Positions 1 through 64,000 of a stretch of DNA of 64,000 nucleotides are shown here, in pieces. The notes under the pieces are model-generated. The model searched no databases. It had not been told where the DNA came from and saw nothing but the letters and a program-made list of their open reading frames with translations. Source of the DNA: Proluteimonas flavola (GTDB lineage Bacteria; Pseudomonadota; Gammaproteobacteria; Xanthomonadales; Xanthomonadaceae); contig NZ_JAIWPU010000013.1 of the NCBI RefSeq assembly GCF_021191705.1, positions 62,001-126,000 on the forward strand, written 5' to 3'. Numbering within the stretch: the stretch's first letter is position 1; each line of letters opens with the position of its first letter. Position numbers and translations under genes: made by a program.

Positions 1-886
1 TCGCGATCGCGGCCACGCCGTCGGTCAGGGCAGCCGGGCCCGGCTGCAGGATCAGCGGCGACTTGATCTCGTGCAGTTCGCCGTCGCGCACCGCCGGAAT
101 CGCGTCCCAGCCCGGCCGCGCAGCGACGCGCTCGGGGCGGAACTTCTTGCCGCACCACGAGCCGAGGATGATGTCGGGCGCGCGCTCGATCACCGGATCG
201 CCATTGGCGAGGATGCGCGCCTTCGCCAGGGGTTCGACCGACAGTTCCGGAAACACGTCGTCGCCGCCGGCGATGCGCACCAGTTCGGCGACCCAGCGGA
301 TGCCGGTGATGATCGGCGCGTCCCATTCCTCGAAGTAGACGCGCGGGCGCTGCGGCAGGCGCGCGCTTATCGCCTCGATCGCGTCCAGTCCGCGGCGTAG
401 TGCGTCCGCGTACGCATCGGCGCGCGCCGCGCAGCCGACCAGCGCACCCAGCCGGCGCACGTAGTCGACGATGCCGTCGACGCTGCGGTGATTGCTGATC
501 CACACCTCGACCCCGCAGCGCACCAGCTCGGCGGCGATGTCGGCCTGGATGTCGGAGAAGCCGACGACGAAATCCGGTTCGAGCTTCAGGATCTCGTCGA
601 TCTTCGCGCTGGTGAACGCGCTGACCTTGGGCTTATCCTTGCGCGCCTGCGGCGGACGCACGGTGAAGCCGCTGATGCCGACGATGCGGTCCTGCTCGCC
701 GAGCGCGTACAGGACTTCGGTGGGCTCCTCGGTCAGGCAGACGATGCGGGTCGGCCCGGTGCGCCGACGGGATTGGGGATTCGGGATGACCGGACGTGCG
801 TCTGTTGAAAACGGGGATTCGGAAAAGCCGGAGCGCGCGAACTGTTTCGAATCCCGAATCCCGAATTCCGAATCCCGGCTTTTCAC
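1..886 (-). CDS. BtuF-like cobalamin-binding protein (partial, 3' end beyond window)
   Basis: Substrate-binding protein of the helical-backbone BtuF/FhuD class, likely binding vitamin B12 or a related corrinoid. The recognisable domain begins at about position 748 with [17 protein letters not shown] and continues with [37 protein letters not shown] and, near the window edge, [12 protein letters not shown]. Only a few C-terminal residues should be missing. No ATG, GTG or TTG lies near the start of the domain. The only standard start codon found upstream is a GTG at 884-886 overlapping the pdxH stop (GTGA), which would add 46 residues encoded by a repeat-rich stretch (769-882). Either the gene starts there, or it uses a rare start codon, or its 5' end has been damaged. 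The family is clear; the exact ligand and the start are not. Confidence 0.72.
769..882. repeat. GGGATTCGGGA-type imperfect inverted repeat
   Basis: Left part (about 769-831) repeats GGGATT(C/G)GGGA units, and the right part (846-882) carries the complementary CGAATCCCGAATCCC units, so the stretch can fold on itself. The same units appear at 57511-57602 between rpsN and rplE, so this is a dispersed family in this genome. Here it fills the pdxH/btuF-like junction and stays open in the btuF-like frame. Confidence 0.65.
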
Positions 887-1491
887 GGATACAGCATCCG
901 CTTGCGGCAGTCGCCGGCGACATCGCATTCGTAGAGCCAGCGCTCGTGCAGCCGGTACTGCGCGCCGTACCAGAACTCCACGCGATCCGGTCGCACGCGC
1001 AGGCCCGACCAGCGCGGCGGACGCGGCACGTCGCGGCCTTCGAATTCGCGTTCCAGATCGGCCAGCCGTTGTTCGAAGGTCTCGCGCGCATCGAGTTCCT
1101 CGGATTGCTTCGACGCCCACGCGCCCAGCTGGCTGCCACGCGGACGCGACGCGAAGTACGCATCGGCCTCGTCCTCGGCCACGATCACGACCGGCCCTTC
1201 GATCCGTACCTGCACGCCGTTGCGCACCCGCGGCCAGTGGAACAGCAGCGCCGCCTGCGGGTTGTCCTGCAGCTCGCGGCCCTTGCGGCCGTCGAGATGC
1301 GTGTAGAACACGAAGCCGCGCGCGTCCCAGGCCTTCAGCAGCACGATGCGTGCCGACGGCCTGCCATCGAGCGCGGCGGTGGCGACGGTCATCGCGGTGC
1401 GTTCGGGCTCGCCGGCGGCTTGCGCCTCGTCGAACAGCGTGGCGAAGGTGTCGAGGGCTTCGGACAGCAGGGTCGTGGTCGCAGTGCTCAT
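883..1491 (-). CDS. pdxH: Pyridoxamine 5'-phosphate oxidase
   Basis: FMN-dependent oxidase that turns pyridoxamine or pyridoxine 5'-phosphate into pyridoxal 5'-phosphate, the last step of cytoplasmic vitamin B6 synthesis and salvage. It has 202 residues, near the usual length. The flavin-binding split-barrel has [19 protein letters not shown] followed by [19 protein letters not shown]; the C-terminal part has [30 protein letters not shown] and the closing RMLYP, all typical of PdxH. The ATG at 1491 gives [13 protein letters not shown]. The stop overlaps the GTG of the downstream btuF-like frame. Confidence 0.96.
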
Positions 1492-1566
1492 GCGTCGATG
1501 ATCGCCGCAGCCCGCCGCGATGTCGAACCGCGGCGCAGCACGCACATGCCGCGCTATCGTTGCCGG

Positions 1567-2376
1567 ATGCACGCCCCCACGTCCTCGCCCTGGCCCGACA
1601 CCCTCGTCGACACCCTGCTCTCCGGCCTGCAGCCCGGCGCCATGCCGCGCGTACTCGGCATCAGCGGCCTGCAGGGCACCGGCAAGTCCACGCTCGCAGC
1701 GCAGGTAGTGACCGCCGCCCAAGCGCGCGACCTGCGCGCCGCCGTCCTCTCGCTCGACGACCTTTACCTCGACCGTGACGCCCGCCAGGCGCTTGCCCGC
1801 GACGTGCATCCGCTGCTCGCGACCCGCGGCCCGCCCGGCACCCACGAAGTCGCACTCGGCCTGGCCGTGTTCGACGCCGTGCGCACCGGTGCCCCGACCC
1901 GTCTGCCGCGCTTCGACAAGCTGGGCGACCGGCGCCTGCCGGAAGCGTCCTGGCCCACGGTCCAGGGCGTCGACCTGCTGCTGTTCGAAGGCTGGTGCGT
2001 CGGCACGCCGGCGGAACCCCGGACGGCGCTGGTCGAACCGGTCAACACCCTCGAACGCGACGAAGATCCCGCCGGCACCTGGCGCCGCTGGTGCAATACC
2101 GCCCTCGCACGCGACTACCCCGCGCTGTGGGCGGGTCTCGACCGGCTACTGTTCCTGCAGCCGCCCGGCTTCGACATGGTGTTCGACTGGCGCCTGCAGC
2201 AGGAGCAGGCGCTGCAGGCCGCCGAACCGGGCCGCGGTGGCATGGACGCTGCCGGCGTCGCCCGTTTCGTGCAGCACTACGAACGGGTGAGCCGGCACGC
2301 GTTGCGGACCTTGCCGGGCGTTGCGGATGTGGTGGTGACGCTCGACGCGGATCGGCGGATTGTTGCAACGCGCTGA
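1567..2376 (+). CDS. P-loop kinase of the D-glycerate 3-kinase-like family
   Basis: Cytoplasmic P-loop kinase resembling plant-type D-glycerate 3-kinase and its bacterial relatives; the substrate is not shown by the sequence. Walker A is GLQGTGKST near residue 35, followed by [11 protein letters not shown] (the acidic switch that contacts the substrate phosphoryl group in this superfamily), [24 protein letters not shown] and [12 protein letters not shown]. The 269-residue length fits the family. The ATG at 1567 is preferred over one at 1546 because the following residues lead directly into the fold. It diverges from pdxH with 75 bp between them, so both promoters lie in that gap. Confidence 0.82.
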
Positions 2377-2593
2377 GCACTTCGTCGGGCTTGCGCCTGT
2401 GGCGTAGCCGCTTCTGCGTCGCGTCTACTGCTGCCTTTTGCCCTTGCCGGGATCGTGACCCCTTCCAGACAATCCAGACCCGCAGGGCATCGTTGCTGCT
2501 TCAGGTTTCATCAAAAACGGGACCCTGCCGCCAGCAGATATGCGTGGCGCAGCGGACAGGCGCGCCGCAGAACAGATCGAGCGCAACGCAGCA

Positions 2594-4006
2594 TCAGGCT
2601 GCATCCCCCTCCGGCACCATCCCGATCGCCGCATCGATCCGCGCGAGCGCTTCCTCACGCCCTGCCAGATACACCGTGTGTCCGATGTCCGGGCTGACCT
2701 GCGTGCCGGTGATCGCCACGCGCAACGGCTGCGCGACCTTGCCCATGCCGAGGCCCAGCGTCTCGACCGTTTCCCGGAACGCCGCGTCGATCGCTTCGAA
2801 GTTCCAGTCCGGCAGCGCGGCGAAACGCGCGCGGACATCGGCCAGCGGTGCGCGGGATTCGGGCTTGAGGTGCTTGGCCACGGCCTTGTCGTCGTAGGTC
2901 TCCAGCGGGCGATACCAGACCGCCGCGCGCTCGGACATGTCCTTGAGCGTCTGCACGCGGTCGCGCAGGGCGATCACGACATCGGCCGGCGCCGGGCCTG
3001 CCGACAGGTCGTAGCCGTCATTGCGCAGGTGCCACTCCAGATGCGCGGCGACCGCGGCCGGATTGTCGGACTTCAGGTACTGCTGGTTGAGCCAGCCGAG
3101 CTTGGCCATGTCGAGGCGCGCGGCCTTGGCGTTGACGTCCTTGAGATCGAACAGCCGCTGCATCTCGGGGATCGAGAAGATCTCCTGGTCGCCGTGCGAC
3201 CAGCCCAGACGCACCAGATAGTTCAGCAGCGCGTGCGGCAGATAGCCTGCGTCGCGGTACTGCATGACGTCGGCGGCGCCGGTGCGCTTGGACAGCTTGG
3301 CGCCCTGTTCGTCGAGGATCATCGGCAGGTGCGAGAACGCGGGCACCTGCGCGCCGAGCGCACGGTAGATGTTGATCTGCCGCGGGGTGTTGTTGACGTG
3401 GTCGTCGCCGCGGACGACATCGGTGATGCCCATGTCCAGATCGTCGACGACGACGGCGAAGTTGTAGGTCGCGTAGCCGTCGGGGCGGAAGATCACCAGG
3501 TCGTCGAGTTCGCTGTTGGCGATCTCGATGCGGCCCTTGACCTTGTCGTCCCAGACCACCGTGCCTTCGAGCGGATTCTTCAGGCGGATCACGCGATCGG
3601 GATCGTCGCGCCTGGGCTCGTTGCGCTCGCGGTAGGCGCCGTTGTAGCGCGGCTTGTCGCCCGCGGCCATCGCGGCCTCGCGCATCGCGTCGAGTTCGGC
3701 CTTCGACTCGTAGGCGTAGTAGGCCTTGCCGTCGGCGACCAGTTGCTCGGCGACTTCGCGATAGCGGTCGAGACGATGGGTCTGGTAGACCGGGCCTTCG
3801 TCGTAGCCCAGGCCCAGCCACTCCATCGCCTCGAGGATCGCGTCGATCGCGGCCTGGGTACTGCGCTCGCGATCGGTGTCCTCGATGCGCAGCACGAACT
3901 CGCCGCCGCGACGCCGCGCCTCCAGCCAGCAATACAGCGCGGTGCGCGCGCCACCGATGTGCAGGTAGCCGGTGGGACTGGGGGCGAAACGGGTGCGGCA
4001 GGACAT
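2594..4006 (-). CDS. gltX: Glutamyl-tRNA synthetase
   Basis: Class I aminoacyl-tRNA synthetase that charges tRNA-Glu. The N-terminus [19 protein letters not shown] carries the HIGH-type motif as HIGG, and KLSKR is the KMSKS-type loop. Other family landmarks are [17 protein letters not shown] and [19 protein letters not shown]. It has 470 residues, full length for the non-discriminating bacterial enzyme, with the anticodon-binding C-terminal domain present. It is transcribed alone; lpxH starts divergently 80 bp away. The roughly 215 bp downstream, to the kinase gene, show no further feature. Confidence 0.97.
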
Positions 4007-4074
4007 GCGCGGAACTCGGCGTGGGAACAGCGCGCATTCTAACCGGCGCGTCCAGCCGGCCCCGGCGGCCGGAT

Positions 4075-4080
4075 TACAAT
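4075..4080 (+). promoter_or_regulatory. Candidate -10 box of a leaderless lpxH transcript
   Basis: TACAAT ends six bases before the lpxH ATG (4087), the usual distance from a -10 box to the transcription start. The mRNA may therefore begin at the A of the start codon. No good -35 box and no Shine-Dalgarno sequence is visible. Confidence 0.4.
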
Positions 4081-4086
4081 GGCGCC

Positions 4087-4833
4087 ATGACGACGCTTTT
4101 CATCTCCGACCTGCATCTGGATCCGGCGCGGCCGGAGATCACCGCGCTGTTCCTCGCGTTTCTCGACGGCGAAGCGCGCAGGGCGGATGCGCTGTACGTG
4201 CTCGGCGATCTGTTCGAGTCGTGGGTCGGCGACGACGATCCGTCCGAAGCCGGCGCCCAGGTCGCCGAACGCCTGGCCGCGCTATCGAGCGCCGGCGTGC
4301 CGGTCGCCTTCATGCACGGAAATCGCGATTTCCTCGTCGGCCACGACTACGCACGTCGCGCCGGCATGGCGCTGCTGCCCGATCCCGCGGTGATCGCGCT
4401 CTACGGCCGCCCGGTGCTGCTGACCCACGGCGACCTGCTGTGCACCGGCGATGTCGAGTACCAGGCGGTGCGCACCCAGGTGCGCAATCCGGCGTGGCAG
4501 GCGCAGATGCTCGCGCAGCCGTTGCCCGCGCGGCTTGCGTTCGCACAGCACGCGCGCGATGCCAGCCAGGCGCGCGCCGCCGCGCTTCGCGGCGACGGCA
4601 CGATGGAAACCGTCACCGATGTGGCGCCGGCGACGGTCGAGGACTGGTTCGCGCGCTACGGCGTCGACACGATGATCCACGGCCACACGCACCGCCCTGC
4701 GATCCACGACCTGCAGGTCGCCGGCCGCGACTGCCGCCGCATCGTGCTCGGCGACTGGTTCGAACAGGGTTCGGTATTGCGTGCGTATGCGGACGGGCGG
4801 CTGGAACTGTCGGCGCTGTCCGTCGCGATCTGA
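4087..4833 (+). CDS. lpxH: UDP-2,3-diacylglucosamine diphosphatase
   Basis: Metallophosphoesterase that hydrolyses UDP-2,3-diacylglucosamine to lipid X and UMP, the fourth step of lipid A synthesis, at the inner face of the cytoplasmic membrane. The metal ligands are in order: ISDLHLD at the N-terminus, [32 protein letters not shown] and, near the end, IHGHTHRPA. It has 248 residues, normal for LpxH. The ATG at 4087 puts the first metal motif at residues 6-12 as in the family. A TACAAT box sits just upstream, suggesting a leaderless mRNA. Confidence 0.95.
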
Positions 4834-4847
4834 TCGCCCACCTGTCG

Positions 4848-4916
4848 CTGTGGGAGCGCGCTCGCGCGCGACGGGCTCCACCGGGAACGCCTTCGCGCGC
4901 AAGCGCGCTCCCACAG
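4848..4916. repeat. REP-like palindrome (GTGGGAGCGCGCT family)
   Basis: A perfect 15-bp arm (4848-4862, CTGTGGGAGCGCGCT) faces its reverse complement at 4902-4916, and further GCGCGC pairing extends the stem inward. A close copy lies at 38842-38907 and a variant at 38648-38706. It sits between the convergent lpxH and DUF455 genes and could also act as a bidirectional transcript end. Confidence 0.75.
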
Positions 4917-4929
4917 AAACGCGTCGCGG

Positions 4930-5760
4930 TTAGCGGGTGGCGATTGCCTGCAGCGCCGCCAGCTCTTCCGCGCTGAATCCCGCCGCGGCGCGCGCGTCGA
5001 TGTTGAACGGGCCGTGCAGCACGGCGCGCGCGTACCCGGACAGCAGATCGCGGAACGTCGATTCCGGCTGCACACCGCGGCGTTCGCAGAACCAGCGGAA
5101 CCAGCGGCTGCCGGCGGCGACGTGGGCCACTTCCTCTTCCAGGATCACTTCGAGCACGCCGACGGTCCGGTGATCGCCGAGCGCGCGCAGCTTGACGATC
5201 ATCCCCGGCGTCACGTCGAGCCCGCGCGCCTCGAGCACGCGTGGCACCAGCGCCATGCGCGCCATGCCGTCGTGCGCGGTTTTTTCGCACATTTCCCACA
5301 GGCCGTTGTGCGCATCGAAATCGCCGTAGTCGAAACCGAGATCGCGCAGCCGGTCGCGCAGCAGCACGAAATGCCGCGCCTCGTCGGCGGCGACCGACAC
5401 CCAGTCGGCGTAGTACTCGGCCGGCAGCTCGCGGAAGCGGTAGACCGCGTCCCAGCCCAGATCGATCGCGTTGAGCTCGATATGCGCGATCGCGTGGATG
5501 AAGGCCGCGCGACCTTCATCGCTGCCGAAGCCGCGGCGCGGCAGTTCGCGTGGATGCACGAGCTTCGGGCGCTCGGGCCGGCCCGGCATGCCGATCGGTT
5601 CGGGCGCCGGCGCGTTCGCATCGAGCGGCAGGCTGCCTGCGCGGAACCGGCGCGCGTAGGCACCGGTCAGCGCGATCTTGTCATCGGGATCGCACGCATC
5701 GAGACAATGGCGCGCGGCCGCGAACAGATCCGCCGCGTCCGCGACCACCGCCGCACTCAC
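4930..5760 (-). CDS. DUF455 ferritin-like diiron protein
   Basis: A 276-residue member of the DUF455 (PF04305) ferritin-like family, whose biochemical role is not established. The helical core carries glutamate/histidine pairs of a diiron site: [27 protein letters not shown] and [12 protein letters not shown]. The N-terminal part has the family's [16 protein letters not shown]. The start is the GTG at 5758-5760, which overlaps the purF stop (GTGA), so translation is probably coupled to purF. Nothing in the sequence links it directly to purine synthesis. It ends just before the REP palindrome at 4848-4916. Confidence 0.85.
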
Positions 5761-7223
5761 GCGCGGCGCTTCTTCTTCGCGTCGTCGCTGCGCAGCTGCT
5801 GCAGGCGCTCGAAGTAGCCCGCTTCGATGCCGGTGACGTATTCGCCGCTGAAGCAGGAACTGTCGAAGCGGCGCTCGGGGAACTTCGGCCCGGCGACGGC
5901 GGTTTCGAGATCGGCCAGATCCTGGTAGATCAGCCAGTCGCAGCCGAGGAATTCCTCGATCTCCTGTTCGGTGCGGTTGTGCGCGACCAGCTCGTCGACC
6001 GACGGCATGTCGATGCCATAGATGTTCGGATGCCGCACCGGCGGCGCGGCCGAGGCGAGGTAGACCTTCTTGGCACCGGCATCGCGGGCCATCTGCACGA
6101 TCTGCTTGGACGTGGTGCCGCGCACGATCGAATCGTCGACCAGCAGCACCACGCGGTTGCGGAATTCCAGCGGAATCGGATTGAGCTTGCGCTTGACCGA
6201 CTTCGCGCGCTCGCCCTGCCCCGGCATGATGAAGGTGCGGCCGACGTAGCGGTTCTTGATGAAGCCCTCGCGGTATTTCACCCCGAGCGTATTGGAGATT
6301 TCCAGCGCCGCGTCGCGCGAGGTGTCCGGAATCGGGATCACCGTGTCGATGTCGTGGTCGGGCCGCAGGCGCAGGATCTTCTCGCCCAGGGTCACGCCCA
6401 TGCGCATGCGCGCCTTGTGCACCGAGATGTTCTCGATCATCGAGTCCGGGCGCGCGAAGTAGACGTATTCGAAGATGCACGGGGCGTGCGGCTGCTGCGG
6501 CGCGCACTGGCGGTGATGCAGCTCGCCGCGCGGCGTGATCACGATGCCCTCGCCCGGCTCGACGTCGCGCAGGTGTTCGAAGCCGAGGATGTCGAGCGCG
6601 ACCGATTCCGATGCCACCGCGTACTCGGTGCCCTCGGCGGTCTCGCGCTTGCCCAGCACCAACGGGCGGATGCCATGCGGATCGCGGAACGCGATCAGGC
6701 CCAGGCCCAGCACCGTCGCGACCACGGCATAACCGCCCTTGGCGCGGCGGTTGACGCCTTCGACGGCGCGAAAGGCGGCCTCGGGGGTCAGCGCCTTCTC
6801 GCGGTCGAGCTCGTGCGCGAACACGTTGAGCAGGACTTCGGAATCCGACTCGGTGTTGACGTTGCGGCGGTCGGTCTCGAACACCTGCTGGCGCAGCTGG
6901 TCGGTGTTGACCAGGTTGCCGTTGTGGGCGAGCGCGATGCCGTAGGGCGAGTTGACGTAGAACGGCTGCGCCTCGTCATGGCCCTCGCTGCCGGCGGTGG
7001 GATAGCGGCAGTGGGCGATGCCCACGCGGCCCTGCAGAAGGTCCATCGCCTTGGCGTCGAACACGTCGCGCACCAGGCCGTTGCCCTTGTGCACGCGCAT
7101 CACCGTGCCGCTGGCAACGGCGATGCCGGCCGCGTCCTGCCCGCGGTGCTGCAGCACCGTCAGGCCGTCGTACAACGCGGCTGCGACTTCAGAGGTTCCG
7201 ACAATCCCGACGATCCCGCACAT
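5757..7223 (-). CDS. purF: Amidophosphoribosyltransferase
   Basis: Glutamine PRPP amidotransferase, the committed first step of purine synthesis, in the cytoplasm. The protein begins MCGIVGIVG, so Cys2 becomes the N-terminal glutaminase nucleophile after Met removal and there is no propeptide. Downstream are [13 protein letters not shown], the glutaminase site [12 protein letters not shown], and the PRPP loop [15 protein letters not shown]. It has 488 residues, typical for the iron-free enterobacterial-type enzyme. It follows the SPOR gene by 75 bp in the same direction, without the cvpA gene that often sits between them. Confidence 0.97.
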
Positions 7224-7298
7224 GTTCGATTTCCAGTTCTGCTTGAGGCGCGCGGACGCGCCGGTATGAAGTGTGGAACGACTTTTTCGCAGCGCCGG

Positions 7299-8324
7299 TC
7301 AGGGGTGCGAACGGACCAGACCGTCGACGCCCACCGCGCTGCGGACACGCGTCCTGAGCTGGTCGGCTTCGCCGCGCGTCGCGACCGGGCCGGCCTTGAC
7401 CCGGGTCAGGCGGCCCTTGTCGGTATCGACCGAATCGGTGAACGCGGTGATGCCCGCGCTACGCAGGCGATCGCGCAGGCGGTCGGCTTCGGCCGTATTG
7501 CTGAAGGCGCCCAGCTGCACGATGAAACCGGTGCCGGACGTGGGCGCTGCTGCGGGCGGCGCAGGCGGCGTCGCAGGCGTGGCGGCAGGCGGGGTCTGCA
7601 CCGGCGGCGTGCGTGCAGGCGTGCGTGCGGCGGGCGCGTCTTCGGGCAGCTGTTCGGTGGTCGGCGTCGTGGGCGTCTGCGCGGCGGTGGGGCGCGAGGC
7701 GGGCGGAGCAGCCGGTGCCGGCGTCTCCGGGCGCGGCACGTCCGGACGGGCGCCCGCGTCGAGCGCGACCACGCGCGGGGTCACGTCGTCGCGGACCTGC
7801 GCCGCGCGCACGCGGACGATCTCCGCGTCGGCGCGGTTGGCATACGGCCCCAGGCGCACGCGCTGGGCCGGCTTGCCGTTGAGGGTGAAGCCTTCGCGGT
7901 AGCCGCGCAGGCCGGACTCGCCGAGCTGGCGCAGGATCGCCTCGGCATCCGCCTCGCTGGCGAACGCGGCGTAATGCACGGCGTAACCGCCGCCGGCGAC
8001 GGTCGCGGGGAGCGGATTGTCCTGTTCGGCAGTGTCGACGGTCGGCAGCGCGCTGCCGTCGGGACGCGTGGCCGCCGGCGCGGCAGGCGCGGCTTCCGAC
8101 AACGGGGCACCGGCGAGTGCGCCGCCCTCGCGCGCCGGTGGCGGCGCGATCAGCGGCAGGTCGACGGTCTTGTAGTCCCCGGTCGGCGCATCGGGCACGT
8201 CGAGGGACATGTCCGGCAGGCCGCTCGCGGGCGCGGGGCCCTTGATCAGCATCGGCAGGAAAATGACCGCGAGCGCGATCAGCACGGCGGCGCCGATCAG
8301 GCGTTGTTTCAATGCAGGCGACAT
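7299..8324 (-). CDS. Membrane-anchored protein with two SPOR domains (DedD-like)
   Basis: Bitopic inner-membrane protein of 341 residues, probably binding denuded peptidoglycan at the division septum. Residues 11-28 form one hydrophobic segment (AAVLIALAVIFLPMLI), followed by a long Pro/Ala/Thr-rich periplasmic linker. Two SPOR-type repeats are visible: about 113-185 (YAVHYAAFASEADAEAIL ... RVRLGPYANRADAE) and about 267-338 (FIVQLGAFSNTAEADRL ... RVKAGPVATRGEADQL). E. coli DedD, found in the same folC-purF setting, has one. The start at 8324 places the membrane segment right at the N-terminus. It lies 55 bp after folC and is likely co-transcribed with folC and purF. Confidence 0.85.
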   Translation of the reverse strand: MSPALKQRLIGAAVLIALAVIFLPMLIKGPAPASGLPDMSLDVPDAPTGDYKTVDLPLIAPPPAREGGALAGAPLSEAAPAAPAATRPDGSALPTVDTAEQDNPLPATVAGGGYAVHYAAFASEADAEAILRQLGESGLRGYREGFTLNGKPAQRVRLGPYANRADAEIVRVRAAQVRDDVTPRVVALDAGARPDVPRPETPAPAAPPASRPTAAQTPTTPTTEQLPEDAPAARTPARTPPVQTPPAATPATPPAPPAAAPTSGTGFIVQLGAFSNTAEADRLRDRLRSAGITAFTDSVDTDKGRLTRVKAGPVATRGEADQLRTRVRSAVGVDGLVRSHP

Positions 8325-8379
8325 GCGGGATCCGGACACGGGTGCCGCGCGAATTATACGCGCCGCCCCGCCCTGCTTC

Positions 8380-9654
8380 TTAACGCCTGCCCTGCAACAC
8401 CTGCAGGGCCGCCGCCGCGGCGTGGAACGTGCCGAACACCAGCACGCGGTCGCCGGGCGCGGCCTCGGCGAGCGCAGCCGCCAGCGCCGTGGCGACATCG
8501 ACGTGCCCGGTGATGTTGTCTTTCAGCACATCGGACAGGCGCGCGCGCAGCGCGGCGGCGTCCTGGCCGCGCGCACCGGCAACCATCGATCCGGCCAGAT
8601 GCCAGTGCGCAATCGAGGGCGCCAGCGCGCCGACCACGCCCGCCGCGTCCTTGTCCGCAAGCGCGGCGTACACCGCGACCGTGCGCCCCGCCGCCGGTGC
8701 GGCGATCAGCCAGTCGGCCAGCGCCTGCGCGGCCTGCGGGTTGTGCGCGACATCGACGACGATTTCCACGCCGACGCGCTCGAAGCGCTGCAGGCGACCG
8801 GCGACCGTTGCGCCGGCGATCCCGGCCGCGAGCGCGGCATCGTCGAGATCGCGGTCCAGCGCGCGGATCGCGGCGATCGCGACGGCCGCATTGCGCAATT
8901 GCACCGGCGCAGCCAGCGTCGGCATCGGCAGCTCGACCTCGAAGCCGACCTCGCGCCAGGTCCACGTACCCGCGCCCGTCGGCGCGTACAGGAAATCGCT
9001 GCCGCCGCGGACCGCGACCGCGCCGATGCGGTAGGCATGGCGCAGTACGCTCGCCGGCGGGTCGGTATCGCCGACGATCAGCGGCTTCCATGCGCGCGCG
9101 ATGCCGGCCTTCTCGAGTCCGATGGCTTCGACGTCGTCGCCCAGCCAGTCCTGATGATCGAGGCCGACCGTGGTGATCACCGCGACATCCGGCTCGACGG
9201 TATTGACCGCATCGAGCCGGCCGCCAAGGCCGACCTCGAGCACGGCCAGATCCAGCCCCGCACGCGCGAACAGCCAGAGGGCCGCCAGCGTGCCGGTTTC
9301 GAAATAGGTCAGCGGCGTGTCGCCACGCGCGGCCTCGACCGCCTCGAACGCCTCGACCAGTGCGGCGTCGCCGGCATCCACGCCATCGATGCGCACGCGC
9401 TCGTTGTAGGCCAGCAGATGCGGCGAGGTGTACGCGCCGACGCGCCAGCCCGCCGCCCGCGCGATCGACTCGACGAACGCGACGGTCGAGCCCTTGCCGT
9501 TGGTGCCCGCAATCGTGATCACCTGCGTCGCGGGGCGACCGCAGTCCATGCGCGCATGGACCGCGCCGACGCGGTCGAGGCCCATCTCGATCTCGGACGG
9601 GTGGCGCGCTTCGATCGCCGACAGCCAGTCGGCCAGCGAACAGAGGTCACTCAT
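8380..9654 (-). CDS. folC: Folylpolyglutamate / dihydrofolate synthase
   Basis: ATP-dependent ligase that adds glutamate to dihydropteroate and to folates, cytoplasmic. The ATP site is ITIAGTNGKGSTVAF; also present are YTSPHLLAYNERVRI, LEVGLGGRLDAVN and VITTVGLDHQDWLG, plus the C-terminal VVDVAHNPQAA of Mur-ligase relatives. It has 424 residues, normal length. The ATG at 9654 overlaps the stop of the upstream phosphatase gene (ATGA), so the two are translationally coupled. Confidence 0.96.
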   Translation of the reverse strand: MSDLCSLADWLSAIEARHPSEIEMGLDRVGAVHARMDCGRPATQVITIAGTNGKGSTVAFVESIARAAGWRVGAYTSPHLLAYNERVRIDGVDAGDAALVEAFEAVEAARGDTPLTYFETGTLAALWLFARAGLDLAVLEVGLGGRLDAVNTVEPDVAVITTVGLDHQDWLGDDVEAIGLEKAGIARAWKPLIVGDTDPPASVLRHAYRIGAVAVRGGSDFLYAPTGAGTWTWREVGFEVELPMPTLAAPVQLRNAAVAIAAIRALDRDLDDAALAAGIAGATVAGRLQRFERVGVEIVVDVAHNPQAAQALADWLIAAPAAGRTVAVYAALADKDAAGVVGALAPSIAHWHLAGSMVAGARGQDAAALRARLSDVLKDNITGHVDVATALAAALAEAAPGDRVLVFGTFHAAAAALQVLQGRR

Positions 9655-10295
9655 AGCGCGCGGTGGACCGTCTCGCCGAAGAACGCCGTGTGGTGCGCGC
9701 AGTCGTTGAGGCGCACGACATCGAGATGATCGGCGTCCACGCCTTCGAGCAGGTTCAACGTGGTCGGCGCCTGGCGGAACGTCCACAGCTTCGAGAACGG
9801 TATGCCGAGGATGCGGCACAGGATCACGCGGTTGACGGCATCGTGGGCGACGATCAGCGCGGTGTCGTCCGGGCCCAGCCCGTCAATCGCAGCGACGAAC
9901 GCCGGCCACGCGCGGTCGAACACCTGCTGCAGCGATTCGCCGCCGGGCATCTGCACGGTATCGGGCGCATCGCGCCACGCGGTCAGCCGCTCGGGATCGC
10001 GCTCGCGGATCTCGCTGGCCAGCAGGCCTTCCCAGGTGCCGTGGGCGATCTCGGCGAGACCTGGGTCGGTCGCAAGGGTCGATGCACGCGTCGCGCCGAG
10101 CGCAAGGCGCGCGGTGCGGTCGGCGCGCGACAGCGGCGAGGCGACGGCGCGATCGATGCGGACATCGGCCAGGCGCGCGCCGAGCAGGGTGGCCTGACGC
10201 TCGCCGGTGTCCGACAGCGGGATGTCTTCCTGTCCCTGGTAACGGCCTTCGGCATTCCACGGCGTTTCGCCATGGCGGGCGAGCAGGATTCTCAT
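9651..10295 (-). CDS. Histidine phosphatase family protein (phosphoglycerate mutase/CobC-like)
   Basis: Small cytoplasmic phosphatase of 214 residues in the histidine phosphatase superfamily. The RHG signature is LLARHGETPWNAEGRYQGQ, with the catalytic histidine near residue 8; the second core histidine is in LIVAHDAVNRVIL, and the acid region is MPGGESLQQVFDR. It is upstream of and coupled to folC. That context would suit a cofactor phosphatase (alpha-ribazole phosphatase, CobC), but no other cobalamin-synthesis gene is beside it, so the substrate is unknown. Confidence 0.85.
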   Translation of the reverse strand: MRILLARHGETPWNAEGRYQGQEDIPLSDTGERQATLLGARLADVRIDRAVASPLSRADRTARLALGATRASTLATDPGLAEIAHGTWEGLLASEIRERDPERLTAWRDAPDTVQMPGGESLQQVFDRAWPAFVAAIDGLGPDDTALIVAHDAVNRVILCRILGIPFSKLWTFRQAPTTLNLLEGVDADHLDVVRLNDCAHHTAFFGETVHRAL

Positions 10296-10434
10296 CGCGC
10301 GGTTCCTCGATTGGGGGGCGTCCGGCGATGCCGGCGCGACAGTTTACGGGAGGGCCACCACCGGAGCGCTCGGGATCCCCGACCGCAGAATGCATCGCGC
10401 GCCTAGGCAAACGGCCCGGGCGCGCGAAGACGGC

Positions 10435-12603
10435 TCAGCGCGCGGACGCGCCCATTTCCTGCAGCAGGCGCGGCGCGGGATCGACTTCCTGCATGACCCA
10501 GCGGATGTAGCGCTGGTCGACCGAAATCGTGCGGGTCATCGCCGGGTCGAACACCCAGTTCGAGACCACCGCTTCCCAGGTCATGTCGAACAGCAGGCCG
10601 GCCAGGCGTCCATCGGCATCGAGCACAGGCGAGCCGGAATTGCCGCCGGTGACATCGAGATCGGACAGGAAATTGACCGGCACGCTGCGCAGGCGGCGAT
10701 CGGCCAGGCCGCCGTCGCGACTTGCGGCGATCGCATCGAGCTGCGCCTTGGGCGCGTCGAAGGGCTCGGTGCCGGTGGCCTTGGGCGGAATCTCCTCCAG
10801 ACGCGTGAACGGCGTCTGCTGCGCGCCGGCAAGATTGGTGTAGCCCACGACATTGCCGAAGGTGAGGCGCAGCGAGGAATTCGCGTCGGGATACACGGCT
10901 TCCTTGCGGCCGGCGCGGTAATCGGCGACGGCCTGCAGGTAAGTCGGACGCAGCTGCAGCAGGTCGCCGGCGCGGGCCTTGGACGCGAGTTCGATCTGCA
11001 GCAGTTCCGGCGTGACCGCCGCGGCGTACATCAACGCCGGATCGCGGCTGCGCAGGAATTCGTGACGGTCGGCGGCGAACCACTTCAGGCGTTCGTCGCT
11101 GCTGGCCAGCGTGCTGCGCTGCAGCCGGTCCAGCGCACGGTCGATCGCCGCCGCGTCGTTGCCGCCCAGCCAGGTATCGATCGCCTGGATGCGCTGCTCC
11201 GGCGGCAGCTGGATGTACTGCAGCAGCGCGTAGCGCGTGAGCTCGCGGTCCATCGCCGGCACGAAACGGCGATCCATCTGCTTCAGGCCGCCTTCGATCG
11301 CCGGCAGGTCGCGTTGCTGGTAGCCCTGTTCGCGCATCGCATCGGGCTTTTCCTTCTCCATCGACAGCCGGTACAGACGATTGGCAGTCGACAGCAGGCC
11401 GCTGTTGTCGAGCAGCGACAACACCAGATCGCGCTCGCGCGTGGCCTTGGCCTGGGCGTCGAGCGCGACGATCTTCGCGTGCGCATCGAGCGCGGTCGCA
11501 CCGTCGCCGCCGCGGCTGCGCAGCCACTCGAGCACCGCGGTTTCCTCGGACTGCTTGCGCGCCAGCGCGCCGATGCGCTCGAAGCCCTGCAGCTGGCCTT
11601 CGTAGTTCTTCAGCGTGTTCTGCCAGCCGCGCACCGCGCTGGCGTAGCGCACCTCGATCTCGGGATCGTCCTTGCCCCGCGCCTCGACCAGATCGATCAG
11701 CGCGCGGTAGTGGCGGCCGATCTGCGGATAGCGCCAGGCGACGGTCTCGGAGAATTCGTCGGCGAAGGCATAGCGGCTGGTGCGGCCCGGATAGCCGGCG
11801 ACCATGACGAAATCGTTCTCGCGCAGCGGCTTGTCGGCCAGGCGCAGGAAGCGCTGCGGGGTGTAGGGAATGTTGTCCTGCGCGTACTCGGCCGGACGGC
11901 CGTCGCGGCCGACATAGGCGCGGTAGAACGCGAAATCGCCGGTGTGGCGCGGCCACATCCAGTTGTCGACATCGCCGCCGAAGCTGCCGATGCCGCCCGC
12001 CGGCGCGTAGACCAGGCGCACGTCGCGGATCTCGAGGTTGCGGAACAGGCGGTAGCTGTTGCCGCCGAGGAAGCTGTACAGGCGGCAGCGGTAGCCCGGC
12101 GTCGCTTCGCAGCGCGCGACCAGGGTCTTCTCGATGGTGTCGAGCGCGGTGGTGCGGCCCAGGCCATCGGGCGCGGCGTCGATCGCGGCGCGGACTTCGG
12201 CGGTGACGTCCTGGATGCTGTCGAGTGCGTAGATGCGCGCGTTCGGGCCGGCGGAGATCTCGTCGCCGATCGCCGCGGCATTGAAGCCGTCGCGCATGAG
12301 GTTGTTCTCGGGCGTCGAATTCAGCTGGATCGCGCCGTAGGCGCAGTGGTGGTTGGTCAGCACCAGACCCTGCGGCGAGACGAAGCTCGCGGTACAGCCG
12401 CCCAGCGAGACCACGGCGCCCAGCGGATCGCCTGCCAGATCGGCCAGACGGTCCGGATCCAGCTTCAATCCGGCCTTGCGCAGCGCCGGCGCGATGTCGG
12501 GCAACTGTTGCGGCACCCACATGCCCTCGCCCGCCGCCACCCCTGGCGCACTGCAACTGAAGAAGACGCCCAGCAGCGTCGCGGCCAGTAACGGATGGCG
12601 CAT
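10435..12603 (-). CDS. S46 family dipeptidyl-peptidase (DPP7/DPP11-like)
   Basis: Secreted or periplasmic serine exopeptidase of family S46, removing dipeptides from oligopeptide N-termini. It has 722 residues, the family length. A signal peptide covers about residues 1-24 (LLAATLLGVFF ... GVAA). The catalytic triad is recognisable: His86 in TNHHCAYG, an Asp in GGDVDNWMWPRHTGDFAF, and Ser656 in GGNSGSPV. Eighteen residues after the serine, where DPP7-type enzymes have Gly and DPP11-type enzymes have Arg to set P1 specificity, this protein has Met674 (LLFDMTWEA). The P1 preference is therefore hard to predict. It is a single gene with no obvious operon partner. Confidence 0.92.
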   Translation of the reverse strand: MRHPLLAATLLGVFFSCSAPGVAAGEGMWVPQQLPDIAPALRKAGLKLDPDRLADLAGDPLGAVVSLGGCTASFVSPQGLVLTNHHCAYGAIQLNSTPENNLMRDGFNAAAIGDEISAGPNARIYALDSIQDVTAEVRAAIDAAPDGLGRTTALDTIEKTLVARCEATPGYRCRLYSFLGGNSYRLFRNLEIRDVRLVYAPAGGIGSFGGDVDNWMWPRHTGDFAFYRAYVGRDGRPAEYAQDNIPYTPQRFLRLADKPLRENDFVMVAGYPGRTSRYAFADEFSETVAWRYPQIGRHYRALIDLVEARGKDDPEIEVRYASAVRGWQNTLKNYEGQLQGFERIGALARKQSEETAVLEWLRSRGGDGATALDAHAKIVALDAQAKATRERDLVLSLLDNSGLLSTANRLYRLSMEKEKPDAMREQGYQQRDLPAIEGGLKQMDRRFVPAMDRELTRYALLQYIQLPPEQRIQAIDTWLGGNDAAAIDRALDRLQRSTLASSDERLKWFAADRHEFLRSRDPALMYAAAVTPELLQIELASKARAGDLLQLRPTYLQAVADYRAGRKEAVYPDANSSLRLTFGNVVGYTNLAGAQQTPFTRLEEIPPKATGTEPFDAPKAQLDAIAASRDGGLADRRLRSVPVNFLSDLDVTGGNSGSPVLDADGRLAGLLFDMTWEAVVSNWVFDPAMTRTISVDQRYIRWVMQEVDPAPRLLQEMGASAR

Positions 12604-12719
12604 GGTGGTCCTGTGGATCGTGACGGGGGGCCAAGTCTAGCCAACCCGCCCGCCCCGCGCAGGCCAACGGCGACTGGCTGGACGTGCACTCGCAGCACGG
12701 CCGCGACGGGACCGCGCCG

Positions 12720-12725
12720 TATAAT
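12720..12725 (+). promoter_or_regulatory. Candidate -10 box for tdh
   Basis: A perfect TATAAT lies 35 bp before the tdh ATG. The -35 region (around 12697) is a poor match, so this is a partial promoter call. Confidence 0.45.
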
Positions 12726-12760
12726 CGCCGGCTCTTTCCGCCACCCGCAGACACGACACA

Positions 12761-13795
12761 ATGGCCGAGACAATGAAGGCGCTGGTCAAGCGCGACGCCA
12801 CCAAGGGCATCTGGATGGCGGAGGTGCCGGTGCCGGTGCCGGGTCCGAACGACGTGCTGATCCGCGTCGAAAAGGCCGCGATCTGCGGCACCGACCTGCA
12901 CATCTACCTGTGGGACGCGTGGAGCCAGCGCACGATCACCCCGGGCCTGGTCATCGGCCACGAATTCGTCGGCCGCATCGTCGAGCTGGGCTCGGCGGTC
13001 ACCGGCTATACGGTCGGCCAGCGCGTCTCGGCCGAAGGCCATCTGGTCTGCGGCCACTGCCGCAACTGCCGCGCCGGCAAGCCGCATCTGTGCCCGAACA
13101 CCATCGGCATCGGCGTCACCCGCAACGGCGCGTTCGCCGAATACGTGGTGATGCCGGCGAGCAATCTGTGGCCGATCCCGGACCAGATCCCGAGCGAACT
13201 GGCCGCGTTCTTCGATCCCTACGGCAACGCCGCGCACTGCGCGCTGGAGTTCGACGTGGTCGGCGAGGACGTGCTGATCACCGGCGCCGGCCCGATCGGC
13301 GTGATGGCCGCGGGCATCTGCAAGCACATCGGCGCACGCAACGTGGTGGTCACCGACGTCAACGACTTCCGCCTCAAGCTCGCTGCCGACATGGGCGCCA
13401 CGCGCGTGGTCAACGTGTCGAACACCTCGCTCAAGGAGGTCATGAAGGACCTCCACATGGAAGGCTTCGACGTGGGCCTGGAGATGAGCGGCAACCCGGT
13501 CGCGTTCAACGACATGCTCGACTGCATGTACCACGGCGGCAAGGTCGCGCTGCTGGGCATCCTGCCCAAGGGCGCCGGCATCGACTGGGACCGCATCATC
13601 TTCAAGGGCCTCACCGTGCAGGGCATCTACGGCCGGAAGATGTACGAGACCTGGTACAAGATGACCCAGCTCGTGCTGTCGGGCTTCCCGCTCGGCAAGG
13701 TGCTCAGCCACCAGTTGCCGGCCGACGAATTCCAGAAGGGCTTCGACCTGATGGAATCGGGCAAGTCGGGCAAGGTGGTGCTCGACTGGCGTTGA
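12761..13795 (+). CDS. tdh: L-threonine 3-dehydrogenase
   Basis: Zinc- and NAD-dependent medium-chain dehydrogenase oxidising threonine to 2-amino-3-ketobutyrate, cytoplasmic. Catalytic zinc ligands are in [14 protein letters not shown] and [10 protein letters not shown]; the structural zinc cysteines are in [15 protein letters not shown]. The NAD-binding Rossmann loop is [13 protein letters not shown]. It has 344 residues. The ATG at 12761 gives four residues before the family's usual start (MKALVKR, from 12773), so that second ATG is an alternative. kbl follows 198 bp downstream and uses its product. Confidence 0.96.
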
Positions 13796-13801
13796 GTGGC
13801 C

Positions 13802-13830
13802 GGCGCGTCGCAGGTCTCCGTCGACGCGCC
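13802..13830 (+). terminator. Hairpin after tdh
   Basis: Nine-base arms GGCGCGTCG (13802-13810) and CGACGCGCC (13822-13830) begin six bases after the tdh stop. There is no T-run, so termination or mRNA 3'-end protection is only suggested. It separates tdh from kbl. Confidence 0.4.
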
Positions 13831-13993
13831 CCGTTCCATGGGTTGATGCGTACGTTCCGACCTGCGCTGCACAACGTCCGGCGGCCTGGACGCGATGGTT
13901 CGACACGCATACGGCGTCGCCGAGCCGAGTGCCGCGCAGGCCCGTTGACTGACGCTTGGTAGAATCGCCGCCTTCCCGTTTCCGGAATGCCCG

Positions 13994-15196
13994 ATGGCCG
14001 CCGTCTCCAATACCCAGCGCTACGCCGACACCCTCGACGAGATCCGCGACGCCGGGCTGTTCAAGGCCGAGCGCGTGATCACCGGCCCGCAGTCGGCGCA
14101 GATCACGCTCGAGGACGGCCGCACGGTGCTGAACTTCTGCGCCAACAACTATCTGGGCCTGGCCGACCATCCGGACATCATCGCCGCGGCCAAGGACGCG
14201 CTCGATACGCACGGCTTCGGCATGGCGTCGGTGCGCTTCATCTGCGGCACGCAGGATCTGCACAAGCAGCTCGAGCAGACCATCGCGGAGTTCTTCGGCA
14301 AGCAGGACACGATCCTCTATGCCGCGTGCTTCGATGCGAACGGCGGCCTGTACGAGCCGCTGCTCGGCGAGGAAGACGCGATCATTTCCGACGCGCTCAA
14401 CCACGCCTCGATCATCGACGGCATCCGCCTGTGCAAGGCCAGGCGCTATCGCTACGCCAACTGCGACATGGCGGATCTGGAAAAGCAGCTGCAGCAGGCA
14501 CGCGCCGACGGCGCACGCACGATCCTGATCTCGACCGACGGCGTGTTCTCGATGGACGGCTTCATCGCGCCGCTCGACCAGATCACCACGCTGGCCGCGA
14601 AGTACGACGCGCTGGTGCACATCGACGAATGCCATGCGACCGGCTTCCTCGGCGAGACCGGCCGCGGCTCGGCGGAAGTGAAGGGCGTGCTGGAGAAGAT
14701 CGACATCGTCACGGGAACGCTCGGCAAGGCGATGGGCGGCGCACTCGGCGGCTTCACCACGGCCAGGCGCGAGGTCATCGAACTGCTGCGCCAGCGCTCG
14801 CGCCCCTACCTGTTCTCGAACTCGCTGCCACCGCACGTGGTCGCCGCCGGCATCCAGGCATTCGAAATGCTCGACGCCGCCGGCGATCTGCGCACGCAGT
14901 TGGTCGAGAACACCCGCTACTTCCGCGAAAAGATGACCGCCGCCGGCTTCGACGTGCGCCCCGGCGTGCATCCGATCAGCCCGGTGATGCTCTACGACGC
15001 CAAGCTCGCGCAGCGCTTCGCCGACCGCCTGCTCGAGGAAGGCATCTACGCGATCGGCTTCTTCTTCCCGGTCGTGCCCAAGGACCAGGCGCGCATCCGC
15101 ACCCAGATCAGCGCCGCGCATACGCGCGAACACCTGGACCGTGCGATCGATGCGTTCACCCGCATCGGCTTCGAACTGGGCGTGCTGAAGGCCTGA
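13994..15196 (+). CDS. kbl: Glycine C-acetyltransferase (2-amino-3-ketobutyrate CoA ligase)
   Basis: PLP enzyme of the alpha-oxoamine synthase family that cleaves 2-amino-3-ketobutyrate with CoA into glycine and acetyl-CoA, completing the Tdh route. It has 400 residues. Landmarks are [43 protein letters not shown] and the PLP-lysine segment [14 protein letters not shown]. The start at 13994 gives [21 protein letters not shown] hexamer at 13960-13965 may be part of a separate promoter, since the gap from tdh is long and contains a hairpin. Confidence 0.96.
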
Positions 15197-15199
15197 TCC

Positions 15200-15590
15200 A
15201 TGCGCGCCGCGCGGCGACGGCGCCTGCTGCTCGCGGCGTGGAGCAATGCCATCGCGGTTCTCGGCGATGGTCTGGTCGACACGATGCCTGCATTGCCGCG
15301 TCGCGCTGCAGATGCGCGACGACGGCGAGCCGCCCGGGCTCGCGACACTCGAACATGTGTGCCACAGGCCTGGTTCGGTCGACGCGCAGCGGCGGCGTTG
15401 AATGCGCAGGTCGGCGACGATGCGGATGATCCGCGCAATCTCGCGCTGGCCTGCGCACGCTGCAATCACGACAAGGGCAAAGGCCGCGATGTACGTGGTC
15501 CCGGCGACGCGCGCACGCGAGGTCGTCGAAGCCCTGCTCGCGACGCGCCTCAGCCGATGGCGGGATCCGACGGAAGCGCCAGCGCGCTGA
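15200..15590 (+). pseudogene. Frameshifted HNH endonuclease remnant
   Basis: Parts of an HNH nuclease domain are present but split over three frames. In one frame (15285 on) CLHCRVALQMRDDG and LATLEHVCHRPG give the first Cys pair and the His-containing strand, then a TGA at 15399-15401. In another frame, NLALACARCNHDKGKGRD (about 15437-15490) gives the asparagine and second Cys pair. The end, LATRLSRWRDP, is in the third frame. Each piece matches the order seen in intact HNH proteins, so this looks like a decayed gene and not chance. Its tail overlaps the 3' end of the convergent pseudouridine synthase gene. Confidence 0.65.
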
Positions 15591-16302
15591 TTTCGTCTGT
15601 CATCAAAGGACGCCATGCGCCCTTGGCCAGATCGCCCAGCACCAGATCGCCGATCGCGACGCGCACCAGTCGCAGCACACCCAGATCATGCGCAGCGAGC
15701 AATCGACGGATCTGCCGGTTGCGACCCTCATCAAGCACGATTTCGAGCCAGGCGTTGCGCTCGCCATGACGCAGCAGGCGTGCGGTCACGGCCTGCAGGC
15801 GCTCGCCCGCATCGTCGACGCCCAGCACCAGCGCTTCGAGCAAGGCTTCGTCGGGCAGCCCGTCGACCTGGACGTGATAGGCCTTTTGCGGCCCCAGCTC
15901 GGGATCGGTGACACGTGCGGCCCACGCGGGATCGCTGGTGAACAGCAGCAGGCCTTCGCTGGCCTTGTCGAGCCGGCCGACCGGCGCGATCCAGCCCAGA
16001 TCCGCGCCATCGAAACAGCGATAGACCGTGTCGCGGCCGTGCTCGTCGCGCGCGGTCGTCACCAGGCCGCGCGGCTTGTTGAGCACCAGATAGTGATGCG
16101 CGGTCGTGTGCGCCGCATCGCCATCGAGCACGATGTCGCGGGCGTCCAGTGCCACCGGAAATTCCGGATCGCGCACGATCTTGCCCGCGACCCGCACCCG
16201 TCCCTCGCGTACGCGCCGCTCGGCCTCGCTGCGCGAACACAGCCCGCGCTTGGACAGCACGCGCGCCAAGCCGTAGCGCGGCGGGCGCACGACACGCTTC
16301 AA
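15550..16302 (-). CDS. RsuA/RluB-family pseudouridine synthase
   Basis: Ribosomal-RNA pseudouridine synthase of the RsuA/RluB/RluE/RluF branch, 250 residues. The N-terminal S4 RNA-binding domain is LARVLSKRGLCSRSEAERRV, and the catalytic aspartate is in APVGRLDKASEGLLLFTSD. YLVLNKPRGLVTT and EGRNRQIRRLLAA complete the family pattern. The exact rRNA position modified cannot be told from the sequence. The last 40 bases overlap the HNH remnant on the other strand. Confidence 0.9.
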   Translation of the reverse strand: MKRVVRPPRYGLARVLSKRGLCSRSEAERRVREGRVRVAGKIVRDPEFPVALDARDIVLDGDAAHTTAHHYLVLNKPRGLVTTARDEHGRDTVYRCFDGADLGWIAPVGRLDKASEGLLLFTSDPAWAARVTDPELGPQKAYHVQVDGLPDEALLEALVLGVDDAGERLQAVTARLLRHGERNAWLEIVLDEGRNRQIRRLLAAHDLGVLRLVRVAIGDLVLGDLAKGAWRPLMTDEISALALPSDPAIG

Positions 16303-16324
16303 GACGCGGGACCTCGATGTGCGA

Positions 16325-16346
16325 ACGGCCCGCTTGCACGGGCCGT
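16325..16346 (-). terminator. Hairpin between the small secreted protein and the pseudouridine synthase gene
   Basis: Arms ACGGCCCG (16325-16332) and CGGGCCGT (16339-16346) with a six-base loop, 32 bases past the stop of the upstream leftward gene. No clear T-run. Confidence 0.4.
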
Positions 16347-16378
16347 CGTCATGGCGTCGATGCAGAGACGCGCAGCGA

Positions 16379-16879
16379 TCATTCGACGGGCGGTGCCTCG
16401 CCGGGAGGCGCGGTTTCCGCAGCGGCAGGTGCAGCCGGTGCGTTCGGATCGGCGCGACGGCTGCCGACCGTGTAGCCGTTGGCCTTGATCCATGCGTCGA
16501 AATCGTCGGCGGTCATGCGCTTGCCGCCCTGGGTCATGTTGAAACGGTACGGCGTGTTGTCGAACTCGGTCTGCTTGACGTAGGCGGCCGGATCGTTGGC
16601 GCTGACAGCGCCCGCGGCCGGCGCGGCCATCGCGACGTTCTGGCACTTCTCGATCTCGAGCCGGAGCACGACCTGCTCGGCGGACTGTGCTTCGTCATAG
16701 GCGCGTGCAAGCACGGCACTGGTGCCCAGACGGTACGTCGGCGCGGCAAGTTCCGGAGACACGGGCTCGAGCACGGTCGCCTGCACGGGATGCGCGGTAC
16801 GGGTGTCGAGGGTGCTGCAGTCGGCGGCATGGCCGGCGAGTGGCAGGGCCAGCAGAGGCAACAGGAACAAGGCACGCAT
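16379..16879 (-). CDS. Secreted hypothetical protein
   Basis: Not recognised. The 166-residue product starts MRALFLLPLLALPLAGHAADC, a clear signal peptide with probable cleavage after GHA, so it should be exported to the periplasm. The mature part has a disulfide candidate pair (the Cys soon after cleavage and one in EIEKCQNVAM), a central stretch YVKQTEFDNTPYRFNMTQGG followed by MTADDFDAWIKANGY, and a low-complexity Pro/Ala/Glu tail. The start at 16879 is the one that gives the signal peptide; an upstream in-frame extension does not. Hairpins flank it on both sides, so it is probably transcribed alone. Confidence 0.7.
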   Translation of the reverse strand: MRALFLLPLLALPLAGHAADCSTLDTRTAHPVQATVLEPVSPELAAPTYRLGTSAVLARAYDEAQSAEQVVLRLEIEKCQNVAMAAPAAGAVSANDPAAYVKQTEFDNTPYRFNMTQGGKRMTADDFDAWIKANGYTVGSRRADPNAPAAPAAAETAPPGEAPPVE

Positions 16880-17071
16880 GAGAGGCAATCCCCGAGGTCG
16901 AATTCGCCTGAAGTGTAGGCGGCAAGTACACGCCACACAAGGGAAAAACAGGAATTCGCGCATTCACCATGCCGTGCGCGTCTAGCGTCGTATCCAGCAA
17001 CACCGTGCGTACGGCAGATCTTGCCCGCTCCATCGGACTCCAGCTGCCCTGCGGCGTCGGCAGCCCCCAAG

Positions 17072-17102
17072 CAGAAAGCCCGGCACGAGGCCGGGCTTTC
17101 TG
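17072..17102 (-). terminator. Terminator downstream of the OmpA-family gene
   Basis: Perfect 13-bp arms CAGAAAGCCCGGC (17072-17084) and GCCGGGCTTTCTG (17090-17102) with a five-base loop, 20 bases after the stop at 17122. The long GC stem with T-rich arm ends fits an intrinsic terminator, though no separate T-run follows. Confidence 0.75.
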
Positions 17103-17121
17103 GTGTCGCGACCGGACGTTC

Positions 17122-18195
17122 TTAGTTCTGAACGTTCAGCTCGGTGCGGCGGTTGCGCGCACGGCCTTCCGGGTTGTCCGAACCATCAGCATTGGTGTTC
17201 GGCGCGATCGGGCGGCTTTCGCCGTAGCCGGTCGGACCCACCAGACGGTCGGAGGTGATGCCGTTGCTGGCCAGGTGGTCATAGACCGCCTTGGCGCGAC
17301 GCTCGGACAGACGCTGGTTGTAGGCATCGGTACCGACCGAGTCGGTGTGACCGGCGACTTCAACGCGCAGCTCCGGATAACGCTTCAGGATCTCGACGGC
17401 TTCGTTGAGGATTGCCACCGCGTCAGGACGCAGCGTCGCACGGTCGAAGTCGAAGTTCACGCCGTTCAGATCGATGGTGATCGGAGCCGGCGGGGCAGGT
17501 GCGGGGGCCGGAGCCGGCGGCGGCGGCGGCGGGGCCGGCGGAGCCGGGGGTGCCGGCGGCGGGCCGAGCGGGATCACGACGCCGACCGAAGCCAGCACGT
17601 CGCCGAAGTAGCTCTCTTCCGAGTTGTGCGGATAGCCCGCCCAATCCTGAGCGCCATTGGCGGCGAAGCTGCCGTCGTCGAAATCGGCGCGGTAGGCGAC
17701 TTCGGCACGCACGGCAACGCGCTTCTCGAAGGTGGTCTGCAGACCAACACCGACCTTGGCAGCGAAGTTACCTTCTTCGCGCTGACCCGGCGAATTCGGG
17801 CTCGGGAACGCGTCGAACTCTTCTTCCGAACGCTGATAGCCGACACCGGCCAGCAGATACGGGTTCCAGCCACGGCCTTCAGAGATGAAGTGGTAGCGGA
17901 AATCGACCGAGATGCCGTACTGGCTCCAGTTCAGATCGTTGTTGGCGCCCTGGACCGAGCTGTCGAAGCCCGGGTTCTGGTAGTTCAGCTCACCGTCGAT
18001 CGACCAGTTGGGGCTGATGAACTTACCCATGCCCAGCGTGACGAACGGGGTGTCGTCGGTGCGGCGATCTTCTGCCTGGAAGTTGTAGCCCGTCGAACCG
18101 GTGAGGTACCAACGGTCGTCGAACTCCTGGGCGCTGGCGTGACCCGCCAGACCAAGACCGCCGAGCAACGCGGCGCAGAGGAGTTTCTTGTTCAT
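17122..18195 (-). CDS. OmpA-family outer membrane protein
   Basis: Outer-membrane beta-barrel joined to a peptidoglycan-binding domain, 357 residues. Signal peptide 1-22 (MNKKLLCAALLGGLGL ... ASA). Residues 23 to about 205 form the barrel with alternating strands such as WYLTGSTGYNFQAED. A Pro/Ala linker of about 30 residues follows. The OmpA C-terminal domain starts at NGVNFDFDRATLRPDAV and contains VAGHTDSVGTDAYNQRLSERR and GYGESRPIAPN. A strong AGGAG lies ten bases before the ATG, and a terminator follows, which fits a highly expressed single-gene unit. Likely roles are envelope stability and adhesion, as for the family. Confidence 0.93.
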   Translation of the reverse strand: MNKKLLCAALLGGLGLAGHASAQEFDDRWYLTGSTGYNFQAEDRRTDDTPFVTLGMGKFISPNWSIDGELNYQNPGFDSSVQGANNDLNWSQYGISVDFRYHFISEGRGWNPYLLAGVGYQRSEEEFDAFPSPNSPGQREEGNFAAKVGVGLQTTFEKRVAVRAEVAYRADFDDGSFAANGAQDWAGYPHNSEESYFGDVLASVGVVIPLGPPPAPPAPPAPPPPPPAPAPAPAPPAPITIDLNGVNFDFDRATLRPDAVAILNEAVEILKRYPELRVEVAGHTDSVGTDAYNQRLSERRAKAVYDHLASNGITSDRLVGPTGYGESRPIAPNTNADGSDNPEGRARNRRTELNVQN

Positions 18196-18454
18196 GTTTT
18201 TTCAGCTCCTAAAAAAGGGGGAATGCGTCATGGCATCGGTTGAGGCGTCAAACGCACACGCCTTGCACATAGCCTAAAGTCAGCAGCGTGAAGACGTTGT
18301 TAACGCTAACATAACGGTTGAACGCATCCTAGGGCGCGGCAACCGGGTATTCATCCAGGCTTTGGGTTGGTCAGGAACCCCAACGCGGCGGAATTGTCGT
18401 TGAAGAGGATGTGCGCGTGGCGTCAAGAACGTTCCGCCGCTCTTAACCGATGCT
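18196..18454. other. Leader and promoter region of the OmpA-family gene
   Basis: About 260 bp without a gene, richer in A and T than its surroundings, especially 18255-18320, where the palindromic GTTAACGCTAAC-like stretch lies. The porin promoter must be here, but no convincing -35/-10 pair could be picked. The half next to the LysR gene holds a loose inverted repeat (GCGGCGGAA at 18385, TTCCGCCGC at 18432). Confidence 0.5.
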
Positions 18455-19426
18455 TTATGTGGAATTGACGTTTGCGCGTCCTGGTTGGCCGAATGGCGGA
18501 GCGTCGATACCTGCCTCCGTGTGCCAGTGCGGGTCGGATCCCAACTCGGCCTGCAGAAATGCGACGAATGCACGCGTGCGTGGCGGCACGAAGATGCGAT
18601 CGGGCATGACAGCGTGGATACCCGTCTCCGGCGGCGCATGCGATGGCAGCACGCGCACAAGGCGTCCGGCCTGCAGATCGCCGGCGACATGCCAAAGCGC
18701 ATGCATCGCGATACCCGCCCCTTCCAGCGCCGCGTCACGCAGCACTTCGCCGAGGTTGCTTTCCAGCGGCCCGGTCACGGTGATGGTCGTATCGCCGCCC
18801 GCGCCGTCCAGCAGCTGCCAGCGATCCTGGCGGCCGCGGCTGCCGACGAGGATCAGGCAGTCATGCGCATCGAGATCATCGGGTATCGATGGCGTACCGC
18901 GTCGCGCGAGGTAGTCCGGTGCCGCGACGAGCACGCGCGGATTGGCCGCGATCTGCCGTCCGACGAGCCGGGAATCATCGAGCTCGCCGATCCGGATCGC
19001 GAGATCGAGGCCTTCACGTACGAGATCGACCTGCTGGTCGCTCATGTGCACGCTGAGTTGCAGGCCCGGATGCGCGGCGAGAAAACGCGGCAGTCGCGGC
19101 GAGATGTGCTGGCGACCGAACGACGCCGACATCGTCACCCGCAACGTGCCACCGACCGCCTGCCCGCCGCTTTCGCGCAGGCTGCCTGCGAGGCCCTCGA
19201 GCGCTTCGACCAGTGCGCGCCCCTCGCCCGCCAGCCGCAGGCCTTCCGGCGTGGGATGCAGACGCCGCGTGGTCCGGTGCAGAAGACGCAGGCCCAGCGC
19301 GTCTTCGAGCCGTTTCAGGCGCTGGCTCGCCAGTGCCGGCGACAGATCGAGGCTACGCGCGGCGGCGCTGATCGATCCGGTATCGAGCACGCGCAGGAAC
19401 AGGGCGATGTCGCCGATCCGGTCCAT
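18455..19426 (-). CDS. LysR-family transcriptional regulator
   Basis: DNA-binding regulator of 323 residues. The N-terminal winged helix-turn-helix is ALFLRVLDTGSISAAARSL, then LSPALASQRLKRLEDALG and LLHRTTRRLHPTPEG, the standard LysR arrangement. The remainder is the periplasmic-binding-like effector domain (VGGTLRVTMSASFGRQH, LDLAIRIGELDDSRL). It is transcribed divergently from the quinone oxidoreductase gene with 106 bp between the starts, the classical setting in which a LysR protein controls its neighbour. The effector is unknown. Confidence 0.92.
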   Translation of the reverse strand: MDRIGDIALFLRVLDTGSISAAARSLDLSPALASQRLKRLEDALGLRLLHRTTRRLHPTPEGLRLAGEGRALVEALEGLAGSLRESGGQAVGGTLRVTMSASFGRQHISPRLPRFLAAHPGLQLSVHMSDQQVDLVREGLDLAIRIGELDDSRLVGRQIAANPRVLVAAPDYLARRGTPSIPDDLDAHDCLILVGSRGRQDRWQLLDGAGGDTTITVTGPLESNLGEVLRDAALEGAGIAMHALWHVAGDLQAGRLVRVLPSHAPPETGIHAVMPDRIFVPPRTRAFVAFLQAELGSDPHWHTEAGIDAPPFGQPGRANVNST

Positions 19427-19472
19427 CGATTCGAAAGAATCCCTTGAAGGTGATTGGCGATCCTATCTCTGT

Positions 19473-19499
19473 TTGACCGGAACGCGCGGGGTGGACAAT
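19473..19499 (+). promoter_or_regulatory. Candidate promoter of the quinone oxidoreductase gene
   Basis: TTGACC (19473-19478) and GACAAT (19494-19499) are separated by only 15 bp. The gene's ATG is 33 bp further, with an AGGA seven bases before it. Suboptimal spacing would fit a promoter that needs the adjacent LysR activator. Confidence 0.35.
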
Positions 19500-19532
19500 G
19501 CAGCCGCCGCTTCACCTCTCCAAGGACTTGCC

Positions 19533-20549
19533 ATGAAAGCCGTCGCCCTGACCCGCTACCTCCCGATCGACGACCCGCAATCGCTGCTGGACGTCGAACT
19601 CGATCTGCCCGAGCCCGGCCCGCACGACCTGCGCGTGCGCATCAAGGCGGTCTCGGTGAATCCGGTCGATACCAAGGTGCGCGCACCCAAGCCGCAGACC
19701 GAAACCACACCGAAGGTGCTGGGCTTCGACGCCGCCGGCGTGATCGACGCCATCGGCAGCGAAGTCGCCGGCTTCGAAGTCGGCGATGCCGTCTATTACG
19801 CAGGCGACATCACCCGTCCCGGCAGCAATGCCGAGTTCCAGCTCGTCGACGCGCGCATCGCCGCGAAGAAGCCGGCCTCGCTCGAGTTCGCCCAGGCCGC
19901 CGCCCTGCCCCTGACCGCGATCACTGCGTGGGAGCTGCTGTTCCAGCGCATGCCCTTCGACATCGACGGCGGGGGCGCGGGCAAGACCCTGCTGGTCATC
20001 GCCGGCGCCGGCGGTGTCGGTTCGATCGCGATCCAACTGGCGAAGCTCGCCGGCTTCACCGTGATCGCGACCGCGTCGCGCATGGAGACCATCGCGTGGT
20101 GCCGGATCATGGGCGCCGACCATGTCATCGACCACCGGGAGGATCTCGCGCCGCAGCTCCAGGCGCTCGGGCTGGAGACCGTCGACGCCGCGCTCAATCT
20201 CGCCGATACCGACCGCTACTGGACCGCACTGGGCGAGATTCTCGCGCCGCTGGGGCATGTCGGCCTGATCGTGGAACCGTCCGGCGCGCTGAAGATCGGC
20301 GATCCGTACAAGGCCAAGAGCATCGGCATCCACTGGGAAATGATGTTCGCGCGGCCGAGGTTCCGCACCGCGGACATGGACGAACAGGGCCGCATCCTCG
20401 CGCGCGTCGCCGAACTGATCGATACCGGCGCGCTGCGCGGCACGCTGTCGGAAGTGCTGTCGCCAATCAATGCGGAGACCTTGCGCGCAGCGCATCGTCG
20501 GCTCGAATCGGGCCGCACCATCGGCAAGCTGGTCGCGGCCGGCTGGTGA
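19533..20549 (+). CDS. Zinc-independent alcohol dehydrogenase / NADPH:quinone oxidoreductase family
   Basis: Medium-chain dehydrogenase/reductase of 338 residues related to the zinc-less quinone oxidoreductases (ZADH group). The N-terminal GroES-like fold has VSVNPVDTKVRAP and VLGFDAAGVIDAIG; the nucleotide-binding loop is LLVIAGAGGVGSIAIQLAK. The cysteine cluster of zinc alcohol dehydrogenases is absent. It probably reduces quinones or reactive carbonyls with NADPH. The start at 19533 has an AGGA at suitable distance. It is divergent from a LysR regulator and convergent with jetD (47 bp gap). Confidence 0.9.
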   Translation: MKAVALTRYLPIDDPQSLLDVELDLPEPGPHDLRVRIKAVSVNPVDTKVRAPKPQTETTPKVLGFDAAGVIDAIGSEVAGFEVGDAVYYAGDITRPGSNAEFQLVDARIAAKKPASLEFAQAAALPLTAITAWELLFQRMPFDIDGGGAGKTLLVIAGAGGVGSIAIQLAKLAGFTVIATASRMETIAWCRIMGADHVIDHREDLAPQLQALGLETVDAALNLADTDRYWTALGEILAPLGHVGLIVEPSGALKIGDPYKAKSIGIHWEMMFARPRFRTADMDEQGRILARVAELIDTGALRGTLSEVLSPINAETLRAAHRRLESGRTIGKLVAAGW

Positions 20550-20596
20550 CCGCAATCGACGAGGTCGCCGTCATGGCCTCGGCGCGACGGCGGCGG

Positions 20597-21817
20597 TCAG
20601 GGCGCGCGACCGAAGCCTTCCTGTTCGCCTTTCCTGCCGGTTTCTTCCAGCGCATGCATCAGACCTTCGAACACGGTGCTGCCGCGCACATCGCGCAATC
20701 GCACAAGCTCGGCACGATCGTAATCCCCCAGCGCGCGCGTGCGGGCGAGGCCTCGCAGATCGTCGCCGTCCATCCGCCAGGGCGACCAGCGCGCGCCCTG
20801 GCCCTCGCAGACACTCGCAACGCAAAGCGCGATGCGGATGCCTGCGGGGTCAGGATCGCAGGAGATCCGGACATCCGCGGGCGCCAGCCTGAGCAGCGTT
20901 GTCATGCAGTCACGCCACCAGTTCCCGGGGAACCCGGGCACCCAGACCACGCCATCCACATCGCCATGCGCCAGCGCTGCCTGCTCGAAACTGGTCCGGT
21001 TCTCGACGACGCGCCAGCAGCCGACACGGCCTGCAACCTGCCGCACGGATTGAAGGGTCGCCGGCGTCAACGCCAGCATCTCCGGCGACGCGCCGAGCGA
21101 CAGCGCCCCGCCCGGAAGTTGCAGATCCAGCGGCGCGCGTAGCCAGAATCCCGGCCGATGCGTCTCGATGCCGAGAGCCTGCAGCGATATCGAGTCGTCA
21201 AGCCACCGCCATTCGTCTTCGGTCACGGCCTTCGTGTCGCCACGCGCGAACAACGCGAACTGACGTCTGCTACCCACGTGAGCTGCCGAGATCCAGCGGT
21301 CCACGTCGCGCAGCAACTGCAGACGACGCAGGCGCAACTTCGCCGGCCTCCGTGTCAGGGTATCGGCCAGCGCAGGCAAGCGTGGATCCGCGAATCCGTC
21401 GCCGAGAAGCCGCCCCGAGGCGGCGTCCAACGCAGCGGGGTCATCGAGGCCCAGCGCGATCCGCAGCGCGGTTCGATTCACCCAGCGCATCTGCACCGTG
21501 CGCCAGTGTCCCTGGGGATCGCGCTGTTCGTCCAACTCGATCCAACCTGTCTGCAGCAGTTCGTCGCAAAGCTGTTCGGCGGCTTGCGTGCGCTCGATCC
21601 CGGCCTGTTCCAGCACCTTGTCCCAGCGCCGGGAGGCACTTGCCCCGCGGGTCCAGTCGCGGGCGAGCGATTTCCAGTTCCCGGGCCAGCTCCGCAACGC
21701 TTCCGTGTCGACGCGGTCTGCACGACGCCGGCGGCGACGTTCGAGGACGCTGCGGCCACGCAGTGGCAAGGTGCGGATGCCGTTTTCGTCCGGCTCGGTC
21801 CACCCGGCATCGCTCAT
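20597..21817 (-). CDS. jetD: Wadjet JetD: TOPRIM-domain nuclease
   Basis: Predicted nuclease subunit of a Wadjet anti-plasmid condensin; in studied systems JetD cleaves circular DNA after the condensin has extruded it. It has 406 residues. The N-terminal half (to about 260) is basic and helical with winged-helix-like segments (WNRTALRIALGL-type), and the C-terminal part is a TOPRIM fold with Glu272 in RVVENRTSFEQ and the DxD pair Asp321/Asp323 in ISCDPDPAGIRIA. All three metal-binding acids are therefore present. The ATG overlaps the jetC stop (ATGA). It is the last gene of the cassette, convergent with the upstream oxidoreductase. Family placement by TOPRIM type (DUF2220 or DUF2399) is uncertain. 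Confidence 0.82.
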   Translation of the reverse strand: MSDAGWTEPDENGIRTLPLRGRSVLERRRRRRADRVDTEALRSWPGNWKSLARDWTRGASASRRWDKVLEQAGIERTQAAEQLCDELLQTGWIELDEQRDPQGHWRTVQMRWVNRTALRIALGLDDPAALDAASGRLLGDGFADPRLPALADTLTRRPAKLRLRRLQLLRDVDRWISAAHVGSRRQFALFARGDTKAVTEDEWRWLDDSISLQALGIETHRPGFWLRAPLDLQLPGGALSLGASPEMLALTPATLQSVRQVAGRVGCWRVVENRTSFEQAALAHGDVDGVVWVPGFPGNWWRDCMTTLLRLAPADVRISCDPDPAGIRIALCVASVCEGQGARWSPWRMDGDDLRGLARTRALGDYDRAELVRLRDVRGSTVFEGLMHALEETGRKGEQEGFGRAP

Positions 21818-24621
21818 GGGGTGGCGCCTGCCGCTTCAACCTCGCGCTTCAGCACCGCGACCGGTTCCGCCCACGTGTTGCCGGCACGACGCTTGCTGGT
21901 CGCCAGCACCAGGTCCGAAGGCTCGAACACGTTGAGGTTGTGGGTGATCGGCGTGGTCAGGATGTACTGTGCGTCGGTACTGCGCAGGAAGCGACCGACC
22001 TTCTCGATGTTGAACACGTCCAGATGGGCGAACGGCTCATCGATGAAGACGAAGCCGCCCGGCTGGTCCTCGTCGCGCAGCAGGGCGACGAGCAGCAGCA
22101 GCGACTTCATGACCTGCTGGCCGCCCGACGCCTCGCCGTCGTCGAGGCCGATCCAGCCCTTGCGGTCGAAATCGAAGCGCACCGTCAGGCCCGCCTGCGC
22201 CAACGCGACGTCCTCGTTGCTGAGCTCGGGCATGTCAGCCTCGACGCCGATGCCGGCGAGTTCGCCGAGGGCGACCAGATTCCTGCGATAGCGCCGCACG
22301 GTCGCGCGCAGCACGTTGAGATAGGCGCCGCGCGCTTCCTCGGTGATGCGCCGGGCGCGCGCCAGGTGCGCCTCGCGACGCGCGATCGTCGCCTCCAGAT
22401 CGTCGTGATCGACGGCGATCTTGTCGCGCAGCGGCACGCAGGCATCGTCGGTGACGAAGCCGCCGCGCTCGATGCGCTCGGCAACGCGTTCGAGCTCGCG
22501 GCGTACCGCCGCCGCGCTCTCGTACTCGTCGCGGGCAGCCTGCAGCGCCGCCCGCGTGCGCCACGCGAGCGGCATCTTCGCGCGATGCCTGCGGAACGCG
22601 AGGATGTGCTGCACCAGCTGCTGGCGCTCGCGGCCGATCTGCTGGCCGCGCTCGTGCAACTCCTGCCCCGCGTTCCTGAGTTCGTTGGCGCGGGTCGCCG
22701 CGGCGATGCCGTCGTCCTTGTCCTGCTGGCGCACGGCGTCCAGCGCGCGCCGCGCGACTTCCATCGTGCCCGCTGCAGCGGCTGCGGCTTCGGCCAGCGC
22801 GGGCAACCGTGCCTGCGCGTCGGCGAATTCGGCCGCGCGCGTCACCAGTTCCTGACCGGCGTCGAGTCCCAGCAGCTTCGCCTGGTCGGTGTCGACCTGG
22901 CGGCTCAGTTCGCCGAGTTCGCGCTCGCGTGCCTGTGCGCGTTGCTGCAGCACCACCTGTTCGGCGCCCAGCGCAGCGAGATTGGCCTGGCGCGCGCCGG
23001 CCCCGAAGTGCTGCGCGTTGCCGCCGACCTGACGGCCGCCGCGATGCTCGCGCAGATAACCGCGTACGGTGATCCAGTCCTGGCCCTTCGCGAGCCGGCT
23101 GCCCGCGTCGGTGTCGGCGACGCGCTGGATGCGGTCGAGCTGTCGCGGCAGCCACGCCGGCGGATGCGCCGAGAACCGGACCACCTCGAGCAGTGATCCC
23201 TTCGTCGGCCTCGAGACCGGAGCGCGCTCGGCAACGACGAAGTGCCGGTACTGCAACTGTTCGCCGAGCCGCCAGGCCTCGGCGGCATCGGTCTCGGACT
23301 CCAGCAGGACAAGATGGCGGTACGGCGCCAGCACCGCCTCGACCGCCACGCTCCATTTGGGATCGGCGATCTCGACGAGTTCGGTCAGCACACGATGGGC
23401 GATGCCTGCACGGTCGAGCGCCGCGCGGAAGTCGCGCTCGAACGGTTCGACGTAGCGGCCACCGCCCGACAGCGCGGCCAGTTGCGACGCAAGCTCGGTC
23501 GCGCGCGCACGGTCGCGTTCGCCTTCGTACCTCAGTTCGCCCTGACGGCGACGCCCGGACTCGATGCGCGCGCTCAGGGCATCGATATCGAGCCCGCCGT
23601 CGCCATCGTGCAGCGCTGCCAGCTTGGCTCGACGCTGCACCAGATGCTCGGCGTCGCGCGCCTGATCGCGGGCCTCGGTGAACGCGGCTTCGCTGCGGCG
23701 CACCTCGTCAAGGGCCCTCGCCAGTGCCTGCTGCAGCGCGTCCCGGCCTGCGATCGCCGCGTCGTCCTGGGCCTGCAGCTCGACCAGCGCGTTCCGGCGT
23801 TCATGCAGGGCGCGGCGCAGGCCTGTCAGGCGCGGGCGCGCACCGGCGATGCTCGCCCACTGTTCGGCCAGTTCCACCTTCGGCGCGATCTCGGCCTGCA
23901 GGCGCTGCTGCTGCGTGCGCAGCGCAAGTCCGTCCTCGAAAGAGCGCACGTCGGCGCGCGCCGATTCCAGCCGCAGGTGCAGCGAGGCAAGGTCCTGGCC
24001 GAGTTGGCCGAGTTCCTTCTCGACATCGAACTGCTCGTTGCGGGCACGCTGGTAGTCGTCGAGGACGGTCTTGTCCTCGAACACGTCGAACACCAGTTGC
24101 AGCAGTTCGCGCGGTGAGTACTGGCACAGCTTGTCGGTCGCGCCCTGCTCGAGCGTCAGCACGCGGCAGATCGCGCGCGTCAGGCCGGCGCCGGCGAGGC
24201 GGACGCGGTAGTCGCGGACGCCGTACCACTCGCCGCCCTCGTCGATGGCTTCGACCGGCACGTTGCCGGGCAGGATCCGGTAGTCGCGGCTCCAGTCGCC
24301 GCCACGCTTGCGGATGCGGCAGGCCAGCGTGACCTCGTCGTCCTTGATCGGGAAGAACGGCCTGCCGCCGCGCCGGTCGATGCGGTTGCTCACCACCGCG
24401 CGCAGCCACGCATACCCCTTGCCGTTGTGGCGCAGGTAGGTCTTGTAGTCGCGCGCGGTATCGCGGTCCTCGATCGCCAGCAGCGTACGCAGCGCATCGA
24501 GCAGCGTCGTCTTGCCCGAACCATTGGGCCCGACCACGGTGACGATGGAAGCATCGAGCGGCAGTTCGAACCGCTGCCAGTAATCCCAGTGCACGACCTC
24601 GAGGCTGCGGAACTCAAACAT
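21814..24621 (-). CDS. jetC: Wadjet JetC: SMC/MukB-like ATPase
   Basis: SMC-type motor of the Wadjet complex, 935 residues. Walker A is VVGPNGSGKTTLLDAL (residues 31-38 at its core). The C-terminal head has the ABC signature EASGGQQ (about 832-836) and Walker B FVFIDEPFAHLD (857-868), followed by the switch-like TTPITHN. Between the heads lie long Arg/Glu/Ala/Gln-rich helices that should form the coiled-coil arms. The protein is shorter than I recall for Wadjet type I and II JetC, so the arms or hinge may be reduced. It starts eight bases inside the end of jetB and its stop overlaps jetD. General ATPase alternatives (SbcC, RecN) fit less well because of the neighbours. Confidence 0.88.
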   Translation of the reverse strand: MFEFRSLEVVHWDYWQRFELPLDASIVTVVGPNGSGKTTLLDALRTLLAIEDRDTARDYKTYLRHNGKGYAWLRAVVSNRIDRRGGRPFFPIKDDEVTLACRIRKRGGDWSRDYRILPGNVPVEAIDEGGEWYGVRDYRVRLAGAGLTRAICRVLTLEQGATDKLCQYSPRELLQLVFDVFEDKTVLDDYQRARNEQFDVEKELGQLGQDLASLHLRLESARADVRSFEDGLALRTQQQRLQAEIAPKVELAEQWASIAGARPRLTGLRRALHERRNALVELQAQDDAAIAGRDALQQALARALDEVRRSEAAFTEARDQARDAEHLVQRRAKLAALHDGDGGLDIDALSARIESGRRRQGELRYEGERDRARATELASQLAALSGGGRYVEPFERDFRAALDRAGIAHRVLTELVEIADPKWSVAVEAVLAPYRHLVLLESETDAAEAWRLGEQLQYRHFVVAERAPVSRPTKGSLLEVVRFSAHPPAWLPRQLDRIQRVADTDAGSRLAKGQDWITVRGYLREHRGGRQVGGNAQHFGAGARQANLAALGAEQVVLQQRAQARERELGELSRQVDTDQAKLLGLDAGQELVTRAAEFADAQARLPALAEAAAAAAGTMEVARRALDAVRQQDKDDGIAAATRANELRNAGQELHERGQQIGRERQQLVQHILAFRRHRAKMPLAWRTRAALQAARDEYESAAAVRRELERVAERIERGGFVTDDACVPLRDKIAVDHDDLEATIARREAHLARARRITEEARGAYLNVLRATVRRYRRNLVALGELAGIGVEADMPELSNEDVALAQAGLTVRFDFDRKGWIGLDDGEASGGQQVMKSLLLLVALLRDEDQPGGFVFIDEPFAHLDVFNIEKVGRFLRSTDAQYILTTPITHNLNVFEPSDLVLATSKRRAGNTWAEPVAVLKREVEAAGATP

Positions 24622-25332
24622 CGGCGCGCTCCGTCTCGGTGGTGTCGTGGTCTGCGTCGTCCACCGATGCCGCGTCGCCGGACACGTTCCCGGCCAGCGT
24701 CGCCTGTCGCGTCTCGGCGACCACGAACGACAGCGCGCCGTCCATGACCCGTCCAGCGACGCGCTCGTAGTCGACGACCAGGTCCAGCAATGGCCCTTCG
24801 TGGATGCGCTCCTTGCGCCGCACGATGAAGCCGTGCCGCTGCAGCTGGCCCAGGTTGAGGTTGATGCGGGTCTTGCCGCCGAGCCTGTCGCCGAAATCGG
24901 CGAGCAGCGTGCGCTCGTTCAAGGGCTCCACGAGTTCGGCACCGACCGGCACCGGCTTCATGTCGGCGAACATCTGTTCCTGCTCCTGCTGGCGCTCGGT
25001 TTCCTGGCGCGCGATCTGGCGTTGGCGCTTGGGCAGCACCAGCAGCGCCCACAGCACGACCAGCAACGCGAGCGCGTCGCGGTCGAGATGCAGATTGCTG
25101 GCAGACCATGCCTTGGCGCCGCCGAAGACCTCGTGCTCCTGCGCCCCGGCGATGCCGACCGCGACGTGCGCGGCATACGGGTGCTCGAGCAGGCGCAGGC
25201 CGGCGGCGGCGAGACGACGGTCGAGATCGTCGCGCAACTCGGCATCGACCAGCACCGCTCGCAGCGCATGATCCTCGCGCGGCAGCCAGCGTTCGGCCAG
25301 CAACCGGGCGATCAGGGAGGCGATGGCATCAC

Positions 25333-25336
<4 letters not shown>
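24614..25336 (-). CDS. jetB: Wadjet JetB: MukE-like subunit
   Basis: Small subunit of 240 residues, expected to dimerise on the kleisin like MukE. It starts MSDAIASLIARLLAERWLPR; the middle has a hydrophobic helix ALALLVVLWALLVLPKRQRQ followed by a Gln/Glu-rich helix, then winged-helix-like segments TRINLNLGQLQRHGFIVRR and GPLLDLVVDYERVAG. The tail is acidic. No catalytic motif is visible. Identification rests on size, predicted helical/winged-helix character and its fixed place between the kleisin and SMC genes. The ATG overlaps the jetA stop (ATGA), and the 3' end overlaps jetC by eight bases. Confidence 0.78.
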
Positions 25337-28994
<3,658 letters not shown>

Positions 28995-29006
28995 AGAAAA
29001 CGTCGT

Positions 29007-29079
29007 CCTGTTCAGGTTGCAGATCCGATGACCCGGCCGCCGGCTCGGCCGCCACGCGACCGCGATAAACCTGAATAGG
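29007..29079 (+). repeat. Inverted repeat downstream of fadH
   Basis: Arms CCTGTTCAGGTT (29007-29018) and AACCTGAATAGG (29068-29079) match with one mismatch, enclosing a GC-rich core that can pair further. It starts 13 bases after the fadH stop and may end the transcript. The remaining bases to 29365 hold no gene I can support; only short G/C palindromes such as CCCCCTTCGGCGGGAC near 29200 are visible. Confidence 0.45.
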
Positions 29080-29365
29080 CATCGCAGGATCGCCGGACCA
29101 GCCACACAAATCACCCCGGCGCCAGTGCCCCGCATTCACGTTTGATTCGAAAAACCGCGGCTACCGTGCCGTCACTTCGTTCCGCCCCCTTCGGCGGGAC
29201 ACCGGCCCGATCCGCCTTCTGGGGACTTCGGTGCCCGGGCGATCAAGCGCACCACAGAGTCCGCCGCCCTCCCCAATACGCCATGCCGGTTCCTGCAGTT
29301 GCCTGCGTTCTTCCGTGAGGAGGACGGCGACGTGCGGCCCGGCGCAACGCAGCAAGGAGTCGTTG

Positions 29366-29845
29366 ATGAAACTTGAATGGGTGATGTGGCTGGCCTCCGT
29401 GCTGCCGCCCCCCGCCGCCGATTCGCTCTGTCTGAGCACGACGGTGTATCTGGAAGCCCGCGACCAGTCCGTCCGCGGGCAGGAAGCCGTCGCCGAAGTG
29501 GCCCTGCGCCGCCAGGAGAGCGGCCTGTGGGGCGAGTCGATGTGCGAAGTGGTCACCGCGCGCAAGCAGTTCGCGCCGACCATCCTCTCGCCCAACACCC
29601 GCCTGGCGAACACCAATGCCTGGACCCGCGCGGTCAGCGTGGCGCTGGAGTCGGAGCGCAACTGGTCGCTGCCGCCCGAGCAACGCCGACAGGTGGTGCC
29701 CGGCGCCAGCCACTTCATGGCCCATGCGATCGCCGCGCCGGCCTGGCGCAGTGCGCACCAGGTCGCGACGATCGGCGACCACACCTTCCTGCGCGTGCAG
29801 TCGCTGCGCCCGGCGCGCCCGACGACCGGCAGCGAGCGCGGCTGA
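29366..29845 (+). CDS. SleB-like cell wall hydrolase
   Basis: Small peptidoglycan hydrolase (Hydrolase_2/SleB-type lytic transglycosylase fold), 159 residues. The core begins LCLSTTVYLEARDQSVRGQEAVAEV, with the likely catalytic glutamate in YLEAR; SMCEVVTARKQFAP and GASHFMAH follow. A short hydrophobic N-terminus (MKLEWVMWLASVLPPPAADS) may be an export signal, but it is weak. AAGGAG at 29354-29359 is placed well for the ATG at 29366. Such domains first became known from spore germination, but many non-spore-forming proteobacteria carry them, probably for wall remodelling. It stands alone between fadH and a glutathione transferase gene. Confidence 0.82.
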   Translation: MKLEWVMWLASVLPPPAADSLCLSTTVYLEARDQSVRGQEAVAEVALRRQESGLWGESMCEVVTARKQFAPTILSPNTRLANTNAWTRAVSVALESERNWSLPPEQRRQVVPGASHFMAHAIAAPAWRSAHQVATIGDHTFLRVQSLRPARPTTGSERG

Positions 29846-29926
29846 TCCGCGCCGCGTCGCCGGCTTCGGCTTCCCCGCCCGCGACGCCCGGCGCATGATG
29901 GCGGCCCGTTCAATTCTCGGACCGCC

Positions 29927-30541
29927 ATGCGCATCCTCCATACCAAGCCCGGCGCCTGCTCGCTGGCCGACCACATCGTGCTGCAGTGGACCGGCGCCCC
30001 GTTCGAAGCGCGCATCGTCGATGCGACGCAGATGAAGGAACCCGCGTTCCTCGCGCTCAATCCCGCCGGCGCGGTGCCGGTGCTGGTCGAGGGCGACTGG
30101 GTGCTGACCCAGAACGTCGCGATCCTCAACTATCTGGCCGACAGCCATCCCGACGCGAAGCTCGGCGGCGACGGTTCGCCGCAGGGCCGCGCCGAGGTCA
30201 ACCGCTGGCTTGGGCTGCTCAACGCCGATCTGCATCCGGCCTTCCATCCGCTGTTCGGCAGCACCAAGTATCTGGAAGACGCGGACGCCGTCGATCGCAC
30301 GCGCAAGCAGGCGATGCAGAAGATCCGCGGCTACTACGAGCGTCTCGATGCACGGCTCGCCGGCCGCGACTATCTCGTCGGCACGCGTTCGATCGCCGAT
30401 CCGTATCTGTTCGTGACCCTGCAGTGGGCCAAGCGCCTGAAGCTCGATCTGGGCGGGCTCGACAATCTGCACGCCTTCGACGCGCGCATGCGCGCCGACG
30501 ACGGTGTCCGCGCAGCGATGACGGCCGAAGGGCTGATCTGA
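29927..30541 (+). CDS. Glutathione S-transferase (beta-class-like)
   Basis: Cytoplasmic 204-residue glutathione transferase. The N-terminal thioredoxin fold starts MRILHTKPGACSLADHIVL, with a cysteine at residue 10 as in the bacterial beta class, where it contacts glutathione. AFLALNPAGAVPVLVEGDWVLTQN holds the cis-proline and gamma-glutamyl site. The C-terminal helical domain includes GRDYLVGTRSIADPYLF. Substrates are unknown. It starts 81 bp after the SleB-like gene in the same direction. Confidence 0.93.
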   Translation: MRILHTKPGACSLADHIVLQWTGAPFEARIVDATQMKEPAFLALNPAGAVPVLVEGDWVLTQNVAILNYLADSHPDAKLGGDGSPQGRAEVNRWLGLLNADLHPAFHPLFGSTKYLEDADAVDRTRKQAMQKIRGYYERLDARLAGRDYLVGTRSIADPYLFVTLQWAKRLKLDLGGLDNLHAFDARMRADDGVRAAMTAEGLI

Positions 30542-30963
30542 TCGATCTGCGTGTGCGGCGCGTCGCACAAGTGCGCCGGTTCGATGTGCTGCGTCCGGCG
30601 CGCTGACGCCAGGCCGTCGCCTGTTTCAGCCGCGACGCGGATGCCTGCAATGATCTCCGCGGCCACGCGCGCATCGCGCGCCTTGGCCAGCGCCGCCTGC
30701 AGCATCGGCAACAGGGCTTCGAGCGCGGCCGCATCGTCGGCGCGCTCCAGCTTGAACTGGGTGAGATACCCGCCGACGAGCCCGAGATGCGCGCGCGTCG
30801 CATCGGTCATCAGTGCGTAGAGAATGAGATGGCGTCGCGCATCAGTGACGCTGCGCGCTCCGTCGATCGAAGCTGCGGCGTCGGCCGGATGCTGGATGCC
30901 TGCGCCCGATGCGGTGACCAGCCCGAGCGCCGCCAGTTGATTCGAGTGCATCGGCAGGCGCAT
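30370..30963 (-). CDS. Doubtful hypothetical protein overlapping the gst gene antisense
   Basis: An open frame of 197 codons whose first ~130 codons lie in the gap between prpF and gst and whose end runs 172 bases into gst on the opposite strand. The N-terminal part (GGYLTQFKLERADDAA, LLPMLQAALAKARDARVAA) looks like ordinary helical protein with high-GC third positions; the part over gst does not. It may be a real gene that lost its stop, or chance. No family recognised. Without it, 30542-30988 holds nothing else I can support. Confidence 0.28.
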   Translation of the reverse strand: MRLPMHSNQLAALGLVTASGAGIQHPADAAASIDGARSVTDARRHLILYALMTDATRAHLGLVGGYLTQFKLERADDAAALEALLPMLQAALAKARDARVAAEIIAGIRVAAETGDGLASARRTQHIEPAHLCDAPHTQIDQISPSAVIAARTPSSARMRASKACRLSSPPRSSFRRLAHCRVTNRYGSAIERVPTR

Positions 30964-30988
30964 TCGGCGCGGCTGCTCGCTGCAGGAA

Positions 30989-32185
30989 TCAGCCCAGCGT
31001 GTCGCCGGGCACGCGGATCGCGCCTTCCATCAGCACGCGCGCCGAGCGCGACATGATCGCCTTGGAAACGGTCCACTGGCCGTCGACCTCCACCGCTTCG
31101 GCACCGACGCGCAAGATGCCTGAAGGATGCCCGAAGCGCACCGACGTGCGCGCGCCGCCGCCCGCCGCGAGATTCACCAGCGTGCCGGGGATCGCCGCCG
31201 CGGTGCCGATCGCGACCGCCGCCGTGCCCATCATCGCGTGGTGCAGCTTGCCCATGGACAGCGCGCGGACCAGCAGATCGATGTCGCCGGCCGCGATGGC
31301 CTTGCCGCTCGACACCACGTGATCGCGCGGCGGCGCGACGAACGCGACCTTCGGTGTGTGCTGGCGCTTCGATGCCTCCGACACATCCTTGATCAACCCC
31401 ATGCGCACCGCGCCATGCGCGCGGATCGTCTCGAACATCGCGAGCGCCTTCGCGTCGCCGTTGATCGCGTCCTGCAGCTCGGTGCCGGTGTATCCGATCG
31501 AGGCGGCGTCGACGAAGATCGTCGGGATGCCGGCATCGATCATCGTCGCGCGCAACGTGCCGACGCCCGGCACTTCGAGATCGTCGACGAGGAGGCCGGT
31601 CGGGAACATCGCACCGCCGCCGTCGCCCTCGCCTTCATCGGCGGGATCGACGAATTCCAGCACGATCTCCGCCGCAGGGAAGGCCACGCCGTCGAGTTCG
31701 AAATCGCCGGTTTCCTGCACCTGCCCGTCCGCCACCGGCACGTGCACGATGATGGTCTTGCCGATGTTCGCCTGCCACACGCGCACCGCGACGGTGCCGT
31801 CGTGCGGAATGCGCGCCGGGTCGATGAAACCGTTGGCGATCGCGAACGGACCGACCGCCGTACTGAGGTTGCCGCAGTTGCCGCTCCAGTCGACGAACGC
31901 GCTGTCGATCGACACCTGGCCGTAGAGATAGTCCACATCGTGATCCGGCACCGACGCGGGTCCGATGATCACGCACTTGCTGGTCGACGAAGTCGCGCCG
32001 CCCATGCCGTCGGTGTGCTTGGCATAGAGATCGGGCGACCCGATGACGCGCAGCATCAGCGCATCGCGGGCGGGCCCCGGCGTCTGCGTGGCAGCAGGCA
32101 GGTCTTCGAGGCGGAAGAACACGCCTTTCGAGGTACCGCCGCGCATGTAGGTGGCGGGGATGCGGAGTTGGGGGGCGTGGGTCAT
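30989..32185 (-). CDS. prpF: 2-methylaconitate cis-trans isomerase
   Basis: Isomerase of the PrpF family (diaminopimelate-epimerase-like fold), working with AcnD to turn 2-methylcitrate into 2-methyl-cis-aconitate in propionate breakdown. It has 398 residues. Markers are IPATYMRGGTSKGVFF, TDGMGGATSSTSKC, FVDWSGNCGNLSTAVG (cysteine-containing active-site region) and SVRFGHPSGILRVG. The ATG at 32185 leads directly into the conserved N-terminus. It lies downstream of acnD with a 97-bp gap. Confidence 0.96.
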   Translation of the reverse strand: MTHAPQLRIPATYMRGGTSKGVFFRLEDLPAATQTPGPARDALMLRVIGSPDLYAKHTDGMGGATSSTSKCVIIGPASVPDHDVDYLYGQVSIDSAFVDWSGNCGNLSTAVGPFAIANGFIDPARIPHDGTVAVRVWQANIGKTIIVHVPVADGQVQETGDFELDGVAFPAAEIVLEFVDPADEGEGDGGGAMFPTGLLVDDLEVPGVGTLRATMIDAGIPTIFVDAASIGYTGTELQDAINGDAKALAMFETIRAHGAVRMGLIKDVSEASKRQHTPKVAFVAPPRDHVVSSGKAIAAGDIDLLVRALSMGKLHHAMMGTAAVAIGTAAAIPGTLVNLAAGGGARTSVRFGHPSGILRVGAEAVEVDGQWTVSKAIMSRSARVLMEGAIRVPGDTLG

Positions 32186-32228
32186 CGGGAGTCGCCTATT
32201 CGTGATGTCTTTCGTCTGGAACTGCTTT

Positions 32229-32278
32229 GCCCCCCTCTCCCCCGGCGGGCACGTAGTCCCGCAATGGGGGGAGGGGCT
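32229..32278. repeat. Inverted repeat in the acnD-prpF gap
   Basis: A C-run block (GCCCCCCTCTCCCCC, from 32229) faces a G-run block (GGGGGGAGGGGC, to about 32277). Pairing is imperfect but could form a stem inside the acnD-prpF mRNA. Confidence 0.4.
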
Positions 32279-32282
32279 CAGA

Positions 32283-34880
32283 TCACGCGGCTTTTGACGA
32301 CTCCAGAAAATCCTGCGCAAACCGCTGCAGCACACCACCCGCTTCGTAGATCGAGACTTCTTCCGCAGTATCGAGACGGCAGATCACCGGCACCGACAGC
32401 TGCGTGCCGTCATGGCGGTGGATCACCAGCGTGAGCATCGCGCGCGGGGTACGGTCGCCGGTGACGTCGAAGGTTTCGGTGCCGTCGATGCCGAGCGTCA
32501 GGCGGGTCACGCCGGGCTGGAACTCCAGCGGCAGCACGCCCATGCCGATCAGGTTGGTGCGGTGGATGCGCTCGAAGCCCTCGGCGACGATCGCTTCCAC
32601 GCCCGCCAGACGCACGCCCTTGGCCGCCCAGTCGCGCGAGCTGCCCTGGCCGTAGTCGGCGCCGGCGATGATCACCAGCGGCTGCTTGCGGTCCATGTAG
32701 GTCTCGATCGCCTCCCACATGCGGACCACCGCGCCTTCGGGCTCGATGCGCGCCAGCGAGCCCTGCCGCACCGTGCCGTCGACGATCGCCATCTCGTTGA
32801 CGAGCTTCGGATTGGCGAACGTGGCGCGCTGCGCGGTCAGGTGGTCGCCGCGATGCGTCGCGTAGGAATTGAAGTCCTCTTCCGGCACGCCCATCTTCGC
32901 GAGGTACTCGCCGGCCGCGCTGTCGGCCATGATCGCGTTCGACGGCGAAAGATGATCGGTGGTGATGTTGTCGCCGAGCACCGCGAGCGGACGCATGCCG
33001 GTCAGCGTGCGCGCGCCGGCCAGCGCACCTTCCCAGTACGGCGGACGCCGGATGTAGGTGCTCATCTCGCGCCAGTCGTACAGCGGCGCGACGCGCTCGC
33101 CGGTGTCGATGTGCAGCTTGAACATCGGGCCATAGACGGCGCGGAACTGTTCCGGCTTGACACTGGCTTTGACCACGGCGTCGATTTCCTCATCGGACGG
33201 CCAGAGATCCTTGAGCGTCACCGCGTTGCCGTCGTGGTCGATGCCGAGCACGTCCTTCTCGATGTCGAAGCGCACGGTGCCGGCGATCGCATAGGCGATC
33301 ACCAGCGGCGGCGACGCGAGGAAGGCCTGCTTGGCGTAAGGATGGATGCGGCCGTCGAAATTGCGGTTGCCGCTGAGCACGGCGGTCGCGTACAGATCGC
33401 GGTCGATGATCTCCTGCTGGATCAATGGGTCCAGCGCGCCGCTCATGCCATTGCAGGTAGTGCAGGCGAAGGCGACGATGCCGAAACCGAGCTGCTCGAG
33501 ATCCGGCAGCAGGCCGCTTTCTTCGAGATACAGCTGCACAGCCTTGGACCCCGGCGCGAGCGAACTTTTGACCCACGGCTTGCGCGTCAGGCCGCGCGCG
33601 TTCGCGTTGCGGGCCAGCAGCGCGGCGGCGATGACGTTGCGCGGGTTCGAGGTGTTCGTGCAGCTGGTGATCGCAGCGATGATCACCGCGCCGTCGGGCA
33701 TGGTGCCGTCGGTCGGCATCTCCCACGCGCCGGCAATGCCGCTGGCGGCGAGATCGCTGGTTGCCACACGCTTGTGCGGGTTCGACGGGCCGGCCATGTT
33801 GCGCACCACGCTCGACAGGTCGAAATGCAGCGTGCGCACGTACTCTGCGCTGGCGAGCGAATCGGCCCACAGGCCGGCGGCCTTGGCATAGGTCTCGACC
33901 AGCGCGACCTGGATGTCCTCGCGGCCGGTCAGGCGCAGATAGTCGAGGGTGTTGTCGTCGATGAAGAACATCGCGGCGGTCGCGCCGTACTCCGGCGCCA
34001 TGTTGGAGATCGTCGCGCGATCGCCGACCGACAGCGCAGCCGCGCCCGGGCCGCGGAATTCCAGATACGCGCCGACGACCTTCGACTTGCGCAGGAATTC
34101 GGTGAGCGCCAGCACGACGTCGGTCGCGGTGATGCCCGGACCGGGACGCCCCGCGAGTTCGACGCCGACGATCTCCGGCGTGCGCATCCACGAGGCGCGG
34201 CCGAGCATGACGTTCTCGGCTTCGAGTCCGCCGACGCCGATCGCGATCACGCCCAGCGCATCGACGTGCGGCGTGTGACTGTCAGTCCCGACGCAGGTGT
34301 CCGGGAACGCGACGCCGTCCTGGACGTAAACCACCGGCGACATCTTCTCCAGATTGATCTGGTGCATGATCCCGTTGCCCGGCGGAATCACCTCGACGTT
34401 GTGGAACGCGAGTTTGGTCCAGTCGATGAAGTGGAAACGGTCGGCATTGCGACGGTCTTCGATCGTGCGGTTCTTCGCGAAGGCATCCGGGTCATAGCCG
34501 CCGCATTCCACCGCCAGCGAGTGGTCGACGATCAGTTGCACCGGCACGACCGGATTGACCTTTGCCGGGTCGCCGCCCTGATCGGCGATCGCATCGCGCA
34601 GACCCGCGAGATCGACCAGCGCGGTCTGGCCGAGGATGTCGTGACAGACCACGCGCGCCGGATACCACGGGAAGTCGATGTCCTGGCGCAGTTCGATCAA
34701 CTGCCGCAGCGCGTCGTCGAGCTGCGCGGGATCGCAGCGCCGCACCAGATTCTCGGCGTGCACGCGTGCGGTGTAGGACATGCGATCAAACGCGCCGGGC
34801 ACCAGCGCGTCGACGGCCGCGCGCGCGTCGAACCAGTCGAGTTGCGTGCCGGGAAGGGGTTTGCGGTGCTGGCTGTTCAT
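32283..34880 (-). CDS. acnD: Fe/S-dependent 2-methylcitrate dehydratase
   Basis: Aconitase-family enzyme of 865 residues that dehydrates 2-methylcitrate and replaces the iron-free PrpD when PrpF is present. The 4Fe-4S cysteines are seen in AITSCTNTSNPRNVI and ACTTCNGMSGAL. Substrate- and domain-specific parts include LIVDHSLAVECGG, GIMHQINLEKMSPVV, VGTDSHTPHVDALG and the swivel-domain GADYGQGSSRDWAAKG. The adjacency of prpF decides AcnD over AcnA. It starts at 34880; the upstream gap to prpC holds a repeat. Confidence 0.95.
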   Translation of the reverse strand: MNSQHRKPLPGTQLDWFDARAAVDALVPGAFDRMSYTARVHAENLVRRCDPAQLDDALRQLIELRQDIDFPWYPARVVCHDILGQTALVDLAGLRDAIADQGGDPAKVNPVVPVQLIVDHSLAVECGGYDPDAFAKNRTIEDRRNADRFHFIDWTKLAFHNVEVIPPGNGIMHQINLEKMSPVVYVQDGVAFPDTCVGTDSHTPHVDALGVIAIGVGGLEAENVMLGRASWMRTPEIVGVELAGRPGPGITATDVVLALTEFLRKSKVVGAYLEFRGPGAAALSVGDRATISNMAPEYGATAAMFFIDDNTLDYLRLTGREDIQVALVETYAKAAGLWADSLASAEYVRTLHFDLSSVVRNMAGPSNPHKRVATSDLAASGIAGAWEMPTDGTMPDGAVIIAAITSCTNTSNPRNVIAAALLARNANARGLTRKPWVKSSLAPGSKAVQLYLEESGLLPDLEQLGFGIVAFACTTCNGMSGALDPLIQQEIIDRDLYATAVLSGNRNFDGRIHPYAKQAFLASPPLVIAYAIAGTVRFDIEKDVLGIDHDGNAVTLKDLWPSDEEIDAVVKASVKPEQFRAVYGPMFKLHIDTGERVAPLYDWREMSTYIRRPPYWEGALAGARTLTGMRPLAVLGDNITTDHLSPSNAIMADSAAGEYLAKMGVPEEDFNSYATHRGDHLTAQRATFANPKLVNEMAIVDGTVRQGSLARIEPEGAVVRMWEAIETYMDRKQPLVIIAGADYGQGSSRDWAAKGVRLAGVEAIVAEGFERIHRTNLIGMGVLPLEFQPGVTRLTLGIDGTETFDVTGDRTPRAMLTLVIHRHDGTQLSVPVICRLDTAEEVSIYEAGGVLQRFAQDFLESSKAA

Positions 34881-34916
34881 GGCTGGCGTTTCAGATAGAA
34901 GAAAATGTATCGACCG

Positions 34917-35027
34917 TCATCCCCGCGAAGGCGGGGATCCAGCGACTTCAAGCTGCTGGCGCAAAGGCGCTGGATTGAACAGCCGTTCGGCTGTTGAAAA
35001 ACGCTTCCGCGTTCGCGGGAATGACGG
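34917..35027. repeat. Degenerate CGCGAA-core palindrome between prpC and acnD
   Basis: Begins CGTCATCCCCGCGAAGGCGG and ends with CGCGTTCGCGGGAATGACG, the same ends as the palindrome at 36285-36369 but with an unrelated, partly palindromic centre (CAGCCGTTCGGCTG). A diverged copy of the same dispersed family. Confidence 0.6.
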
Positions 35028-35036
35028 GCCGTGGTC

Positions 35037-36194
35037 TTACTTCCGCTCGTCGATCGGCACGAACGCCTGGTCCTCCGGACCGGTGTAGTTCGCGCTCGGG
35101 CGGATGATCTTGCCGTCGATGCGCTGCTCGATGACGTGCGCGCTCCAGCCGGCGGTGCGGGCGATGACGAACAGCGGGGTGAACATCGCAGTCGGCACGC
35201 CCATCATGTGGTAGCTCACCGCGCTGAACCAGTCGAGGTTCGGGAACATCTTCTTGATGTCCCACATCACCGTCTCCAGGCGCTCGGCGATGTCGTACAT
35301 CTTGCGGCTGCCGACCTCGTCGGACAGTTCGCGCGACACGTCCTTGATGACCTCGTTGCGCGGATCGCTGACGGTGTAGACCGGATGGCCGAAGCCGATG
35401 ATCACTTCCTTCTTCTCGACGCGCGCCCTGATGTCGGCTTCCGCCTCGTCGGGGGTGTCGTAGCGCTTCTGCACTTCGAACGCGACTTCGTTCGCGCCGC
35501 CGTGCTTGGGGCCACGCAGCGCGCCGATGCCACCGGTGATGCACGAATACATATCGCTGCCGGTGCCGGCGATGACGCGGCTGGCGAAGGTCGACGCGTT
35601 GAACTCGTGCTCGGCGTAGAGGATCAGCGAAGTGTGCATCGCCTTGACCCAGGACTCGCGCGGCTCGAAGCCGTGCAGCAGGTGCAGGAAGTGTCCGCCG
35701 ATCGAATCGTCATCGGTCTCGACGTCGATCGCGCGGCCGTTGTGGCTCCAGTGGTACCAGTACAGCAGCATCGAACCCAGGCAGGCCATCAGCTTGTCGG
35801 CGATGTCGCGCGCGCCGGGATGGTTGTGGTCGTCCTTCTCCGGCTGCACGCAGCCGAGCACCGACACGCCGGTGCGCATGACATCCATCGGATGCGCCGA
35901 CGGCGGCAGTTCCTCGAGCGCGGCCTTGACCGCCGCCGGGATGCCGCGCAGGGACTTCAGCTTGGCCTTGTAGCCGCGCAGTTCCGCTTCGGTCGGCAGC
36001 TTGCCGTGGACCAGCAGATAGGCGATCTCCTCGAACTCGCTCGTGCGTGCGAGATCGAGGATGTCGTAGCCGCGGTAATGCAGGTCGTTGCCGCTGCGGC
36101 CGACGGTGCACAGCGCGGTGTTGCCGGCGGCCGTGCCGCTCAGCGCGACGGACTTCTTCGGCTTGAAGCCGGGGGCGGTGGTGGTCTCGCTCAT
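35037..36194 (-). CDS. prpC: 2-methylcitrate synthase
   Basis: Condenses propionyl-CoA with oxaloacetate to 2-methylcitrate, first step of the cycle, cytoplasmic, 385 residues. Citrate-synthase catalytic residues are visible: His in [11 protein letters not shown], His in [12 protein letters not shown] and Asp in [11 protein letters not shown]. The start of the conserved fold, [16 protein letters not shown], and RGYDILDLA fit PrpC and not GltA. It is upstream of acnD and downstream of prpB, in one direction, with repeat-bearing gaps on both sides. Confidence 0.96.
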
Positions 36195-36284
36195 CTCGTA
36201 TCTCCGTTCGGAAGCGTGTCGGCCGCGGATTGACGCGAATCAACACGGATTGAAAGCATGCTCTCGCTGGAACTGTTGTCTGGC

Positions 36285-36369
36285 TCGTCATTCCCGCGAA
36301 AGCGGGGATCCAGTGTCTTCGCATTCAACGCTGGAAGTCGCTGGATCCCCGCTTTCGCGGGGATGACGA
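36285..36369. repeat. Long palindrome between prpB and prpC
   Basis: A 29-bp arm (36285-36313) and its reverse complement (36341-36369) differ at one base; the core is CCGCGAAAGCGGGGATCCAG. Repeats with this core are widespread in intergenic DNA of beta- and gammaproteobacteria. In the prpB-prpC mRNA it would form a very stable hairpin that could separate the stability of the two messages. Confidence 0.75.
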
Positions 36370-36423
36370 TCCCTTCATTACGCACATAACCGCGTTCATC
36401 CGCGAAAATCCGTGGCCAGCACG

Positions 36424-37308
36424 TCACTTCTGAGATGCGAACAGCGCGTCCAGCCGCTGTTCGAAGGCGTGATAGCCGATGCGCTCGTAGAGTTCCTCGC
36501 GGGTCTGCATCGTGTCGACGACGTTCTGCTGATGACCGTCGCGGCGCACCGCGGCGTAGACGTTCTCGGCCGCCTTATTCGCCGCGCGGAACGCCGACAG
36601 CGGGAACAGCTGGATCGCGACGCCCGCCGACGCCAGTTCGTCGCGGGTGAACAGCGGCGTGGCACCGAACTCGGTGATGTTGGCGAGCACCGGCACCTTC
36701 ACCGCATCGACGAAACGGCGGTAGGTGTCGAGGTCGTAGGCGGCCTCGGCGAAGATGCCGTCGGCGCCGGCCTCGACGCAGGCGATGGCGCGTTCGATCG
36801 CGGCGTCGACGCCGTCGACCTGGATCGCATCGGTGCGCGCGATCAGGAAGAAATCGGGGTCGGTCTTCGCATCGGCCGCGGCCTTGACCCGGTCGACCAT
36901 CTCGCCCTGCGACACGATCTCCTTGCCGGGGCGATGGCCGCAGCGCTTGGCGCCGACCTGGTCTTCGATATGGCACGCCGCCGCGCCGGCCTTGATCAGC
37001 GACTTCACGGTGCGCTCGATGTTGAACGCGCTCGCGCCGAAGCCGGTGTCGATGTCGACCAGCAGCGGCAGATCGCAGACGTCTGTGATGCGACGCACGT
37101 CGATCAGCACGTCCTCGAGCGTGTTGATGCCCAGGTCCGGCAGACCCAGCGAACCCGCGGCGACGCCACCGCCCGACAGATAGATCGCCTGGAAACCGGC
37201 GCGCTTGGCCAGCAGCGCGTGGTTGGCGTTGATCGCGCCGATCACCTGCAGCGGCGATTCGGCGGCGAGCGCGGCGCGGAATTTCGCGCCTGCGGAAAGC
37301 GTGGTCAT
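36424..37308 (-). CDS. prpB: Methylisocitrate lyase
   Basis: Cleaves 2-methylisocitrate into pyruvate and succinate, last step of the cycle, cytoplasmic, 294 residues. PEP mutase/isocitrate-lyase family marks are [28 protein letters not shown], and the catalytic-cysteine motif [13 protein letters not shown] (KKCGH type). IARTDA and [11 protein letters not shown] follow. The ATG at 37308 gives [14 protein letters not shown]. It diverges from the HTH-citrate synthase regulator; the operator-like repeat between them lies about 60-90 bp upstream of this start. Confidence 0.96.
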
Positions 37309-37369
37309 GGGTGCGACTCCGGAGCTGCGGTGTACCGCGATGGCGTGCAATCTGGCACCATCCGAATGG

Positions 37370-37396
37370 TTGATCAATCTTGATCGAATCAATCAA
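37370..37396. promoter_or_regulatory. Operator-like repeat between prpB and its divergent regulator
   Basis: A 27-bp AT-rich stretch in otherwise GC-rich DNA. It begins TTGATCAATC and ends GAATCAATCAA, so the outer TTGAT/ATCAA ends are inverted and TTGATC occurs twice directly. It lies in the 104-bp gap between the prpB start and the chosen regulator start, a fitting site for binding by the HTH protein. Confidence 0.5.
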
Positions 37397-37412
37397 TACA
37401 TCGGGATTCACT

Positions 37413-38630
37413 GTGAATGCGAACGATGGCGATCTGATGTCCGCAGCCGAGGCCTGCGCCGCGCTCGGCATCAGTACCGCGACGCTCTACGCCTATGTCA
37501 GCCGCGGCCTGCTGGAGTCGCGCCCCGGCGCCGACCATCGCAGCCGCGTCTACCTGCGCCAGGACGTCGAACGCCTGGCCCAGCGCAAGCGCGCAGGCCG
37601 TGGCGCGGCCCGCGGTGCGGCGCAGAGCCTCGACCGCGGCCTGCCGGTGATGGAAACGCGGATCTCGCTGATCCGGCCCGACAGCCCGTATTACCGCGGG
37701 CGTTCCGCGGTCGCGATGGTCCGCAGCGGCGCCACGCTCGAAGACACCGCGCGATTGCTGTGGGACTGCGGCGATGCCGATCCCTTCGACGCCGCGACCG
37801 CCGACTGGCCCGCGCGCGTCGCCGCGATTGCCGGCGATGCCACCCTGCCACCAATCGAACGCGCGATGGCCGCGATCCCGCTGCTCGCGCCGGACCTGCG
37901 GCATTCGCTGAGCGCCGCGCCCGCGGCCAAGCGCGGCGTCGCGGCGACGCTGCTGCGCCAGAACGCGGCGCTGCTGGTCGCCGGCACACCCGATGCGCGC
38001 CCGGTGCATGTGTTGCTCGCCGATGCCTGGCGTCCCGGTGACGCGGCATTCGCCGATCTGGTGCGCGCGGCGCTGGTGCTGTGCGCGGACCACGAACTCA
38101 ACGTGTCGGCCTTCGCCGCGCGCGTGGTCGCGTCCACCGGCGCGCATCTGCACGCGACCGTCTGCGCGGGCCTCGCGGCGCTGTCGGGGCCACGCCATGG
38201 CGGCGCGACTGCGCGCGCGCATGCGCTGATCCGCGAGGCCTGCGATGCGCCCTCGCCCGCTGCCTTCGTCGCCGAGCGCTGGCAACGCGGCGACGATCTG
38301 CCCGGCTTCCACCACGTGCTGTATCCCGACGGCGATCCGCGCGCCGCCGAAGTGCTGGCGATGTTGCGCGCACGCCATGCGGGCGATGCACGCATGCAGC
38401 AGGTCGAAGCGGTGCTCCACTCCGCGGCCGAGACCAGCGGCCGCCATCCGAACATCGACGGCATGCTCGCGGCGATCTGTTTCGTGCACGGCCTGCCGGC
38501 GACACCGGCGCTGTGCATGTTCGCCGCCGGCCGGCTCGCCGGCTGGCTGGCGCATGCACTGGAGCAACAGGAGCTCGGCAGGCTGATCCGCCCGCGCGCG
38601 CATTACACCGGCGTCGCGCCGGCCGAGTAA
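37413..38630 (+). CDS. MerR-type HTH fused to citrate-synthase-like domain; likely prp regulator
   Basis: About 405 residues in two parts. Residues 8-60 are a MerR/HTH_17-type DNA-binding domain (SAAEACAALGISTATLYAYV, then SRVYLRQDVERLAQRKR). The rest is a citrate/2-methylcitrate synthase domain that keeps the catalytic set: His227 in CADHELNVSAF, His262 in SGPRHGGAT and Asp349 in HPNIDGMLA. It may sense 2-methylcitrate-cycle substrates and control prpBC-acnD-prpF, or still have enzyme activity; both are inference. Start choice: TTG at 37380 would put the operator-like repeat inside the gene; GTG at 37413 or ATG at 37437 are more likely, and I use 37413. It is divergent from prpB and convergent with prpE. 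Confidence 0.85.
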   Translation: MNANDGDLMSAAEACAALGISTATLYAYVSRGLLESRPGADHRSRVYLRQDVERLAQRKRAGRGAARGAAQSLDRGLPVMETRISLIRPDSPYYRGRSAVAMVRSGATLEDTARLLWDCGDADPFDAATADWPARVAAIAGDATLPPIERAMAAIPLLAPDLRHSLSAAPAAKRGVAATLLRQNAALLVAGTPDARPVHVLLADAWRPGDAAFADLVRAALVLCADHELNVSAFAARVVASTGAHLHATVCAGLAALSGPRHGGATARAHALIREACDAPSPAAFVAERWQRGDDLPGFHHVLYPDGDPRAAEVLAMLRARHAGDARMQQVEAVLHSAAETSGRHPNIDGMLAAICFVHGLPATPALCMFAAGRLAGWLAHALEQQELGRLIRPRAHYTGVAPAE

Positions 38631-38647
38631 GCACGCATTTTTTGTGT

Positions 38648-38706
38648 GAGCGCCCTTGGGCGCGATGGGCTTCAACGGGCAAGCCTCATCGCGCCCAAGG
38701 GCGCTC
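38648..38706. repeat. REP-like palindrome (GAGCGCCCTTGGGCGCGATG arms)
   Basis: Perfect 20-bp arms at 38648-38667 and 38687-38706 with a 19-base centre, starting 17 bases after the regulator stop. It shares the GCGCTCCCAC end with the other REP-like copies. Together with the next copy it fills the 304-bp gap between the convergent regulator and prpE; the DNA between the two copies shows nothing else. Confidence 0.75.
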
Positions 38707-38841
38707 CCACGTCAGACTGCGGATGCTCGGCCTGCGTGCACTTTAGGCACCCGTCGCACTTCCTCCAGACAGTCGCGCGTGGGCATATCCGTCCGCGCAC
38801 GCATTCCACGCCCGCCGCGCCTGCGGGATAACAGGAGACTC

Positions 38842-38907
38842 GTGGGAGCGCGCTTGCGCGCGATGAGGCGTTGCCGGGAAAGCCCTCGCGCGCGAGCGCG
38901 CTCCCAC
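38842..38907. repeat. REP-like palindrome (GTGGGAGCGCGCT family), second copy
   Basis: Perfect 13-bp arms at 38842-38854 and 38895-38907, nearly the same as the copy at 4848-4916. Just after it, CTCCCACAATTG is repeated twice in tandem (38901-38924), suggesting a duplication at the element's edge. It is 11 bases from the end of prpE. Confidence 0.72.
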
Positions 38908-38934
38908 AATTGCTCCCACAATTGCTGCGGCGGC

Positions 38935-40836
38935 TCAGCCCGCGTCGGCGCCCCGCGCCAGCACGCGGCGCACTTCCTCCAGCGCATTCGGATCGTCGAG
39001 CGTCGACAGATCGCCCGGATCACGCGATTCCGCCAGCGCCTGCAGCGAGCGCCGCAGCAGCTTGCCCGAGCGCGTCTTCGGCAACGCATTGACCACGTAG
39101 ACCCGCGCCGGCCGCGCGACGGCACCGAGCTGATCGGCAACGGTGCGCATCATCTCGCCGGCGGTCGCGTGCTGCGCGTCCGCGTCGCTCGACGCCTGCT
39201 TGAGCGTCGCGAACACGATCGGCACCTGGCCCTTCAGTGCGTCGGCGACGCCGATCACCGCGGCCTCGGCGACCGCAGGATGGCTGGACACCGATTCCTC
39301 GATCTCGCGCGTGCCCAGGCGATGGCCGGCGACGTTGATGACATCGTCGGTGCGGCCGAGGATGAAGGTGTAGCCGTCCTCGTCCTGGATCGCCCAGTCC
39401 AGCGAGCTGTAGAGCAGTTCCTTGAAATGCGAGAAGTAGCTCGACAGGAACCGCGCGTCGTCGTTCCACACCGTGGTCATGCAGCCGGGCGGCAGCGGCG
39501 GCTGGATCACCAGCACGCCCTTGGTGCCCGGCGGCACGCGTTCGCCGGTGGCCTCGTCGATCACGCGCAGGTCGTAGCCCGGCGTCGGCAGGCCCGGCGA
39601 ACCGAACTTCACCGGCTTGAGTTCGACGCCGGGCATCAGCGCCAGCACCGGCCAGCCGGTTTCGGTCTGCCAGTAGTTGTCGATGATCGTCGTGCCGCCG
39701 AGGCCGGCGCTGATCCAGCTCGCGGTGGGTTCGTCGAGCGGTTCCCCGGCGAGGAACAGGTATTCGAGTTTCGACAGGTCGTAGCGCTTGAGGAACGCCG
39801 CGTCCTGCTTCTTCAGCACGCGGATCGCGGTCGGCGAGGAGAACATCGTGCGCACGCCATAGTCGGCGCAGATCTTCCACCAGATGCCACCATCGGGACT
39901 CGTCGGCAGACCCTCGTAGAGGATCACCGTCGCACCGGCGATCAGCGGGCCGTAGACGTTGTAGGAATGCCCGACCGCCCAGCCCACGTCCGACGTGGTG
40001 AACATCACCTGCCCGGGCCGGATGTCGTAGATCGACCACATCGACAGCGCCATCGCGACCGCATAACCGCCGACATCGCGCTGCACGCCCTTGGGTGTGC
40101 CGGTGGTGCCGGAGGTGTAGAGCAGATAGCTGGGTTCGTTGCTTTCGAGCCATTCGACCGGCACGTCGGTGCCGGCGTGCTGCGCGCGGAGCGTCGCGTA
40201 ATCGACATCGCGGCCTTCGACGCGCGCGTAGCCGGGATCGAGTCCGCGATCGACGATCAGCACCTGCGACGGTGGAGACTTCGCTTCCGCGCATGCGGCG
40301 TCGATCAGCGGCTTGTACGGAATGACCTTGCCGCCGCGGCTGCCGGCGTCGGCGGCGATCAGCAGCGCAGGCTTGGCGTCATCGATGCGCAGCGCGAGGT
40401 TGTGCGCGGCGAAACCGCCGAAGACCACCGAGTGCACCGCGCCGATGCGCGCGCAGGCCAGCATCGCGAATGCGGCCTCGGCCATGTTCGGCATGTAGAT
40501 GACGACGCGCTCGCCGCGGCCGACGCCGAGCGCCTTCAGCACGGCCGCGAAATCGTTGACCTCGCGATACAGCTGCGCGTAGGTGATCTCGCGCGTCTCG
40601 TTGGTTTCCGTGGAGATCGCGACGAGTGCGAGCTGGTCGCCACGCGCGTCGAGATGCCGGTCGACGGCGTTGAAACACAGATTGGTCTCGCCACCGACGA
40701 ACCACTTGCGGAACGGCGGATTCGAATAGTCGAGGATCCGATCCGGCACCTTGTGCCAGTGGATCGCCTGCGCCTGCTCGCCCCAGAACCCTTCGGGGTC
40801 TTCGATGGAGCGGCGGTGGAAGTCCTGGTAAAGCAT
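38935..40836 (-). CDS. prpE: Propionyl-CoA synthetase
   Basis: AMP-forming acyl-CoA synthetase activating propionate to propionyl-CoA, feeding PrpC. It has 633 residues. The ATP/AMP motif is YLLYTSGTTGTPKGVQRD; later motifs are DNYWQTETGWPV and ILGRTDDVINVAGHRLGTREIE, and the acetylation-site lysine is in PKTRSGKLLRR. The N-terminus MLYQDFHRRSIEDPEGFW is of the PrpE/Acs type; the setting in the prp locus favours propionate over acetate. The start is at 40836. It is separated from upstream mdh by a terminator, so it has its own promoter between 40840 and 40930. Confidence 0.92.
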   Translation of the reverse strand: MLYQDFHRRSIEDPEGFWGEQAQAIHWHKVPDRILDYSNPPFRKWFVGGETNLCFNAVDRHLDARGDQLALVAISTETNETREITYAQLYREVNDFAAVLKALGVGRGERVVIYMPNMAEAAFAMLACARIGAVHSVVFGGFAAHNLALRIDDAKPALLIAADAGSRGGKVIPYKPLIDAACAEAKSPPSQVLIVDRGLDPGYARVEGRDVDYATLRAQHAGTDVPVEWLESNEPSYLLYTSGTTGTPKGVQRDVGGYAVAMALSMWSIYDIRPGQVMFTTSDVGWAVGHSYNVYGPLIAGATVILYEGLPTSPDGGIWWKICADYGVRTMFSSPTAIRVLKKQDAAFLKRYDLSKLEYLFLAGEPLDEPTASWISAGLGGTTIIDNYWQTETGWPVLALMPGVELKPVKFGSPGLPTPGYDLRVIDEATGERVPPGTKGVLVIQPPLPPGCMTTVWNDDARFLSSYFSHFKELLYSSLDWAIQDEDGYTFILGRTDDVINVAGHRLGTREIEESVSSHPAVAEAAVIGVADALKGQVPIVFATLKQASSDADAQHATAGEMMRTVADQLGAVARPARVYVVNALPKTRSGKLLRRSLQALAESRDPGDLSTLDDPNALEEVRRVLARGADAG

Positions 40837-40930
40837 GCGGGGTTCCCCCTGGCATCCGGCTTGGATCCCCGAGGCTAGACCCGACACCGCCTCCCGCGCG
40901 CTACGACGTTGGTCTACGCCCCCGCAGACA

Positions 40931-40963
40931 TGCAGAAGGCCGGACATTGCCCGGCCTTCTGCA
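40931..40963 (-). terminator. Terminator downstream of mdh
   Basis: Perfect 13-bp arms TGCAGAAGGCCGG (40931-40943) and CCGGCCTTCTGCA (40951-40963) with a seven-base loop, about 60 bases past the mdh stop. No long T-run, but stem strength and position fit. Confidence 0.68.
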
Positions 40964-41022
40964 TCGAAAACCACTGGATCGGCACGATCAACGCATCGGC
41001 GTCGACCGTGCGCGTCACGCAC

Positions 41023-42009
41023 TCAGCCCAGCAGGTGCGCCACGCCGCTGCGCTCTTCCTCGAGCTCGGCCAGGGTCTTGTCGATGGCCTTCTGGCTGAA
41101 GTCGTCGACTTCGATGTCCTTGACCAGCGTGTACTCGCCGTTCTCGGTGGTCACCGCGAAGCCGAAGATCACGCCTTCCGGAATGCCGTAGCTGCCGTCG
41201 GACGGCACGCCCATCGTCACCCACTTGCCGTTGCTGCCCAGCACCCAGTCGTGGATGTGGTCGATGGCGGCATTGGCGGCCGATGCGGCCGAGGACAGGC
41301 CGCGCGCTTCGATGATCGCCGCGCCGCGCTTGCCGACCTGCGGGATGAAGGTGTTGGCGTTCCAGTCGGCGTCGCCCACCTTGTCCTTGAGGTTCTGGCC
41401 GTTCGCGGTCGCGAAGCGGTAGTCGGGGTACATGGTCGGGCTGTGGTTGCCCCACACGATCAGGCCCTCGATGTCGCCCACCGCCACGTCGGCCTTGGTC
41501 GCCAGCTGGCTCAGCGCGCGGTTGTGGTCGAGGCGCAGCATCGCGGTGAAGTTGCGCGGGTTGAGATCCGGCGCCGACTTCATGGCGATGTAGGCATTGG
41601 TGTTGGCCGGGTTGCCGACCACCAGCACCTTGACGTCGCGCGAGGCGACCTTGTTCAGCGCCGCGCCCTGCGCGGTGAAGATCTTGGCGTTCTCGAGCAG
41701 CAGATCCTTGCGCTCCATGCCCGGGCCGCGCGGACGCGCGCCGACCAGCAGGGCGATGTCGGCGTCCTTGAACGCGACTTCCGGATCGTCGGTGCCGACG
41801 ACGTCGGCCAGCAGCGGGAACGCGCAATCCTCGAGCTCCATGATCACGCCCTTCAGCGCGGCCTGTGCCTTGTCGATCGGCAGTTCGAGCAGCTGCAGGA
41901 TCACCGGCTGGTCCTTGCCCAGCATTTCGCCGGAGGCGATCCGGAACAGCAGCGCATAGCCGATCTGGCCGGCAGCGCCGGTCACGGCAACACGGACGGG
42001 CTTCTTCAT
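41023..42009 (-). CDS. mdh: Malate dehydrogenase
   Basis: NAD-dependent interconversion of malate and oxaloacetate in the TCA cycle, cytoplasmic, 328 residues. The Rossmann loop is [33 protein letters not shown] holds the substrate arginines of the mobile loop; [13 protein letters not shown] and the catalytic-histidine region [13 protein letters not shown] follow. This is the longer cytosolic-type MDH typical of xanthomonads, actinobacteria and Thermus. ATG 42009 is chosen over an in-frame TTG at 42015. Its oxaloacetate is the co-substrate of PrpC, but the genes are separated by a terminator. Confidence 0.96.
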
Positions 42010-42077
42010 CGTCAATCCTCTCGTTCGTTCAAACGGTCACGTGGGTGGGAAGCATCCGGTCGGCGGGGGCCGGCCGG

Positions 42078-43277
42078 TCAGGTCAGCTCCGCGAAGAATT
42101 CGCGGATGCGGGCCAGCCCCGGCGCGAGTTGCGCTTCGGGACAGGTGTAGCTGATGCGCAAGCTCCGCGGCTCGCCGAACGCCGAGCCCGGCACGCAGGC
42201 CACGCCCTTGGTGTCGAGCAGCGCATTGCACAGATCGACGTCGTTGCCGATGCGCAGGTCGCCATGCGACCTGCCGAACGCGACGCTGACATCGGGAAAC
42301 ACGTAGAACGCGCCGGCGGGCTTCGGGCAGACCACGCCCGGAATTTCCGCCAGCGCTGCCATCACCAGATCGCGGCGTGCCTGGAATCCGGCGCACTTGG
42401 CCGCCGGCACATCCTGCGGGCCGGACAGCGCGGCCACCGCCGCCGCGGTCACGACTTCCGGCACGTTGGTGATGTGGTTGGAATTCATCGTCGCGAAGGC
42501 TTTTGCGACGTTCTCGGGACCGGCCAGCAGGCCGACGCGCCAGCCCGGCATGCCCCAGGTCTTGGACAGCGAGTCGACGAAGATCGTGCGCTCGCGCAGC
42601 TCCGGCCGCGCCTGGACGACGTTGTGGTAGCCGATGCCGTCGAACACCATTCTGTTGTAGATGTCGTCGGTGACGATCCAGGTATCGGGATGGCGCACCA
42701 GCACCTCGGCCAGCGCGGCGATCTCGCCGCGCGTGTAGACCATGCCGGTCGGATTCGACGGATTGTTGAACAGGAAGACCTTGGGCTTAACCGCCAGCGC
42801 CGCACCGAGCTGCGCCGGGGTCAGCTTGTAGTCCTGTTCGGGCGGGCACGGCAGCAGCTGGATGTCGGCGCCGACGATCTCGGCGATGTCCAGATACGTC
42901 GTCCAGTACGGCGTGGCGAACGCGAAGCCGTCGCCTTCGTCGAGCAGCACTTCGGCCAGCGTGTAGAGGATGTGCTTGGCGCCGATGCCGCTGGCGCAAT
43001 GCGCGCGGGTGTAGCCCGGCAGGCCGATGCGATCGAGGTGGCCGATGAACGCATCGAGCAGCGCATCGCTGCCGCGGTTGCTGCCGTACTGGCCGCTGTC
43101 ATGGTCGAGCGCCTCGCGCGCGGCGGCGTACACATGCGGGCCGGGCAGGAAGTTCGGCACGCCGATCGAGAAGCTGATGATGTCCCGGCCTTCGGCCTTC
43201 AGGCGCTTCGCCTTCTCGGCGACCTGCATGATGGCGCTGGGCCGGGCACGGCCGACGCGGCGGGCAAGCTGGGGCAT
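42078..43277 (-). CDS. Class I aminotransferase (aspartate aminotransferase-like)
   Basis: PLP-dependent aminotransferase of fold type I, 399 residues, most like the AspC subgroup Ib. Markers are RARPSAIMQVAEKAKRLKAEG, FSIGVPNFLPG, LFNNPSNPTGMVYT, IVTDDIYNRMVF, and the PLP lysine in SLSKTWGMPGWRVG; the substrate-binding arginine is in SLRISYTCP. The ATG at 43277 starts the conserved MPQLARRVG. It ends 68 bases before mdh in the same direction, so the two could be co-transcribed, both touching oxaloacetate. Confidence 0.9.
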   Translation of the reverse strand: MPQLARRVGRARPSAIMQVAEKAKRLKAEGRDIISFSIGVPNFLPGPHVYAAAREALDHDSGQYGSNRGSDALLDAFIGHLDRIGLPGYTRAHCASGIGAKHILYTLAEVLLDEGDGFAFATPYWTTYLDIAEIVGADIQLLPCPPEQDYKLTPAQLGAALAVKPKVFLFNNPSNPTGMVYTRGEIAALAEVLVRHPDTWIVTDDIYNRMVFDGIGYHNVVQARPELRERTIFVDSLSKTWGMPGWRVGLLAGPENVAKAFATMNSNHITNVPEVVTAAAVAALSGPQDVPAAKCAGFQARRDLVMAALAEIPGVVCPKPAGAFYVFPDVSVAFGRSHGDLRIGNDVDLCNALLDTKGVACVPGSAFGEPRSLRISYTCPEAQLAPGLARIREFFAELT

Positions 43278-43387
43278 CGCGGGACATCTCTCGGGACGGA
43301 GCGCCGGGCCAGCAGGCGCGGCGGCACAGCCCGGAATTTTAGCAGGCCCGCCGGAGGCGGGCATGGCGCGCGGGCCCTGCACGCAGA

Positions 43388-43413
43388 CGCCGCGGGCCCG
43401 AAGGGCCGCGGCG
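43388..43413 (-). terminator. Hairpin downstream of ppiB
   Basis: CGCCGCGGGCCC (43388-43399) and GGGCCGCGGCG (43403-43413) pair with one bulged base and a three-base loop, about 35 bases after the ppiB stop. A second G/C palindrome (GCCCGCCGGAGGCGGGC) follows near 43350. No T-run. Confidence 0.45.
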
Positions 43414-43447
43414 CCGGAAGACACCGGGCGGATGGCCGACGCCGCAA

Positions 43448-43942
43448 TCAGGCCGCGAGGACCTTGTTCCACTCGGCGACGCGGTCGGCCTTGCCCGCCA
43501 GCACCGCGTCGGTGTCGCCGACGATCCTGATCGACTTGATCGCATCGCCCTGCTTGACCGCATCGACCACGTCCAGGCCTTCGGTGACCTTGCCGAACAC
43601 GGTGTGCTTGCCGTCCAGCCAGTCGGTCTTGATGTGGGTGATGAAGAACTGGCTGCCGTTGGTGTTCGGGCCCGCATTCGCCATCGACAGCACGCCACGC
43701 TCGTGCTTGACGCCATTGCTGGTCTCGTCCTCGAACCTGTAGCCCGGACCGCCGCGGCCGGAACCTTCGGGGCAGCCGCCCTGGACCATGAAGTCGGCGA
43801 TGACGCGGTGGAAGCTCAGGCCGTCGTAGAAGCCGCGCTGGGCCAGATTGACGAAGTTGGCAACGGTCAGCGGCGCCTTGTCGGCGAACAGCTCGACGTT
43901 GATCTGGCCACGGTCGGTGTCGAATACGGCGTTCAGGGACAT
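43448..43942 (-). CDS. ppiB: Peptidyl-prolyl cis-trans isomerase (cyclophilin)
   Basis: Cytoplasmic cyclophilin that speeds proline isomerisation in folding proteins, 164 residues with no signal peptide. Family blocks are [19 protein letters not shown], the catalytic [15 protein letters not shown] (with the key Arg), and [16 protein letters not shown]. The ATG at 43942 gives [19 protein letters not shown], the standard PpiB start; a longer frame to 44020 lacks similarity. It diverges from typA with 186 bp between starts. Confidence 0.95.
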
Positions 43943-44062
43943 GAGGAATCCTGTTTGAGGGGAAAGATCATCGGCAGGCCGACGAACCCGCGACATATGG
44001 CTTCCGGCACGCGGTTTCAATACCCGGTTTCAAGCGGTCCGCCATGCGGCAGCGCAACACCG

Positions 44063-44068
44063 TATAAT
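44063..44068 (+). promoter_or_regulatory. Candidate -10 box for typA
   Basis: Perfect TATAAT, 60 bp before the typA ATG. No good -35 hexamer is seen at 16-18 bp upstream. Confidence 0.42.
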
Positions 44069-44128
44069 GCTGGGCTCTTTCACTGACTCTTGTGCGCCCC
44101 GGTCTTCGACTCTGGCGCAGCCTTGCCC

Positions 44129-45954
<1,826 letters not shown>

Positions 45955-45958
<4 letters not shown>

Positions 45959-46539
45959 GCCAGGCGCTGTTCCCGGCATGGCGGCCCAGTGCCGACGGCC
46001 GGGCGGCGCTCGCGACGGTGTCGCAACGATTGCAGGAGGCGCGTCCATCGGACGCGCCTTCTTTGCAACTGCGGCGCGCCGACCAGTGGCACGTCACCCT
46101 GTGCTTCGTGGGTGAGTCCACCGGCCCCGTTGTCGCACCGGCGCTCCTGGATGCTTTCGCTGACGCGGCGACCCGGATTCCGCCACACCGCTTCACCCTC
46201 GAACGTCTCGCCTACTGGCGCCACTCCGGCGCAGTCGTCGCGTTGCCGGCGCCCTGCCCCGCACTGCAGGCACTGTGCGATGCGAGCCATGACGCGGTCC
46301 GCCGCGCGGGCATCGCGCCGATGGAACGGACCACGCGGCCGCATGTGACGCTCGCGTTCCTCGAACGGGGACTGCCGCCGCAGCCGTGGCTCGATACGGT
46401 GGACTGCGGCGCCGATCTCCTCGACGTCGACGCATTCGAACTGCTGTTCAATCCCGGTGGCCGCTACGACGCGCTCGGCGCGTGGCCGCTGACCGGCGCG
46501 GCATTGCCCGAGCCACCCCGACAGGACGCCCTGTTCTGA
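45955..46539 (+). CDS. thpR: RNA 2',3'-cyclic phosphodiesterase (2'-5' RNA ligase family)
   Basis: Cytoplasmic 2H phosphoesterase of 194 residues that opens 2',3'-cyclic phosphates at RNA ends; ligase activity was its first name. The two HxTx motifs are HVTL in DQWHVTLCFVGE and in RPHVTLAFLERG. The start is a GTG overlapping the typA TGA (GTGA), indicating translational coupling; the third gene then overlaps this one's stop. The link to typA is genomic only. Confidence 0.9.
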
Positions 46540-46997
46540 TGACCGACGATCGCCCCGACACCCACAAAGGCCTGCGCGCGATCGCGCTGTTCGAAGCCGC
46601 CAAGGGCGTCCTGGCCCTGCTTGTCGCCGGCGCACTCGCGGCGATCGGTCCGGACGCGCTGCAGCACGAACTCGAACGCGTGCTCGCGCGCCTTGGCGTG
46701 GATGCCGAGCGCAGCGGCACCGCGATGCTCGATGCGATCACCCCGGAACGCCTGCACATCTCGATCGGCGTCGCGGCGATCTACGCCGGCATGCGCCTGC
46801 TCGAAGGCTGGGGCCTGTGGCGCCATCGCGCCTGGGCGTCGTGGCTGGGCGTGATCGGCGCGGCCGCGTATCTGCCGTTCGAGATCTACGCGCTGTGGCA
46901 GCACCCGGACTGGATGACCTGGGGTGTTTTCCTGCTCAACCTGACGATCGTGCTGGTGCTCGCGCGCGATCTGCGCCGACGCCGCAGCGCGGTGTGA
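46539..46997 (+). CDS. DUF2127 membrane protein
   Basis: Small integral membrane protein of 152 residues, DUF2127 family, function unknown. It starts DTHKGLRAIALFEAAKGVLALLVAGALAAIG (first membrane helix within this part). Further hydrophobic stretches are HISIGVAAIYAGMRLLEG, AWASWLGVIGAAAYLPFEIYALW and WGVFLLNLTIVLVLARDL, so about four helices. The ATG overlaps the thpR stop (ATGA), making it the third gene of a coupled typA-thpR-DUF2127 unit. Confidence 0.82.
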   Translation: MTDDRPDTHKGLRAIALFEAAKGVLALLVAGALAAIGPDALQHELERVLARLGVDAERSGTAMLDAITPERLHISIGVAAIYAGMRLLEGWGLWRHRAWASWLGVIGAAAYLPFEIYALWQHPDWMTWGVFLLNLTIVLVLARDLRRRRSAV

Positions 46998-47067
46998 TCC
47001 CATCGCCGCCGGCAACGGAGCGGCCAGACGGGTATGACGGCACTTCGGCGGACGCCGGGACGCGACG

Positions 47068-47407
47068 ATGACGACGGCCTTTCCTGTTTCCCGCGGCGCG
47101 CGTTGCGCTTGCGTTGCTGCTGGCCGCCGCCGGCGGCACGACGCAGGCGGCCGACACGATCGAGGCACGCAACGCCGCGGCCGGCCGGGTGATGACGCAC
47201 GGCATGTTCGTCGACGTCACGCTGGGCCATTGGTGCGGCGCATTGCCCGCGACGAACGGCCCGGGCGCGCGGGCGGCGCAGACCGACTGGGAACGCCGCA
47301 ACGCCGAAGCGGTGGACGCAGGCACCTTCGATGTCGCCCACAATCCCGGCGTCGCCGGGACCTTCCGCCTGGTGGCCGCCAAACGCCTGCAGCGCCGTGC
47401 GGATCGA
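47068..47407 (+). pseudogene. Frameshifted small secreted protein
   Basis: From about 47075 one frame reads RRPFLFPAARVALALLLAAAGG then TTQAADTIEARN, a typical signal peptide and mature start, and continues with MTHGMFVDVTLGHWCGALPA and TDWERRNAEAV. This frame has no start codon before a TGA at 47069. An ATG at 47068 is one base out of frame: deleting one G near 47076 would join MTT to the signal peptide. At the other end the frame has no stop before it enters the aroG-type gene antisense. A broken gene is the simplest reading; a TTG start at 47114 is the alternative. No family recognised. Confidence 0.45.
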
Positions 47408-48811
47408 TCAGGCGGTCACGCCCGACGCGCGACCCACCTGCACCTGCTTGCGCACGATCAGCATCGCCGTCTCCAGCGCCTGCTCGTAGTTCAGACGCGG
47501 ATCGACCTGGCTCTTGTAGGCGCGCTCGAGGTCGGTCTCGGTCAGCGCCCGCGCGCCGCCCATGCACTCGGTGACGTCTTCGCCGGTGAGTTCCAGATGC
47601 ACGCCGCCCAGGCGCGTGCCGGCTGCGGTGTGCAGGTCGAAGGCCTGCTCGATCTCGCTGCGGATGTTGTCGAAGCGGCGCGTCTTGTAGCCGTTGCTGG
47701 TCGATTCGGTGTTGCCGTGCATCGGATCGCAGATCCACAGCACGCGGCGGCCGGAGCGGCGCACGGCGTCGAGCAATGCCGGCAGGCGGTCGGCGATCTG
47801 GGTCGCGCCCATGCGGTGGATCAGGCTCAGGCGGCCGGGTTCGTCGTCGGGGTTGAGCACATCGATCAGGCGCAACAGTTCGTCCGGCGTCGACGTCGGG
47901 CCGACCTTGACCCCGATCGGGTTGCGCAGTCCCCGGAAGTACTCCACGTGCGCGCCGTCGAGCGCGGCCGTGCGCACGCCGATCCACGGGAAATGCGTGC
48001 TGAGGTTGAACCAGCCCCACTGGCGCGGCACCTGACGCGTGTTCGCCTCCTCGTAGGGCAGCAGCAGCGCTTCGTGCGAGGTGTAGAAGTCGACGCGGTT
48101 GAGGTTGTGCACCTGGGTGCCGGCCAGCGTCTCCATGAAACGCACGGCATCGCCGAGCCCCGAGACCATGCGCTGGTACTCCTCGGCCAGCGGCGATTCG
48201 CCCACCCACTCCAGCCCCCAGTATTCGGGGTGGTGCAGATCGGCGAAGCCGCCGTCGATCAGCGAGCGCACGAAGTTCATCGTCATCGCCGAACGCGCAT
48301 GCGCGCGCACCATGCGGCGTGGATCGGGAATGCGCGCCTCGGGCGTGAACGCCGGCGCATTGACCACGTCGCCGCGGTAGCACGGCAGCGTCACGCCATC
48401 GCGGGTCTCGGTGTCGGCCGAACGCGGCTTCGCGTACTGGCCGGCGAAGCGGCCGACGCGCACGACCGGCAGACGCATGCCGTGCACGAGTACGAGGCTC
48501 ATCTGCAGCAGCACCTTGAGCCGATTGGAAATGATGTCGGACGTGCAGTCGCCGAAATTCTCGGCGCAGTCACCGCCCTGCAGCAGGAAACGGCGGCCCT
48601 CCTGGGCCTCGGCCAGCTGCTGCTTGAGGCTGAGGATCTCCCATGAGGTCACCAGCGGCGGCAGCGCACGCAGTTCTTCCTGCACGGCGGCCAGCGCGGC
48701 CTGGTCGGGATAGGTCGGCAGTTGCTTGGCCGGGCGCGTGCGCCAGCTCTCCGGCTGCCAGTGTTCGGGCAGGTTCACAGGATGCAGGCTGCGCTCGTTG
48801 GACGACGACAT
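47408..48811 (-). CDS. 3-deoxy-7-phosphoheptulonate synthase, class II
   Basis: Condenses phosphoenolpyruvate and erythrose 4-phosphate to DAHP, the first step of the shikimate pathway, cytoplasmic, 467 residues. Class II (plant/mycobacterial type) features are WRTRPAKQLPTYPD, FLLQGGDCAENF (metal-binding cysteine), RVGRFAGQYAKPRS and the C-terminal CDPMHGNTE, with HLELTGEDVTECMGG. It is a single gene; dsbB lies 67 bp downstream on the far side of its start, in the same direction. Class II enzymes often replace AroF/G/H in xanthomonads. Confidence 0.94.
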   Translation of the reverse strand: MSSSNERSLHPVNLPEHWQPESWRTRPAKQLPTYPDQAALAAVQEELRALPPLVTSWEILSLKQQLAEAQEGRRFLLQGGDCAENFGDCTSDIISNRLKVLLQMSLVLVHGMRLPVVRVGRFAGQYAKPRSADTETRDGVTLPCYRGDVVNAPAFTPEARIPDPRRMVRAHARSAMTMNFVRSLIDGGFADLHHPEYWGLEWVGESPLAEEYQRMVSGLGDAVRFMETLAGTQVHNLNRVDFYTSHEALLLPYEEANTRQVPRQWGWFNLSTHFPWIGVRTAALDGAHVEYFRGLRNPIGVKVGPTSTPDELLRLIDVLNPDDEPGRLSLIHRMGATQIADRLPALLDAVRRSGRRVLWICDPMHGNTESTSNGYKTRRFDNIRSEIEQAFDLHTAAGTRLGGVHLELTGEDVTECMGGARALTETDLERAYKSQVDPRLNYEQALETAMLIVRKQVQVGRASGVTA

Positions 48812-48878
48812 GGGGTGTTCCTCTCGCGGGCGGCCATCATCGCAGTTTGCTGCCCTGCGTCACAACGCCGGCAACCGC

Positions 48879-49379
48879 TCAGCGGCGTGTGCGCAGGCCA
48901 GCGAACAGTGCGACAGCGGCCAGCAGCAGGAACCACACCAGACTCCAGGCCGGCATCGACAGGCCGAGGAAGGTCCAGTCGACGGTACCGCAGTCGCCGG
49001 AGCCGGTCAGCACCTTCTGGATCAGCGTGGGCGTGTCCATGGTCTCGCGCATGAAGGCGAACGGCGCGCCGCAGGTCGCGAAGCCCGGCGGATGCATCTG
49101 CAGCCACACATGACGTCCGGCAATGCCGATGCCGACCGCGGCCGCGGCGAAGCCCAGCAGGCCATAGGCCGTGCGGCCACCGCGCCCGCGTGGCGCGTGG
49201 ATGGCGGCAATCAGCAGCACGACGCCCAGCGCAGCGAAGGCCAGCCGCTGGAAGATGCACAGGGGACAGGGTTCGAGGCCCCATTGCAGCTGCGAATAGA
49301 TCGCGAAGCCGATCAGTGCGAAGCAGGCGACGGCGCCGACGAACATCAGCGTGCGGAACGACCAGCGGACAGGGTTCAT
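48879..49379 (-). CDS. dsbB: Disulfide bond formation protein B
   Basis: Inner-membrane quinone reductase that reoxidises DsbA, 166 residues with four hydrophobic segments. The first periplasmic cysteine pair is in EPCPLCIFQRLAF. The second pair is spread over FATCGAPFAF and GSGDCGTVDW, as in DsbB. RSFRTLMFVGAVACFALIGFA is the first helix. The start is the ATG at 49379. It is the gene just downstream of the ribosomal cluster, separated from rplQ by the intrinsic terminator. Confidence 0.94.
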   Translation of the reverse strand: MNPVRWSFRTLMFVGAVACFALIGFAIYSQLQWGLEPCPLCIFQRLAFAALGVVLLIAAIHAPRGRGGRTAYGLLGFAAAAVGIGIAGRHVWLQMHPPGFATCGAPFAFMRETMDTPTLIQKVLTGSGDCGTVDWTFLGLSMPAWSLVWFLLLAAVALFAGLRTRR

Positions 49380-49425
49380 GGGCAGACCGTCGATAGGGTG
49401 TCGCGATTATCCCGCCGCGCCGCGC

Positions 49426-49452
49426 AAACAAAAACCCCGGCGAGTGCCGGGG
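49426..49452 (-). terminator. Intrinsic terminator of the ribosomal protein cluster
   Basis: Arms CCCCGGC (49435-49441) and GCCGGGG (49446-49452) with a four-base loop; on the minus strand the stem is followed at once by TTTTTGTTTG. This is the best Rho-independent terminator in the window, 57 bases after the rplQ stop. Confidence 0.9.
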
Positions 49453-49509
49453 CTTCGTTCCATCGATGACGGGAACCTGCGCAACTGGCGCAGGTCGTCG
49501 CGATGCGGA

Positions 49510-49890
49510 TTACTCGGCTTCGACCGACGCCTGCGGGCGATCGACCAGCTCGACGTACGCCATCGGCGCATTGTCGCCGGCGCGGAAGCCGCACTTGAGG
49601 ATGCGCAGGTAGCCGCCCGGACGCGCCTGGTAACGCGGACCGACGGTGGTGAACAGCGTGCCGACGGCTTCCTTGTCGCGCAGGCGCGCGAAAGCGAGAC
49701 GACGGTTGGCGACGCTGTCGATCTTGCCGAGGGTGATCAGCGGCTCTGCGACGCGACGCAGTTCCTTGGCCTTCGGCAGGGTCGTCTTGATGAGTTCGCT
49801 CTTGATCAAGGACGCAGCCATGTTGCGGAACATCGCTTCACGATGGGCGCTGGTGCGGTTGAACTTGCGACCGGCTTTCTGGTGGCGCAT
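49510..49890 (-). CDS. rplQ: 50S ribosomal protein L17
   Basis: Large-subunit protein near the peptide exit tunnel, 126 residues. It starts [20 protein letters not shown] and continues [20 protein letters not shown], both highly conserved in L17; the C-terminal tail ([14 protein letters not shown]) is short. Last gene of the cluster, followed by the terminator. An unusually long 269-bp spacer with a hairpin separates it from rpoA. Confidence 0.97.
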
Positions 49891-50122
49891 GGGATGGATC
49901 CTTCAGATTGGAATGGTGGGTCTGTGTGAGGCTTTGGCGCCGTCCTGGCGTTGGAACTTGGACTGCGGATGGTCCGGAACCGGTCGTCCTTCACCGGCAA
50001 CGCCGCGGGCTTCTGCCCGTCGGCGCGGTCTTGCATACATCGTCAAAGCAGATCGGGAGCCGCGGCTTGCGCCGCGTGTGCACTCCCTGCCCGACGAAGC
50101 ACGCCGGGCGTTCGCAACCCGC

Positions 50123-50146
50123 AGCCGATGCCTGACGGCATCGGCT
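50123..50146 (-). terminator. Intercistronic hairpin between rpoA and rplQ
   Basis: Ten-base perfect arms AGCCGATGCC (50123-50132) and GGCATCGGCT (50137-50146) with a four-base loop, starting 13 bases past the rpoA stop; outer CCCGC/GCGGG pairs can extend it. No T-run, so read-through, processing or attenuation are all possible. The rest of the 269-bp spacer shows no gene. Confidence 0.5.
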
Positions 50147-50159
50147 GGTCGCGGGCTGC

Positions 50160-51158
50160 TTACCCAAGCATCCCGTGAGCGGACACGCCGGTCGGCGGCC
50201 AGTTCTCGAGCTTCATGCCGAGCGCGAGGCCGCGCTGCGCCAGGACTTCCTTGATCTCGGTCAACGACTTCTTGCCGAGGTTCGGGGTCTTGAGCAGTTC
50301 GACTTCGGTCTTCTGGATCAGGTCGCCGATGTAGTAGATGCTCTCGGCCTTGAGGCAGTTGGCCGAACGCACCGTCAGCTCCAGATCGTCGATCGGACGC
50401 AGCAGGATCGGGTCGACGCCCGGTGCCTGCGGCTTCGCGGCGCCGCGGTCGCGGTGGGTGAAGTCGCCGAACACCGACAGCTGGTCGGTGAGGATATCGG
50501 CGGCGGTGCGCACGGCTTCCTCGGCATCGATCGTGCCGTTGGTCTCGATGTCCAGGACCAGCTTGTCGAGGTCGGTGCGCTGTTCGACGCGGGCCGCTTC
50601 GACCTCATAGGCCACGCGGCGGACCGGCGAGAACGACGCGTCCAGCATCAGGCGACCGATGGCGCGGGTCTCCTCGTCCGGACGACGACGCGCGGAGGCC
50701 GGCTGGTAGCCGAAACCGCGCTCGATCTTCAGACGCATGTTGATCGACGCGTCCTTGGTCAGGTGGCAGATGATGTGCTCGCCGTTGAGGATCTCGACGT
50801 TGTGGTCGGTCTTGATGTCGGCGGCCGTCACGACGCCCGGGCCCGACTTCGACAGCGACAGCGTCGAGCTCTCGCCGGTGCCCATGCGGATGGCGACGTC
50901 CTTGAGGTTGAGCAGGACTTCCAGCACGTCTTCCTGCAGGCCCTCGATGGTGCTGTACTCGTGCAGCACGCCGTCGATCTCGACTTCGGTGATCGCGAAG
51001 CCCGGAATCGACGACAGGAGCACGCGACGCAGGGCATTGCCCAGCGTGTGCCCATACCCACGCTCCAGCGGCTCGATCACGACCTTCGCGCGGTTGCCCG
51101 CGAGACGTTCGATCTGAGGGCCGCGGGGACGCAGGACCTGGTTGGCGGTAGCCGTCAT
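50160..51158 (-). CDS. rpoA: RNA polymerase alpha subunit
   Basis: Scaffold subunit of RNA polymerase, 332 residues. The N-terminal dimerisation domain has [20 protein letters not shown]-type sequence ([19 protein letters not shown]) and [20 protein letters not shown]; the C-terminal domain for UP-element and activator contacts has [20 protein letters not shown] and [19 protein letters not shown]. The start is the ATG at 51158. It follows rpsD in the alpha operon order. Confidence 0.98.
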
Positions 51159-51213
51159 GTGTATGTGTCTCCTGAGGACCGCCGCGCTCGTCACGCGGCG
51201 GTACCTGGTTGAA

Positions 51214-51849
51214 TTACTTCGAGTACAGCTCGACGATCAGCGCTTCGTTGATGTCTGCCGGCAGATCGGCACGATCCGGGACGGACTTGAACACACCACT
51301 GAACGCCTTGGAGTCGACTTCGACCCACGACGGGGACAGGTCCATCGTCGACCACACGGTGAGCGCTTCCTGCACGCGAAGCTGCTTCTGCGCCTTCTCC
51401 GACAGTGCGATCGCGTCGCCTGCCTTGACCTGGTAAGACGGCAGATTCACCGACTGGCCATTGACCGTGACGCCGCGGTGCGACACCAGCTGGCGCGCGG
51501 CCGGACGGGTCACCGCGAAGCCCATGCGGTAGATGACGTTGTCGAGACGCGTCTCGAGGAGCTGCAGCAGGTTTTCACCCGTGTTGCCCTTCTTGTTCGA
51601 CGCCTTCTTGTAGTAGTTGCGGAACTGACGTTCGAGCAGACCGTAGATACGCTTGACCTTCTGCTTCTCGCGAAGCTGGGTGGCGTAGTCGGACAGCTTG
51701 CTGCGACGCGCGCCGGTACCGGCACCGTGCTGGCCGGGCTTCTGCTCCAGCTTGCACTTCGAGTCGAGCGCGCGGGTCGGGCTCTTGAGGGACAGGTCGG
51801 CGCCTTCACGGCGCGCGAGCTTGCAGGTAGGACCGATGTAACGAGCCAT
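51214..51849 (-). CDS. rpsD: 30S ribosomal protein S4
   Basis: Primary 16S rRNA-binding protein and assembly nucleator, 211 residues. It starts [19 protein letters not shown]; the S4 RNA-binding domain is [20 protein letters not shown] followed by [17 protein letters not shown]. In enterobacteria S4 represses translation of the alpha operon; whether that holds here is not visible. The N-terminal zinc cysteines of some S4 proteins are not arranged as a zinc site. Confidence 0.98.
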
Positions 51850-51863
51850 TTCTTATCGCTCCT

Positions 51864-52256
51864 TTAGACGCGACGCTTCTTCGGCGGGCGGCATCCGTTG
51901 TGCGGGATGGGCGTCACGTCGATGATGTTGATGATCTTGTAGCCCACGTTGTTCAGCGAGCGCACGGCCGACTCACGACCCGGACCCGGGCCCTTGATGC
52001 GAACTTCAAGCGACTTCACGCCGTAGTCGAGCGCGACCTTGCCGGCCTTCTCTGCGGCGACCTGGGCTGCGAACGGGGTCGACTTGCGCGAGCCGCGGAA
52101 ACCGGCACCGCCCGAGGTCGCCCACGAGAGCGCGTTGCCCTGGCGGTCGGTGATCGTGATGATCGTGTTGTTGAACGAAGCGTGGACATGCGCGATGCCG
52201 TCGGTGACGACGCGCTTGATCTTCTTCTTGGTCTTGTTAGCTGCGGGCTTGGCCAT
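51864..52256 (-). CDS. rpsK: 30S ribosomal protein S11
   Basis: Platform protein of the small subunit, 130 residues. Conserved segments are [40 protein letters not shown] and the C-terminal [18 protein letters not shown]. The start is the ATG at 52256 ([15 protein letters not shown]); a longer upstream frame lies in rpsM. It is 11 bases after rpsM. Confidence 0.98.
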
Positions 52257-52267
52257 GGCTTGACTCC

Positions 52268-52624
52268 TTACTTCCTGATGGCCTTGCGCGGACCCTTGCG
52301 GGTGCGTGCATTGGTCCGGGTGCGCTGACCACGCAGCGGGAGACCGCGACGGTGACGCAGGCCGCGGTAGCACGACAGGTCCATCAGACGCTTGATGGCC
52401 ATGCCGACTTCGCGACGCAGATCACCCTCGACCACGTACTTGCCGACTTCCGAGCGCAGGCGCTCGACTTCCGGCTCAGACAGGTCGCGGATCTTGGTGC
52501 TCGAGGTCACGCCTGCAGCCTCGCAGACCTTCTTCGAACGGGTACGGCCGATGCCGAAAATGCTCTGAAGCCCAACCCAGACATGCTTCTGGGCAGGCAG
52601 GTTCACACCTGCAATACGCGCCAT
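52268..52624 (-). CDS. rpsM: 30S ribosomal protein S13
   Basis: Head protein contacting P-site tRNA and L5, 118 residues. It starts [20 protein letters not shown] and has [17 protein letters not shown] and the basic end [20 protein letters not shown]. First gene of the alpha block; a 384-bp spacer with several hairpins lies between it and secY, so it may have its own promoter there. Confidence 0.98.
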
Positions 52625-52890
52625 GCGCGGATCTCCAACTGGTTTGCTGCCAGGGGTTCAATCCCGGCAAAAGGGAACAAGAAATGATAGCAGGGCCTCG
52701 TGGTTTCAGGAAGCCCACGGCGCCAGGGCGCCAGTGAACCCGGCATGGGGAGCGTGCCCATGCTCCGGCGACAGTCCAGGACCGGCAGCTTTCGGGAGAC
52801 ATCTCCCTCGCCTGCCCCGCGCGCTACTCTGGCGTGCGGATCTTCCTGGACCACCCGCGCACGAGACCGCCGCACGAGTCGCCCATCTGA

Positions 52891-53002
52891 AGTCCGGCGC
52901 GTAGGTCCGGACTTCGTGCACCGCCCAGCCGGGCGGTGCGATGCGGCATGGGGAGTGCCCATGCCGCGAGAACCGTGCCGGACGACCCGAGGGCCGTCCG
53001 GC
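52891..53002 (-). repeat. Four consecutive hairpins between secY and rpsM
   Basis: Perfect stems: GCCGGACG/CGTCCGGC (52977-52984 with 52995-53002), GCGGCATGGG/CCCATGCCGC (52943-52952 with 52958-52967), GCACCGCCC/GGGCGGTGC (52918-52926 with 52931-52939) and AGTCCGG/CCGGACT (52891-52897 with 52907-52913). They begin six bases past the secY stop. No T-run follows any of them. The 384-bp spacer (52625-53008) contains no rpmJ and no other gene; the part nearer rpsM is plain GC-rich DNA. Confidence 0.7.
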
Positions 53003-53008
53003 GGAACA

Positions 53009-54385
53009 TCAACGACCGGTCAGGCCGCCGCCGCTGCGCGAACCCTTGAGGTTCGCCTTCTTCAGCAGGCTTTCGTACTGGTGCGACATCAGGTGCGACT
53101 GGACCTGCGCGATGAAGTCCATGATCACCACCACCACGATCAGCAGCGACGTGCCGCCGAAGTGGAAGGAGCTGCCGAACTCGGCGCGCATGAACTCGGG
53201 CAGCAGGCAGACCAGCACCAGATAGGCCGCGCCGACTGCCGTGAGGCGGGTCAGCACACCATCGATGTAGTCGGCGGTGGCCTTGCCCGGACGGATGCCC
53301 GGGATCAGCGCGCCCGACTTCTTCAGGTTGTCGGCCGTTTCCTGGCTGTTGAACACCAGCGCGGTGTAGAAGAACGCGAAGCCCGCGATCAGCGCACCGA
53401 ACAGCAGCACGTACAGCGGCTCGCCCGGCGAGATCGCCTGCGCGACACGCTGCAGCGTCTGCTGCCAGCCGCTCGACGAGGTTGCTTCACCGAACCACGT
53501 GGTCACCGTTGCCGGGAACATGATGATCGAGGACGCGAAGATCGCCGGAATCACGCCTGCCATGTTGAGCTTGAGCGGCAGGAACGAACTCTGGTTCATG
53601 TACGCGTTGCGACCGCCCTGACGGCGTGCGTAGTTGACCGTGATCCGGCGCTGGCCACGCTCGACGAACACCACGAAGAACACCGCCGCCAGCACCACGA
53701 TCACCAGCAGGATCGCCGCGATCGGGCTCATGTCGCCGCTGCGCAGCGAGTCGAACGTCCCCAGCACGGCGCCCGGAAGACCCGCCACGATGCCGGCGAA
53801 GATGATCAGCGAGACACCGTTGCCGATGCCGCGCTCGGTCACCTGCTCGCCCAGCCACACCAGGAACATGGTGCCGGCGGTGAGCGCGATGATCGCGGTG
53901 ACCACGAAGCCCATACCCGGCGCGTAGACGACCGGAATACCGTTGTTGGCACCCGAGCTCTGCAGCGCGACCGCGATACCCGCCGACTGGAACACCGCCA
54001 ACGGAATCGCACCGATGCGCGACCACTGGGTGATCCTGCGCCGGCCCGACTCGCCCTCCTTCTGGATGGCCTTCAGGCTGGGCACGACCTGCACCAGCAG
54101 CTGCATCACGATGGACGCGGAGATGTACGGGATGACGTTCAGTGCGAACAAGCTGAAACGCGACAGCGCACCGCCGGAGAACATGTTGAACATGTCCACG
54201 ATGGTGCCTTCCTGCTGCTCCATCAGCTGCAGCATGGCCTCGGGATTGACGCCCGGCACCGGGATGAAACACCCGATGCGGTAGACGACGAGAGCACCGA
54301 GCACGAACAGCAGGCGCTGGCGAAGCTCGGTGAACTTACCGAGCCCGGCGCCGACCCCACCCATTGCGCTGCCGCTACGCGACAT
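53009..54385 (-). CDS. secY: Protein translocase subunit SecY
   Basis: Central channel of the Sec translocon, inner membrane, 458 residues with ten hydrophobic segments. Landmarks are [19 protein letters not shown] (helix 1), the plug region with [18 protein letters not shown], and [17 protein letters not shown]. The conserved cytoplasmic loop is [18 protein letters not shown], and the C-terminal tail is [16 protein letters not shown]. It is five bases after rplO and is the last gene of the spc block; rpmJ, which often follows, is absent. Confidence 0.97.
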
Positions 54386-54390
54386 CCGGC

Positions 54391-54825
54391 TTACTCCTCG
54401 ACCTTGCCGCCAGCGGCTTCGATCGCCGCGCGGGCACCGGCCGTGGCGAGCACGCCCTTGAGCACGAGCGGCTTGCTGATCTCGCCCTTGAGGACGATCT
54501 TCGCGCGCTTGGCGGTGCTGGGCACCAGCTTGGCGGCACGCAGCGCGGCGAAGTCGACGTCACCATCGAGCCTGTCGAGCTGGTAGAGCATCACTTCGGC
54601 GGTGTCGAGCTTGAGCTTGGAGCGGAAACCGACCTTCGGCAGGCGCTTGCGCAGCGGCATCTGGCCGCCTTCGAAGCCGGCCTTGATCTTGCCCTTGCCC
54701 GAGCGCGCGAACGAACCCTTGTGGCCGCGGCCGGCAGTCTTGCCCAGGCCCGAACCGATACCGCGACCGACGCGCGTGCGCTCGGTGCGGGCGCCCTGTG
54801 CGGGCTTGAGAGAATTGAGCTTCAT
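54391..54825 (-). CDS. rplO: 50S ribosomal protein L15
   Basis: Late-assembling large-subunit protein, 144 residues. It starts [20 protein letters not shown] and has the glycine/arginine-rich loop [20 protein letters not shown], then [18 protein letters not shown]. It lies between rpmD and secY in the usual spc order. Confidence 0.98.
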
Positions 54826-54830
54826 TTCGA

Positions 54831-55028
54831 TTATTCCTCGACCTGGACCAGGTAGTGGACCTTGTTGATCAGGCCACGGACCTGCGGGCTGTCCTTCAGT
54901 TCGCGCACGTCGTTGAGCTTGCCCAGACCGAGCGCCTTCACCGAGAGGCGGTGTTTGGCCTGCGAACCGCGCAGACCCTTGACCAGGCGCACCTTGACGG
55001 TGCCGCCGGTGGCTTCGTTCTTAGCCAT
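54831..55028 (-). CDS. rpmD: 50S ribosomal protein L30
   Basis: Small large-subunit protein of 65 residues. The core is [20 protein letters not shown] and [16 protein letters not shown], with the usual [14 protein letters not shown] end. Its start overlaps the end of rpsE by eight bases, so translation is coupled. Confidence 0.97.
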
Positions 55029-55560
55029 TGATCAGATCCTCCACCTTCTTGCCGCGCTTGGCCGCGATCTGCGCCGGCGAGTGCATTTCGTTGAGGCCGC
55101 GGATCGTGGCGCGCACGAGATTGATCGGGTTGCGCGAACCCACGGCCTTGGCCAGCACGTCCTTGACGCCGACGGCTTCGAGCACGGCGCGCATCGCGCC
55201 ACCGGCGATCACGCCGGTACCTTCCGACGCGGGCTGCATGAACACGCTCGCTGCGCCATGGCGCGACTTGACCGTGTGCCACAGGGTGCTGCCGTTGAGA
55301 TCGACGGCCTTCTGGTTCTTGCGGGCCTGCTCCATCGACTTCTGGATCGCGACCGGCACTTCGCGCGCCTTGCCGTAGCCGAAGCCGACCTTGCCGTTGC
55401 CGTCGCCGACGACCGTCAGCGCGGTGAACGTGAACTGGCGACCGCCCTTGACGGTCTTGCTGACGCGGTTGACCGTGATCAGCTTCTCGATCATGCCGTC
55501 GTCGAGTTCCTCACGGTCGCGATTGCGATCGCGCCCGCGGTTTTCCCTTTCGTTTGCCAT
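55021..55560 (-). CDS. rpsE: 30S ribosomal protein S5
   Basis: Small-subunit protein involved in decoding accuracy, 179 residues. A charged N-terminus ([19 protein letters not shown]) precedes the double-stranded-RNA-binding-like domain [36 protein letters not shown] and the C-terminal [21 protein letters not shown] 55560 is chosen; an upstream in-frame extension to 55644 runs into the spacer. The spacer to rplR is 167 bp and holds two hairpins. Confidence 0.97.
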
Positions 55561-55660
55561 CTGGATTGCCTGTATTGGAAGAAGGATGTACGGCTCGTGC
55601 CGCTTGGAGTTGGGAAGTGAATCGGCGAAACGCGGACGCGGCACAGAAGGCCGCGGGCGT

Positions 55661-55711
55661 CCGGCACATCCCGTGCCGGCAGGTCAGGCGGCGCCGGGCA
55701 CGAGGCCCGGC
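55661..55711 (-). repeat. Two hairpins between rplR and rpsE
   Basis: CCGGCAC/GTGCCGG (55661-55667 with 55673-55679) and GCCGGGC/GCCCGGC (55693-55699 with 55705-55711), each with a five-base loop, just after the rplR stop. No T-run. Confidence 0.55.
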
Positions 55712-55727
55712 GGCGACAGCGTTCGAA

Positions 55728-56084
55728 TCAGAACTGCAGGCCACCCTCGCGGGCGGCGTCGGCGAGTGCCTTGATGCGACCGTGGTAGCGGTAGCCCGAG
55801 CGGTCGAATGCGACCTTCTCGATACCCGCGGCCTTGGCCTTCTCCGCAATCGCACGACCCACCGCGGTCGCGGCGTCGGCGTTCTTGCCGTTCTTCAGGC
55901 CGCCCTTGACGTCGGCCTGGGTGGTGTTGGCGGCCGCCAGCACCTTGGAACCATCCGAATTGAACAGCTGGGCGTAGATGTGCTGGCCGGTGCGCAGCAC
56001 CGACAGGCGCGGCACGCCGAGGACACGGATGTGCGAACGCGTGGTCTTGGCGCGGCGCAGGCGGGCGTTGTTCTTGATGCTCAT
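55728..56084 (-). CDS. rplR: 50S ribosomal protein L18
   Basis: 5S rRNA-binding protein of the central protuberance, 118 residues. It begins [20 protein letters not shown]; the rest has [20 protein letters not shown] and the closing [20 protein letters not shown], all L18-specific. Confidence 0.98.
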
Positions 56085-56113
56085 GATCTTGATCCCCGGG
56101 AAGCGGATGGGCC

Positions 56114-56641
56114 TTAGGCCTTCTTGGCTTCCTTGCGAATGATGGTTTCGTCGGAGTACTTCACGCCCTTGCCCTTGTACGGCTCCGGCGGACGGAATCC
56201 GCGGATCTTGGCGGCGACCTGGCCGACGAGCTGCTTGTCTGCACCCTGGACCAGGATCTCGGTCTGGGTCGGCGTGGTCAGCGTGATGCCTTCCGGCGCC
56301 TGGAACACGACGGGATGCGAGAAACCGAGCGAGAGGTTCAGGTCCTTGCCCTGGACCGCTGCGCGGTAACCGACGCCGACGAGGTCGAGCTTGCGCTCGA
56401 AGCCCTGCGACACGCCGTGCACCATGTTCGCGACGATCGCGCGCAGGGTACCGGTGAGCGGAATCTGCGACGGATCATTGGCCGAAAGCAGCGCATTGCC
56501 GTCTTCGATGGTGATCGCGATATCCGACGGCTTGGCGAGCGTCAGGGTGCCCTTCGGGCCCTTCACACTGACCAGCTCGGGCTGGATGTTGAGCTCGACG
56601 CCCTTCGGAAGGGCGATCGGCTTCTTGGCAACTCGGGACAT
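56114..56641 (-). CDS. rplF: 50S ribosomal protein L6
   Basis: Large-subunit protein near the sarcin-ricin loop and factor-binding site, 175 residues. It starts [51 protein letters not shown] and the end [16 protein letters not shown] are conserved. Confidence 0.98.
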
Positions 56642-56655
56642 TGTGCGTTACTCCC

Positions 56656-57051
56656 TTAAGCCACGAAGCACAGGACTTCGCCGCCGACACCCAACTGGCG
56701 TGCCTTCGCGTCGGTCATGATGCCCTTGGACGTGGAAATGATGGACACGCCCAGGCCGTTGAGGACCTTCGGCAGCGCGTCCTTGCCGCGGTACTGGCGC
56801 AGACCCGAACGCGAGAAACGCTTCAGGGTCTCGATGACCGGACGGCCTTCGTAATACTTGAGGACGATCTCGAGTTCGGCCTTGGCGCCGTTCTCGGTCA
56901 CGCGGAAGTCGCCGATGTAGCCTTCGTCCTTCAGGACGGTGGCGATGGCGACCTTGATCTTCGACGACGGCATCGACGCCGTCTGCTTGCCGACAGCGGC
57001 CGCATTGCGAATGCGGACCAGCATGTCGGCGATGGGATCAGTCATGCTCAT
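56656..57051 (-). CDS. rpsH: 30S ribosomal protein S8
   Basis: Primary 16S rRNA-binding protein, 131 residues; in E. coli it also represses spc translation. [40 protein letters not shown] and [20 protein letters not shown] are clear S8 segments. The ATG at 57051 gives MSMTDPI; 57045 (MTDPI) is equally possible. The 141-bp gap to rpsN holds a hairpin. Confidence 0.97.
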
Positions 57052-57104
57052 GATGATTACCTTCTGAGTGCACCGATATCCGCTTGCGCGAACACTAGTT
57101 TTGA

Positions 57105-57125
57105 CCCGCACGGACTTCGTGCGGG
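57105..57125 (-). repeat. Hairpin between rpsN and rpsH
   Basis: Perfect eight-base arms CCCGCACG (57105-57112) and CGTGCGGG (57118-57125) with a five-base loop; on the minus strand it is followed by TCAAAAC, not a T-run. It lies in a 141-bp spacer, long for this operon. Confidence 0.5.
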
Positions 57126-57192
57126 GGTACGGCGTGAGGGCCGGTATTCTACAGGTCCGGCGCGCGAACGCCAGACCTGCAGTGCGACGCTC

Positions 57193-57498
57193 TTACCAGC
57201 TGGCCTTGCGCAGGCCCGGCACGTCGCCGCGCATGGTGGCCTGGCGCAGCATGTTGCGGCCGAGACCGAACTTGCTGTAGACACCGCGCGGGCGACCCGA
57301 AAGGGCGCAACGCGTGGTCTGGCGGGCCGGCGACGAGTCGCGCGGCAGCTTCTGCAGCTTGACGACTGCGTCGGCCTTTTCTTCGTAGCCGGCGGTCGGG
57401 CTGCTGATGATCTTCTTCAGCGCCTCACGCTTTTCGGCATGCTGCTTGGCCAGCTTCGCGCGCTTGGCCTCGCGGTTGATCATGGACGTCTTTGCCAC
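57193..57498 (-). CDS. rpsN: 30S ribosomal protein S14
   Basis: Small-subunit head protein of 101 residues: the long form without the zinc-binding cysteine pairs. It starts [20 protein letters not shown] and ends with [20 protein letters not shown] then [12 protein letters not shown] repeat of about 90 bp separates it from rplE upstream. Confidence 0.98.
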
Positions 57499-57510
57499 GT
57501 GTAAATCCTC

Positions 57511-57602
57511 GGGATTCGGGATTGGGGATTGGGGAATCGGAAAGGCGGGATCCGGCGAGCTGTCGCTCGTACGAATCCCGAATCCCCATTCCCGAATCCC
57601 GG
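57511..57602. repeat. GGGATTCGGGA-type inverted repeat between rplE and rpsN
   Basis: Left arm (57511-57540) repeats GGGATT(C/G)GGG units; the right arm (57572-57602) carries the complementary CGAATCCCGAATCCCC units. It is the same family as 769-882. It fills almost all of the 108-bp rplE-rpsN spacer and would fold strongly in the mRNA. Confidence 0.75.
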
Positions 57603-57606
57603 CTCC

Positions 57607-58149
57607 TCAATTACGGAACGGGAAGCGGAAGGCTTCCAGCAGCGCCTTGGCTTCTTCGTTGGTACGGGCGGTCGTGGTGATCGCGATGTCCATACCGCGG
57701 ATCGCGTCGACGGCGTCGAAGTCGATTTCCGGGAAGATGATCTGTTCCTTCACGCCCATGTTGTAGTTACCGCGGCCGTCGAACGAACGGGCCGAGACAC
57801 CGCGGAAGTCGCGAACGCGCGGCAACGCGACATTGACCAGGCGGTCGAAGAACTCGTACATGCCATTGCGACGCAGCGTGACCTTGCAGCCGATCGGCCA
57901 GCCGTCGCGGATCTTGAACGAGGCCACCGACACGCGCGACTTGGTCACCAGCGGCTTCTGGCCGCTGATCTTGGCCATGTCGGCGGTTGCGTTCTCGAGC
58001 ACCTTCTTGTTCGCGGCAGCTTCGCCCACGCCCATGTTGATGGTGATCTTGCTCAGGCGCGGGACCTGCATGATGTTGGCGTAACCGAACTGCTCCATGA
58101 GCTTCGGTACCACCTCATCCTTGTAGAACTGTTCCAGACGGGTCGTCAT
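57607..58149 (-). CDS. rplE: 50S ribosomal protein L5
   Basis: 5S rRNA-binding protein contacting the small subunit, 180 residues. Markers are [34 protein letters not shown] and [21 protein letters not shown] 58149 is chosen over 58158 because GAGGA lies eight bases before it; the upstream ATG lacks a spaced Shine-Dalgarno. It follows rplX closely. Confidence 0.98.
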
Positions 58150-58160
58150 TTTGAGCATCC

Positions 58161-58478
58161 TCAGGCGTCGAGCGCCTCACCGCTCGAGCGGAACACGCGC
58201 AGCGTGCGTCCATCCTCGAGTGTCTTGGTTCCAATGCGCTCGCCCTTGCCGGTGGCAGGGTTGAACGGCATCACGTTCGAAGCATGGATCGGCGCTTCGC
58301 GCTCGACCACGCCACCGGCCTGACCCGCCTGCGGGTTCGGCTTGGTGTGGCGCTTGACGATGTTGATGTTCGAGACGACGACCTTCTCGCCGACCACGCG
58401 CACCACGTCACCGCGCTTGCCCTTGTCTTTGCCGGCGATCACGATCACGTGGTCGCCCTTCTTGATTCGATTGGCCAT
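58161..58478 (-). CDS. rplX: 50S ribosomal protein L24
   Basis: Assembly initiator of the large subunit, 105 residues. The KOW motif region is [20 protein letters not shown] followed by [35 protein letters not shown] is also conserved. Confidence 0.98.
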
Positions 58479-58492
58479 TTTCGTTCCTCCGC

Positions 58493-58861
58493 TCAGAGCA
58501 CTTCAGGCGCGAGCGAGACGATCTTCATGAACTTCTCGGAACGCAGTTCACGGGTCACGGGCCCGAAGATGCGGGTGCCGATCGGCTCCTGCTTGTTGTT
58601 GAGCAACACGGCGGCATTGCCGTCGAAGCGGATCAACGAACCGTCGGCACGACGCACACCCTTGCGGGTACGCACCACGACGGCGTCGTAGACCTCGCCC
58701 TTCTTGACCTTGCCACGCGGAATCGCTTCCTTGATGGACACCTTGATGATGTCGCCGATGCCGGCGTAACGGCGCTTCGAGCCGCCCAGCACCTTGATGC
58801 ACATCACTTCCTTGGCACCGCTGTTGTCCGCCACATCGAGGTGGCTCTGCATCTGGATCAT
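58493..58861 (-). CDS. rplN: 50S ribosomal protein L14
   Basis: Large-subunit protein at the intersubunit bridge, 122 residues, a normal length. [40 protein letters not shown] and [20 protein letters not shown] are L14-specific. First gene of the classical spc block; here only 15 bp from rpsQ, so the S10 and spc blocks look continuous. Confidence 0.98.
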
Positions 58862-58876
58862 GGTATGCCCTCCTCG

Positions 58877-59137
58877 TTATTCGGCGGCGCGCGTGACGAT
58901 TTCCGCCACCCGCCAGTTCTTGGTCTTGGACATCGGCGCAATCTCGACGACCTTCACCAGGTCGCCTTCCTGACACGCGTTCTCGGCATCGTGGGCATGG
59001 AGCTTGGTCGAACGCTTGATGTACTTGCCGTACAACGCGTGCTTGACCTGACGCTCCACCAGCACGGTGACGGTCTTGTCCATCTTGTTGCTGACCACGC
59101 GGCCCTGGACCGTACGCTGCTTCTTTTCGGTATTCAT
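58877..59137 (-). CDS. rpsQ: 30S ribosomal protein S17
   Basis: Primary 16S rRNA-binding OB-fold protein, 86 residues. [20 protein letters not shown] and the [20 protein letters not shown] segment are typical. Last gene of the classical S10 block. Confidence 0.98.
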
Positions 59138-59147
59138 GGTCGGGTCC

Positions 59148-59336
59148 TTACTTCTTCTGACCGATCAGGGTGTTGACGCGCGCGATCTCGCGGCGCACCC
59201 GACGGGTGTCATGCGTCTTGGTCAGCTGGCCAGTGGCCTTCTGCATGCGGAGCGAGAAACGCTCCTTGTGCAGTTCGAGGAGATGCGACTGCAAATCCTC
59301 GACCGACTTTTCGCGGAGTTCCTTGGTCGTAGCCAT
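59148..59336 (-). CDS. rpmC: 50S ribosomal protein L29
   Basis: Exit-tunnel protein of 62 residues forming a helical hairpin. It starts [20 protein letters not shown] and has [20 protein letters not shown]. Its ATG shares one base with the rplP stop, showing tight coupling. Confidence 0.97.
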
Positions 59337-59749
59337 CAGCGCACCGTCCGGGTCACGAATTGAGTGGTGACCGACAGCTTCGCGGCGGCCAGGCGGAACG
59401 CTTCGCGCGCCACCTCTTCCTCGACACCCTCGATCTCGAAGATCATGCGGCCGGGCTGGATCTGCGCGACCCAGTACTCGACGCTGCCCTTGCCGGAGCC
59501 CATTCGGACTTCGATCGGCTTCTTGGTGATCGGCTTGTCCGGGAACACGCGGATCCACATCTTGCCGCCGCGCTTGACGTGACGGCTGATGGAACGACGA
59601 CCGGCTTCGATCTGACGTGCGGTCAGCTGACCGGTGGCGGTCGACCGCAGGCCGAACTCGCCGAAGCTGACTGCGTTGCCGCTCCATGCCAGGCCGTCGT
59701 TACGGCCCTTGTGCATCTTGCGGTATTTGGTTCGCTTGGGTTGCAACAT
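59336..59749 (-). CDS. rplP: 50S ribosomal protein L16
   Basis: Large-subunit protein close to the A-site tRNA, 137 residues. [40 protein letters not shown] and [20 protein letters not shown] are highly conserved. Confidence 0.98.
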
Positions 59750-59751
59750 GA

Positions 59752-60492
59752 TTAGTCCCTCGCCTCGCGCTCGCGACGCGGACCCCGACGATCGCGGTCA
59801 TTGCGATCACCACGGTCACCGCCACGCGGCGTGTCGTCCTGCTTCTCCTGGCCCACCTGGCTGAAATCGAAGATTTCACCCTTGTAGATCCAGGTCTTGA
59901 TGCCGATGATCCCGTAGGTCGTCTTGGCTTCGGCAAAGCCGTAGTCGACGTCGGCGCGGAGGGTGTGCAACGGCACGCGGCCTTCGCGGTACCACTCCGA
60001 ACGCGCGATCTCGGCGCCGTTGAGGCGACCGGCCACGTTGACCTTGATGCCCAGCGCGCCCAGGCGCATCGCGTTGCCGACAGCGCGCTTCATCGCGCGG
60101 CGGAACATGATGCGACGCTCGAGCTGCTGCGCGATCGACTCGGCGACCAGCTGCGCGTCGAGCTCCGGCTTGCGGACCTCGGTCACGTTGATGTGCGCGG
60201 GAACGCCCATCATGTCGCTGACGTCCTTGCGCAGCTTCTCGATGTCCTCGCCGCGCTTGCCGATCACCACGCCCGGACGGGCGGTGTGGATCGTCACGCG
60301 CGCCGTCTTCGCCGGACGCTCGATCAGGATCTTGCTGATGCCGGCGGAGGCGAGACGCTTGCGCAGCATCTCGCGGACCTTCAGGTCGGCGGCGAGGTAT
60401 TCGGCGTATTCCTTCTTGCCGGCATACCACTTGGAATTCCAGTCCTTGGCGATGCCGAGGCGGATGCCGATGGGATGAACTTTGTGACCCAT
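59752..60492 (-). CDS. rpsC: 30S ribosomal protein S3
   Basis: Small-subunit protein at the mRNA entry, 246 residues. [20 protein letters not shown], the KH-domain [20 protein letters not shown] and the C-terminal [16 protein letters not shown] are clear. The tail is Arg/Asp-rich ([20 protein letters not shown]), an extension common in this group. It is only two bases from rplP. Confidence 0.98.
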
Positions 60493-60493
60493 A

Positions 60494-60886
60494 TTACTTG
60501 CCCTCTCCCACGACGACGGTGATGTGGCTGGTGCGCTTGAGGATGCGGGTACCGCGTCCCTTCGCGCGCGCCATGAAGCGCTTCAGCGTCGGACCTTCGT
60601 CGACCGTGATGGTGGCGATCTTGAGTTCGTCGACATCAGCGCCAGCGTTGTTCTCGGCGTTGGCGATGGCCGATTCGACGACCTTCTTGATCATGTGCGC
60701 GGCTTTCTTGTCCGAGAACTTCAGCAGGCCGACGGCGCGTTCGACCGGCAGACCACGGACCTGGTCGGCGACCAGACGCGCTTTCTGCGGCGAGATGCGC
60801 GCGGTGCGAAGGATCGCGGTGCGCTTGTTGACCTCGGTGCGAGCGCGCTTCTGCTCTTCGAGGCGGGCTTTCGTTGCCTTGTCCAT
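60494..60886 (-). CDS. rplV: 50S ribosomal protein L22
   Basis: Exit-tunnel protein of 130 residues, with a longer N-terminus ([20 protein letters not shown]) than E. coli L22. Conserved parts are [20 protein letters not shown] and the tunnel loop end [20 protein letters not shown]. One base separates its end from the rpsC start. Confidence 0.97.
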
Positions 60887-60896
60887 TGTGCGCTCC

Positions 60897-61169
60897 TTAC
60901 CTGCCCGACTTCTTGTCGCCGCCGTGACCCTTGAAGGTCCGCGTCAACGCGAATTCGCCGAGCTTGTGGCCCACCATGTTCTCGTTGACCAGCACCGGGA
61001 CGTGGTTCTTGCCGTTGTGGATGGCGATGGTGAAACCGATCATGTCCGGCAGGACCATCGAGCGACGCGACCAGGTCTTGATCGGCTTCTTGGTGTTGGA
61101 ACCCGCGGCTTCCACCTTCTTGACGAGGTGATGGTCGACGAAGGGACCCTTCTTGAGTGAACGTGCCAT
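60897..61169 (-). CDS. rpsS: 30S ribosomal protein S19
   Basis: Small-subunit head protein of 90 residues binding with S13. [40 protein letters not shown] and [20 protein letters not shown] are standard. Confidence 0.98.
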
Positions 61170-61175
61170 GGTCTA

Positions 61176-62003
61176 TCAGCTCCTGCGATCGCGCACGATG
61201 AACTGCTGCGTCCGCTTGTTATGGCGGGTCTTGTAGCCCTTGGTCGGGACACCCCAGGGCGTAACCGGGTGCGGGTTGCCCTGACCGGCCTTGGCTTCAC
61301 CACCGCCGTGCGGATGGTCGACCGGGTTCATGGCCGCGCCGCGGACGGTCGGCTTGACGCCGCGCCAGCGCTTCGCACCGGCCTTGCCCAGCTTCTCGAG
61401 GCTGTGCTCGTCGTTGCTGACCTCGCCGATCGTGGCGCGGCACTCGGACGGCACGCGACGCACTTCGCCCGAACGCAGACGCACGGTGGCGTAGACGCCT
61501 TCGCGCGAGACCAGCTGCACGCCGGCACCGGCGGCGCGCGCGATCTGCGCACCCTTGCCCGGCTTCATCTCGATGCAGTGGATCGTCGAACCGACCGGGA
61601 TGTTGCGCAGCGGCAGCGTGTTGCCCGTCTTGATCGGGGCATCCGAACCGGAGATCACCTGGTCGCCGGCCTTCAGGCCCTTCGGCGCGATGATGTAACG
61701 GCGCTCGCCGTCGACATAGCACAGCAGCGCGATGTGGGCGGTACGGTTCGGGTCATATTCGATGCGCTCGACGCGCGCCGGAACGCCTTCCTTGTCCCGC
61801 TTGAAATCGACGATGCGGTAGTGCTGCTTGTGGCCACCACCGATGTGACGGGTGGTGATGCGGCCGTGGTGGTTGCGGCCACCAGTGTTGGTCTTCTTCT
61901 CGACCAGCGCAGCGTGCGGCGCACCCTTGTGCAGATCGGGGTGCACGACGCGGACCGCGGAACGGCGGCCGGGCGAAGTGGGCTTGAACTTCATCAATGG
62001 CAT
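61176..62003 (-). CDS. rplB: 50S ribosomal protein L2
   Basis: Large-subunit protein needed for subunit joining and peptidyl transfer, 275 residues. [40 protein letters not shown], and the C-terminal [15 protein letters not shown]-type loop ([20 protein letters not shown]) with its functional histidine are all present. Confidence 0.98.
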
Positions 62004-62013
62004 CGGGGCTTCC

Positions 62014-62313
62014 TCAGACCTTCGCGTTCATGACGTCGATCGACTGGCCGTCGGCCAGCTTCACGTAGGCCTTGCGCCAGTCGCCGCGGCTGCCCTGGCG
62101 CTGACGGAAGGACTTGTTCTTGCCCTTCACGTTCAACACATTGACCGCCTCGACCTTGACGTCGAACAGCTTCTCGATCGCGGCTTTGATGTCGGCCTTG
62201 GTGGCGACCGTCGACACTTCGAACGCGTACTGGTTGGACACTTCCTGCAGGCGCGCGGTCTTTTCGGACACGCGCGGCGCACGGATCACTTCATAGAGCT
62301 TGGCGTCGTTCAT
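62014..62313 (-). CDS. rplW: 50S ribosomal protein L23
   Basis: Exit-tunnel protein that docks trigger factor and SRP, 99 residues. [20 protein letters not shown] and [20 protein letters not shown] are conserved. The ATG at 62313 overlaps the rplD stop (ATGA); an in-frame GTG at 62322 lies inside rplD and is less likely. Confidence 0.97.
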
Positions 62314-62915
62314 GCCAGCCACTCCTCGATCTTCTTCACCGCATCGGTGGTGATCAGCACGGTATCGGCGCCGACCAGCGCGACCGGATCCAGGCCCTGC
62401 ACGTCGCGGATCTCGACGTAGGGCAGGTTGCGTGCCGACAGGTACAGGTGCTCGGACGCGTCTTCGGTCACGATCAGCGGGCGCTTGCCCAGATCGAATT
62501 CCTTGAGCTTGGCGACCATGCCGCTGGTCTTCGTCTCGGACAGGTCGAACGTCTCGACGACGGTCAGACGGCCCTGGCGGTTGAGCTCGGACAGGATCGC
62601 CGACATCGCCGCGCGGTACATCTTGCGGTTGACCTTCTGCGCGAAGCTGCGCGGCTTGGCCGCGAAGGTCACGCCACCGCCGACGAAGATCGGCGCCGTC
62701 AGCGCGCCGTGACGCGCACCGCCGCCCTTCTGCTTCTTCGACTTCTTGGTCGTGCCGTTGACTTCCGAACGCGTCTTCTGCGCCTTGGTGCCAGCACGGC
62801 CGGCGTTGCGATAGGCAACGACCACCTGGTGGACCAGGTCTTCGCTGAAATCGCGGCCGAAGACTGCGTCGGAGACCGACAGCTTCGTGCTGCTGTTGTT
62901 GATTGCGAGTTCCAT
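62310..62915 (-). CDS. rplD: 50S ribosomal protein L4
   Basis: Large-subunit protein of 201 residues; in E. coli it also regulates S10 operon transcription and translation. [20 protein letters not shown], the extended loop [20 protein letters not shown] and [20 protein letters not shown] are typical. Confidence 0.98.
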
Positions 62916-62925
62916 GTGCGACTCC

Positions 62926-63579
62926 TTATGCCTTGCTCGACGGACGCACGATCACGTCGCCACCCGGCGCGCCAGGCACGGCGCCCTTGACGGCGATCAG
63001 GCCGCGCTCGGCGTCGACCTGCACGATCTGCAGGCGCTGCGTGGTCTGCACGTCGGCACCCATGTGGCCGGACATCTTCTTGCCCGGAAACACGCGGCCC
63101 GGCGTCTGGCGCTGGCCGAGCGAACCCGGCTGGCGGTGCGACAGCGAGTTACCGTGCGTCGCGTCGCCCATCTTGAAGTTCCAGCGCTTGATCGTGCCCT
63201 GGAAGCCCTTGCCCTTGGTGACGCCCTGGACATCGACGACCTGGCCCACTTCGAAGATGTCGGCCTTGATCTCGCCACCGACGTTGAAGTCGGCGATCTT
63301 GTCGTCGGCCACGCGGAGCTCCCACAGGCCACGACCCGCTTCGACCTTCGCCTTGGCGAGGTGACCGGTTTCCGGCTTGTTGAGCAGCGATGCACGCTTG
63401 ACGCCTGCGGTGACCTGCACGGCGCTGTAGCCGTCGGTGTCGACGGTCTTGATCTGGGTGATGCGGTTCGGGGTCGCCTCGATCAGCGTCACCGGCACGG
63501 ACTTGCCGTCTTCGGTGAACACCCGGCTCATGCCGGCCTTGCGGCCGACGATGCCCAACGAATGGATCTTCGCGGTCAT
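62926..63579 (-). CDS. rplC: 50S ribosomal protein L3
   Basis: Large-subunit assembly initiator near the peptidyl transferase centre, 217 residues. [39 protein letters not shown] and [20 protein letters not shown] (the tip with the methylated glutamine in many species) are clear. Confidence 0.98.
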
Positions 63580-63589
63580 GGTGCGGTCC

Positions 63590-63901
63590 TCAGGTCAGCT
63601 TGATCTGGACGTCGACGCCGGCTGCGAGCTCAAGCTTCATCAGCGCATCAACGGTCTTGTCGTTCGGGTCGACGATGTCCAGCACGCGCTTGTGCGTGCG
63701 GGTCTCGTACTGGTCACGCGCATCCTTGTCGACGTGCGGCGACGTCAGGATGGTGTAACGCTCGATCTTGGTCGGCAGCGGGATCGGGCCGCGCACCTGT
63801 GCACCGGTACGCTTCGCGGTCTCGACGATCTCGCTTGCCGAGCGATCGATCAGGCGGTGATCGAATGCCTTGAGGCGGATCCGGATCTTTTGGTCCGTCA
63901 T
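63590..63901 (-). CDS. rpsJ: 30S ribosomal protein S10
   Basis: Small-subunit protein, also NusE in antitermination, 103 residues. [20 protein letters not shown] and [20 protein letters not shown] are conserved. ATG 63901 is chosen, with AAGGA ten bases before it; a longer frame upstream (to 63988) is not S10-like. First gene of the S10 block seen here. Confidence 0.98.
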
Positions 63902-64000
63902 GACGGAAATATCCTTGGTTGAAAGAGCGACGGGCCTGCGGCTGGGTGCGCAGAACCCCATTGATTCGTGGCTGTCCGAGGCATTCACCCGCGCCCCGGG
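63902..64000 (-). promoter_or_regulatory. Leader of the S10 block, cut by the window edge
   Basis: 99 bases upstream of rpsJ with no gene; only the AAGGA Shine-Dalgarno (63912-63916) is clear. Any promoter or L4-type regulatory structure would have to lie here or beyond the edge. Confidence 0.4.

Follow-up and report, generated by a model that had tools for sequence, protein, structure and literature searches.

A helix-turn-helix protein with a citrate-synthase domain as a probable local regulator of the methylcitrate-cycle genes in part of the Xanthomonadaceae

Sequence comparison suggests that a gene named citrate synthase in databases, found here in a 64,000-nucleotide stretch of Proluteimonas flavola DNA (hereafter the window), is most likely a genetic switch, an enzyme fold turned sensor. 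We propose that this gene, which joins a helix-turn-helix (HTH) to a citrate-synthase domain, probably encodes an autoregulated one-component regulator, with a candidate operator in the promoter that it shares with prpB (Table 1) and with its citrate-synthase domain serving as a carboxylate sensor.

Table 1. Features of the fusion locus, in window positions
Feature	Position	Strand	Remarks
HTH-citrate-synthase fusion gene	37413..38630	+	HTH, residues 8-59; citrate-synthase domain, residues 75-395
Proposed operator, TTGATCAATCTTGAT-N6-RATCAA, 27 bp	37370..37396	+	Conserved with the gene across family genomes
Inferred prpB -35, TTGATC	37372..37377	-	Inside the operator, 17 bp from the inferred -10
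Inferred prpB -10, CAGATT	37349..37354	-	TGC before it (extended -10); conserved block in 94/94 distinct gaps
prpB, methylisocitrate lyase	36424..37308	-	Divergent from the fusion gene; TIGR02317, 413.4 bits (cut-off 354.4)
prpC, 2-methylcitrate synthase	35037..36194	-	NF009006, 724.5 bits (cut-off 550)
acnD	32283..34880	-	TIGR02333, 1754.5 bits (cut-off 1419.85)
prpF	30989..32338	-	TIGR02334, 726 bits (cut-off 440.55); real start probably around residue 56 of the ORF
prpE	38935..41022	-	Convergent with the fusion gene; TIGR02316, 1156.7 bits (cut-off 827.4); real start probably around residue 63 of the ORF

The fusion gene and its prp neighbourhood

The first-pass annotation had described an HTH joined to a citrate-synthase domain and a position divergent from prpBC-acnD-prpF, and both descriptions hold. 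The gene is an intact ORF of 405 aa with a GTG start, whose product exceeds the Pfam cut-offs for HTH_17 at residues 8-59 (33.2 bits vs. 27), for MerR_1 at residues 9-57 (23.1 bits vs. 21.6) and for Citrate_synt (PF00285) at residues 75-395 (profile positions 3-357, 195.6 bits vs. 27, E = 1.6e-57); MerR PF00376 stays below its cut-off (20.9 bits vs. 28.2). None of the NCBIfam cut-offs for citrate or methylcitrate synthases is reached, the best score being that of NF009005/PRK12350 (146.1 bits vs. 332), with NF009006 at 118.9 vs. 550, and PrpR (TIGR02329) is absent among the 21 families that match the protein in this search. An AlphaFold model (pLDDT 78.8, pTM 0.77, pLDDT falling under 50 at residues 65-94 and over the C-terminal 16) has Pseudomonas aeruginosa PrpC as its best structural match (6s6f, Z 25.8 over 307 residues, rmsd 3.4), tied with the rows that follow it in the match list.

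Among the matches listed, the closest relatives come from Luteimonas and Lysobacteraceae, and database records call relatives “citrate synthase family protein” or similar. We compared 94 distinct prp-linked Xanthomonadaceae fusions, the window's protein included. Their common build rules out a chance fusion or a pseudogene, and the retention of eight inspected active-site residues in 94/94 rules out a chance ORF. The HTH is among the best-conserved parts of the protein: residues 24-32, TLYAYVSRG, are invariant in all 94, and each of them is kept in 37-41 of 41 distant fusions described below. We infer that this stretch is the recognition helix, and its near-invariance fits a fixed DNA site.

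On the opposite strand, prpB starts at 37308 and is followed by prpC, acnD and prpF. In 110/110 loci among the matches listed, which yield 94 distinct proteins, the best match to prpB runs divergently from the fusion gene; these loci are 30 from the family scan and the best 80 of 228 relatives in genome contigs, with overlapping species. A 31st family genome with the fusion, G104, was left out of this count; there the gene is split over two contigs, and the coordinates give the same arrangement. Of the 149 sampled family genomes, 146 have a prpB that scores over the cut-off. One of these, G029, has a second prpB besides its usual cluster (L138, G029:C18:160165-161016), with neither a prpC nor a fusion match in the 10 kb around it. 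In the window, two long GC-rich palindromic units that look REP-like by eye lie between the fusion gene and prpE (38640-38925).

A conserved site in the shared promoter, and the distribution of PrpR

The gap between prpB and the fusion gene measures 104 bases and holds a 27-bp site that ends 16 bases before the fusion gene. The core of this site is present in 94/94 distinct prpB gaps and its full form is exact in 84 of them, while most of the flanking columns vary. When up to two mismatches are allowed, the site occurs in 31 of the 149 sampled family genomes, exactly the 31 that carry the fusion gene (26 with the exact site, five with two mismatches), and is absent from all 118 family genomes that do not; a reversed control pattern gave no match over the 149. 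The Fisher value for this association is 1e-32, which overstates independence because of shared ancestry: counts over related genomes are not independent events. Each of the 32 sites is found on the strand of the fusion gene, 3-229 bases upstream of the match to it. In the P. flavola genome the site in Table 1 is the sole match at up to three mismatches, as it is in the window, where 100 shuffles gave none. A regulator of many genes finds no support at this motif, with one operator per genome; G087 has two, both in the same, unusually long prpB gap (G087:C1:2516822-2517066).

On the prpB strand, a conserved block, TGN-CA(G/C)ATT, stands 17 bp from TTGATC in 94/94 gaps when the pattern tolerates small changes. 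A strict sigma-70 scan of the gap called no promoter; we read the block as a putative extended -10 and TTGATC as the putative -35 of prpB, embedded in the operator. Since the operator overlaps this inferred -35 and also ends so close to the start of the fusion gene, one bound protein could control both genes.

We next consider PrpR, the sigma-54 regulator, which is over its cut-off in 16 of the 149 family genomes, none of which carries the fusion (Fisher value 0.025, for genomes that share ancestry); the P. flavola genome has no PrpR over the cut-off. Both states occur within a single genus, g29, where G029 has the fusion and G071, G098, G124 and G145 have PrpR, which in G098 is the divergent neighbour of prpB. 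In the accessible text of PMC12153269, the PrpR of Xanthomonas citri is a repressor at the prpB promoter, encoded upstream of prpB, that recognizes GTTGCAA-N2-TTGCAAC and whose binding is unaltered by 2-methylcitrate.

Neither the fusion nor PrpR was found in 102 of the 149 genomes, and the prp operon can thus do without either. In four fusion-less relatives, two from the same genus, the gene directly upstream of prpB is prpE (L122 and L124, by NCBIfam) or a ligase of the Pfam build of prpE (L123 and L133), so that the space between this gene and prpB lacks the fusion gene. Five further fusion-less regions have in this place a SUFU gene, a DUF4189 gene, a malate dehydrogenase, a peptidase and a gene without a Pfam match. 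No replacement regulator stands directly upstream of prpB in the nine regions tested, out of 18 sampled ones that lack both fusion and PrpR.

The wider family and the proposed mechanism

Fusions of this build are also found outside Xanthomonadaceae. Of 398 genomes sampled across the phylum, 48 contain a match to the fusion (49 rows at E <= 1e-40, every one reaching into the HTH), and 278 plasmid records show some match, 86 of them covering at least 80% of the protein; many of the weaker plasmid matches will be plain citrate synthases. From these we took 41 distant loci, eight among the plasmid matches listed (60 of 278) and 33 of the 45 non-family phylum rows.

The divergent partner in the distant loci is most often a citrate synthase (21 loci; 19 assigned by clustering with PrpC and two by Pfam) or a CoA-transferase (seven loci; two by Pfam, the rest by clustering or record annotation). 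The two partner citrate synthases compared with NCBIfam models both pass the PRK12350 cut-off. Two loci have a partner resembling 2-hydroxyacid dehydrogenases (L195, below the equivalog cut-offs, and L200, assigned by eye from its start) and two a MipA protein (one by Pfam, one by clustering). The partner is prpB in one locus and acnD-prpF in another (L180, with acnD rather than prpB as the divergent gene); a methyltransferase, a cation efflux protein, an MFS protein, an HMGL-like protein and a TctC protein occur once each, and L040 and L203 have no divergent partner. The TctC protein, at L202, is a tripartite tricarboxylate transporter receptor.

A strict core of the site, TCAATNTTGA-N6..9-ATCRA, is present at 33 of the 41 distant loci in the stretch that starts 160 bases upstream of the fusion, compared with two matches in their remaining 427 kb and none in 200 shuffle sets. 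It accompanies 20 of the 21 citrate synthases, all seven CoA-transferases and both prp types, as well as the methyltransferase, MFS, HMGL-like and TctC partners; the HMGL-like partner is that of the Deinococcus locus, in which the core spacer is one base shorter. The strict core was found with neither of the two 2-hydroxyacid dehydrogenases, neither of the two MipA proteins, not with the cation efflux protein and in neither locus that has no partner. Of the eight members that miss the strict core, L195, L200 and L208 have, by eye, a core with a change, and nothing like it was seen at L040, L189, L201, L203 and L204. L201 and L204, both divergent from a MipA-type outer-membrane protein, form a subgroup in which His262 and Asp349 are lost (in L201 also His301) along with the motif, perhaps one with a different specificity.

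In a tree of 71 rows, the partner enzymes, PrpC and GltA fall into one clade (100/100) and the prp-linked fusions group together (98/100), with the partner types scattered; the deeper forks among fusions are weak and the tool issued a long-branch warning. A recent duplicate of prpC is not favoured as the origin of the fusion, since PrpC, GltA and 19 partner enzymes stand in a separate clade at 100/100, under the same warning. It is somewhat more likely than not that the fusions form a widespread family of one-component regulators, spread over many Pseudomonadota and Deinococcus and labelled as citrate synthase, in which the citrate-synthase fold, closing its domains on ligand, would act as an allosteric sensor and which would recognize a nearly fixed DNA site largely whatever gene is controlled.

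Citrate synthases form dimers, which close when oxaloacetate binds. We consider it likely that the fusion is a local one-component transcription regulator of prpBC-acnD-prpF and of itself, in which a dimer, expected from the fold, would bring the HTH domains together at the 27-bp operator so that the two of them read the inverted repeat TTGAT-N7-ATCAA. The citrate-synthase domain would have been retained as a sensor of a carboxylate of the methylcitrate cycle, most likely 2-methylcitrate or oxaloacetate. The open-to-closed movement on ligand would shift the spacing of the HTHs and thereby change DNA binding, and ligand would release the repression of both genes. 2-Methylcitrate, which would be the product of such a fold, is the inducer of Salmonella PrpR, as cited in the accessible text of PMC12153269; oxaloacetate is the other candidate ligand.

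The sign of this regulation is our guess. Alternatively, the protein might be an activator that, bound beside the -35, recruits polymerase at prpB, taking the place of the activator role of enterobacterial PrpR. An activator would fit an operator centred immediately upstream of the inferred -35, and also the weakness of the inferred -10, CAGATT; however, in the distant members the motif starts 11-67 bases ahead of the codon that aligns with residue 1, and a position near the regulator's own start, there as in P. flavola, suits a repressor of both genes. The X. citri PrpR, its gene likewise upstream of prpB, is itself described as a repressor (PMC12153269, accessible text). We therefore consider an activator rather unlikely, and retain repression as the working model.

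Enzyme status of the domain and comparison with known systems

We aligned the 94 Xanthomonadaceae and 41 distant fusions with 19 partner citrate synthases, PrpC and the C-terminal part of GltA, whose row, here and in the tree, lacks about the first 120 residues. The first-pass annotation had listed His227, His262 and Asp349 as the catalytic residues. Its numbering is right, but in the pig-enzyme numbering we take the triad to be His262/His301/Asp349, and His227, with Arg310, Arg374 and Arg393, to be an oxaloacetate binder; all four of the histidines and aspartate are present. These residues and Phe370 are kept in 94/94 prp-linked fusions. Among the 41 distant fusions, Arg310, Arg374 and Arg393 are kept in every one, including those with lost catalytic residues, His227 in 40, Phe370 in 39, and His262, His301 and Asp349 in 38 each. 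The exceptions are L037 (227), L188 and L189 (301), L201 (262, 301, 349 and 370), L204 (262, 349 and 370) and L202 (262 and 349). In L202, whose fusion gene runs from about 4317, His262 is replaced by I and Asp349 by E, and the motif is retained along with the three arginines. Among the partner citrate synthases, Glu replaces the catalytic Asp in 19/19 aligned (L034, L035, L182 and 16 other loci).

Two stretches that we take to be basic CoA contacts in citrate synthases, position 305 and the residues before Asp349, differ in the fusions. Position 305, four after His301, is Pro in 93/94 prp-linked and 35/41 distant fusions, and R or K in 20 of 21 compared citrate synthases. The exception among the latter is the PrpC of P. 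flavola, with Thr, so that Pro305 alone is no proof of lost CoA binding. The 14 residues before Asp349 hold on average 0.94 K/R in the prp-linked and 1.12 in the distant fusions, as against 3.48 in the enzymes. This loss of basic residues hints at a ligand of the oxaloacetate or methylcitrate type, and the retained carboxylate-binding residues likewise suggest that the domain senses oxaloacetate or 2-methylcitrate.

PutA exerts both enzyme activity and transcription control for proline, and the fusion could similarly combine citrate or 2-methylcitrate synthase activity with the control of transcription. The invariance of the inspected catalytic and substrate residues in 94/94 prp-linked members, which may be more than a simple carboxylate sensor needs, and the structural match to PrpC (307 residues at Z 25.8) would be in agreement with such a dual role. 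It is nevertheless improbable in view of Pro305 in 93/94 fusions vs. R/K in 20/21 enzymes (Thr in the P. flavola PrpC), of the drop in K/R before Asp349 from 3.48 to 0.94, of the lack of any NCBIfam citrate-synthase cut-off reached, and of a protein shorter than PrpC before residue 215. Moreover, the operon already has prpC, and gltA, on another contig (NF004126, 733 bits vs. a cut-off of 505), makes two more citrate synthases encoded in the genome. The locus numbers of citB and citC in Caulobacter are consecutive, and E. coli gltA is complemented by CitB and not by CitC (PMC7083601); the pair resembles our citrate-synthase/fusion pairs, and CitC would be a possible family member, its HTH being a supposition.

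A plain additional citrate synthase whose N-terminal HTH has no relevance, next to a site conserved for another factor or as core promoter, would suit the label “citrate synthase family protein” or similar in the records but is highly improbable, as site and gene occur together in 31/31 genomes and are both absent in 118/118 although prpB is over its cut-off in 146/149, the motif tracks the fusion gene across unrelated partners, and few parts of the protein are as conserved as the HTH. Of the earlier suggestion of a regulator with an enzyme-like sensor, or of a bifunctional enzyme-regulator, the regulatory half thus finds support by comparison (prpB linkage in 110/110 loci, a site only with the gene, no overlap with PrpR, and a motif tracking the protein in 33/41 distant loci), whereas propionyl-CoA sensing and the bifunctional option are weakened by the loss of basic residues at the presumed CoA-contact positions.

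Among the open-licence papers listed, we found no description of an HTH-citrate-synthase regulator; in the accessible part of PMC12542777, “citrate synthase family protein” appears in a table row only. If the proposed regulator is real, it would explain how the propionyl-CoA/methylcitrate branch can be controlled without PrpR in part of the Xanthomonadaceae (31/149 sampled genomes), and a protein that many records list as an enzyme would get a new name. With a candidate operator whose bases are specified one by one, the idea is directly testable.

Like the fusion, PrpR (TIGR02329) is a local regulator of the same operon, divergent from prpB in G098, but it is an unrelated protein, with another site in X. 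citri, and never occurs with the fusion in the 149 genomes. PrpC and other citrate synthases (PF00285) share with the fusion the fold, the active-site His and Asp and the three oxaloacetate Arg, whereas the fusion lies outside the clade of PrpC, GltA and the PRK12350 partners, has an added HTH, has lost basic residues at the presumed CoA-contact positions and scores below all NCBIfam cut-offs. One-component regulators of the MerR/HTH_17 type have an N-terminal HTH of the same type with a small-molecule-type domain behind it; in the fusion the effector domain has a citrate-synthase fold, and the putative site is TTGAT-N7-ATCAA with an extra half-site. MocR/GabR, BirA, NadR and PutA are enzyme-fold regulators in which a joined DNA-binding domain serves to control their own pathway; their enzyme folds are different, and to our knowledge none of them uses citrate synthase. 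If our proposal is true, citrate synthase, with its known open/closed movement, would join this short list of enzyme folds made into DNA-binding sensors.
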